DNA of 36,952 nt, from the IMG/VR virus record IMGVR_UViG_3300022200_000151, positions 1-36,952 of that record; one strand, 5' to 3'. The stretch is from a virus. Both the position numbers and the translations under genes were made by a program. Every line of letters begins with the position of its first letter. Within the stretch, counting starts at the first letter, position 1. Below, piece after piece: positions 1-36,952 of the stretch. Under the pieces are notes generated by a model. That model was given only the letters and a program-made list of their open reading frames with translations. It was not told where the DNA came from and made no database searches.

Positions 1-1
1 A

Positions 2-1336
2 AATAACACATTATCAGCTTCAACTCATTTCAAAACTAAGCTATACAGCGCAATTTACCATATATCCGACATTTGCCCTTATGGGAGTCAGTTAACTGTG
101 CATAGGTGGGTTAATGGATTTAAACGATGCGGGCCTGCAAGTGTTTGTAATTGTACTCAAACTAAGATTTCAAATTCTATGAAATCAGCATGTAAAAATA
201 GATCATCAGCTGAACAAGAGTTAATTAATCAAAAAAGAAAATCAACTATGTTAAAAAAGTACGGTGTGGAATATAACTCACAACGAGATGATTTTCCTGT
301 CCGTATACAAATTGACAAATCTATTTTTGATTTATTGTCATCTAAACAATGGCTTGAACATGAGTACGTTGCTAAGGCAAGATCAGCTTTGGACATTGCT
401 AGTGAGTTAAATGTCGATTATTCCACTGTGTTATTTTACTGTCAGAAACATAAATTCGATATACGCCAATACACTCATACTTCAAAAAAAGAATCTCAAA
501 TCAAAACATATATAGAAACATTAGGATTTGATATAGTTCAAAGTGATCGGTCTTTGTTAGATGGTAAAGAAATTGATCTATGGATTCCTGAAAAGAACTT
601 AGCTATCGAAGTTAACGGTTTATATTGGCACTCTTATCATCCATCATTAAACAAACTTGAATCATTAGTCAAATACAATCATTTAAATAAAACTAAACTA
701 TCTCAAGAAAAAAATATTCAACTACTTCATATAACTGACTTCGAATGGCGTAACAAACCAGATATTGTTAAATCAATTATACTTTCAAAATTGTTAACTA
801 ATATCAAAGTATATGCTAGAAAATGCTGTATAAGCGTTATAGACACAGGTACAGCGAGAAACTTTTTAAATAAGTATCACATACAAGGATTTATAGGATC
901 GCATCTATACGTTGGTTTGTTTCACAATAATGACCTTGTTATGGTTGGAAGTGCTGGATCAAATCGATTTATCAAAAATTCAATAGAATTACATCGATTA
1001 TCAACGGTATCAAATACAACAGTAGTAGGAGGAGCTTCTAAAATAGTTAAGTATATAAGCAACTACTACAAGTCACCTATTATTTCTTACTGCGATAGAA
1101 GTAAATCAAATGGTAATGTATATCAATCTATTGGCTTTAAAAAGATAAAAGAAACAAAACCTAATTACTTCTGGACTGATGGAACTAACATTATTAGTAG
1201 ACAAAAAACAGTGAAAAGTTCTTTAGAAAACTGGCTTCCTTCGTATGATCCTTCATTAAGCCAAACTGAAAATATGTTTGCTGCAGGATTTAGAAGGTAT
1301 TGGGATTGTGGTAATTTTGTATTCTTGTACAAATAG
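2..1336 (+). CDS. Freestanding homing endonuclease, Vsr/EDxHD-like, 5'-partial
   Basis: The frame is open from the left edge, so the true start lies outside the window; the first in-frame start codon is a GTG at 98, but the 32 codons before it also look coding (a Cys-rich segment ICPYG..., then CNC). Order of parts: a Cys-rich N-terminus that may bind zinc, one KKYGVEYNSQ-type module, a short helix-turn-helix-like stretch (ALDIASELNVDYSTVLFYC), then a PD-(D/E)XK nuclease core. The core shows EIDLWIP, AIEVNGLYWH and LLHITDFEW, the pattern of Vsr-related EDxHD homing endonucleases. The last ~190 residues (VGLF...VVGGASK...SNGNVYQSIGFKK) look like a GNAT-type fold. It shares this architecture with the protein at 23476-25173. 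It sits tail-to-tail with the capsid gene. Such enzymes cut target alleles lacking the gene and spread by repair; that role is inferred from family. Confidence 0.8.
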   Translation, partial: NNTLSASTHFKTKLYSAIYHISDICPYGSQLTVHRWVNGFKRCGPASVCNCTQTKISNSMKSACKNRSSAEQELINQKRKSTMLKKYGVEYNSQRDDFPVRIQIDKSIFDLLSSKQWLEHEYVAKARSALDIASELNVDYSTVLFYCQKHKFDIRQYTHTSKKESQIKTYIETLGFDIVQSDRSLLDGKEIDLWIPEKNLAIEVNGLYWHSYHPSLNKLESLVKYNHLNKTKLSQEKNIQLLHITDFEWRNKPDIVKSIILSKLLTNIKVYARKCCISVIDTGTARNFLNKYHIQGFIGSHLYVGLFHNNDLVMVGSAGSNRFIKNSIELHRLSTVSNTTVVGGASKIVKYISNYYKSPIISYCDRSKSNGNVYQSIGFKKIKETKPNYFWTDGTNIISRQKTVKSSLENWLPSYDPSLSQTENMFAAGFRRYWDCGNFVFLYK

Positions 1337-1431
1337 TTTCACTTCACCCGCATTACTCGGTACCAAAATTAAGCAAGAAGCTATCGTCATTTAGGGTGTA
1401 GTAGTTCGCAACATAATATTACGTTAAAGTC

Positions 1432-1458
1432 AAAAAAATAGGCTCCGGAGAGCCTATT
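1432..1458 (-). terminator. Rho-independent terminator after gp23
   Basis: On the minus strand a perfect 9-bp stem (AATAGGCTC / GAGCCTATT, 1437-1458) closes a UCCG loop on a C-G pair, a UNCG-type tetraloop, and is followed by a run of seven T (1438-1432). It lies 24 bases past the gp23 stop and ends the head operon. There is no T-run on the plus strand, so it probably does not stop the convergent endonuclease transcript. Confidence 0.9.
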
Positions 1459-1481
1459 ATTTAAGTATGTAAAATACTTGA

Positions 1482-2660
1482 TTAGCTAAAGCTAACGCTA
1501 GTATTGCTAATGTTAACTAAACCTAAGTAGTCTGCTGCATTACCTAAAGATGATGCTGTATTAGTTAATTCAACATAACCATATCGGGTCATAAAGCTAA
1601 CTGTAGGCTCAAAAGTACTAGGGTCTAATACAACACCTGAACTCATCAGTGGGATGTATGGACAGTAGAAAGCTGGTGCATCAGCTTCTGAACTACCTTT
1701 ATAGCCAATTAATACAGGAGCAGCATCTGAAGAGTAAGTATTAACATATACTTTCATAGCATTGTTCAAAGTACCTACCATTTTAGTATTAGTAGGAGCT
1801 TCAAAAGTACCTTCAGTAGTGCGAGCAAAAGCTGAAGTAGTAGCAGATTGCAAAATAGTTAATGCAAACGGACTAACTACAGCCCAGTTACCTGCGCCAC
1901 GACGAGTACGTTGAGCAATCAAGTTAGAAACACGATTGATCAATACTGCTAATGCAGCGTGTTCGTCACCTACAAATGTAGCTGTACCTGATACTGCAGA
2001 TTGGTCATAAGTTTCAGTAGCAGCACCTGCTAATGAACGCAGTGAAGCTAATACTTCTTGGTCAATCTCAGCAGTAATTTCTTGAGCCAAAGCAGCCATA
2101 ATTTCTGCTTCAATATCAATACCGTGTTGTGATTGAGCATCTTGAGCGGCTTCAAAAGTCCAACGTGCGCTTAATTTACGAGATTTTGCTTCAACAGTTT
2201 GCTTCAAAATTTGAATACTTAATCTGTTGCCAGCAACACCTTCTAAAGCAGCAGTAGCAGCGGCTTTATCTGTTGATGCATCACCTGAATAAGCTTCAGC
2301 AATTTTGAATGGTGACAATGCTTCTTCGCCTGCAGTTACATCAGTACCTGTTGCGCTATCAACGCTATCGGAATAGCGAACACGCAAAGTATGAATTTGA
2401 CTAACAGGGCCAGTCATTGGTTGTACACCTACTAATTCATTAGCGATTACAGTAGGCATAACCCGTCTAATAACAGGCAAAATCACGCGATTAAGCGTAG
2501 AAATGTTACCTGCTGAGGTAGTGCCAGCGGTTGCGCTTTCTGACAAGTATTTACGAGTATTTTCTAAAGTTGCTGCCATTACAGACTTTTTAGTACCTTG
2601 AAGGCCTTCCAAAAGTGCAGATTTTGTATCCTGCCAGCGTGATTCTAATAGTTCTGACAT
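1482..2660 (-). CDS. gp23: Major capsid protein gp23
   Basis: The T4-family major head protein, which assembles around the scaffold into the prohead. The 392-aa product has the typical gp23 opening (LLESRWQDTKSALLEG) and the conserved core (ILPVIRRVMPTVIANELVGV, QPMTGPVSQIHTLRVRYSD). It is shorter than T4 gp23 (521 aa), as in marine relatives. A likely gp21 cleavage site LSE/S (after residue 41) would remove the N-terminal peptide, matching the T4 protease rule (L/I)-x-E. The start is the ATG with AAGGAGA nearby upstream. It is the last gene of the head operon, right after gp22, and is followed by a strong hairpin terminator. Function is secure; the cleavage position is inferred. Confidence 0.97.
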   Translation of the reverse strand: MSELLESRWQDTKSALLEGLQGTKKSVMAATLENTRKYLSESATAGTTSAGNISTLNRVILPVIRRVMPTVIANELVGVQPMTGPVSQIHTLRVRYSDSVDSATGTDVTAGEEALSPFKIAEAYSGDASTDKAAATAALEGVAGNRLSIQILKQTVEAKSRKLSARWTFEAAQDAQSQHGIDIEAEIMAALAQEITAEIDQEVLASLRSLAGAATETYDQSAVSGTATFVGDEHAALAVLINRVSNLIAQRTRRGAGNWAVVSPFALTILQSATTSAFARTTEGTFEAPTNTKMVGTLNNAMKVYVNTYSSDAAPVLIGYKGSSEADAPAFYCPYIPLMSSGVVLDPSTFEPTVSFMTRYGYVELTNTASSLGNAADYLGLVNISNTSVSFS

Positions 2661-2674
2661 TTATTATCTCCTTA

Positions 2675-3772
2675 TTATTTTAATCCAGCAAGACGGCGTA
2701 GTTCGAGTACATTTGAATCGTCTGCTTTTTGATGTGTCATAGTTTTAGCAGTTTTATTTCCGGTAATTTCTTTACTTTCTGATAAAACATTTTTTTTCTT
2801 TGCTGGTACTGTGTTATTAATAACTGATGGTAAATATTTTTCAAAGGATTTTTGAAGTCTATCAGTTTGAACACTTTCCAGTAAATCTTTCATGATTTCT
2901 TGTTGTTTTTTATTCAACGGAGAAATTAATCCATGAATAGTTTGCTCTCGCTTAAATGATTCTGTCAACTGTTTAGCTTTCAGATCATTAGCTTCTGCAA
3001 GTTTTTTTGCTTTAGCAGCAAAAACTTTAGCTTCGGATAATTGTTTATCTTTAATGGATAAAACTTTCATAAGCTTTGCTGTTTCTGATTTTTCATTCAG
3101 ATATGAGTTTCCGTACTCAGCAGCAAACGCTTCGAATATCTTACGTCCAAAGTCGTGTTTCCGTGAAGTTTCAATATCTTCTTTAAGTTGGTTAATTTCT
3201 TTTTTAAGGATATTACTAACCGTTTCAGATACTGTAATCGCACTATGCTTTACAAAGTTAGATTTAACTTTTTGTAATTCTTTTTTAGCTTCGCTAATCA
3301 ATTTAACTTTAGTTTCAGCTAAGTCTTTTTTGTCTTCGTAAAATTCTGTAATTTCAGAAGAAAGAGATTCAACAACGAAATCTTCAAGTTTGTTAAACTG
3401 TTCTTTCATAGCTTTTTTATCAGTATGAAATTCTTTGATTTCTTGTTTTAATTGTGAAGCCACAAACTCTTTCATTAGTTTTGCATGTTCGCGGATTGCA
3501 GTTGCATATTTTGCTTTAGCAACTGACAATTGTTTGCGATCTTCTGCAAATTCGGCAATTTCCGCAGTTAAGCGTTCAGCTAACATTGTATCAACAGCTT
3601 CTACAATGGAAGTTTTATCTTGCTCGTATTTTTGAGCAAATTCTTCGCGCAGTTCTGCAATTGCTTCTTTTTTGTTTGTTTGGACTTTTACATCCCATGC
3701 TTCTTCAATTTGTCTCTTAATTTCTTCAGAAACAACATTATTTTCGAAGAGTGTTTTCAACGCATCTATCAT
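2675..3772 (-). CDS. gp22: Prohead core scaffold gp22
   Basis: The major scaffold protein of the T4-type prohead; it directs gp23 assembly and is later degraded by gp21. The 365-aa sequence is almost wholly charged alpha-helix and predicted coiled coil, rich in K and E. Three internal repeats of the type EI-x-EF-x-(E/T)DKK recur roughly every 40-45 residues (about 75-160). The C-terminus (DDSNVLELRRLAGLK) is a typical gp22-like tail. It is longer than T4 gp22 (269 aa). Several L-x-E sites (LAE, LLE) are present, consistent with later digestion. Start ATG is preceded by a strong AGGAGAAA. Position between gp21 and gp23 is the conserved T4 order. Confidence 0.93.
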   Translation of the reverse strand: MIDALKTLFENNVVSEEIKRQIEEAWDVKVQTNKKEAIAELREEFAQKYEQDKTSIVEAVDTMLAERLTAEIAEFAEDRKQLSVAKAKYATAIREHAKLMKEFVASQLKQEIKEFHTDKKAMKEQFNKLEDFVVESLSSEITEFYEDKKDLAETKVKLISEAKKELQKVKSNFVKHSAITVSETVSNILKKEINQLKEDIETSRKHDFGRKIFEAFAAEYGNSYLNEKSETAKLMKVLSIKDKQLSEAKVFAAKAKKLAEANDLKAKQLTESFKREQTIHGLISPLNKKQQEIMKDLLESVQTDRLQKSFEKYLPSVINNTVPAKKKNVLSESKEITGNKTAKTMTHQKADDSNVLELRRLAGLK

Positions 3773-3789
3773 CTTTTATTTCTCCTCGA

Positions 3790-4413
3790 TCATTGGAGTT
3801 TGTTGATTATATTAATCAACGATTCCTTTAGATATCTTTGTGCTTGTGTATCATATTTTGTTGCTTGTGCTAATTCGTATGCTTTATAACCACCTCGGTT
3901 GTTCATAAGATGTTCATAAATTGGAGTAGGATAAGCACCTGGTGCACTTGGTTGTGCTACGACATCTACAGTAATAATTTCAAAATCTGAAACTTCACCT
4001 GAGCCGTCTTCTTTAACATTTCCAGAACCTCTCGATGAAACACCTAATTTCACACCGGATTCTAACATAGTGCGAACCAGTTGTCCCATCGGAGTAGGAA
4101 TTATTTTAAGTTTTCCATATCCATTATCGCCGTCCATCCACGATTCTGTAATCATATGGCTTACTCTATCTAGATTAATGTTAAGACCTTCTGGATGATC
4201 AACTTCGCCAAGAACTGAGTATCCTCCTTGAATTTGATCGTTGAGAGTTTTGACAGCCCTGCCAATTTCATTTACAGGATATACTCGTTGATTAGCATTA
4301 CGAACTCCACCTTGTATACAAATACCTTTCATATACAAATCTTTTCCTTCGTTTGCTGCTTCAACTACTATTTTTGCTTGGTCGAATGTCAAGTTCTCTC
4401 GTAAGTTTCTCAT
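3790..4413 (-). CDS. gp21: Prohead core protease gp21
   Basis: The T4-type maturation protease that sits in the prohead core and cleaves scaffold and capsid proteins. The 207-aa product matches the family: GKDLYMKGICIQGGVRNANQ near the N-terminus, GEVDHPE with the probable catalytic His73, and GVSSRGSG with the probable nucleophile Ser126 or Ser127. The later VDVVAQPSAPGA segment is also family-typical. Size is close to T4 gp21 (212 aa). The ATG has AAGGAAG seven bases upstream and the gene follows the acidic core protein by 10 bases. Its targets here should include gp22, gp23 and perhaps the L-x-E-bearing proteins at 16367-20619. Confidence 0.95.
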   Translation of the reverse strand: MRNLRENLTFDQAKIVVEAANEGKDLYMKGICIQGGVRNANQRVYPVNEIGRAVKTLNDQIQGGYSVLGEVDHPEGLNINLDRVSHMITESWMDGDNGYGKLKIIPTPMGQLVRTMLESGVKLGVSSRGSGNVKEDGSGEVSDFEIITVDVVAQPSAPGAYPTPIYEHLMNNRGGYKAYELAQATKYDTQAQRYLKESLINIINKLQ

Positions 4414-4423
4414 TCAAACTTCC

Positions 4424-5407
4424 TTATTTTGCTCGACTAGATAATTTATTCAATGTACTGTTAGCTGATTTATCTGCTTGATCTGCTTTGCCTTTTTTCT
4501 CAGCACCATGACCTGGTTGCTTAGAAGAAAATGCTTTACCAGCTTTACCACCTGGTACATTAATATTTCCAGTTTTCATATCAGTAGGATTTTGCTTGTT
4601 TAATGCAGAACCTTTAATTTTAGATCCTTTTCCCACTTCTGCACCTTTTTCAACAGTATTTCTAACTATGTTGCTTGCAGTGCCGCCCATGTCATTTTTT
4701 TTAGAAGGTAATGCACTTTTAGTATTTTGGCCGTTATCACCACCAATTTTTGCACCAAACCCACCGTTTACTTTTTCTACATATTCACGCATTTGTTCAG
4801 TAGGAGAATATGACTCTTTTGGCATAGCAGGCTCTTCATCTTCCATGTCTTCCATGTCTTCATCTTCCATGTCTTCCATGTCTTCATCTTCCATGTCTTC
4901 CATGTCTTCATCTTCCATGTCTTCCATGTCTTCATCTTCCATGTCTTCCATGTCATCGAAGTTTTCTTCACCTTCTTCGTTAGCCATCATTTGTTCAAAT
5001 TCTGCTTTTAAATCTTCTAATGCGTCTTCAAGATCAACTACTCGACTTTCCATATCGTCGCCTTCATCGTCCATGTCTTCATCGTCCATGTCACTCATAA
5101 AGTCATCAGTTTCGTCACCACCGATTTCGTCGGATTCGTCAAAATCTTCTACGTTGTCCCAATCGTATTCTTCTTCATCTTCATCGTCTAAGCTATCAAC
5201 ATAACTGTCATCATCGTCATCAAAATCATCAGATTCTTCTAAATCTTCATCGTCCATGTCGTCGTCTTTGTAATCGCTTTCTAATAACGACTCATAAATA
5301 TTACGAGATTTTTCAACTACAATCTCGTGAAATAATTCCTGTGCTGCTTCTTTTTCTTCATTAACAAGAAATTCAAGCATTTTTTTAAATTTTGCCAAAT
5401 TTGCCAT
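4424..5407 (-). CDS. Acidic prohead core protein, gp67-like
   Basis: A 327-aa protein with an N-terminal helix (about 1-45, LAKFKKMLEFLVNEEKEAAQ), a very acidic D/E-rich middle (about 46-195) and a basic, Gly/Lys-rich tail (about 215-327). A short helix followed by an acidic tract, and placement between gp20 and gp21, match T4 gp67, a small prohead core protein; the present protein is four times longer. Residues 152-191 are five copies of an eight-residue MEDMEDED repeat, encoded by perfect 24-bp DNA repeats. Starts at an ATG with AGGAG upstream and a late-type promoter box at 5428-5436. The gp67 assignment rests on context and composition more than on alignable sequence. Confidence 0.7.
   Translation of the reverse strand: MANLAKFKKMLEFLVNEEKEAAQELFHEIVVEKSRNIYESLLESDYKDDDMDDEDLEESDDFDDDDDSYVDSLDDEDEEEYDWDNVEDFDESDEIGGDETDDFMSDMDDEDMDDEGDDMESRVVDLEDALEDLKAEFEQMMANEEGEENFDDMEDMEDEDMEDMEDEDMEDMEDEDMEDMEDEDMEDMEDEEPAMPKESYSPTEQMREYVEKVNGGFGAKIGGDNGQNTKSALPSKKNDMGGTASNIVRNTVEKGAEVGKGSKIKGSALNKQNPTDMKTGNINVPGGKAGKAFSSKQPGHGAEKKGKADQADKSANSTLNKLSSRAK
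4834..4953 (-). repeat. Five perfect 24-bp tandem repeats in the gp67-like gene
   Basis: Five identical head-to-tail 24-bp units (starting at 4834, 4858, 4882, 4906, 4930) encode the acidic octapeptide MEDMEDED. The lack of any substitution between copies implies recent expansion or active homogenisation; copy number probably varies between relatives. Confidence 0.95.
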
Positions 5408-5427
5408 TTTAAACTCCTATAAATTTT

Positions 5428-5436
5428 TATTTACCT
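5428..5436 (-). promoter_or_regulatory. Late-type promoter AGGTAAATA before the core/protease/capsid genes
   Basis: On the minus strand AGGTAAATA lies 20 bases before the ATG of the gp67-like gene, with AGGAG between. It is one base off in two positions from the T4 late box TATAAATA, and the identical nonamer occurs before two other structural genes (20654, 26253). A second weaker box, TGTAAATA, is at 5460-5467. Confidence 0.6.
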
Positions 5437-5508
5437 AATTGGTATGAACTGTCAATATATATTTACATAAAACTTATAAAAGTGTAGTGAAACAGGCTAA
5501 AAATAAGC

Positions 5509-6081
5509 TCATTTTATTTCTTTTATAAATTGATAAGTATTTATATGTTTTAAATTATTAAGATATGTAAATTCAGTTGGAATAAAATTTTGATTATCTA
5601 TTACTCTTATATACTCAATATTTGGATTACTTCTAATTGTAATAACGGTTTGTCTTAACCAATTTCCATAAAAAGTAGCAGGCTCATTATCTTTTTTATA
5701 GTTAAGTGTTCCGGCATATATGTTATTAACTTTTTCATTAATACCTTGATAATCAAACCCTAGTATGTATATAGTATTAAATTGTTTTTCACTAGCAAAC
5801 CATAATGCAGTAGGTCCTGAACTCCATCCTTTAGATTTTTCAAACGTATTAAATCCTTTAAATTTTGATTGTAACCTAAATGGATTAGTCCAAACTTGAT
5901 TTTTTAATTGATACTTGTGATGATTAATCTCATCAATCATTTTATAATCAACCGCAACTAAATAGTCAGGACTAAACTCTCTATATAATGCGTTGCATCC
6001 AAATATTTTACCGTGTTTTTTTAATAAATTTAAGTCAATATCTTTGCGACTAGTTCCATTTCCTACTACAAATGCTTTCAT
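5509..6081 (-). CDS. Rossmann-like protein resembling MptE/GT42-type enzymes, unknown role
   Basis: A 190-aa protein starting MKAFVVGNGTSRKDIDLNLL followed by IFGCNALY and DYLVAVD. A glycine-rich first strand, then ID-x-x-LL, then a F-x-CN pattern is seen in sialyltransferase-like GT42 enzymes and in the MptE-like/DUF115 group; here it suggests a nucleotide-sugar or similar binding Rossmann fold. Mid-protein segments SSGPTALWFAS and IYILGFDY fit the same idea. No catalytic assignment is possible from sequence alone. It lies between the portal side genes and the core protein, three bases after the 84-aa gene, so it is co-transcribed with head genes. It could modify a virion or cell-surface component; this is only inference. 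Confidence 0.5.
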   Translation of the reverse strand: MKAFVVGNGTSRKDIDLNLLKKHGKIFGCNALYREFSPDYLVAVDYKMIDEINHHKYQLKNQVWTNPFRLQSKFKGFNTFEKSKGWSSGPTALWFASEKQFNTIYILGFDYQGINEKVNNIYAGTLNYKKDNEPATFYGNWLRQTVITIRSNPNIEYIRVIDNQNFIPTEFTYLNNLKHINTYQFIKEIK

Positions 6082-6083
6082 TA

Positions 6084-6338
6084 TTAAAACGCTGGTGCTT
6101 GTTCATTTGGTTCAGGAGCTCCATACATTTGTTTAATAAAACTCAATTCTTTCTCACGTTCTTTTTTATGTAAGTCAGATGCTTTACGAATTCTGTTTAT
6201 TTGTTTTAATGTTAATCTAACTTTACGTGTATCCTTTTTTTTCATTGGAGTTTCGTCAAATGAAGGATCGTATCGATTATCATCGTCTACATGTAAAATA
6301 TTATCAACATCTGAATAAAATAATTCTCTTAATATCAT
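6084..6338 (-). CDS. Small conserved-type head-operon protein, function unknown
   Basis: An 84-aa charged protein: an acidic N-terminal third (SDVDNILHVDDDNRYD), a basic centre (KKKDTRKVRLTLKQINRIRK) and a C-terminus ending MYGAPEPNEQAPAF. No domain is recognised. It lies directly downstream of the portal gene and three bases before the next gene, a position where T4-like marine phages usually have one or two short ORFs. A GATAAATA box (6361-6368) lies 23 bases before its ATG, suggesting separate late transcription as well as read-through from gp20. Confidence 0.7.
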   Translation of the reverse strand: MILRELFYSDVDNILHVDDDNRYDPSFDETPMKKKDTRKVRLTLKQINRIRKASDLHKKEREKELSFIKQMYGAPEPNEQAPAF

Positions 6339-6360
6339 AATTAATCTCTTAGCTGTAGTA

Positions 6361-6368
6361 TATTTATC
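6361..6368 (-). promoter_or_regulatory. Late-type promoter box GATAAATA before the 84-aa gene
   Basis: Minus-strand GATAAATA in the 37-base gap between gp20 and the 84-aa gene. A short inverted repeat TAGCT/AGCTA flanks it, which may weakly fold the leader of read-through RNA. Confidence 0.45.
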
Positions 6369-6375
6369 TAAATTA

Positions 6376-9204
6376 TTAAGCTACCGGTGGTTGAGCTCCT
6401 GCTGCCGGCGGCATTTCACCTCCTTCTGCTGGCATTTCACCACCTTCTACTGGCATTTCATCCATAGGCAACTCTGATTCAATGCCTCCCATATCTACAC
6501 CGATTGACGTAGAGTTAATGCCTAAATCCCGCATTTCGCTAGAAGAATCTGCATCTAATCCTGTTAGATTTTCCTCATTTTCTTCTCTCCATAAACGTTC
6601 GTTTTCTGCAATTTCATCTGCAGTTAATCCTAAAAATCGTTTAAGTGCATATCTATTAGAAATATACGGTAATGCTGCCATCTGTGTAAATGTTGGAATT
6701 CTAGCATTATCAATTTCACTTTGTCTATATGCTGCAAAGTTTTTTGGAGGTTGAAATTTTAAATCAAACATAGAAACATCAATATTTACTCCATGTTCTA
6801 GTAAGTACTTTTTAAATTCTTTATCAAATTCATTTATTAATAAACTTTGTAATCTTTCACAATATGTATTAAACCGTAATTCTTGAATATATGCAGTGCC
6901 TACCCTACCGTCATTATATTGGCTGGATGCATCTTCTGCTCCTGTTGGTAAGTAGCTCGATGGTATTCTTAATCCTCTAACTAATTTATTAGTAAAGTAT
7001 TTTAAATCATCAATTTCACCTAAGTTAGTTCCACCTGGTAATGTTTCAACCTTTGAGCCTCGTCCTTCGGAAGTTTGTGGGAAAAAGTAGTCTTCGTTGA
7101 TTGAATTTTTAACAAAAATTCCACTATCAATTGCAAACGTATGATAATTATGCCATTTTTCTGTTCCATCAATAGTAATAGTACCAGTATCTCTGTTTGA
7201 TACTTTTTCAATTTTAACTACTCTATGATTAAAGTTGTCTATTTCGTTAACAAAAGATTTCCAATTTTTATAGCCAAAAGATTTTAGTGTAAAATTAAGT
7301 TTTGAATGTCCAAATTTATTAAAATCTTTGTTACACTGTGCATTTTTGTAATCAAATTGAGTACTATTGCTATTTTTAACCATTTCTACAACTTGATTTT
7401 TGTTAGTATATCCTTGTTTAACATAATCAGCAATTTTTTGCAAGACTTCAAATGTAATCGAGGATTGTTGAGTTTTAATCTTAATTTGAGAGTCTTTTAA
7501 TTTAGACAATCGACGTTTTTTTTCATTAAAATTTAATTCTTTCCAATCTTGTTTAGTTGTATCTAATATTTTTTTACTAATTACATCTCTTTGCAGTTGT
7601 GAAACATTATTCCAAAAATTACCATTAATGGATGAATGATATAATGTAAAATCGTCAATATTCATATATTGTAAGTTTCTAGGATCATTATTAAATCTAT
7701 TAAAATCTTTATGATTAATAGTTGTTTTTTCTAATCCTTTATGTTCTGTTAAAAATGTAAACTCTTGATGTTTATTTTGCTTTTTAAAAAACTTTCCAAC
7801 AATATCATGAGTCCATCTCCAGTTCTTTTCAGAATGATCCCATACTTGTTGGTAATTAGTTGTTTCATCAGTTGATATTGACTTATTTCTTCTATTAAAT
7901 GAAATTAAGCTATCTTTATCTGTTAAATCTTTAGCTTCTACAAATCCTTTGCCAAACACAGGTATTTTGTGATCTGGAGTACAAGTTAATGTTTCTCCAT
8001 TATCTAATGTAATTTTAATCACTTCTGTATTTTTTCTAGTTACACCTGCCCAGTTAATTACTCCTGGTACAACTTCGCCTGTTTCTGGATTACAACTGTA
8101 CGCCCAATTTTCCTTTCCTTGTTCAAACTCTACTATTAATTCATTTAATGTTAAAGTTCTACCATCTAATAATGGGATTTTAGTTGTTAAATCTAAGCAC
8201 AATGGGTTATATGCTGCATCAATTACTGATTGTCCACCACCTGTTGCACTAGGTATTCTACGTTGATGTATTTCTGTTTTAACTCTTTCTACAAATTGCA
8301 TAGCAAGATGTGATGGCATATTACCTACGTCTACATAAAATACCCTACGTTCGGGTGCTCGTTGTACCCGATATATAATAATTGCATCTTCTAGTAATTC
8401 TTTTTGTTTATACACTTTAAAGATAATTTCTAAAAGGCTAGTTCCAAATGGAAAATTATTATCTAATCCTTCTGATAAGCTTAAATGTATTACATGTTTT
8501 GCATCAACTGTAACTTCAGTTTCGGTGGTATTAAATCTAGAAGTATTAACTGCTCTAGTTTGCCCAACTAATCCATTTGCATTACCAACCGGTTGATATT
8601 GCGAAGTGCCTCCTGTTATATTCCCAGTAGACTCTCGAGGTGTAGTTGCAATTCCATGTACAAAGTTAAAATTAATATTTTCTAATACATATTGTTCAGG
8701 TACTTTTCCTTCTGACTCGTTAACAATAACCCTTGTTACATTCATAGGATCTATATGATACCATTTTTTTGTTTCTGGATCTCTAAGAAAAAATTGATCA
8801 CCATATTTGAAAGTGTTTCGAACTGTTCTAAACATTCTAGTTTCAAAATTTTGCAACTTACACCATTGCCGTAAATATTGTAGTATAATTGTTACTTCTG
8901 AATTAGTAGCTTCTTGATTATAATCTATAATGAAAGGCGTATTATTTAATGTATTTTTTTGGGTACAAAATTCTGCTAATATATCTAATGCTGCATTAAC
9001 TTCAGAATCAAGATCCATTGTATTATATTGGCCGTATCTATCAATTCTATTTGGAGCTCCTACATACACATCTGGAAGATAACTTGAATAGTTTGATCTA
9101 GCAGGCCCTACGTTTTTGTTAGATGAGCCGTATGTTAATGGACTACTGGTACCATTAGTCGATTGATTGGTTTTTGCGGGTGTAAAATATTTACGCCATG
9201 ACAT
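6376..9204 (-). CDS. gp20: Portal protein gp20, interrupted by an intein
   Basis: The head-vertex portal through which DNA enters and leaves. The 942-aa precursor is portal residues 1-335, an intein (336-700), then portal residues 701-942; the joined portal would be 577 aa, near T4 gp20 (524 aa). Portal hallmarks: NRIDRYGQYNTMDLDSEVNA, APERRVFYVDVGNMP, and across the splice junction AAYNPL + SINEDYFFPQ followed by GRGSKVETLPGG. The C-terminus is a Pro/Glu/Gly/Met tail (EGGEMPAEGGEMPPAAG). Start ATG has AAGGA upstream and follows the tape-measure-like gene by 23 bases. Without splicing the portal would be broken in its conserved region, so splicing is presumably efficient. An intron is excluded because the frame is continuous. 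Confidence 0.96.
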   Translation of the reverse strand: MSWRKYFTPAKTNQSTNGTSSPLTYGSSNKNVGPARSNYSSYLPDVYVGAPNRIDRYGQYNTMDLDSEVNAALDILAEFCTQKNTLNNTPFIIDYNQEATNSEVTIILQYLRQWCKLQNFETRMFRTVRNTFKYGDQFFLRDPETKKWYHIDPMNVTRVIVNESEGKVPEQYVLENINFNFVHGIATTPRESTGNITGGTSQYQPVGNANGLVGQTRAVNTSRFNTTETEVTVDAKHVIHLSLSEGLDNNFPFGTSLLEIIFKVYKQKELLEDAIIIYRVQRAPERRVFYVDVGNMPSHLAMQFVERVKTEIHQRRIPSATGGGQSVIDAAYNPLCLDLTTKIPLLDGRTLTLNELIVEFEQGKENWAYSCNPETGEVVPGVINWAGVTRKNTEVIKITLDNGETLTCTPDHKIPVFGKGFVEAKDLTDKDSLISFNRRNKSISTDETTNYQQVWDHSEKNWRWTHDIVGKFFKKQNKHQEFTFLTEHKGLEKTTINHKDFNRFNNDPRNLQYMNIDDFTLYHSSINGNFWNNVSQLQRDVISKKILDTTKQDWKELNFNEKKRRLSKLKDSQIKIKTQQSSITFEVLQKIADYVKQGYTNKNQVVEMVKNSNSTQFDYKNAQCNKDFNKFGHSKLNFTLKSFGYKNWKSFVNEIDNFNHRVVKIEKVSNRDTGTITIDGTEKWHNYHTFAIDSGIFVKNSINEDYFFPQTSEGRGSKVETLPGGTNLGEIDDLKYFTNKLVRGLRIPSSYLPTGAEDASSQYNDGRVGTAYIQELRFNTYCERLQSLLINEFDKEFKKYLLEHGVNIDVSMFDLKFQPPKNFAAYRQSEIDNARIPTFTQMAALPYISNRYALKRFLGLTADEIAENERLWREENEENLTGLDADSSSEMRDLGINSTSIGVDMGGIESELPMDEMPVEGGEMPAEGGEMPPAAGAQPPVA
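7105..8199 (-). mobile_element. Intein with HNH homing endonuclease inside gp20
   Basis: A 365-residue in-frame insertion (precursor residues 336-700). Splicing blocks are visible: Cys336 as first residue (CLDLTTKIPLLDG), block B with T409-P-D-H412 and a following KIPVFGKGFVEAKDL, block F/G ending YHTFAIDSGIFVKN with terminal Asn700, and Ser701 as the +1 extein residue. The penultimate residue is Lys rather than the usual His. The centre carries an HNH motif (INHKDFNRFNNDPRN, then His523), the pattern used by HNH homing nucleases. Junctions were placed by the restored portal motif YNPL/SINEDYFF. Splicing and endonuclease activity are inferred. Confidence 0.92.
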
Positions 9205-9227
9205 ATATATATTCCTTATTAATCAAA

Positions 9228-12200
9228 TTATGTTGCTGCAACTGCTACATTTCCAGATAATGCTCCAATCCTTCTAGTATTTCGTTCAATACCTTCATTA
9301 AATTCATGCATCTCTGTTAATATTTCAACTACTTGCTGCATTAACATATTTAGTTGTTCAGTATTACCAATTGCTTTTTGCGGTGTAGGCAAAATTTCAG
9401 TGTTATTATCTATGTTATTAGCCGATGTTGTAATGTTACTACTAATTAGCTGTTTTATTTCATTTACAGATGTAAGTAAATTATTCATAGTTACATTATT
9501 AAGTTCAACATCAGTTGTTGTATCTGTATTAACTTTAACATTCTCCAATACTGATTTAAAATCAGTATCAACAGGTTTTAACTTATCGTTAGGATTAGTT
9601 AATGATGCTTTAAAATCAGTATCAACAGGTTTTATCTTTTTTATATCATCATTTAATTTTGTTTTATCTAATTGCGACTCAAAATTGAAATTTCCAAACA
9701 ACCCGTCAATTTTTAATGGTTTAATATTTCCAGAACTACTAGACAAATCAGAAACTAATTGCATTGCTGCTTGGTATTTTTCAAGAGCTTTCAAATTATT
9801 GTCAATTTTATCAATATCAAACTGATTTTTTGTAAATTCATTTATTGCTTGATTTAATTGCTCCATTATTTTTGATAAAGGTGACGCAGTATCTTCAGCA
9901 GGAGCATCACTAAACATCGATGTTATAGAATCGAATATCTTATCAGTTATTGATTTTGGTTTTTCTGTGTTTAAACCTCTTAACAATTCAAATATATTAC
10001 TAATTTCAGTTACAGCTTTTGAAAAATCAACAAGTGCAGTTGTATTATCTAAAACTCTTGCTATATTATACGGTTCAATGGTAAATAAACTAATTATTTC
10101 ATTTATTTGGTGTATTGCATCAATTGCAGTTTCTGCTGAATCTATAGCAGATAAATTTTCTATTACTTCACTTGCGTGTTTAATTCCTAAACCCAATTCA
10201 GAATATGCTAAGGCATTGTTTTGAGCAACATCGGTATTAAACTGAAATGTTGTAAATGCTAACATCACTTCATTCATTTGATTAACAATATCAATAATAG
10301 ATGCTTTTGCTTTTTCTTCGCCAAACATTCCTACTATACTTTTAGTTAAAGTATCTGTTATCGATGGTGCTTCGTTTGCTCCGGTCATTTCATTAAACAA
10401 CTCGGTAATATTTTTCATTTCCCTAGCAGCATTTTTAAAATACAATAATGAAAAATAATTATTTTTTAGAACTTTATTGTCAATTTCTTCTGCACTAAAC
10501 GCCTTCATTGCATCCATTAACTGACTAAGATCGATTGCTTCAAAATTATCATCAATTTCAGGTAACATTGAAATTGCATCTAATGCCCAAGCAAAGTTAG
10601 ACACAGCTTCTGTATTTGATTTAATTACTTCAATATTGTACAATTGACTTGTAAACTGTATAATTGCTGCTGTTAACTTTGAAAAATCAAGTTTACCAAT
10701 TTCTTCAATGTTTTCTAGTTTTGGAATAGAACCGATTGATGTAATTGCACTTGAAAATTCTTGAACTGCTTTAGAATTTTCCTTAATTATATCTGAATTT
10801 AAACCTAAACTTTGAAAATATAGAACTTTATCTTCAATAATTTTTAAATTTAACGCAGAAAAACTTTTTTCGTCAAACGTAACATTAGCAATGCTAGTTA
10901 ATCCAGATGCAAACTCTTGAATAGCCATTGTATTTGATTTTACAGCATCTGCTAGTAATCCCATACTTTGAAATTCTAATACTTTTTCTCTAATTACATC
11001 TATATCTATATTTTCAATTTCATTTATAGTGTCTGGGATTTTACCTACTGATGATAAACCGTTTGAAAATTCTATCACAGCATTAGCATTAGATTTCATT
11101 ATATCTGGTGATAAACCCATACTTTGAAATTCTATCAGTTTTTCTTTAATTGTATCAATGTCAATTTCATCAATGTCATCGTTCATTGATGGGATTTTAC
11201 TTGCAGCATTAATTGCTTCTGAAAATGATATAATAGAATCTTTATTATTATTGATAATATCAAGTTTAAATGTATTTTCTGTAAACTCGTTGATGATATC
11301 AATCATATCGTCTAAATCGATATCTTCAAATTTATCTTCAAGCGATACTTTTTCAATAGCTCCAATATCAACCATTGCTTGTGCAAAAATTTTAACAGCA
11401 TCGGCATTATTCTGAATACGTTTTGTTTTAAATTTTACTTCTGAGAACTTTTGTATTTTTTCAATGGGCGAATCAGCTCCAAACCATTCTCCAACTGATG
11501 ATATAATCGATCCTACTATATTGCCTACGGCTCCTAATGCTTCACCACTGCCAAGCGACGCCATTGCTTTACCGTATGCTGCAAGTGCTTCTGCATTTTG
11601 TTTTATTTTATCAACAGGTAAGTTTGGTTTTGCAAAATCTTCTAGTTTTTGTAAAGGAGTATCGACTCCTGCTAATTCGCCTAAACTTGAAATAAATGAA
11701 CCTAGTATGTTACCTACTGCTCCGATAACTCCTCCTGCTCCCATAGCTGCAAGCGCAGCTCCAACAGCAGCCATTGCTTTAGCATTTTCTATAATTTTGT
11801 CGCCATTAATGTTTTCAAAATCAATTAAACCTGAAGAAATTTCGCTAATACCTTTACCGATAACCCATGCGCCAGCACCTATTGCAGCAGCAGCCACTCC
11901 TACGCCAGCTCCGATAATTCCAATCGCAGTACTTAAATAAGTTGCTCCTGCAACAACAGTTGGTGGGATTTTTGCTATACCTTGTGCTACACCTGCTATT
12001 AAATCACCTACACCTTTTCCTAACCCTTTAGCTAAACTAGCAAATGCTGACCCAAGACCTGAGCCAATATCTTTTAGCAATCGTTTTATACTTTTACCAA
12101 AATTCTTAGCAAGGTCGTACATTCCCTTACCAAATTCTTTATTTGCTCCTTGAGTAGGGTCTAATGATCCGCCTGGAGGTGTTGGAGGAGATCCAGGTGG

Positions 12201-13793
12201 AGGTGCTCCTTTTCCTTTACCAAATTTATCAAGAATAGATCCTTTAATTAGATCTCCAATTCCACCTAATGATTTGCTAAATAGGGTTGACGCTACTAAT
12301 AGTCCACCAAATGCTGCAGCTAGTTTAGCAGTATCACTTCCAAATGAAGTAATACCGTTAACAAAAACTTCAATAGCTCCAACTAAGTTATTTGTAATAA
12401 ATTCAAATACTCCTGAATCAATGAATAGTTTCTGTAACTTTGCACTAGCAGTTCTCATTACATCGTCAAATTTTACCATTGCTTCGGTAGTTTCATCTCT
12501 TGATTGTTGCTCTTGTTTTGCTTTGTCAAGATCCATTGAACCGATTGCTGTTAATTTATTAGAGACATCTAAGAACTCTGCCATAGCTGGATTTGATGCT
12601 CTTAAATTGTCAATTAATTGTTTTCTAGCTGCCGCATCACCTTGAGCAAATTTTTCTAAATCACCACCTGCAGATTTCATAGCATCTAATAATACTTGTG
12701 GATTCGCTCCTTTGCCTATATCAGTTAATGCCTGTTGCATTACTGGACCGGACTTTCCTAACATTGCAAAAAATTGTCCAGTTTCTTTTGTGCTAGGCAT
12801 TCCATCTAACATATCTTTAAACACATCACCGACAGTTCCACCTACTTTGTCAATTAACCCTAATGACATTTGTAAGTTTTTAAACTGTTCTGATCCTTCT
12901 TCAAATTGATTTAATAAAGTTCTAACACTAGAGTCAGTTGCTTGTTTTTTTAGAGCTTCTTCTGCTTCTTTTCTAGTTTGTCCAGTAACTTTAGCAAGTT
13001 TATCAATTTGTTCTAAATATTCTGCACTACCTCGAGCTAGTTCTACATTTGATTTTGATTGTAAAGTTCCCATATTAGCCTGAAGCTCAATATAGTCACT
13101 CATTCCTTCATTAATTTCTTGAACAGTAAACCCTAAATTCTTCAAATCATCAAAATGTTTAGTAGCTTTTAATGTTTTATTCATTAATGCAAATCGTTGC
13201 ACACCTTCAGTAACTGTTCCACCTAATAGTCTTAATGACTGTGAATTACTTGAAATAAAACCGGACATTTCATCTAAACTAAGTTCTAAGTTTGCTGAAA
13301 CTCGTTTCATTTCAACAATACTATTGTTAAAAGATGCCCCACTTGCATTTAACGTGCGATATACATCAATACTTTTATCTAAATGTCTAGCTATTCCATC
13401 TAAATAACCACCAACAACAGGTAAATGTCGTGCAAAGTCTGATATTGCTGTGCTGTTAGATAACAATTCATCTGTCATACTAAGTAAGCTTCTTGAAAAT
13501 GCTATCATCGAACCTTTTGCTACATTACCAAGAGAACTTGAAAATTTCTTAGTTTCTTCTGTTGCATCTTCAACAGCTTCGGTATGATCTTCAACAGCTT
13601 CGGTATCTTCTTCAATTGCTTTAGATCGTTTATGCAAATCCTTAATGATTTTTTTAATATCTTTCCCAGAATCTTTAGATTGGGATTTAGCTAGTTTTTG
13701 CATTGCTAACAATAAACTGTATAATGTTGCTTCCGAAGCAACACCGTCACTGCCAGCTTGTCCTACATTTAAAATATTAACGTCTTCAGCCAC
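9228..13793 (-). CDS. Probable tail tape measure protein with ~12 repeats
   Basis: A 1521-aa protein. Residues 35-90 are charged helix or coiled coil; 90-480 mixed helical; hydrophobic segments lie near 493-512 and 615-648 in a Gly/Ala/Ile-rich zone; a Pro-rich linker (PPPGSPPTPPGG) is at 530-542. Residues ~666-1390 hold about twelve divergent repeats of 52-83 residues, each opening with (I/V)KxN-x-x-A-(V/I)-x-x-F and a helix A-(M/L)-x-x-(I/V). Great length, central membrane-like stretch and repeats suit a tape measure (T4 gp29 counterpart), and the tail-chaperone-like gp26 cassette is its divergent neighbour. No gp29-specific motif was recognised, so another virion role remains possible. It starts at GTG (13791-13793) with AAGGA nine bases upstream. 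Confidence 0.6.
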   Translation of the reverse strand: MAEDVNILNVGQAGSDGVASEATLYSLLLAMQKLAKSQSKDSGKDIKKIIKDLHKRSKAIEEDTEAVEDHTEAVEDATEETKKFSSSLGNVAKGSMIAFSRSLLSMTDELLSNSTAISDFARHLPVVGGYLDGIARHLDKSIDVYRTLNASGASFNNSIVEMKRVSANLELSLDEMSGFISSNSQSLRLLGGTVTEGVQRFALMNKTLKATKHFDDLKNLGFTVQEINEGMSDYIELQANMGTLQSKSNVELARGSAEYLEQIDKLAKVTGQTRKEAEEALKKQATDSSVRTLLNQFEEGSEQFKNLQMSLGLIDKVGGTVGDVFKDMLDGMPSTKETGQFFAMLGKSGPVMQQALTDIGKGANPQVLLDAMKSAGGDLEKFAQGDAAARKQLIDNLRASNPAMAEFLDVSNKLTAIGSMDLDKAKQEQQSRDETTEAMVKFDDVMRTASAKLQKLFIDSGVFEFITNNLVGAIEVFVNGITSFGSDTAKLAAAFGGLLVASTLFSKSLGGIGDLIKGSILDKFGKGKGAPPPGSPPTPPGGSLDPTQGANKEFGKGMYDLAKNFGKSIKRLLKDIGSGLGSAFASLAKGLGKGVGDLIAGVAQGIAKIPPTVVAGATYLSTAIGIIGAGVGVAAAAIGAGAWVIGKGISEISSGLIDFENINGDKIIENAKAMAAVGAALAAMGAGGVIGAVGNILGSFISSLGELAGVDTPLQKLEDFAKPNLPVDKIKQNAEALAAYGKAMASLGSGEALGAVGNIVGSIISSVGEWFGADSPIEKIQKFSEVKFKTKRIQNNADAVKIFAQAMVDIGAIEKVSLEDKFEDIDLDDMIDIINEFTENTFKLDIINNNKDSIISFSEAINAASKIPSMNDDIDEIDIDTIKEKLIEFQSMGLSPDIMKSNANAVIEFSNGLSSVGKIPDTINEIENIDIDVIREKVLEFQSMGLLADAVKSNTMAIQEFASGLTSIANVTFDEKSFSALNLKIIEDKVLYFQSLGLNSDIIKENSKAVQEFSSAITSIGSIPKLENIEEIGKLDFSKLTAAIIQFTSQLYNIEVIKSNTEAVSNFAWALDAISMLPEIDDNFEAIDLSQLMDAMKAFSAEEIDNKVLKNNYFSLLYFKNAAREMKNITELFNEMTGANEAPSITDTLTKSIVGMFGEEKAKASIIDIVNQMNEVMLAFTTFQFNTDVAQNNALAYSELGLGIKHASEVIENLSAIDSAETAIDAIHQINEIISLFTIEPYNIARVLDNTTALVDFSKAVTEISNIFELLRGLNTEKPKSITDKIFDSITSMFSDAPAEDTASPLSKIMEQLNQAINEFTKNQFDIDKIDNNLKALEKYQAAMQLVSDLSSSSGNIKPLKIDGLFGNFNFESQLDKTKLNDDIKKIKPVDTDFKASLTNPNDKLKPVDTDFKSVLENVKVNTDTTTDVELNNVTMNNLLTSVNEIKQLISSNITTSANNIDNNTEILPTPQKAIGNTEQLNMLMQQVVEILTEMHEFNEGIERNTRRIGALSGNVAVAAT
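9555..9634 (-). repeat. 26-bp direct repeat in the tape-measure-like gene
   Basis: Two identical 26-bp copies (9555-9580 and 9609-9634), 54 bases apart start to start, encode the repeated peptide KPVDTDFK near the protein's C-terminus. Confidence 0.85.
9624..11798 (-). repeat. Protein-level repeat array in the tape-measure-like gene
   Basis: Encodes residues ~666-1390, about twelve diverged units. Unit starts read from the translation: 668, 730, 793, 847, 899, 951, 1003, 1057, 1109, 1190, 1247, 1330. Four middle units are 52 residues long and share FQSMGL-type ends. DNA identity between units is low, so these are old repeats. Confidence 0.75.
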
Positions 13794-13819
13794 TACAAAT
13801 CATCCTTATTTTTATGAAA

Positions 13820-13827
13820 TATAAATA
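13820..13827 (+). promoter_or_regulatory. Late promoter box TATAAATA before gp26
   Basis: An exact copy of the T4 late consensus, 42 bases before the gp26 ATG. Transcription would start near 13833. The ribosome site GGAGA follows at 13859-13863. Confidence 0.75.
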
Positions 13828-13840
13828 GTACAAACATACT

Positions 13841-13848
13841 TATTTATC
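13841..13848 (-). promoter_or_regulatory. Late promoter box GATAAATA for the tape-measure/head operon
   Basis: Minus-strand GATAAATA 48 bases before the GTG at 13793, facing the plus-strand box at 13820. Predicted start sites of the two promoters are within a few bases of each other. AATAAATA at 13850-13857 is an alternative. Confidence 0.55.
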
Positions 13849-13868
13849 GTATTTATTCGGAGATTTTA

Positions 13869-14735
13869 ATGGATAACAAACCTAACATGATTGAAAGCAA
13901 TCCTCTTAAAAAATATTTTAGACAACCTAAAATGTTTATTCAATTACCTAGCGGTGGTAAATTTTATAGTCCAGGCTCGTTAAATATGCCTGAAACCGGT
14001 GAGCTACCTGTTTTTGCAATGACTGCAAAAGATGAGTTAATTATGAAAACTCCTGATGCATTATTAAATGGGCAAGCAACAGTTGATGTAATTCAAAGTT
14101 GTATTCCTAACATTGTTGACGCATGGAGTATGCCTAGTATCGATTTAGACGCAGTGTTGATAGCAATTCGAATTGCTACATATGGTGATTCTATGGATAT
14201 TACTTCAAATATTCCGGGCTTAAATGAAGAACGTGATTTTGTTGTAAACTTACGTAAGTTATTAGTAAATCTTTCATCTGTCGAATTTAACCCAGAAATT
14301 TCTATTGGAGAAATGACAGTTACTATTAGACCGTTAACTTACAAAGAATTTACTGCTAACAGTTTAAAAACATTTGAAGAACAACGTGTGTTTTCAATTG
14401 TGAATAATGCAGACATGTCTGATATTGACAAACTGAAACAGTTTAATGTTAGTTTTAAAAAATTAACTGAATTAACTATCACTTCAATTGCTCAAAGTAT
14501 TACTAAAATTCAAATTGGAGATACAGAAGTTACTAATTCAGAATATATTATGGACTTTATTAATAACTCTGATAAAGAATTTTATAAAAATGTAATCGAC
14601 CACATTGAAGAACAAAAATCTAAATTTGAATTAGAACCGTTACAAGCTAATTTTTCACCAGAAGATATTGAAAAAGGAGCACCGGAAACATATGAAATCC
14701 CTATTACATTTGATCAATCAAATTTTTTCGTATAA
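13869..14735 (+). CDS. gp26: Baseplate hub assembly protein gp26-like
   Basis: A 288-aa protein of the T4_baseplate (gp26/gp51-type) family: NPLKKYFRQPKMFIQLPSGG near the start, then PVFAMTAKDELIMKTPDALLNG and a C-terminal gp26-like region. In T4 this group acts catalytically in assembling the baseplate hub, and related proteins in other tailed phages are tail assembly chaperones. The start ATG has GGAGA and an exact late promoter upstream. The last codons (AAT TTT TTC GTA TAA) form a strong -1 slippery run just before the stop, followed at the right distance by a stem-loop. The alternative product would be a ~363-aa fusion with the next ORF. The normal product is confident; the fusion is inferred. 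Confidence 0.9.
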   Translation: MDNKPNMIESNPLKKYFRQPKMFIQLPSGGKFYSPGSLNMPETGELPVFAMTAKDELIMKTPDALLNGQATVDVIQSCIPNIVDAWSMPSIDLDAVLIAIRIATYGDSMDITSNIPGLNEERDFVVNLRKLLVNLSSVEFNPEISIGEMTVTIRPLTYKEFTANSLKTFEEQRVFSIVNNADMSDIDKLKQFNVSFKKLTELTITSIAQSITKIQIGDTEVTNSEYIMDFINNSDKEFYKNVIDHIEEQKSKFELEPLQANFSPEDIEKGAPETYEIPITFDQSNFFV

Positions 14736-14766
14736 GGATCTTGTCTTGGACAATGGATGAGATCCT
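14720..14766 (+). promoter_or_regulatory. Candidate -1 programmed frameshift signal
   Basis: The gp26 frame reads (a)AAT TTT TTC, giving two overlapping slippery heptamers, A-AAT-TTT (14720-14726) and T-TTT-TTC (14723-14729). The zero-frame stop is two codons later (14733). A stem AGGATCT/AGATCCT (14735-14741 with 14760-14766, 7 bp), enclosing a second TGTC/GACA helix, starts five bases after the slip site. The -1 frame is open from 14714 to 14959. Confidence 0.75.
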
Positions 14767-14959
14767 ACATGAAGTAAAAAGATATGAAGGATATCAAAAA
14801 GAAATTAAACATGAGATTTATAAGTTATGTTGGTTTATGAGAGGAAGTATTTCCCTTGAAGAAGGATTTTATTTAACTCATGAAGATAGAACAATAATAT
14901 CAGACATTATTAAAGACAACATAGAAACAACTAAGAAAACACATATTGCTTTCATTTAA
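14753..14959 (+). CDS. Short ORF, likely the frameshifted C-terminal extension of gp26
   Basis: From its ATG at 14753 it encodes 68 residues; the frame is open back to 14714 in the -1 frame of gp26. Sequence: MDEILHEVKRYEGYQKEIKH, a KLCWFMRGSISLEEGFYLTH segment and DIIKDNIETTKKT near the end. The small helical make-up resembles the T part of G-GT tail chaperone pairs, though I assign this by layout and general appearance. The ATG lies inside the predicted hairpin and its nearest AAGGA is 14 bases upstream, too far for good independent initiation; a TTG at 14741 is only two bases from it, too close. Fusion to gp26 by -1 frameshifting after Phe287 would add 76 residues. Stand-alone translation cannot be excluded. 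Confidence 0.7.
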   Translation: MDEILHEVKRYEGYQKEIKHEIYKLCWFMRGSISLEEGFYLTHEDRTIISDIIKDNIETTKKTHIAFI

Positions 14960-14964
14960 CTAAC

Positions 14965-14999
14965 AAGTTGCTGTTATTATTCAGTTAGTACAGCAACTT
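14965..14999 (+). other. Perfect 10-bp stem-loop after the gp26 cassette
   Basis: AAGTTGCTGT (14965-14974) pairs with ACAGCAACTT (14990-14999) around a 15-base loop, six bases after the ORF stop. There is no T-run on either strand, so it may protect the 3' end or slow polymerase rather than act as a classic terminator. Confidence 0.6.
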
Positions 15000-15209
15000 T
15001 AGAGAGCATTCCTTTCCATTATAATCTACTATTAAGTGTTTTAACTTCGTTAAAACAAAAGTTTCGTAATATTCGTTTATCTACTTCGTAGACTAAACTC
15101 TTATTACTCACTTTATTTTATTTGTTCTTAAATTATTAATTTCTTTTAAAGCTCTTAAAGAATATTCATCTAGATAGGAGAGCCATAATTTGCCCAAAAC
15201 GGGCAAATT
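15000..15209. other. Gene-free AT-rich stretch
   Basis: No convincing coding frame. Visible structure: two triloop hairpins with TTC loops on the plus strand (GTTTTAAC/GTTAAAAC near 15038-15056 and TCTAC/GTAGA near 15080-15092), and a perfect 9-bp inverted repeat AATTTGCCC/GGGCAAATT at 15187-15209 with the A/T-run on the wrong side for termination. Confidence 0.5.
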
Positions 15210-15238
15210 AAAAAAAATACTTCATCTGAGTGAGTATT
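15210..15238 (-). terminator. Probable terminator of the candidate ncRNA
   Basis: Minus-strand stem AATACT/AGTATT (15233-15238 with 15216-15221) followed by eight T (15217-15210). The stem is only six pairs with an 11-base loop, so strength is uncertain. Confidence 0.5.
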
Positions 15239-15510
15239 CACCATCATAACAAAAGAGATTTAAATTAAAGTAATTTAACAGAAGCGGTTGACCGGTACTC
15301 CTTACTCTAGCTTTGCGAATGTCAACGGAAAGTACAATATGCCTGTTATGCAACATATTATACTTAGCAGGTTGTAATCTTTTTCACAGAGCCTGCATCA
15401 TTTAATGCCTGAAGTTAGCGTTTGCCTGTCAGCACGTTAGATCCAACTGAAATTTTTCATACAGTTTCAAAACGAGTCGAGCAACCTCGACTAAACAAAG
15501 CTGATTAATG

Positions 15511-15556
15511 ATGCCTAAATAAGTGTGCCTGAGTATATGCCTAAATAAGTGTGCCT
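15511..15556. repeat. Tandem 20-bp direct repeat at the ncRNA 5' end
   Basis: Two identical 20-bp copies (15511-15530 and 15537-15556, spacing 26). On the minus strand each reads AGGCACACTTATTTAGGCAT, so each holds two AGGCA motifs, and both fall in the first ~55 bases of the predicted RNA. Confidence 0.9.
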
Positions 15557-15570
15557 AATGTTATATACTT

Positions 15571-15598
15571 ATTATAGTGTCAAAAATCAAAAAGTCAA
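15571..15598 (-). promoter_or_regulatory. Sigma70-type promoter for the candidate ncRNA
   Basis: Minus-strand TTGACT (15593-15598), a 16-base spacer, then a consensus TATAAT (15571-15576). It reads away from the GIY-YIG gene into the gene-free region; expected start near 15564. Confidence 0.7.
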
Positions 15599-15606
15599 GA
15601 GTTTTT

Positions 15607-16059
15607 TTAAATTTTTTTCCTAGTCATTTCTTTTTCTTCTGGTAGCAAATCAGGAGGGATGAATTTTATTGCAGATATTTGACGATTGTAATATCGAGGA
15701 AGTGAGTTAGGTAACTTTTCAGTTAATACATTTTCTAGTATTTGCATTCTAACTTCTGCATACGTTAATGAACCTTTAGTTTTATGAAGGGATTCGATGA
15801 AAAATTCAAAATTGTCTTTTCCTTTTTCATCGATTGCATGGTTTAGATGAGTAGAAGAACTAGTATAAGTTCTCCAGTTTGATTCTTTTTTTATAATTTT
15901 ACGATTTTTTCTGTGTTTAACTACTTTGCGTAGTTGATTGAAAAAACATTTTTTACCAATATATTCTTGATTAGTAGTTAAATCTCGTATTCGATAAATG
16001 AATCCATACCAGTCTTCAGGGTTAAATTCTTTATCAAATATCCAATGACCTAAATCCAT
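15607..16059 (-). CDS. GIY-YIG family endonuclease (putative homing type)
   Basis: A 150-aa protein with the GIY-YIG signature near the N-terminus: GFIYRI at 19-24 and YIGKK at 33-37, followed by a basic block (RKVVKHRKNRKIIKKESNWR) and YTSSSTHLNHAI. This layout is found in T4-type Seg-like and I-TevI-related phage nucleases. The family cuts DNA with the first Tyr and a downstream Arg/Glu; I place Glu in the later helix (YAEVRM) only tentatively. The gene is short, with little room for a separate DNA-binding domain. Its ribosome site AAGGAAG is buried in a 12-bp hairpin that ends at the ATG. It follows the 74-aa gene by 73 bases. Confidence 0.8.
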   Translation of the reverse strand: MDLGHWIFDKEFNPEDWYGFIYRIRDLTTNQEYIGKKCFFNQLRKVVKHRKNRKIIKKESNWRTYTSSSTHLNHAIDEKGKDNFEFFIESLHKTKGSLTYAEVRMQILENVLTEKLPNSLPRYYNRQISAIKFIPPDLLPEEKEMTRKKI

Positions 16060-16104
16060 GCTACTTCCTTATTTTTTAAATATTTGTTAAAGTAAGAAAG
16101 TAGC
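16060..16104 (-). promoter_or_regulatory. Ribosome-site-sequestering hairpin before the GIY-YIG gene
   Basis: In minus-strand RNA GCUACUUUCUUA (16104-16093) pairs with UAAGGAAGUAGC (16071-16060) over 12 consecutive pairs including one G-U, with a 21-base loop. The paired arm contains AAGGAAG and ends one base from the ATG. The loop contains AACAAATA (16081-16088), a weak late-promoter-like box. Confidence 0.75.
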
Positions 16105-16132
16105 ATAGTTTAATATCACCAAGTTTTAAATA

Positions 16133-16357
16133 TTAGTCTGAGTTAACGTCATTATTTGTATCAAATCGACGATTACGTTCTTCATGTAACTCAGTCTGAC
16201 GTGCCTTTGCTTCTTGGATTAAATTGCGTAGCATTCTACCGGCCGTGTAATATTTTCTCCAAGTTTGGCTTTTCCGCCAGTCATCGTTAGCGGCGGTGTA
16301 TGCTAGAAATGCTTCTAATAATTGATCATGTGCATCATTGTCGTTGAATGTAATCAT
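16133..16357 (-). CDS. Small hypothetical protein
   Basis: A 74-aa helical, charged protein (LLEAFLAYTAANDDWRKSQ, then YTAGRMLRNLIQEAKARQTE). A helical N-half with an aromatic cluster followed by an R/K/E-rich helix vaguely resembles small phage proteins sometimes labelled histone-like, but I cannot assign it. It follows the 1223-aa gene by nine bases with AAGG upstream of its ATG, so it is part of that operon. Confidence 0.65.
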   Translation of the reverse strand: MITFNDNDAHDQLLEAFLAYTAANDDWRKSQTWRKYYTAGRMLRNLIQEAKARQTELHEERNRRFDTNNDVNSD

Positions 16358-16366
16358 AAGTAACCT

Positions 16367-19300
16367 TTAGTTTTTTGATCGTGAAATATGATAATATTTA
16401 GTTCCTTTTGATTCGCCCATAATTACACGAGCTCCAATGTCAGACCACTTTAGGTTATTCCGTTTTAGAACATTAGAAATGTACTTATATGTACTTTCAT
16501 TTACTACCTCAATGTTATTAAATTTATTAACAAACTTATTCCACGAATCCTTTCCAGGTGAAACATCAACATTTCGATTATTAAGATTAGCTAATGTTGT
16601 AGCAGTACTCTGTAAAAGTTTGAGTGCTGTCTTATGTTCTATAGAATTTAATTGTTGTTTAGATAATAACTCTGATAATTCATCAATTCGCTCTTCCCAT
16701 GTTTTTATTATTAAATCATTTTGTTTATCAAACTCCAATGTGCTAGCTGAATCTATCTCTGGCAAAGCGTTAATTATCTCAGCAAGTTCTTTTCCAGATT
16801 TTGAGTTGCTAATTTTATTCTTTATTATTTTCACATCTGTAGTTTTAGCCGGTTGTTTATTATTCTTTGATTTTGTAGTATCATCCTTTGCCGGTTTACT
16901 AGTATTATTTGGTGCAGTTTTAACACTATTTTTTAAATCTTCTTGGTATTTGCCAGCAGCATCTATCCACATCAATGCTTGATCAGTAACATCAGATTTT
17001 GGATTATTTAAGATCTGATTTCCTATTTGTATTAATAAGTTTTTAGTGCTATCTAGAGTTGTACTATTTTCAAGTCTAGTAAACACTTCTTCATACCAAT
17101 CTTTTAAAGGTTGACCTATAGTTGTTACTCCTGATGCAGGCTCGTAGTTGTTAACTTTATTATATAAGTCGTTTATATCAGTAATTTTAGTTTTTTCCTT
17201 TTGAGCATTAGAACTCGGTTTCTTTTCATTTGACTGCTGCTGTTGAGCATTAGAACTCGGTTTCTTTTCATTTGACTGCTGCTGTTGAGCATTAGAACTC
17301 GGTTTCTTTTCATTTGACTGCTGCTGTTGATCATTAGAACTCGGTTTCTTTTCATTTGACTGCTGCTGTTGAGCGTTTGGTTGGTTATTAGTTTTAGTTT
17401 TCCCAGGTCTTCGAGGTTTAACATTTAAATAAATTTCTGAAGTTGATGGAACATCTGCTCCATTACTAATTTCCACCCATGCTCTTGCGTAATTAGTAAG
17501 ATTGTAAATTGAATTTTCTGGATTTAAAATTTTAGATGCAGCATTATTTAACATTTTATAACGAACATTACTATTTGATGCAGTATGTACCTTTTTAAAA
17601 TCTGCAAGTATACGGTCCCTTATTGGCTTTTGTTGTTTTAGGTCTTTTAAATTTAGTTCAGTAGAACCACTAGCAGCAGTGTACTTCTTTACAGCTTCAT
17701 AATTTTTATCAAACGCATTCTTAACTTTTGGCGATACCTCTGGTTCAGTAGATACCTCTGGTTCAGCAGATACCTCTGGTTCAGTAGATACCTCTGGTTC
17801 AGCAGATACCTCTGGTTCAGTAGATACCTCTGGTTCAGTAGATACCTCTGGTTCAGCAGATACCTCTGGTTCAGTAGATACCTCTGGTTCAGTAGATACC
17901 TCTGGTTCAGTAGATACTTCAGGGTAGTGTTTATTAATAAATTTTTTAACTTTTTTCTGCAATCCTAACCGTTTAATATCATCAGCTAATGTTTGAATAC
18001 TAATATTTCCAGCATTACCAGCACCACTTGCAGCATTACCAGCACCACTTGCAGCATTACTAGCACCACTTGCAGCATTACCAGCACCACTTGCAGCATT
18101 ACCAGCACCACTTGCAGCATTACCAGCACCACTTGCAGCATTACCTGCACTACTACCTGTAGTATTTGAACTTTGATTTGGAATAGTTGCAGTAGCTAAA
18201 TCAATTGAAAGACTATTAGCAATATCGTCGATACTAGTATCAGTTAGTCCTGCTTGTTTTAGAATATTTGCTATGCTACTACTATCAGTCGGCTCACCTG
18301 CGTTCTTCCATAAAGAATTTAGCATGTCAGCAGTAACTTTGCGAGATGCTTTTTTAGCAACTTTTTGTGCCGATTTTTGTGCCGATTTTACCAAATCACC
18401 GAATGTACTTTCAGAAATAACATATGTAGATGATGCAAGTAATGATGCTTCTAAATTGTTTAATAACGTATTTGATTCTGATAGCAAGTTTGAAGATGAT
18501 TTTAACATAGATTCTTTGTTAGCCTTATGTTTAGCATCCCATTTAGCAATTTGTTCGTCTGCTGGCGTAGGTAAATCCCCAAGCTCGTCTTCAGTATTAT
18601 TATACGTTTGTTTCTCTTCATCAGTCATGTTTCTCAGTTGATCTATTCTAGAAGCTTCTTTAGCTTCAAAATTAGCCTCAACATCAGCAGCAAATCCTGG
18701 ATTTTTATCTTTTAAGAACTGCTCGACAGGTTCCGGTAAGTTAAATGATCCTTTACCACCGTGTTGAGTTAAAAGGCGTTTATATTCTTGTGCTTCGTCA
18801 GGAGAAAGATAATATCCTCTTACAACTGTTCCTTTGAACTTAAAATTCCCATCCTCACCTTGGATATTAGCTGCAATCTTATCTAACAATTCTTGATTAG
18901 CAGGCAGACCTTTGTGATATTTTCCTATATATTTGTCATAAACTTCTTGAGCATACTCTGCTTTAGTAGTAGGAACAAAATCTGCGGCATTGGAAAAATT
19001 GTGCCGATTAACTATTTCTTCGAGTCTATCCCAATCACTGCCTACTACAGTATTACCTAAATCTAAGTTATTTAAAGCACTTCTAATTGCAGCATCATCG
19101 CTAGCATCAATAGATCCAGAATTAATTTGTTGTTGTATTTGGTTTATTGCATAATCATCAGGAGTGATATATCCTTTTTTTAAGTTATCAAGAGTCATTG
19201 GCGGTTTTTTCATACTACTAGTATCGTTGCTACTTGCACTGCTGTGTGAAGTTGCAGCATTTTTATCAAATGATGAATCATTTCCTGCAGAACCGCTACT

Positions 19301-20038
19301 GTAATTAGAACTACTATTACTATTACTTGTAGCGTTATCTTCGTCATCGTATACATTAGACCATTCATCAGGAGAATCATTCATCATGTCACTAACGCCG
19401 CCTACTGCAGCACCTGCAGCAGCACCCATAGCACCCTTTCCAAGAGCAGTAGATAGTTTATCACCTTTGATAGCATTATTAGTTAATCTAATAAAAAAGC
19501 CAATAGCAGATCCACTAACCACACCACCGCTTGCAAATGATAGTATAGCAACCATAGCACCGACAATAAATGCACTTTTTACAGGTGAATCTTTTGAAAA
19601 TTTTTGCCATTGTTTAACTGCGGCTAATACTTTTTTACCATACGGCTTGCCTTTTAATGCAGTTGTTAACTGTCTTTGTAATTTTATAAATTGTGCATCT
19701 ATATTTCTAACAGGTTTAGTATTTTGTGCAGATTTTAATAGCTTATCAATTTCAACTTTCAGTTCATTTGCAAGTTTTGAAGATACTGAACTTACTTTAC
19801 CAAAAGTATTTAAATTATCGCCGGAGGCTTCGGCATTAGTTTCAGCAGTTTGAAAAATTTTTTGAATATCGTCTGGAGATAATTCTGCTTCCATTAATCT
19901 ACTATAATGCTCAACTAACGGCCATACTTTATTTTCCCAGCGGTATAAATAAACTTGCTGTGTTTCTGTTAACTGCCCCCAACTTTCTGTTAAGAGTCTT
20001 GATGATTTATTTCTTTGTCCTAGTAATCTACGATTCAT
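16367..20038 (-). CDS. Large repeat-rich protein, possibly a packaged internal protein
   Basis: A 1223-aa protein I do not recognise by name. The N-terminal 220 residues look folded: charged helices, then hydrophobic segments at about 154-184 (FIVGAMVAILSFASGG) and an Ala/Gly run at 203-215. Residues from ~230 are low complexity: Ser/Asn tracts, six GNAASGA copies, eleven EPEVST-type copies and four 14-residue QQQQSNEKKPSSNA copies. The last ~45 residues (YKYISNVLKRNNLKWSDIGA) look folded again. L-x-E protease-like sites occur early (LTE/S after 18, LTE/T after 25, LME/A after 50). Its ATG overlaps the stop of the 193-aa gene by one base (TAATG), implying translational coupling. A virion role is inferred from the late-type control and these features. 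Confidence 0.75.
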   Translation of the reverse strand: MNRRLLGQRNKSSRLLTESWGQLTETQQVYLYRWENKVWPLVEHYSRLMEAELSPDDIQKIFQTAETNAEASGDNLNTFGKVSSVSSKLANELKVEIDKLLKSAQNTKPVRNIDAQFIKLQRQLTTALKGKPYGKKVLAAVKQWQKFSKDSPVKSAFIVGAMVAILSFASGGVVSGSAIGFFIRLTNNAIKGDKLSTALGKGAMGAAAGAAVGGVSDMMNDSPDEWSNVYDDEDNATSNSNSSSNYSSGSAGNDSSFDKNAATSHSSASSNDTSSMKKPPMTLDNLKKGYITPDDYAINQIQQQINSGSIDASDDAAIRSALNNLDLGNTVVGSDWDRLEEIVNRHNFSNAADFVPTTKAEYAQEVYDKYIGKYHKGLPANQELLDKIAANIQGEDGNFKFKGTVVRGYYLSPDEAQEYKRLLTQHGGKGSFNLPEPVEQFLKDKNPGFAADVEANFEAKEASRIDQLRNMTDEEKQTYNNTEDELGDLPTPADEQIAKWDAKHKANKESMLKSSSNLLSESNTLLNNLEASLLASSTYVISESTFGDLVKSAQKSAQKVAKKASRKVTADMLNSLWKNAGEPTDSSSIANILKQAGLTDTSIDDIANSLSIDLATATIPNQSSNTTGSSAGNAASGAGNAASGAGNAASGAGNAASGASNAASGAGNAASGAGNAGNISIQTLADDIKRLGLQKKVKKFINKHYPEVSTEPEVSTEPEVSTEPEVSAEPEVSTEPEVSTEPEVSAEPEVSTEPEVSAEPEVSTEPEVSPKVKNAFDKNYEAVKKYTAASGSTELNLKDLKQQKPIRDRILADFKKVHTASNSNVRYKMLNNAASKILNPENSIYNLTNYARAWVEISNGADVPSTSEIYLNVKPRRPGKTKTNNQPNAQQQQSNEKKPSSNDQQQQSNEKKPSSNAQQQQSNEKKPSSNAQQQQSNEKKPSSNAQKEKTKITDINDLYNKVNNYEPASGVTTIGQPLKDWYEEVFTRLENSTTLDSTKNLLIQIGNQILNNPKSDVTDQALMWIDAAGKYQEDLKNSVKTAPNNTSKPAKDDTTKSKNNKQPAKTTDVKIIKNKISNSKSGKELAEIINALPEIDSASTLEFDKQNDLIIKTWEERIDELSELLSKQQLNSIEHKTALKLLQSTATTLANLNNRNVDVSPGKDSWNKFVNKFNNIEVVNESTYKYISNVLKRNNLKWSDIGARVIMGESKGTKYYHISRSKN
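17203..17370 (-). repeat. Four 42-bp tandem repeats
   Basis: Units at 17203, 17245, 17287 and 17329 encode SSNAQQQQSNEKKP-type 14-mers. They are identical apart from one base in the last copy (Ala to Asp). Confidence 0.95.
17733..17930 (-). repeat. Eleven 18-bp tandem repeats (EPEVST)
   Basis: Ten near-identical 18-bp units from 17733 to 17912 plus a diverged eleventh encode EPEVS followed by T or A. The only variation in the ten units is GTA/GCA, the Thr/Ala choice. Confidence 0.93.
18020..18145 (-). repeat. Six 21-bp tandem repeats (GNAASGA)
   Basis: Six head-to-tail 21-bp units encode GNAASGA; the second copy has one base change (Gly to Ser). Confidence 0.95.
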
Positions 20039-20619
20039 TACAATAATCCTAATAATTGTGTACGTTCAGCACTTGATAACTGTCTAATTTGATCTTTTAT
20101 TTGTTTAGGGATCTTACTTTGCATAGTAGACGATCCTGAAGAAGATCGAGTACTTGCACTCGATCTATTAGTTTTCGATGACCCGCTTACTGATGATGAG
20201 CCCGATGTAGTACTAGCCCCTGCAGCAGCAGGTTGACTACCTGCTGCAGTCTCAGGTTCTGGCATATCTTTAGCAGCTTGAATCATAGCAGTGTTTAATT
20301 GTTGTTTATTCAAAACGCCTGCAGGTATTCCTTTAGGTGGAATATTTTTTGATTTTAAAAAAGTAACTAAGTCGTCACCTGTTCCTTGTGCAATACGTTT
20401 TCCCAGTGTACCTAAGTATTGACTAAATTCTGTATGTAAGCCATTAGCTAGTTTTGCAAATTGATGTTGACCTTGCCAGTTTGCTCCAATTGATTTAGCT
20501 GTTGAACTGGGAAGCCATTTCATAGCTTTTCCAGCTATATTTTTTGCACCTGAAGTAAATGCGTTAAAAGGTCCTTCATTAAGTTGTTCTTCAACGTCTT
20601 TAAATTCGTTATATCTCAT
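20038..20619 (-). CDS. 193-aa protein with a capsid-targeting-like N-terminus
   Basis: The N-terminus MRYNEFKDVEEQLNEGPFNA resembles the peptide of T4 internal proteins (M-K-T-Y-Q-E-F-I-x-E): an aromatic plus QEF/NEF pattern and a gp21-type site LNE/G after residue 15. The middle (35-100) is helical; 125-165 is a Ser/Thr/Ala/Gly linker; the end (KQIKDQIRQLSSAERTQLLG) is a helix pair. No enzyme motif is seen. It is the first gene after the gp46 operon, has its own late-type promoter and is coupled to the 1223-aa gene. Its start region lies in a long inverted repeat. Packaging in the head is inference from the N-terminal pattern. Confidence 0.7.
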   Translation of the reverse strand: MRYNEFKDVEEQLNEGPFNAFTSGAKNIAGKAMKWLPSSTAKSIGANWQGQHQFAKLANGLHTEFSQYLGTLGKRIAQGTGDDLVTFLKSKNIPPKGIPAGVLNKQQLNTAMIQAAKDMPEPETAAGSQPAAAGASTTSGSSSVSGSSKTNRSSASTRSSSGSSTMQSKIPKQIKDQIRQLSSAERTQLLGLL

Positions 20620-20622
20620 AAG

Positions 20623-20684
20623 TAGTATCCATTAAGTTAGGTATATATTTTAGTATTTACCTAAGAATTAATAATGGATACTAA
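20623..20684 (-). promoter_or_regulatory. Two-tier inverted repeat around the start region of the 193-aa gene
   Basis: Perfect 12-bp arms TAGTATCCATTA (20623-20634) and TAATGGATACTA (20672-20683) enclose a second pair TTAGGTA/TACCTAA (20637-20643, 20658-20664). The arm next to the gene contains GGAT, the only ribosome-site-like bases before the ATG at 20619. The late box at 20654-20662 lies between the outer arms. Confidence 0.75.
20654..20662 (-). promoter_or_regulatory. Late-type promoter AGGTAAATA before the 193-aa gene
   Basis: Identical nonamer to those at 5428 and 26253, 34 bases before the ATG. RNA starting near 20647 would lack the upstream arm of the surrounding inverted repeat. Confidence 0.65.
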
Positions 20685-20691
20685 TACGTTA

Positions 20692-22467
20692 TTAAATAAC
20701 AATATCTACATCTGTTGAAAATGAAGTAAACCCTGAATCTTTTATTACTTTGAGGATTGTATTTACTCTATTAACAAGTTCGTCTTTATGAGAAATTAAA
20801 AATACATTTTTATTACGATCTCTTCCAAATTTTTTTAAAACACTTAATGCGTTATCTACACCGGAAGCATCCATACCAGAATCGATTAATTCATCTATAA
20901 ATAACAAATTAATATTTTGGTATAATCCTTCCCATACATCACGAAATGCAAAACTTAATCCTAAAATTAATCTATTACGCTCACCTCGTGATAAGTTATC
21001 AAAATCTAAATCTTGCCCTAGTTGTGAAATCTCTACTGATAAATCATTTAAAAAGATAACTTGATGAGGCAAGCCTAACTTATCTAAGTAATATGTTAAT
21101 CTATTGTTAAGGTAAGACAGATTTTGATCAATAATTTTTTTACGAATAAAACTATCTTTATTTGTTAATAGTTTTAATAAAAAATCTTGATGTTCCTTTA
21201 GAGAAGTTAACTGATTAACAGTGTCCCATACAATAGGTTGTAGTGCAGTTTCTTTTAATTCAACAATCTGAGCATTATATGGATTTTCATCTTGTTGTTT
21301 TAACGATAATTCTTTTTGGAGAGACTCGATTGTGGAACGATGATTGTATGCTTCATCGATTGTTTGATAAAATGTAGTCGGAAGAGACTCAATTTCTCCA
21401 AGTTCTTCAATAGAAGCAGTGTAGCTACGATGTTGTCCTGTTATTACTAATAAATGATGAGTTAAATCAGTTAAAGCATCTTCTTTAATAGACTTAATTT
21501 CTTCTTGTTTAGTGTCGTGTAGCTTATTTCCACACGCATAACACTTGTGATCATTTAACATAATAAGTTCAGATCTAAGTTTTTCAATAGTAGCATTACT
21601 TGAAGCAATATCAGATTCAAGGGATTTAACCCATTTTGATGCTTCTGCTACTTTTGATTGTTTAGCAATGATAGAATCTTTAATTTTATGTGCTTCAATT
21701 TCTTTTTCTACATCTAATTTTTCAAATTCTTGAATAGCTGCTTGTAATTGTAAGATATCTTCGTTGTGTTTAAGTTTCCAAGCATTTTGTTTAGTAGTTA
21801 AACTGTTTATAGTTTGTTGAATATTATTATTAGCAGTTTGAATAGCTTCGATTTTTAGAGTTTCTTCAGTAATTGAATCTTTAATTGAACGAATTTCTTC
21901 TTTTAACTGAGTTGCTTTTTCAGAAAGAACAGTAATGCCTAACAATTGTTCAATAATTGCACGTTGATCGTTGGCTCGCATAGATAAAAATGGTTCTGAA
22001 TACGTATTTAATGCAACAATGTTCTTAAACATATCGTGCGACATTTCTAATAAACTGTTAATAGTTTCTTGTGTCTTTCTCGAATCGCCTTGAGATTCAT
22101 CAACATCTTCCTCTTGTTCTTGATCGTTGATATAAAATTTTAATATATTAGGTAATCTACCTCTTTCAATTCTATAATCGACACCGTTTTTTTCAAAATG
22201 TAAAGTAACTAACATTCCTTTGTTATTAGTTTTATTAATTAAGTTGTTTTTCTTAATATTTGTAAGTGCTTGACCATAAAGTGCATAAGATAATGCGTTA
22301 ACAATAGAAGTTTTGCCAACGCCATTCCTCGACCCAGAATCGTCCCCACCTTGATCGATATTTTCCCCTAATACAAGGGTTAAACTATCAGTATTAAATG
22401 AAACAGATTGAGTTATATTCCCAATACTCATAAAATTTTTTACAGTTAAATCTTTAATACAGATCAT
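20692..22467 (-). CDS. gp46: Recombination nuclease subunit gp46 (Rad50/SbcC-like ATPase)
   Basis: The ATPase half of the gp46-gp47 nuclease, which resects DNA ends for recombination-dependent replication. The 591-aa protein has Walker A GSRNGVGKTS (45-54), two long coiled-coil arms around a CYAC zinc hook (309-312), the ABC signature LSRGE (492-496), Walker B LLFIDE (521-526) and a His switch in LISHKDE. Size is close to T4 gp46 (560 aa). The start overlaps the gp47 stop by four bases (ATGA), so the two are coupled. It is the last gene of the sigma70-driven operon. No unusual residue was noted. Confidence 0.97.
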   Translation of the reverse strand: MICIKDLTVKNFMSIGNITQSVSFNTDSLTLVLGENIDQGGDDSGSRNGVGKTSIVNALSYALYGQALTNIKKNNLINKTNNKGMLVTLHFEKNGVDYRIERGRLPNILKFYINDQEQEEDVDESQGDSRKTQETINSLLEMSHDMFKNIVALNTYSEPFLSMRANDQRAIIEQLLGITVLSEKATQLKEEIRSIKDSITEETLKIEAIQTANNNIQQTINSLTTKQNAWKLKHNEDILQLQAAIQEFEKLDVEKEIEAHKIKDSIIAKQSKVAEASKWVKSLESDIASSNATIEKLRSELIMLNDHKCYACGNKLHDTKQEEIKSIKEDALTDLTHHLLVITGQHRSYTASIEELGEIESLPTTFYQTIDEAYNHRSTIESLQKELSLKQQDENPYNAQIVELKETALQPIVWDTVNQLTSLKEHQDFLLKLLTNKDSFIRKKIIDQNLSYLNNRLTYYLDKLGLPHQVIFLNDLSVEISQLGQDLDFDNLSRGERNRLILGLSFAFRDVWEGLYQNINLLFIDELIDSGMDASGVDNALSVLKKFGRDRNKNVFLISHKDELVNRVNTILKVIKDSGFTSFSTDVDIVI

Positions 22468-23474
22468 AAATCCTCGTAAATAGATAACAACAGGTTTTTG
22501 TCAAAATTATCAGAGTCTATTGCGGCAATTTCACTTGATACAATGGTATCGATTGATTTAAATTGCTCAATATTAAGTTCAGTGTTTATTTCTTCTAATT
22601 GTTTTTGTGGAATTAATGTAAGTTCTCTACATTTATGTTGATTTACAAATGTTTCTTTAATAAAAGAAGCTTCTTCGTAAGAAATAGGAATATCAATTGC
22701 TACTCGCAAGTGCATTTTTTCTTTAATTATACTAGTATCCGGTTCGAGTAATTCGGAAAGTTTAACAGTTCTATATCGTGGGCAGTTATCCCAGTTTAAA
22801 TATACAGGTTCTAATCCGTTTTCTTTATCAATAATCATCATTCCACGGTCATCGTCCCATGCATCTGCATAGTTGTGAGGGAATGCGTTTCCTATGTAAT
22901 GAATATTTCCACGAACTTGACGTTTATGAAAATGCCCAGAAAACACATATTTTTGATTTACAAAGTGTTCAGCACGTAAATCACCGTGATCTGGCATACG
23001 AACTAATGAGTTCATGTAAAATGTAGGTAATTCAAAGTGACCAAACATATATTCTGCGTTAATCTTAGAAATTTTCTTCCATTCATCACCTATAAGCCAA
23101 GGAACTAATGCAACATTATCATCAACGGTTATAGAATTAATTACAGTTATACCTGAAATATGCCGTCCAAACTCAACAGAATGTAAATCACGTTTATCTT
23201 TGTAATATAAGTCATGATTACCTGGAAAATAAAAAAAATGTTTAAATGATTTTCCTAATTTTTCTAAAATTTTAATCGAAGTAGATAATGTAGTGATACT
23301 TAATGCACTTCGACTATGGTGATAATCCCCACAGCAGATTCCAGTATCACAATTATGTAATTGTGCTTGATTAATAAACCAATCAATAAATTCCTCACAA
23401 TCCTGGTTATGTGTTTTTGAATTTCCTTTTAATCCCAAATGTAAATCTGTGAAAACTGCAGCTTTTTTAAACAT
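22464..23474 (-). CDS. gp47: Recombination nuclease subunit gp47 (Mre11/SbcD-like)
   Basis: The metallophosphoesterase nuclease partner of gp46. The 336-aa protein carries the family's metal-binding motifs in order: FTDLHLG (8-14), GDYHHSR (49-55), PGNHD (84-88), then MFGHFELP and FSGHFHKR. Length matches T4 gp47 (339 aa). The ATG has AAAGGAG upstream, inside the end of the homing endonuclease gene. It is coupled to gp46 downstream. In most T4-like phages gp55 precedes gp47 closely; here a homing endonuclease gene separates them. Confidence 0.97.
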   Translation of the reverse strand: MFKKAAVFTDLHLGLKGNSKTHNQDCEEFIDWFINQAQLHNCDTGICCGDYHHSRSALSITTLSTSIKILEKLGKSFKHFFYFPGNHDLYYKDKRDLHSVEFGRHISGITVINSITVDDNVALVPWLIGDEWKKISKINAEYMFGHFELPTFYMNSLVRMPDHGDLRAEHFVNQKYVFSGHFHKRQVRGNIHYIGNAFPHNYADAWDDDRGMMIIDKENGLEPVYLNWDNCPRYRTVKLSELLEPDTSIIKEKMHLRVAIDIPISYEEASFIKETFVNQHKCRELTLIPQKQLEEINTELNIEQFKSIDTIVSSEIAAIDSDNFDKNLLLSIYEDL

Positions 23475-23475
23475 T

Positions 23476-25173
23476 TTACTCCTTTATGAAAGTTAATTGC
23501 CCAGCATCCCAATATCGATCATAATTATTCAATCTCATATTGGCTACTTCTGACAAGTTAGGGTTGAAAAATGGTAATAGTTTGTTTAATTTGTGTTTTT
23601 GAAACTTATTTCTTGACTCTAGTACATTATTTTTAACATAATAATAATTAAATGACACGGTATTTAATTTTTTAAATCCAAGGGTAGCATATACATTACC
23701 ATTTGAGTAGCTATTATCAGCATATGAAATAATTGATCCCTTAATTGATGCTAATAACTTGCTTGCTCCCCCTATGATATTTGTATTTAATTTACTAGCT
23801 AATCTAATTAGTTCGTTATCGTACTTTTTATTAAATCTAGGAATACCTACAACTACTGCTTGTACTAGTTCGTTGTTGTAAAACAAGCCTAATTTAGTAT
23901 GCCCACCTACATAACCGTTTAAATGATTACTAGTAAAAAACTCTCGAGCAGTTTTAGTATCTAGTTCTTTTACGATACATTTTCTTGCATATATTCTAGA
24001 GTTTAATCTTAATTTTGATTTTAAAATACTTTTCCAAATTTGTTGTTTAATAGGATCATTCCAATCAATATCTAAAATATGCAATAATTGGTAATCATTT
24101 TCATTACAAAGTTTAGTTTTATTATAATGGTAGTGTTTATCTTTCCCTTTGCTCTCACAATGCCAGTAAACACCATTATATTCTATTGCTAAGTTATAAT
24201 CAGGTAATACAATATCTAATTCTTTTCCATTCAATATAGATCGATCATTAGTGATAATAGTATTAACACCTAATGATTTTAAAAATTGCACTACTTCGTA
24301 TTCACCTTGTGACGTATTTCTTCCTATATTAACATTAATATTATATTGATTAAAGTATTTTCCTAAATTTGAAGAACTTACATTTAATTGTTCTGCAATT
24401 TGATAAACCGTAAGACCAGAATCAAACTGAGATTGCAACCACATAGGATTATTTAACTTGTTTAGTACAGTTGCAGGGTAGTAATTCTTTTTTCGAGTAT
24501 TAACTGCTTTATTTTTTATAACATTAGACTTTAATGGATGATCGACTCCATATTTTGCTAATAATGTTTGCTTCCGTTTATTAATATTAACAAAGTTCTT
24601 ATTATTATATTTTTTTAATCTAGTTGTTTGTCCGGTTAATCGAATAGAAGCCATATAAGTGAGGTAATCTACACCGTATTTTTCTTCTATAGTTTTCTTA
24701 ACTTTTTCTTTTATAGAATCACACTGCATTGCATGTGAAGTATTGTACTTTTTTAATGAAGTATTAACAACTGCTTCTTTAAATTCCTGAGTTTGTGAGT
24801 AATGTTCAACCCCATATTTTTTTAATGAAGTATTAACAACTGCTTCTTTAAACTTTTGAGTTTGTGAGTAATGTTCTACGCCGTATTTTTTTAACGAAGT
24901 AGCTTTTGCAAGATCTACTGATCCTATTGCAGTGCATTTATTACTACAATAGGATCGATATTTTCTTAGATCAGAATGCCATTTTAATTGTTTTTGACAT
25001 ACCGGGCAAGTTGGTTTTGTGTTAGTATTGTTAGTATAATGCCAGAGCAATTGTCTGGCATTATTTGTATTAAGATCTATAGCTAATTGCGTAAATGACT
25101 CATCAAATTTACATAAATCATTTAAGTTTAATCTAGATTTATTAATAAGATCATCTATAGTTAGATTATTCAT
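23476..25173 (-). CDS. Freestanding homing endonuclease, Vsr/EDxHD-like, between gp55 and gp47
   Basis: Taken from the ATG at 25173 (565 aa, MNNLTIDDLINKSRL); an ATG nine codons earlier (25200) is an alternative, neither having a clear ribosome site. It overlaps the gp55 end by 8 bases. Parts in order: a zinc-finger-like CPVC...CSNKC, about six KKYGVEHYSQ-type modules of ~23-27 residues, a helix-turn-helix-like LTVYQIAEQLNVSSSNLGKY, a PD-(D/E)XK core (KELDIVLPDYNLAIEYNGVY then WHCE, later LLHILDIDW) and a GNAT-like C-terminus (GLFYNNELVQAVVVG, NIIGGASKLL, SNGNVYATLGFKKL). Architecture matches the gene at 2-1336, which has fewer modules. Invasion of a T4 core gene junction fits a homing element; activity is inferred. 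Confidence 0.85.
   Translation of the reverse strand: MNNLTIDDLINKSRLNLNDLCKFDESFTQLAIDLNTNNARQLLWHYTNNTNTKPTCPVCQKQLKWHSDLRKYRSYCSNKCTAIGSVDLAKATSLKKYGVEHYSQTQKFKEAVVNTSLKKYGVEHYSQTQEFKEAVVNTSLKKYNTSHAMQCDSIKEKVKKTIEEKYGVDYLTYMASIRLTGQTTRLKKYNNKNFVNINKRKQTLLAKYGVDHPLKSNVIKNKAVNTRKKNYYPATVLNKLNNPMWLQSQFDSGLTVYQIAEQLNVSSSNLGKYFNQYNINVNIGRNTSQGEYEVVQFLKSLGVNTIITNDRSILNGKELDIVLPDYNLAIEYNGVYWHCESKGKDKHYHYNKTKLCNENDYQLLHILDIDWNDPIKQQIWKSILKSKLRLNSRIYARKCIVKELDTKTAREFFTSNHLNGYVGGHTKLGLFYNNELVQAVVVGIPRFNKKYDNELIRLASKLNTNIIGGASKLLASIKGSIISYADNSYSNGNVYATLGFKKLNTVSFNYYYVKNNVLESRNKFQKHKLNKLLPFFNPNLSEVANMRLNNYDRYWDAGQLTFIKE
24751..24888 (-). repeat. 69-bp tandem duplication in the homing endonuclease gene
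   Basis: Two nearly identical 69-bp units (24751 and 24820) encode 23-residue SLKKYGVEHYSQTQ modules. High DNA identity against the more diverged flanking modules indicates recent duplication. Confidence 0.85.
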
Positions 25174-25975
25174 CTTTAACTTGAGATTCCCATTCAGCAT
25201 TGTGCAATCTAGTATAGCTAGGAGCTAATCCATGAGATTCTAAAATGTCATCTCTAATATTTTGATTGCGTTTTTCAATATTTATTACACGAACGAAGCT
25301 ATTTTTAATAGTTTGTGTATAATACGCGAATGGGTTATTTGATTTTGATTCATCAAATTGTAATCCAATTTGAGCAAGTTGAAGAATTGCTTGCCCTCTC
25401 ATCTCATCGTTGTACGTGTACCCGCGTACATTGCTTCTAGTAGCATATCGTTCAACTAGTTTTAGCCACATTAATGCTAACTTATTAGTAGTTTGACCTT
25501 TATCTTTACAAAATTTACCAGAATGTACATCGCCTTTCCAATGACTTTTACCGACACATTCTAAGTTTCCGTATTCATCCATTTTCCAATGTTGAAATGG
25601 TGGAAAATTTAACTTAACTTTACTATCTGCAATTGATTTAGGATTTTTCTTACGGCCTGGAGCATTAGGGATATGATCATAAGTCATTATCCTAAAGACA
25701 ACTTCCGACGGTTTAATACTATCTGGATCGATTTCAAACTCTTGTAGTTTTACTCTTTTTTGAGTAAGTTTTGCATTTTCAAACTCAACAACGCTTAGGC
25801 ATTTAGCTTTATTTTTGCGAGCAGTTATTAGTGCTTCTTCGTCTATATCATTAATAGAATCTAAAATTAAGTCGTAATCAACGTAGTCTGGTGAAGAAAA
25901 TGAACTAAATGATGATTTTGATCGATGAATTTCTAATAAAATGTCTTTATTATTAAGATAATTTTTTTTCTGCAT
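25166..25975 (-). CDS. gp55: Late transcription sigma factor gp55
   Basis: The T4-type late sigma factor that lets host RNA polymerase recognise late promoters (TATAAATA-like) with the sliding clamp. The conserved sigma region-2-like core is at about 165-245: KLVERYATRSNVRGYTYNDE, then KSNNPFAYYTQTIKNSFVRV and INIEKRNQNIRDD. At 269 aa it is longer than T4 gp55 (185 aa), with an N-terminal extension (PNAPGRKKNPKSIADSKVKL within it) of unknown role. The ATG has GGAG five bases upstream and overlaps the 67-aa gene by 23 bases. Its presence explains the late-type boxes before the structural operons. Confidence 0.92.
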   Translation of the reverse strand: MQKKNYLNNKDILLEIHRSKSSFSSFSSPDYVDYDLILDSINDIDEEALITARKNKAKCLSVVEFENAKLTQKRVKLQEFEIDPDSIKPSEVVFRIMTYDHIPNAPGRKKNPKSIADSKVKLNFPPFQHWKMDEYGNLECVGKSHWKGDVHSGKFCKDKGQTTNKLALMWLKLVERYATRSNVRGYTYNDEMRGQAILQLAQIGLQFDESKSNNPFAYYTQTIKNSFVRVINIEKRNQNIRDDILESHGLAPSYTRLHNAEWESQVKDE

Positions 25976-26156
25976 AAGACTCCATAGTGTTGTCTACAAT
26001 AATATTTTTAATAACTACTTGAACATACTCTACACTATTACGGGTTGGGACATACGTAAAATTCCCATATAATTGCCATCCATCGTTTAATAAACTTTCC
26101 ACTCGTTCGCCTAATCCACGATATGTAGCTGAATGAACTATTTTATATTCTACCAT
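25953..26156 (-). CDS. DUF1737-like small protein
   Basis: Read from the ATG at 26156 (67 aa: MVEYKIVHSATYRGLGERVE, then LLNDGWQLYGNF). The pattern YK-x-V...L...V...LL-x-x-GW-x-x-G is that of DUF1737 small proteins, common in phages and of unknown function. A longer frame opens with an ATG at 26210, but that codon overlaps the -35 box of the promoter and the extra residues look non-coding, so it is rejected. First gene of the gp55-gp47-gp46 operon. Confidence 0.75.
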   Translation of the reverse strand: MVEYKIVHSATYRGLGERVESLLNDGWQLYGNFTYVPTRNSVEYVQVVIKNIIVDNTMESYAEKKLS

Positions 26157-26181
26157 AATACCTATTCTAGTTAAAACGTAT

Positions 26182-26210
26182 AGTATACAATAAATTGATA
26201 CCGATGTCAA
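26182..26210 (-). promoter_or_regulatory. Strong sigma70-type promoter for the gp55/gp47/gp46 operon
   Basis: Minus-strand TTGACA (26205-26210), 17-base spacer, TATACT (26182-26187): near-consensus. Expected start near 26175, ~20 bases before the ATG at 26156. It indicates use of unmodified host sigma70, i.e. early or middle expression. Confidence 0.85.
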
Positions 26211-26219
26211 GTATATTTT

Positions 26220-26227
26220 TATTTATC
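26220..26227 (-). promoter_or_regulatory. Possible late box GATAAATA upstream of the gp55 operon
   Basis: Minus-strand GATAAATA just upstream of the sigma70 promoter; it would add late transcription of gp55 itself. Could be a chance match in AT-rich DNA. Confidence 0.35.
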
Positions 26228-26252
26228 AGTTAAAAATGTGTTTTTTTAAGAC

Positions 26253-26261
26253 AGGTAAATA
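26253..26261 (+). promoter_or_regulatory. Late-type promoter AGGTAAATA before the baseplate operon
   Basis: AGGTAAATA 19 bases before the gp48 ATG, with GGAGAG at 26271-26276 as ribosome site. Same nonamer as at 5428 and 20654. Confidence 0.65.
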
Positions 26262-26280
26262 CAATATATAGGAGAGTTTT

Positions 26281-27210
26281 ATGGCCAATAATTACGAAAC
26301 TACTACAATTAATACTAATTACAGTAGTATTCCAATATCGACACAAGTAAATATACCGGCAAATTATCAAATTGCATCAGATCCAGTAATAAATGATGCA
26401 TTGTATAGTGTTAATATACCTAAAAGTAAAGTTGGAGAAGGGCTTGCAAAAAGTCAAACTGAAATTAGTAAAATTCTTGCACAAGGTAATAAAAATACCG
26501 ATAATATTGCAAGTGCAGCTCGACAAGGAACGGTTCAAGCACAAGGTATAGGCGATAATGCTAATCCAGAACAGCCTAAACAAATACAGGTTCAAGTTAA
26601 ATCAACTACAGGAGCAAATGCAGTTGACTGGAGAGTAAATATTTCAGTACCGTCTATATTTCCAACAGTAGGTGCATTAGAACCGTTAAGTAAAACAAAT
26701 AATAGAATGATATTCCCATTTAATCCGTCGATAACTATTAGTCATACTGCACAATATAGTCCGATTACATTAACTCATACTAATTATGCGTTTAATTCAT
26801 ATGAAAATAGTGTTGTTGATAATTATGTAATTTCAGGTGAGTTTTATAGCGAAAACGACGATGATGCCAAATACTGGTTAGCTAGTGTGCATTTTTTACG
26901 ATCAGCTACTAAAATGTTTTATGGGAATAGTGCATTAGTTGGAATGCCCCCGGTAGTATGTAGATTAAACGGGTATGGAAAGCATGTGTTAAATAATATT
27001 CCTGTAATTATTACAAATTTTACAGCAGATTTAAATCCAGATGTAGATTATATTGAATGTAAGCTAGATGGTGAAACTAATTATGTTCCTGTAAAGTCTA
27101 CTATTTCTGTAACATGTGTACCTAATTATGCACGTAGAACACATGCAAAATTTGGATTAGAAAAATTTGCAAAAGGCGAATTTGTTGGCAGTTCCGAAGG
27201 ATTTGTATAA
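26281..27210 (+). CDS. gp48: Baseplate tail-tube cap/initiator, gp48-like
   Basis: A 309-aa protein. After a low-complexity N-terminal ~100 residues the conserved part begins (VDWRVNISVPSIFP), followed by MIFPFNPSITISHTAQYSPI, THTNYAFNSYENS, YWLASVHFLRSATKMFYG and PVIITNFTADLNPDVDYIEC. This is the pattern of marine T4-like gp48, which caps the baseplate hub and starts tail-tube polymerisation; T4 gp54 is its paralogue and is the alternative name. Starts the baseplate operon behind a late-type promoter and a GGAGAG site. Its stop overlaps the gp53 ATG by one base (TAATG). Confidence 0.85.
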   Translation: MANNYETTTINTNYSSIPISTQVNIPANYQIASDPVINDALYSVNIPKSKVGEGLAKSQTEISKILAQGNKNTDNIASAARQGTVQAQGIGDNANPEQPKQIQVQVKSTTGANAVDWRVNISVPSIFPTVGALEPLSKTNNRMIFPFNPSITISHTAQYSPITLTHTNYAFNSYENSVVDNYVISGEFYSENDDDAKYWLASVHFLRSATKMFYGNSALVGMPPVVCRLNGYGKHVLNNIPVIITNFTADLNPDVDYIECKLDGETNYVPVKSTISVTCVPNYARRTHAKFGLEKFAKGEFVGSSEGFV

Positions 27211-27506
27211 TGAATCTAAAGTTAACAGCATACAAAAATACGGAAATTACAAAATCAGGGTATTTAGGTATATGGGAGCCGATACCTATTCCAAGAGCTG
27301 ATAATGATCCTTTATTTGTGATAACAACAGTATATACATACAGGCCGGATTTATTGGCTTATGACTTGTATAGGAAAAAAGAACTATGGTGGATTTTTGC
27401 ACAACGAAATCCTGATACATTAAAAGATCCAGTATTTGATTTTATTGCAGGAACAGAAATATATCTACCTCAAGGAAAATATATAACACAATATATGGGA
27501 ATTTAA
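27210..27506 (+). CDS. gp53: Baseplate wedge gp53
   Basis: A 98-aa protein with the family core VYTYRPDLLAYDLYRKKELW, WIFAQRNPDTLKDPVFDF and AGTEIYLPQ. In T4, gp53 (196 aa) clamps wedges together around the hub; marine relatives keep only this short LysM-like part. Translation is coupled to gp48 by a one-base overlap, and the next gene starts directly after its stop. The family match is clear despite the size. Confidence 0.92.
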   Translation: MNLKLTAYKNTEITKSGYLGIWEPIPIPRADNDPLFVITTVYTYRPDLLAYDLYRKKELWWIFAQRNPDTLKDPVFDFIAGTEIYLPQGKYITQYMGI

Positions 27507-30215
27507 ATGGCAATACAATTTGAATCAATTGCTACTGACGCAGCAAATACAGTATTAAACAATATAGCAAACATAAGTGTTAATGACGTAACTGATTTTT
27601 TAAACGAGTTCGGGCCAATATCATCTACACTTGATGTAAGTGATTCTAGTGATTTTTTAATTGACCAATTTAACAGCGCGAAAACTGCTGTAACAGATGT
27701 TGCAGAGAATATATCAGAACAAATTAACAGTTTGTCAAATTTTAGTAAAACAAGTTTTAACGATATATTAAATGATGCTAGTGGTATTAGTGATAGTATT
27801 TCTGATTTTGCAAATGACTTCCTAAAAGATTCTTCAAGTGCATTTAGTTCAATTTCATCGTTATTTAAAAACATTGAAACGACTGCAGATAAAATATTAC
27901 CAGAATTTATTGATTTTTCATCATTTCCCGGTAGTAAATTAGTTGTCGAAGAAGTTAGTTTTGCAGAAGTAGTCGGACCGATTGGTGGAAAGCGATCACA
28001 ATATTATCAAGATATTCAAGCAGAAGAATCTTCACTTGATAAAATTCCAAAAGAACAATCAACAAATGTAATAAATGCTGGAGAAGTATCATCAGGAAAT
28101 AGTGCAAGTAGGATCCCTAATCCGTTAAGAGATCATAATCATTATAATTATATTATCACATTAGGAATACTATCTGCAGGCGAATATAATAACCCTATAA
28201 GTTATCGAAAAAATCCAAATACTATGGATCCTTATATTATCCAGTCAGGCGGTGGTGATTATGGTAGTAGATTTAAGTTACCAATTGAAGGAGGTGACGA
28301 TGCAGAATATTTTATTGAAGATTTAGAATTTGATGCAGCAATTGCTCCAAATAAAAAAACAGGAGTTGCAATTGGAACATCTATGCAGTTTACAGTTATT
28401 GAACCGTATTCTATGGGTAATTTCATTCAAGCATTAATTTCCGCAGCAGATAGCAAAGGATTTAAAAACTATGCAGATGCTCCGTTTTGTATTAGAATCG
28501 ATTTTTATGGTTGGAACGAACCAGGCGACGTTCCAACCAAACTAGCATCGCCGTCGTATATGCCAATAAAAATAGTAAAAGTTGATCTTAATGTTACAGG
28601 AAAAGGATCTCAATATCAAGTCGAAGCAGTACCTTACAGTGAAGACGCAATGTCTGATTCAAATAATCAAACAAAGACTACTATTAATGTAACAGGGCAG
28701 TTTGTACATGAAATTTTAGTATCAGGCGTTCAATCGTACACTACTGCACTAAATGATCGAACCGAATATAATGAAGAAACAAAAAAACAAATTGCAAGTG
28801 ATAGATATCTTATATGTTTTCCAAAAGAACCAGATCATTTAACTAAAGTTATTAATAATGAAATTACACCTAAAACATATACTGTAAATGCAGTAGAAGA
28901 AACACAGCAACAGTTAGGTAAAAAGAGCCCTCCAGATTTAGATAATCCAGGACCTAAAGAAGCTACAACTCAAGCATTAAAAATTCAGCCCAAAGGTGAT
29001 ATTTTTACTAAATTATTAAATTATGCAACAGATCCTTCGTTTATTAATGAAATCGGCAAAAGTATTATTGTTGAAAATACTGCGGAAGCAAGAGAACAAC
29101 CGATGGGTGATAATAATACTGTTAAAAATGAAAAAACAGATACTAATCGAATTGGTGGTACAGAATTAACTTTTTCAGAAAAATCTAAAACATTTCAATC
29201 ACATTCAAAAGAAACAATAACATCTTTTATTGAAAAAGTATTGTTACAAAGTCAGTATTGTAGAGATCATGCAACAGCACAACCGGTTAATGGAGCATTT
29301 AAATGGTGGAGAATTGAAAGTTACACATTTGTAGATCATGATCCAGCTTCGGAAGTTCAAATAGGTAGACCACCTAAAGTATATGTATATGCAGTTATGC
29401 CGTATCATCCAGATTCTGCTAAATTCTTATCAGGTGGAGAACGACCTGATAACACTGAAGGATTGAAAAAAACTGCGGCTAAAGAATATAATTATATATA
29501 CACTGGAAAAAATGAAGATATAATAGATTTTGATATTAATTTTAATAATGCGTTTACGCAATTAGCATTTGCAAATTTTGCTGAAAATTCAGGATCTGAT
29601 GCATCAGGATTAAGTAATGCATCTCATAAAGCTGCAAGAGATGAAATTGAACGAGGAGGACAAGCTACTCAACAAACATCGCAGCCTGAAAAAAGTGAAA
29701 TACAAGGACAAACAATTGAAGCTGTAGAACTTCCAGGTGTAAACGTATCAGGAACAAAAAGTTATGATATACGCAACAAAATTGCAGAAATTTTCCATCA
29801 TAGAATTACTAATCAAATAGTAGATATGGTTTCAGTAGAAATGACAATATGGGGAGATCCATTTTTCATACCACAACAAACAGGAAATTATGTAGGAAAA
29901 ACTGAAAATGGAACGCTATCAGTTTCTAGCGACTACGGTGATGATTATCGAATGGCATATACTGAATACGAAGTTTTTGTTATAGTAAATTTCTTAACGC
30001 CTTTTGATTATCAAATGACCGGCCCTACAATGGAAGTTGCTGAAAAAGTAGCAAGGTTTAGTGGCTTATTTTCTGTATGGGGAGTAACAAATAAGTTTAG
30101 TAAAGGGAAATTTACACAAGTATTAAAAATGATTAGACGTAGAGGTCAAGACGACCCTGCAACAAATAATAAAGGTACTATTATTAAAAACATAACAAAA
30201 GTAGAAACAGATTAA
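27507..30215 (+). CDS. Large baseplate hub-like structural protein
   Basis: A 902-aa protein. Residues 1-130 are an Asp/Ser-rich helical region. From ~205 comes a folded part: NPLRDHNHYNYIITLGILSA, a YFIEDLEFDAAIAPNKKTGV stretch, MQFTVIEPYSMGNFIQAL and APFCIRIDFYGWNE. Similar proteins recur in marine T4-like baseplate operons as structural proteins. The C-terminal ~150 residues (HHRITNQIVDMVSVEMTIWG, GDPFFIPQQTG) resemble the last domain of hub proteins. No other gp27 candidate is in the window, so it may be the gp27 counterpart; this is inference from position and domain feel. It follows gp53 without a gap and is followed by the lysozyme after 15 bases (ribosome site AGAGG). Confidence 0.7.
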   Translation: MAIQFESIATDAANTVLNNIANISVNDVTDFLNEFGPISSTLDVSDSSDFLIDQFNSAKTAVTDVAENISEQINSLSNFSKTSFNDILNDASGISDSISDFANDFLKDSSSAFSSISSLFKNIETTADKILPEFIDFSSFPGSKLVVEEVSFAEVVGPIGGKRSQYYQDIQAEESSLDKIPKEQSTNVINAGEVSSGNSASRIPNPLRDHNHYNYIITLGILSAGEYNNPISYRKNPNTMDPYIIQSGGGDYGSRFKLPIEGGDDAEYFIEDLEFDAAIAPNKKTGVAIGTSMQFTVIEPYSMGNFIQALISAADSKGFKNYADAPFCIRIDFYGWNEPGDVPTKLASPSYMPIKIVKVDLNVTGKGSQYQVEAVPYSEDAMSDSNNQTKTTINVTGQFVHEILVSGVQSYTTALNDRTEYNEETKKQIASDRYLICFPKEPDHLTKVINNEITPKTYTVNAVEETQQQLGKKSPPDLDNPGPKEATTQALKIQPKGDIFTKLLNYATDPSFINEIGKSIIVENTAEAREQPMGDNNTVKNEKTDTNRIGGTELTFSEKSKTFQSHSKETITSFIEKVLLQSQYCRDHATAQPVNGAFKWWRIESYTFVDHDPASEVQIGRPPKVYVYAVMPYHPDSAKFLSGGERPDNTEGLKKTAAKEYNYIYTGKNEDIIDFDINFNNAFTQLAFANFAENSGSDASGLSNASHKAARDEIERGGQATQQTSQPEKSEIQGQTIEAVELPGVNVSGTKSYDIRNKIAEIFHHRITNQIVDMVSVEMTIWGDPFFIPQQTGNYVGKTENGTLSVSSDYGDDYRMAYTEYEVFVIVNFLTPFDYQMTGPTMEVAEKVARFSGLFSVWGVTNKFSKGKFTQVLKMIRRRGQDDPATNNKGTIIKNITKVETD

Positions 30216-30230
30216 TATAAAGAGGTTTAA

Positions 30231-31541
30231 ATGGCATCATTATCAGCACAAGATATAGCATTATTAAATCTGATTGCAAAAACAGAAGCAGTTAGAGGGA
30301 AAGATCCTTATATGTCATTATATCCGGGAACAATCGAGCAATCATTAGTACAAATGACCCTCGCAGAAGTTTTAAAGTTTCAACAAATGAGGATAGATAA
30401 GGGTTTTAAATCGTCAGCATGTGGCAGATATCAAATAATTCGTAAAACATTAAAAGAATGTATAGGATACTTAGGAGTAGACCCATTGACAACTTTGTTT
30501 TCTCCTGATATCCAAGATGCATTGATAATCAAAAGATTAGAAGTTGTTAGATCTTACCGAAAATGGTTAGCAAACGACGAAAACGTACCTACACATAAAT
30601 TTATGGTCAAATTAGCACAAGAATTTGCATCATTTCCTGTACCATACGACATGAAAGGGGCATTTAGGAGTGTACAAAAAGGAGAAACATATTATGCCGG
30701 GGACGGACTAAACAAAGCATTTCACGATCCAGATGCATTATTTACTATGCTTGAAGATATTAAAAGTGGAGTTCCAGGAACAGGAAAAGAAATTAGTTAT
30801 GCAGCATCGTCGCCAAATACTGCTAAACCTAAATATGGAACTAGTACTAAGCAACGCGCACTATCAATATTAGGAGGTCCTAAAGTAGGAGATGTATTAG
30901 GCGGTAATGCAGGCGATCGTCGGTTACCTGCAAAGAAAATAGTGCCTCCGGTTAATCCTTACAATTATAGTAATCCTAGACCGTTTGATACTAGATATGA
31001 TTTTAGGACAGGCAGATATGTGTATGATACGTTAGTTCATAAACTAGACCCATTAGCAAAAGATCCGCATTCTTCTTATGCAGTTGGGGAATCAAATAGT
31101 GAAATTTTAAATGTTGGTAAAGTTCCTGAAAATGTTAACGTACCAACTTATGGAGATTCACCACCTGAAATTGATCCGTTACAATTATTAACTAACCCAG
31201 AGCAAGCATTGCAATCAGCGTTAAGTAATGTAATTAACGATGTTGATCTTGATAATATTTTAAGCGGTAACGCTCCAAGTATTGATATTCCAGATGAGTT
31301 TGATTTTTTAAGTGATTTCCCAGATCTTAGTGAAATGTTCGATTCTGTAAAAGAGAATATTGTCAATTCTGATTTAGTCGATCAAGTAACGAGTCAAATT
31401 GTGTCAATTGAAAAAAGTGCATACGATTCGATAAATGAGTTAAGTGATAATTTAAGTTCTTTAGCAGATAACTTAGTAACTGCAGTATCAAATACAGCAT
31501 CATCAATATCAAAGCAATTTCCAACATTTAATAATGAGTAA
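30231..31541 (+). CDS. Virion-associated lysozyme (lambda-endolysin/GH104-like)
   Basis: A 436-aa protein whose first ~180 residues look like a muramidase of the lambda-endolysin type: LLNLIAKTEAVRG with probable catalytic Glu19, then SSACGRYQIIRKTL (GRYQ at 65-68), SPDIQDALIIKRL, and a later FASFPVP. The lambda enzyme has the same order: WSEGTDNG, GAGRYQ, SQDAVALQ, WASLPG. The remaining ~250 residues are linker and amphipathic helix (VKENIVNSDLVDQVTSQIVS), probably for attachment to the baseplate. Placement between the hub-like gene and gp5 indicates a tail role in local cell-wall digestion during infection. The lysozyme domain is inside gp5 in T4; here it is its own gene. Confidence 0.78.
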   Translation: MASLSAQDIALLNLIAKTEAVRGKDPYMSLYPGTIEQSLVQMTLAEVLKFQQMRIDKGFKSSACGRYQIIRKTLKECIGYLGVDPLTTLFSPDIQDALIIKRLEVVRSYRKWLANDENVPTHKFMVKLAQEFASFPVPYDMKGAFRSVQKGETYYAGDGLNKAFHDPDALFTMLEDIKSGVPGTGKEISYAASSPNTAKPKYGTSTKQRALSILGGPKVGDVLGGNAGDRRLPAKKIVPPVNPYNYSNPRPFDTRYDFRTGRYVYDTLVHKLDPLAKDPHSSYAVGESNSEILNVGKVPENVNVPTYGDSPPEIDPLQLLTNPEQALQSALSNVINDVDLDNILSGNAPSIDIPDEFDFLSDFPDLSEMFDSVKENIVNSDLVDQVTSQIVSIEKSAYDSINELSDNLSSLADNLVTAVSNTASSISKQFPTFNNE

Positions 31542-31546
31542 TACAA

Positions 31547-34279
31547 ATGTCTAATGAAAATCGAAGTTATACAAGAACGTCCAATAATCATAAAGTTCAA
31601 ATAAAAAATCCAGGACCATACGAAGCAATAGTTGTAAATCATTTAGATAAACAATTTATGGGAACTCTTGAAGTCGAGCTTTTAAAATATACAGAATCTG
31701 GAAATATACCTGAAAGGTCTGGCCAAATTATACAAGTGAAGTATCTGTCACCTTTTTACGGAGTAACATCAAACAAAGGGTTGCAAAAAGTAGATGATTA
31801 TGCCCATACACAAAAGTCATATGGAATGTGGTTTATTCCACCCGATATTGGCACAAAAGTTTTAGTAATATTTGCAGAAGGTAATGCAGATATGGGATAT
31901 TGGATAGGGTGTATTCAAGATGATTTTATGAATTTTATGGTTCCTGATGGAAGGGCCTGTACAACTGTTACAACTGACTCGACACCTGAAAATTTAAAAA
32001 AAATGAAACTTCCAGTAGGTGAATACAATAAAGAATTGGAAGATGGATTAAAAATTGACCCAACCTATTTTAAAAAACCTTATAACAAAGACTTTACATG
32101 TATCCTTGAAAATCAAGGATTGCTAGAAGATGAAACCAGGGGAACAACAACAAGTAGTGCAAGACGAGAAGTGCCAAGTATGGTATTTGGATTTAGCACA
32201 CCTGGCCCGTTAGATAAACGAGCCGGATCACCTAGAGTTGAATTGGGAGCTACTCATAAAAAAGCAAATTATGCGTATAATCGATTAGGCGGTTCTAGTT
32301 TTGTTTTAGATGATGGTAATGAAAGATACGTTAGAAAAACACATGCTGCAGAAGGTCCTCCATTTTATTATAATAGAGATGCCGAAGAATTAGAAGGCGA
32401 TGAAACTATTCCACATAACGAATTAGTTCGATTACGGACAAGAACTGGTCATCAAATATTATTGCATAATTCTGAAGATTTAATCTATATTTCAAATTCA
32501 AGAGGAACAGCATGGATTGAGCTCACTTCTGATGGGAAGATTGACATCTACGCAGAAGATAGTATTAGTGTTATGAGTAATAATGACATTAATTTAACTG
32601 CAGAAAGGGACTTTAATGTTGAAGCAGGTAGAAATATTAACATGAAAGCTACTGCTAGATGGAGTGACGAGCAACAATATTTAGATAATAAAGAAAGCGG
32701 CCGCATACATTTAGAAAGCGTGTTTAATACTAATTTATATGTTGGCAAAGATTATCGATTAACAGTTAAAGGAACAAGTGATACTCATGTAGGGTTAACG
32801 AAAATGACAACTGTTGAAAAAGATTATCACTTGCATTCTAAACAAAGCATTTTTCAAAAGTCAGAAATGTCAACACATGAGGAAGCAAAAAAGAGTTGGT
32901 TTAGAAAAGCAGAACAAGATATTAATGATATTGCAGGATTATCTTTTCAAACTAAATGTAGCAATCAACATATATTTGTATCAAATGACACAAAATCCAG
33001 GATAGGTAGAAACTATCATATGGAAATAGTAAAAGATATGTTTACGGTGATAGAACAAGGAAATCAACATTTACAAATAGAAATTGGAGAACAGCGAGTA
33101 TTTGTAAAAGATAAAATTTCAATAGACACTGATGCATCGCAACATTATAGAGCAAATGAAGGTATTAATTTAATAGACGATACAATTATAGCCGGGGATG
33201 CAGCAGTAATTCATTGGAACAGCGGATTATCTACATGGGGGAACGATTCTGAACGTGCAAAAACACCGAAAGTTGCAACTATTCCAACGCCACCAACTGA
33301 TGCATTAGTTATCGAACCGTTGCCAACTATAAATTTACCGTATGTAATTCCAGGCGCAAATAAGCCTATTATATACGATTCGATACTTGCAAGAGCTCCG
33401 CAGCACGAGCCGTGGATGCATCATGAAAACTTAAACCCACACGCATTTAAAAAAGAAGATACAGATAGAGAAGATCCTGGGATGATTCCTACTGCGGAAA
33501 TCTACATATCTCCTGACATTTTTATGAAAGGTAATTCAACCGTAAAATCAACACAAGTTGCACTTAAAACTAGTAGAGGTAAAAACAATTACACAGGCTC
33601 CACAGGTGATGGATTACATGAAACTGGAGATTTAGGAAGTGAATCTGGAAACACTGATGTTAATTCAGATGAAGAAGGAATATTAGTTCCTGTTAAAACT
33701 AGTTCAGGTTTAACTGCAATGGTTGCTGAAATGTTTAAAGACAATTTTCAAGGGTTTATTGATGATTTAGAAGCAACTGGATATAAAATTAAAAAATTAG
33801 CAGGTTATTCAAAAAGAAAAACAGCATCAGGAAGTGGGAGCTGGTCAGTTCATGCATCAGGTGGAGCTATTGATATAAACTGGCCAGATCAAGTAATGGG
33901 AGGAGTACCTAATGGATTTTTTATGCCAAGACCTGCAAATGCTCCAATTACAGACATGCCTGAAAATACCCAAGAGTTAGCTAAAAAACATGGATTGGGA
34001 TGGGGTGGTGCATGGAGATCAAGCGATGATGCTATGCATTTTAGCGCACATAAAGCTGAAGGTGGTGCATGGAATTTTCCTAGAAATGGTAAAATACCTA
34101 TAGGGCCATCAAATATAAATAATAAGTCAGTTCCTCCAAAACCAGAACAAGCAGGGCCAGATTTAGCTGATCGACCACCTGGTGAAACATTGCCAGGTCC
34201 GCAGAATGCAGATGATACCCCAAGAATTGAATTAGTAAGGGAACCTGAAGGGGGATTTCCAGAACCGGATGAAGCATAA
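31547..34279 (+). CDS. gp5: Baseplate central spike gp5 with C-terminal M15-type peptidase domain
   Basis: A 910-aa gp5/VgrG-type protein. Residues ~20-130 form the OB-fold (GPYEAIVVNHLDKQFMGTLE, MWFIPPDIGTKVLVIFAEGN, GYWIGCIQDDFMNFM). From ~295 the beta-helix spike begins (RLRTRTGHQILLHNSEDLIY) and runs on as NDINLTAERDFNVEAGRNIN repeats. T4's internal lysozyme domain is absent. At ~705-840 lies a peptidase of the M15/VanY type: SVHASGGAIDINW with His769 and Asp776, and DDAMHFS with His831, the usual zinc ligands. A Pro-rich tail follows. It starts five bases after the lysozyme stop. The spike would pierce the outer membrane and the peptidase cut cross-links; activity is inferred from the motifs. 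Confidence 0.9.
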   Translation: MSNENRSYTRTSNNHKVQIKNPGPYEAIVVNHLDKQFMGTLEVELLKYTESGNIPERSGQIIQVKYLSPFYGVTSNKGLQKVDDYAHTQKSYGMWFIPPDIGTKVLVIFAEGNADMGYWIGCIQDDFMNFMVPDGRACTTVTTDSTPENLKKMKLPVGEYNKELEDGLKIDPTYFKKPYNKDFTCILENQGLLEDETRGTTTSSARREVPSMVFGFSTPGPLDKRAGSPRVELGATHKKANYAYNRLGGSSFVLDDGNERYVRKTHAAEGPPFYYNRDAEELEGDETIPHNELVRLRTRTGHQILLHNSEDLIYISNSRGTAWIELTSDGKIDIYAEDSISVMSNNDINLTAERDFNVEAGRNINMKATARWSDEQQYLDNKESGRIHLESVFNTNLYVGKDYRLTVKGTSDTHVGLTKMTTVEKDYHLHSKQSIFQKSEMSTHEEAKKSWFRKAEQDINDIAGLSFQTKCSNQHIFVSNDTKSRIGRNYHMEIVKDMFTVIEQGNQHLQIEIGEQRVFVKDKISIDTDASQHYRANEGINLIDDTIIAGDAAVIHWNSGLSTWGNDSERAKTPKVATIPTPPTDALVIEPLPTINLPYVIPGANKPIIYDSILARAPQHEPWMHHENLNPHAFKKEDTDREDPGMIPTAEIYISPDIFMKGNSTVKSTQVALKTSRGKNNYTGSTGDGLHETGDLGSESGNTDVNSDEEGILVPVKTSSGLTAMVAEMFKDNFQGFIDDLEATGYKIKKLAGYSKRKTASGSGSWSVHASGGAIDINWPDQVMGGVPNGFFMPRPANAPITDMPENTQELAKKHGLGWGGAWRSSDDAMHFSAHKAEGGAWNFPRNGKIPIGPSNINNKSVPPKPEQAGPDLADRPPGETLPGPQNADDTPRIELVREPEGGFPEPDEA

Positions 34280-34287
34280 GGAAAAGC

Positions 34288-34728
34288 ATGAGCCAATTAG
34301 AAAAAAATCTATATAAACGAGTAGCAGTATCTCCGTCAAAGCAAAGCCCAAAATCTGGAAAAACTTATCGGGGATTCTCAACAGTTAATTCAAATCATCA
34401 AGGTTTTGAATTATATGATTTTGAATTAATAAAACAGGATTTAGTAAACCATTTTCATATCAAACAAGGTGAAAAATTATCAGATCCAACATTTGGTACT
34501 ATATTATGGTTTTTGTTGTATGAACAATTTACTCCAGAAATAGAGCAAGCAATTATAGATGATGTTGTAAAAATAATTAACTATGATCCTAGAATAACCG
34601 CAGAAAATGTCACTGTGGAATCGTATGATCGAGGAATAATAGTCGAATGTATTGTAACTTATTTAAAATATAATATTTCTGAGAATTTACGATTTAGATT
34701 TGACCAAGCTAATAGTTTAGTGCTTTAA
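34288..34728 (+). CDS. gp25: Baseplate wedge gp25
   Basis: A 146-aa protein with the gp25 core: YDFELIKQDLVNHFHIKQGE, DPTFGTILWFLLYEQFTPEI and VKIINYDPRITAENVTVES. In contractile tails gp25 sits in the wedge core bundle and nucleates the sheath. Length is close to T4 gp25 (132 aa). Begins 8 bases after gp5 with AAGGAAA just upstream, and is followed by gp6 after 30 bases, the typical order. Confidence 0.96.
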   Translation: MSQLEKNLYKRVAVSPSKQSPKSGKTYRGFSTVNSNHQGFELYDFELIKQDLVNHFHIKQGEKLSDPTFGTILWFLLYEQFTPEIEQAIIDDVVKIINYDPRITAENVTVESYDRGIIVECIVTYLKYNISENLRFRFDQANSLVL

Positions 34729-34758
34729 CACTAGTATTACAGAATAGAGGATAATAAT

Positions 34759-36952
34759 ATGTCTGCAAGTGATAGACAGTCGAGATTAATAGTAGCAGAA
34801 GACTGGAAAAGAATATACCAATCGTTTAGAAATGCCGATTTTCAAAGTTATGACTTTGATAATTTAAGACGAACTATGATTAATTATTTACGTCAGAACT
34901 ATCCAGAAGATTTTAATGATTATATTGAATCTTCTGAATATTTGGCATTAATTGATATGATTGCATTTTTAGGTCAAAATTTAAGTTTTAGGATTGATCT
35001 TAATGCTAGGGAAAACTTTTTAGAAACTGCAGAACGTAGAGAAAGTATTTTACGATTAGCTAATATGTTAGCATATAATCCAAAAAGAAATCAAACAGCT
35101 AACGGTTTATTGCGAATTGAAACGGTGAAAACTACAGAGTCGATTAAAGATAGTTCTGGATTAAATTTAAGTGGTTTTGTAGTAAAATGGAATGACCAGT
35201 CAAATGCAAATTATTTCGAACAGTTTATCAAAATATTAAACGCTGCATTACCAGTATCAAATTCAATTGGAAATCCACTAAAAAGTGCAAACATTAATGG
35301 CGTACAACACCAAAAATATCGGTTTAATGCAACTAACAAAGATAGTGCAATTTTTAAATTTACAAAACAAATTGAAGGAGTTAGTACACGATTTGAAGTT
35401 GTTAGTTCAGATATTAGTGAAACAGCAGTAAACGAAGAACCGCCTATTGCAGGAACAAGTCCAGCATTTTTATTTAGAGATGACGGACAAGGTTCAAATA
35501 GTAATAATACTGGGTTCTTTATGCACTTTAAGCAAGGAGTAATGAACTCAAATACATTTTCAATTAGCAATCCTACTCCTAACCAAGTAGTGTCTATTGA
35601 TGCTGAAAATATTAATAATACAGATGTTTGGCTGTATGGGTTAGACTCTAATGGGATTGAAACTGTACCGTGGATTAAAGTCGATTCTATTGAAGGTAAT
35701 AATGTAATTTACAATAACTTATTTAATGGTATACGCGACGTATTTTCTGTATTAACTAGAATAGGGGATAGAATTAATTTAGTGTTTAGTGACGGTGTAT
35801 TTGGCAGTTTGCCTTCTGGAAATTTTAAAGTATTTTATAGAACTAGTGCAAATGCAAGAAGTGTTATTACACCTGGTGCTATCGGAACTGTTAATTTAGA
35901 AATTCCATATGAAAGTAGGTCTGGGACTCTTGAAAAATTAATATTAGGATTACGATTAAATTATACTATTTCCAATGGATCTGCTTCTGAAACAAATTTA
36001 GAAATTAAACAAAATGCTCCAGCTACTTATTATACTCAAAACAGATTAATCACAGGTGAAGATTATAATATAGGCCCACTAGCAATTGATCAGGATATTA
36101 TTAAAACTAAAAGTACAAATAGAATATCAAGTGGCGTATCTAAATACTTTGACTTAAAAGATGTTTCTGGAAAATATTCAAATACTAGTTTATTTGCAGA
36201 TGATGGTGTACTTTTTAAAGAATATTACGAAACTAAAACGCAATTTAAATTTGCGTCGCAAAGTGATATAGAAGGGATTATATATAATACCATCGAACCT
36301 ATTATAACATCGACAAATGTTAAAAATTTTTACTTAGATAAACAACCTAAAGTTATAGCATATGATTTAAATGTTAGATGGAATCAAAAATTAACTAATA
36401 CAAATCGATGCACAGGTACTTTAATTGACATCGATAACAGAGTAAACCCAGTAGGCGTATACACTGCAAGCAGTTTACGGTTTATTGAAACAGGAACCAT
36501 GTGTAAATTTGTGGCTCCAGTTACTAGCGAAGGAGTAGCTCAATATTTTACTAAAGATGGTAAATTAACAACCGATAGTACTATGTTTGGAGCATCACCT
36601 TATAAATGGACAAATGTATTAAAAGTAATAGGTGATGGTACTACAGTTGACGATAATAATGTTGGAGCTATTGAGTTAACAGATACAATTCCATCTGGTG
36701 CTATTTTAGATCAATTAATGCCAAAATTATCAAGGTCTTTAACAAAAGATGCAAAAATACAAATCATTGACCAAGCATTTGCTTACAAAGATTTTGGTTT
36801 ACGATATAACATAGAAAGTCGAGAATGGACTATAATAACTGAAGAAAATATTAATACCAGTGAAGATTTTGCAACAGGAAAAGCAGGAGATACATCAGGT
36901 AGAAACTTTGATTCAAGTTGGTTTTTGTATTTTAAAACAGATAGTGAAAAAT
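34759..36952 (+). CDS. gp6: Baseplate wedge gp6, 3'-partial
   Basis: The frame opens at an ATG with AGAGGA seven bases before it and runs, without a stop, to the right edge (731 codons seen). The start MSASDRQSRLIVAEDWKRIY is followed by SEYLALIDMIAFLGQNLSFR and DLNARENFLETAERRESILR, the hallmark of gp6. A second conserved stretch, NAPATYYTQNRLITGEDYN, is the phage J-like baseplate motif. gp6 dimers form the inner ring linking wedges. T4 gp6 is 660 aa, so this one is longer even before its missing end; marine relatives can be larger. Confidence 0.95.
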   Translation, partial: MSASDRQSRLIVAEDWKRIYQSFRNADFQSYDFDNLRRTMINYLRQNYPEDFNDYIESSEYLALIDMIAFLGQNLSFRIDLNARENFLETAERRESILRLANMLAYNPKRNQTANGLLRIETVKTTESIKDSSGLNLSGFVVKWNDQSNANYFEQFIKILNAALPVSNSIGNPLKSANINGVQHQKYRFNATNKDSAIFKFTKQIEGVSTRFEVVSSDISETAVNEEPPIAGTSPAFLFRDDGQGSNSNNTGFFMHFKQGVMNSNTFSISNPTPNQVVSIDAENINNTDVWLYGLDSNGIETVPWIKVDSIEGNNVIYNNLFNGIRDVFSVLTRIGDRINLVFSDGVFGSLPSGNFKVFYRTSANARSVITPGAIGTVNLEIPYESRSGTLEKLILGLRLNYTISNGSASETNLEIKQNAPATYYTQNRLITGEDYNIGPLAIDQDIIKTKSTNRISSGVSKYFDLKDVSGKYSNTSLFADDGVLFKEYYETKTQFKFASQSDIEGIIYNTIEPIITSTNVKNFYLDKQPKVIAYDLNVRWNQKLTNTNRCTGTLIDIDNRVNPVGVYTASSLRFIETGTMCKFVAPVTSEGVAQYFTKDGKLTTDSTMFGASPYKWTNVLKVIGDGTTVDDNNVGAIELTDTIPSGAILDQLMPKLSRSLTKDAKIQIIDQAFAYKDFGLRYNIESREWTIITEENINTSEDFATGKAGDTSGRNFDSSWFLYFKTDSEK

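Follow-up and report, generated by a model that had tools for sequence, protein, structure and literature searches.

A probable programmed -1 ribosomal frameshift in a T4 gp26-type gene for a proposed tail assembly chaperone

Introduction

The gpG and gpGT proteins of phage lambda are produced from one gene by a -1 slip close to where the short form ends; an early stop completes the short protein, a C-terminal extension is carried by the minor long form, and the tape measure gene lies nearby. Xu, Hendrix and Duda are said to have reported in 2004 that such a frameshift is conserved in the tail genes of dsDNA phages. The locus described here appears to share this layout. It differs from lambda in that the gene belongs to another family (PF12322), the heptamer is T TTT TTC with a downstream hairpin, and the adjoining tape-measure-like gene is divergent instead of lying downstream in the same operon.

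T4-like phages provide further described cases. According to passages in later papers, some of these phages carry a short gene and a fused long gene instead of frameshifting (PMC10885494, citing Vladimirov 2022), and T4-like TAC-N genes are known to contain poly-T -1 signals (PMC12846349, citing Vladimirov 2022). As cited there, the TAC-N genes of Vladimirov, Gautam and Davidson (2022) are T4-like chaperone genes with a poly-T -1 signal, as in the present locus. The gp26 and gp51 proteins of T4 itself belong to the same family, PF12322, as the gp26 analyzed here, and gp51 consists of a PF12322 domain and a C-terminal extension. Unlike the single gene of the present locus, the two T4 forms are encoded by separate genes on opposite strands, and neither showed direct BLASTP similarity to the proteins studied here (best E 0.19). 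Among the literature matches listed, no description was noticed of a frameshift in RaK2-like or marine relatives, or of a hairpin that switches arms.

A virus record of 36,952 bases (hereafter, the window) was analyzed in order to follow up an original prediction, made from its letters, that a -1 frameshift fuses gp26 to a downstream open reading frame (ORF). Comparison of relatives strongly supported this claim, and indicated that one gp26-related gene very probably gives rise to a short and a rarer long protein by a -1 slip at a fixed site.

Results

The gp26-type gene and its relatives

The gp26 of the window matched PF12322 in a Pfam scan (44.7 bits, above the curated cut-off of 24.5) and phrog_150, a baseplate hub family, in a PHROG scan. 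Its structural model (pLDDT 83.6) matched viral structure predictions that bear the name baseplate hub assembly protein, T4-like (best E 5.3e-22, TM 0.84). Fold searches of the PDB with gp26 and the extension returned no match at E <= 0.001, structural likeness on the PDB side was confined to unrelated helical parts (VIA Z <= 7.8), and PDB sequence searches yielded nothing convincing (best E 0.24, and 0.008 to coiled-coil constructs). The 3' end of the gene reads TCA AAT TTT TTC GTA TAA, and two products of 288 and 363 aa with a common N-terminal part are predicted from it (Table 1).

A search with gp26 found 191 relatives, of which the best 80 (54-100% identity) were kept; 66 loci were left after the removal of 14 with identical gp26-to-extension DNA. 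A search with the extension alone found at least 571 relatives, of which 80 were kept, including 21 on contigs already in the gp26 set and thus 59 new ones. A scan of genome contigs for relatives found none. The sequence TATAAATA, which we take to be a T4-late-promoter-like motif, occurred upstream of gp26, at a distance of up to 130 nt, in 40 of the 66 loci and in antisense in 46 (an uncontrolled count), and was not enriched across the whole window.

Table 1. Features of the gp26 locus and its surroundings in the window.
Feature	Position	Strand	Basis or remark
1521-aa divergent neighbor, likely tape measure protein and client	9228-13793	-	synteny, N-terminal homology
Presumed late-promoter-like motif TATAAATA upstream of gp26	13820-13827	+	motif match
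gp26-type gene, 288 aa, encoding the short form of the proposed chaperone	13869-14735	+	PF12322, phrog_150
Overlapping heptamer A AAT TTT, not required	14720-14726	+	broken in 2/80 and 20/59 relatives
Slippery heptamer T TTT TTC	14723-14729	+	in frame in 80/80 and 59/59 relatives
-1 extension, 76 codons and stop, C-terminal part of the proposed 363-aa long form	14729-14959	+	dN/dS 0.20, 0 stops in 65 sequences
5-nt spacer	14730-14734	+	5 nt in 35/44 junctions with z < -2
Zero-frame stop TAA	14733-14735	+	one codon (GTA) between heptamer and stop
Candidate stimulatory hairpin, 12-bp stem 14735-14746 / 14755-14766	14735-14766	+	folding
Conserved noncoding element downstream of the extension and before the next gene, core 15221-15396	15160-15400	+	
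SegE-like GIY-YIG homing endonuclease gene	15607-16059	-	PF19835, E 3.1e-34; adjoins the gp26 cassette
1223-aa protein	16367-20038	-	short tandem repeat runs visible in the translation

The slippery site

T TTT TTC was present in the zero frame in each of the 80 gp26 relatives (the best 80 of 191), and TTTTTTC lay directly 5' of the extension in all 59 further contigs. The zero-frame stop followed after one codon in 77 of the 80 relatives and after four codons in the other three. The overlapping heptamer A AAT TTT decays among the relatives (Table 1); T TTT TTC was therefore taken as the working site, and A AAT TTT was rejected. The original prediction had placed two overlapping heptamers in the gp26 frame and a zero-frame stop two codons past the slip site. 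All of these positions proved correct, but only T TTT TTC is retained throughout.

The largest excess of synonymous conservation in gp26 was found immediately before the slip codons, where TCA and AAT were the two top columns of 256 that could be scored (2047 sequence pairs). AAT, TTT, and TTC were identical in all 65 sequences. In the test proposed with the original prediction, the slip site and the frame are fixed in the alignment, while synonymous sites drift among relatives. Of 31 ORFs in the window that reach 100 aa or more, four carry a canonical heptamer no more than 60 nt from the stop, and the -1 frame past the stop remains open for 74 codons at gp26 vs. 10, 10, and 11 codons at the other three. 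The combination of a slip site with an open -1 frame is far beyond chance.

The -1 frame extension

The -1 frame opens at 14714, after a TGA at 14711-14713, and ends with the TAA at 14957-14959. The slipped product would comprise 363 aa (287 + 76 residues) with the junction NFFRIR, which agrees with the predicted frame open over the junction to 14959 and fusion of about 363 aa. The extension is 76 codons long in 79 of the 80 gp26 relatives, the remaining one being cut by a contig end, and in all 59 further contigs. This truncated extension (L040) was left out of the selection and start-codon counts. The median dN/dS was 0.20 in the -1 frame (99 usable pairs of 150 sampled; 51 gave no value), compared to 1.04 and 1.71 in the other two frames (150 pairs each), and the -1 frame contained no stop in any of 65 sequences, whereas the other frames contained a mean of 7.7 and 7.0 per sequence. 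The extension ORF is under purifying selection. Its product is predicted to be helical (pLDDT 91), and the window extension had no match in PHROG or Pfam.

The downstream hairpin

Stimulatory structures of -1 frameshifts are spaced 5-9 nt from the slip site. A candidate 12-bp hairpin was found at 5 nt in the window, and the 61-nt stretch folded at -16.2 kcal/mol (z -3.2), with one of 200 shuffles as good. The stem thus starts five bases past the heptamer, as predicted; the inner TGTC/GACA helix that was proposed along with it was rejected, as it competes with the 12-bp stem of the minimum-energy fold and showed no recurrence in the alignment by eye.

After identical junctions were collapsed, 54 distinct junctions remained in the first set and 48 in the second, which came from the extension search. 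RNAalifold over all 54 recovered just five pairs (-0.98 kcal/mol), in our opinion because the lineages do not have the 3' arm in common. In its place, each junction was folded singly and compared with a coding-preserving null. When the 63-nt stretch was set against synonymous recodings of its peptide, z < -2 was reached in 44 of the 54 junctions and missed in 10; in the second set, 31 of the 48 junctions reached the same value. Among isolates, with XacN1 and RAS14 (T7 run) left out, z < -2 was observed in four of 15 (Atu_ph07, PBECO4, XaC1, and Sf-FS3); a hairpin such as that of the window was mostly not found there.

Across the 54 junctions, the 12-bp stem was formed in 82.4% of cells, compared to 30-47% when one arm was slid and 76.8% in column shuffles. 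Changes on both sides were detected at eight of the 12 stem pairs, which was equalled by 17 of 500 shuffles, and 207 of the 500 matched the count of further pair types. Neither of these two controls speaks for the stem. In loci L005, L022, L034, L068, L074, and L077, the 5' arm (AGGATCTT or similar) was kept but paired farther downstream, and likewise in L073, but with p 0.057. A search of Rfam with the window and nine other loci returned nothing at gathering scores.

The divergent neighbor

A homologue of the 1521-aa protein was located in the same place in all 65 loci tested; L034 was left out because it had too little upstream DNA. The 59 complete homologues measured 780-1523 aa from stop to stop and were mostly alike over the N-terminal 500 residues, and at least one strongly hydrophobic segment was found in all 59 homologues longer than 700 aa. 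The best match to the 1521-aa protein was a short internal stretch in L016, L030, and L031. Its N-terminal part was homologous to the gp26-adjoining protein in ten isolates (Prob 99.6, E 1.7e-23), including RaK2, whose record annotates the protein on the gp26 side as similar to tape measure. In a PHROG scan of six neighbor homologues, one matched a tape measure PHROG (E 1.2e-4), and three matched phrog_14121, a family that PHROGs places in the "head and packaging" category instead of the tail one. The 1521-aa protein itself had no tblastn match in the phage collection and no Pfam match over the cut-off. Its position and homologies suggest that the 1521-aa protein, which adjoins gp26 but is divergently transcribed, is likely a tape measure protein. 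A large divergent neighbor was absent from four of 14 isolates (Atu_ph07, XacN1, RAS14, and Vibrio 2.275), and a passage of the Atu_ph07 paper names another gene, gp701, as tape measure (PMC6102473).

Similar cassettes in reference phages

The gp26 of the window matched 64 phage records, of which 16 were examined. A run of six or seven T (T6 or T7) at the corresponding position, together with a -1 extension, was identified in 14 of them (Atu_ph07, Phosso, PBECO4, MIJ3, XaC1, PHA46, BF, RaK2, GAP32, XacN1, SCTP-2, Vibrio 2.275, RAS14, and XbC2). The run was TTTTTTC in 12 and TTTTTTT in XacN1 and RAS14. Jumbo phages such as RaK2, PBECO4, MIJ3, Atu_ph07, and Phosso resemble the window in their gp26 homologue, T6/T7 run, and -1 extension (14/14), and a large divergent neighbor is present in 10 of the 14; on the other hand, their gp26 is about 25-33% identical to that of the window, and the hairpin is mostly weak. 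T4 gp26 matched 1275 records, and four non-T-even ones were examined. TTTTTTC with a -1 extension was present in cyanophage Sf-FS3, Rhizobium phage IC12, and Aeromonas phage phiAS5, whereas Cygsa01 contained a -1 ORF but no canonical heptamer.

In the other two of the 16 records, the following ORF is in the +1 frame: it occupies 4734-4970 in Microcystis phage Mel-JY01 (L096), with 69 codons past the stop, and lies near 4762 in LR756508 (L098), with 86 codons past the stop. Mel-JY01 carries CTTTTTTTGG immediately 5' of the stop, which perhaps allows a -2 or +1 shift, and its gene order is sheath, tube, gp26, +1-frame ORF, short ORF, and very long ORF. The small -1 ORF of Pseudomonas phage Cygsa01 (L101, 5290-5482) is annotated as baseplate hub assembly catalyst and begins at an overlapping TAATG; coupled initiation may take the place of frameshifting in this phage.

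Relation to T4 gp26 and gp51

PF12322 spans residues 1-201 of T4 gp51, and phrog_150 spans residues 3-248. Over its length, the fused family could be aligned to five gp51 proteins (hhalign Prob 71%, E 4.5e-6), whereas the extension alone gave a probability of just 10-14%. The -1 ORF of Sf-FS3 matched phrog_634, a baseplate hub assembly catalyst family (E 4.7e-25); its match to the C-terminal part of phrog_150 was weak (E 0.0014). Two PF12322 copies (gp26 and gp51) were present in all five T-even-type genomes; in 19 other genomes, one copy was found in 17, and SCTP-2 and Mel-JY01 fell below the threshold. An unrooted tree of 26 rows, with long branches, split 16 frameshift-type proteins from T-even gp26 and gp51 with a support of 97/95. 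phiAS5 was nearest to the T-even side, with a support of just 86/84, and T-even gp26 was not recovered as one group. No slippery site was seen by eye in T4 gene 26. Because the fusion is modestly similar to gp51, the frameshift may have been replaced in T4 by gene duplication, which resulted in two separate genes.

Other features near the cassette

The conserved noncoding element downstream of the extension is a candidate structured RNA. A covariance model built from five copies found it in nine of the 79 sources searched; beyond the building copies, these included L048 (the same sequence as L047), L065 (E 5.5e-21), L076 (E 5.5e-18), and a cut-off piece in L069. The consensus fold contains 52 pairs, of which 13 have changes on both sides. 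The element had no match at the Rfam gathering score and none in the phage DNA collection. The 1223-aa protein farther downstream had a single PHROG match, to a family with no function assigned there.

Discussion

The gp26 locus of the window very probably carries a programmed -1 ribosomal frameshift cassette, placed at the 3' end of a gene for a T4-gp26-type tail assembly chaperone, as judged from the fixed slip site and frame, selection on both frames, the hairpin, and synteny. We infer that most ribosomes would read on to the TAA and release the 288-aa short form, which would be the commoner product. Some ribosomes would pause with tRNA-Phe on TTT in the P site and on TTC in the A site, held up by the hairpin 5 nt downstream, then slip back by one base onto TTT TTT and continue in the -1 frame to give the rarer 363-aa long form. 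By analogy to lambda gpG/gpGT, both forms together would coat the tape measure protein until the tail tube polymerizes around it, and the coated client would most likely be the divergently transcribed 1521-aa product. The prediction that gp26 and its fusion are the chaperone pair for this neighbor gains support from PF12322, which also covers T4 gp51, from the short/long layout, and from the constant neighbor.

The extension might be read instead as a separate small protein with its own or coupled initiation, as several GenBank records do by annotating a separate CDS (e.g., Phosso, PBECO4, Serratia BF, XbC2, Sf-FS3, and Cygsa01). The original prediction gave the ORF no well-placed ribosome site of its own; the window does have a TTG at 14741 and an ATG at 14753 in the -1 frame, together with AAGGA at 14734-14738, but neither codon is a start shared by the relatives. 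An ATG, GTG, or TTG occurs within the first 15 codons of the extension in 39 of the 65 sequences but is absent in 26, and no position is common to them. Moreover, extension residues 1, 3, 4, and 5 are invariant or nearly so, although they lie upstream of most possible starts, and separate initiation leaves the invariant heptamer unexplained. This explanation was rejected because no start is shared, and we consider it very improbable. It is equally hard to credit that slippage of RNA polymerase, with a U gained or lost at the T6 run, produces mRNAs in the other frame. The run of six T, or seven in XacN1 and RAS14, is what such slippage would use, and ribosomal and transcriptional slippage are not fully separable by sequence comparison alone. 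However, six T is short for efficient polymerase slippage, the phase of T TTT TTC is exactly right for tandem tRNA slippage, and a hairpin at 5 nt fits ribosomal frameshifting.

A real frameshift whose product is a baseplate hub component or assembly catalyst, and not a tape measure chaperone, is unlikely, but deserves more weight than these two explanations. The Pfam and PHROG names refer to the baseplate, as does the annotation of T4 gp51 (baseplate hub assembly protein), and solved chaperones gave no structural match. Passages of papers citing Vladimirov 2022 nevertheless treat the T4-like chaperone genes as identified. The short and long isoforms follow the chaperone layout, the tape-measure-like neighbor is constant (65/65 loci), and gp26 lies directly 3' of the tube gene in IC12 and Mel-JY01, all of which argue for the chaperone function of the frameshift products.

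Because poly-T -1 signals in T4-like chaperone genes are already in print, according to the passages cited above, this kind of cassette is known, and the window provides a well-supported further case of frameshifting T4-like tail chaperones. The remark in the original prediction that no such case was described for T4 itself is consistent with the lack of a visible site in T4 gene 26 and the presence of a second PF12322 gene, 51; with T4-like poly-T signals in print, the novelty is less than was thought.

It seems about an even chance that a single gp26 with a -1 frameshift is the older T4-type route to a chaperone pair, and that T-even-type phages duplicated the gene and hard-wired the long form as gp51. 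In the same proposal, frameshifting in the marine lineage would be tuned by a hairpin whose 5' arm is fixed and whose 3' arm was relocated downstream more than once, so that the RNA switch evolves partly independently of its host protein. In many marine and jumbo phages, the cassette would account for a long isoform of a core tail gene that is missing from the annotation, and it would correct several GenBank records in which the extension is listed as "baseplate hub assembly catalyst" or as a hypothetical protein of its own. The switched arms also provide a set of naturally varied frameshift hairpins. The origin of the T4 gp26/gp51 pair becomes testable, with slippage on a single gene in some phages set against two genes in others.
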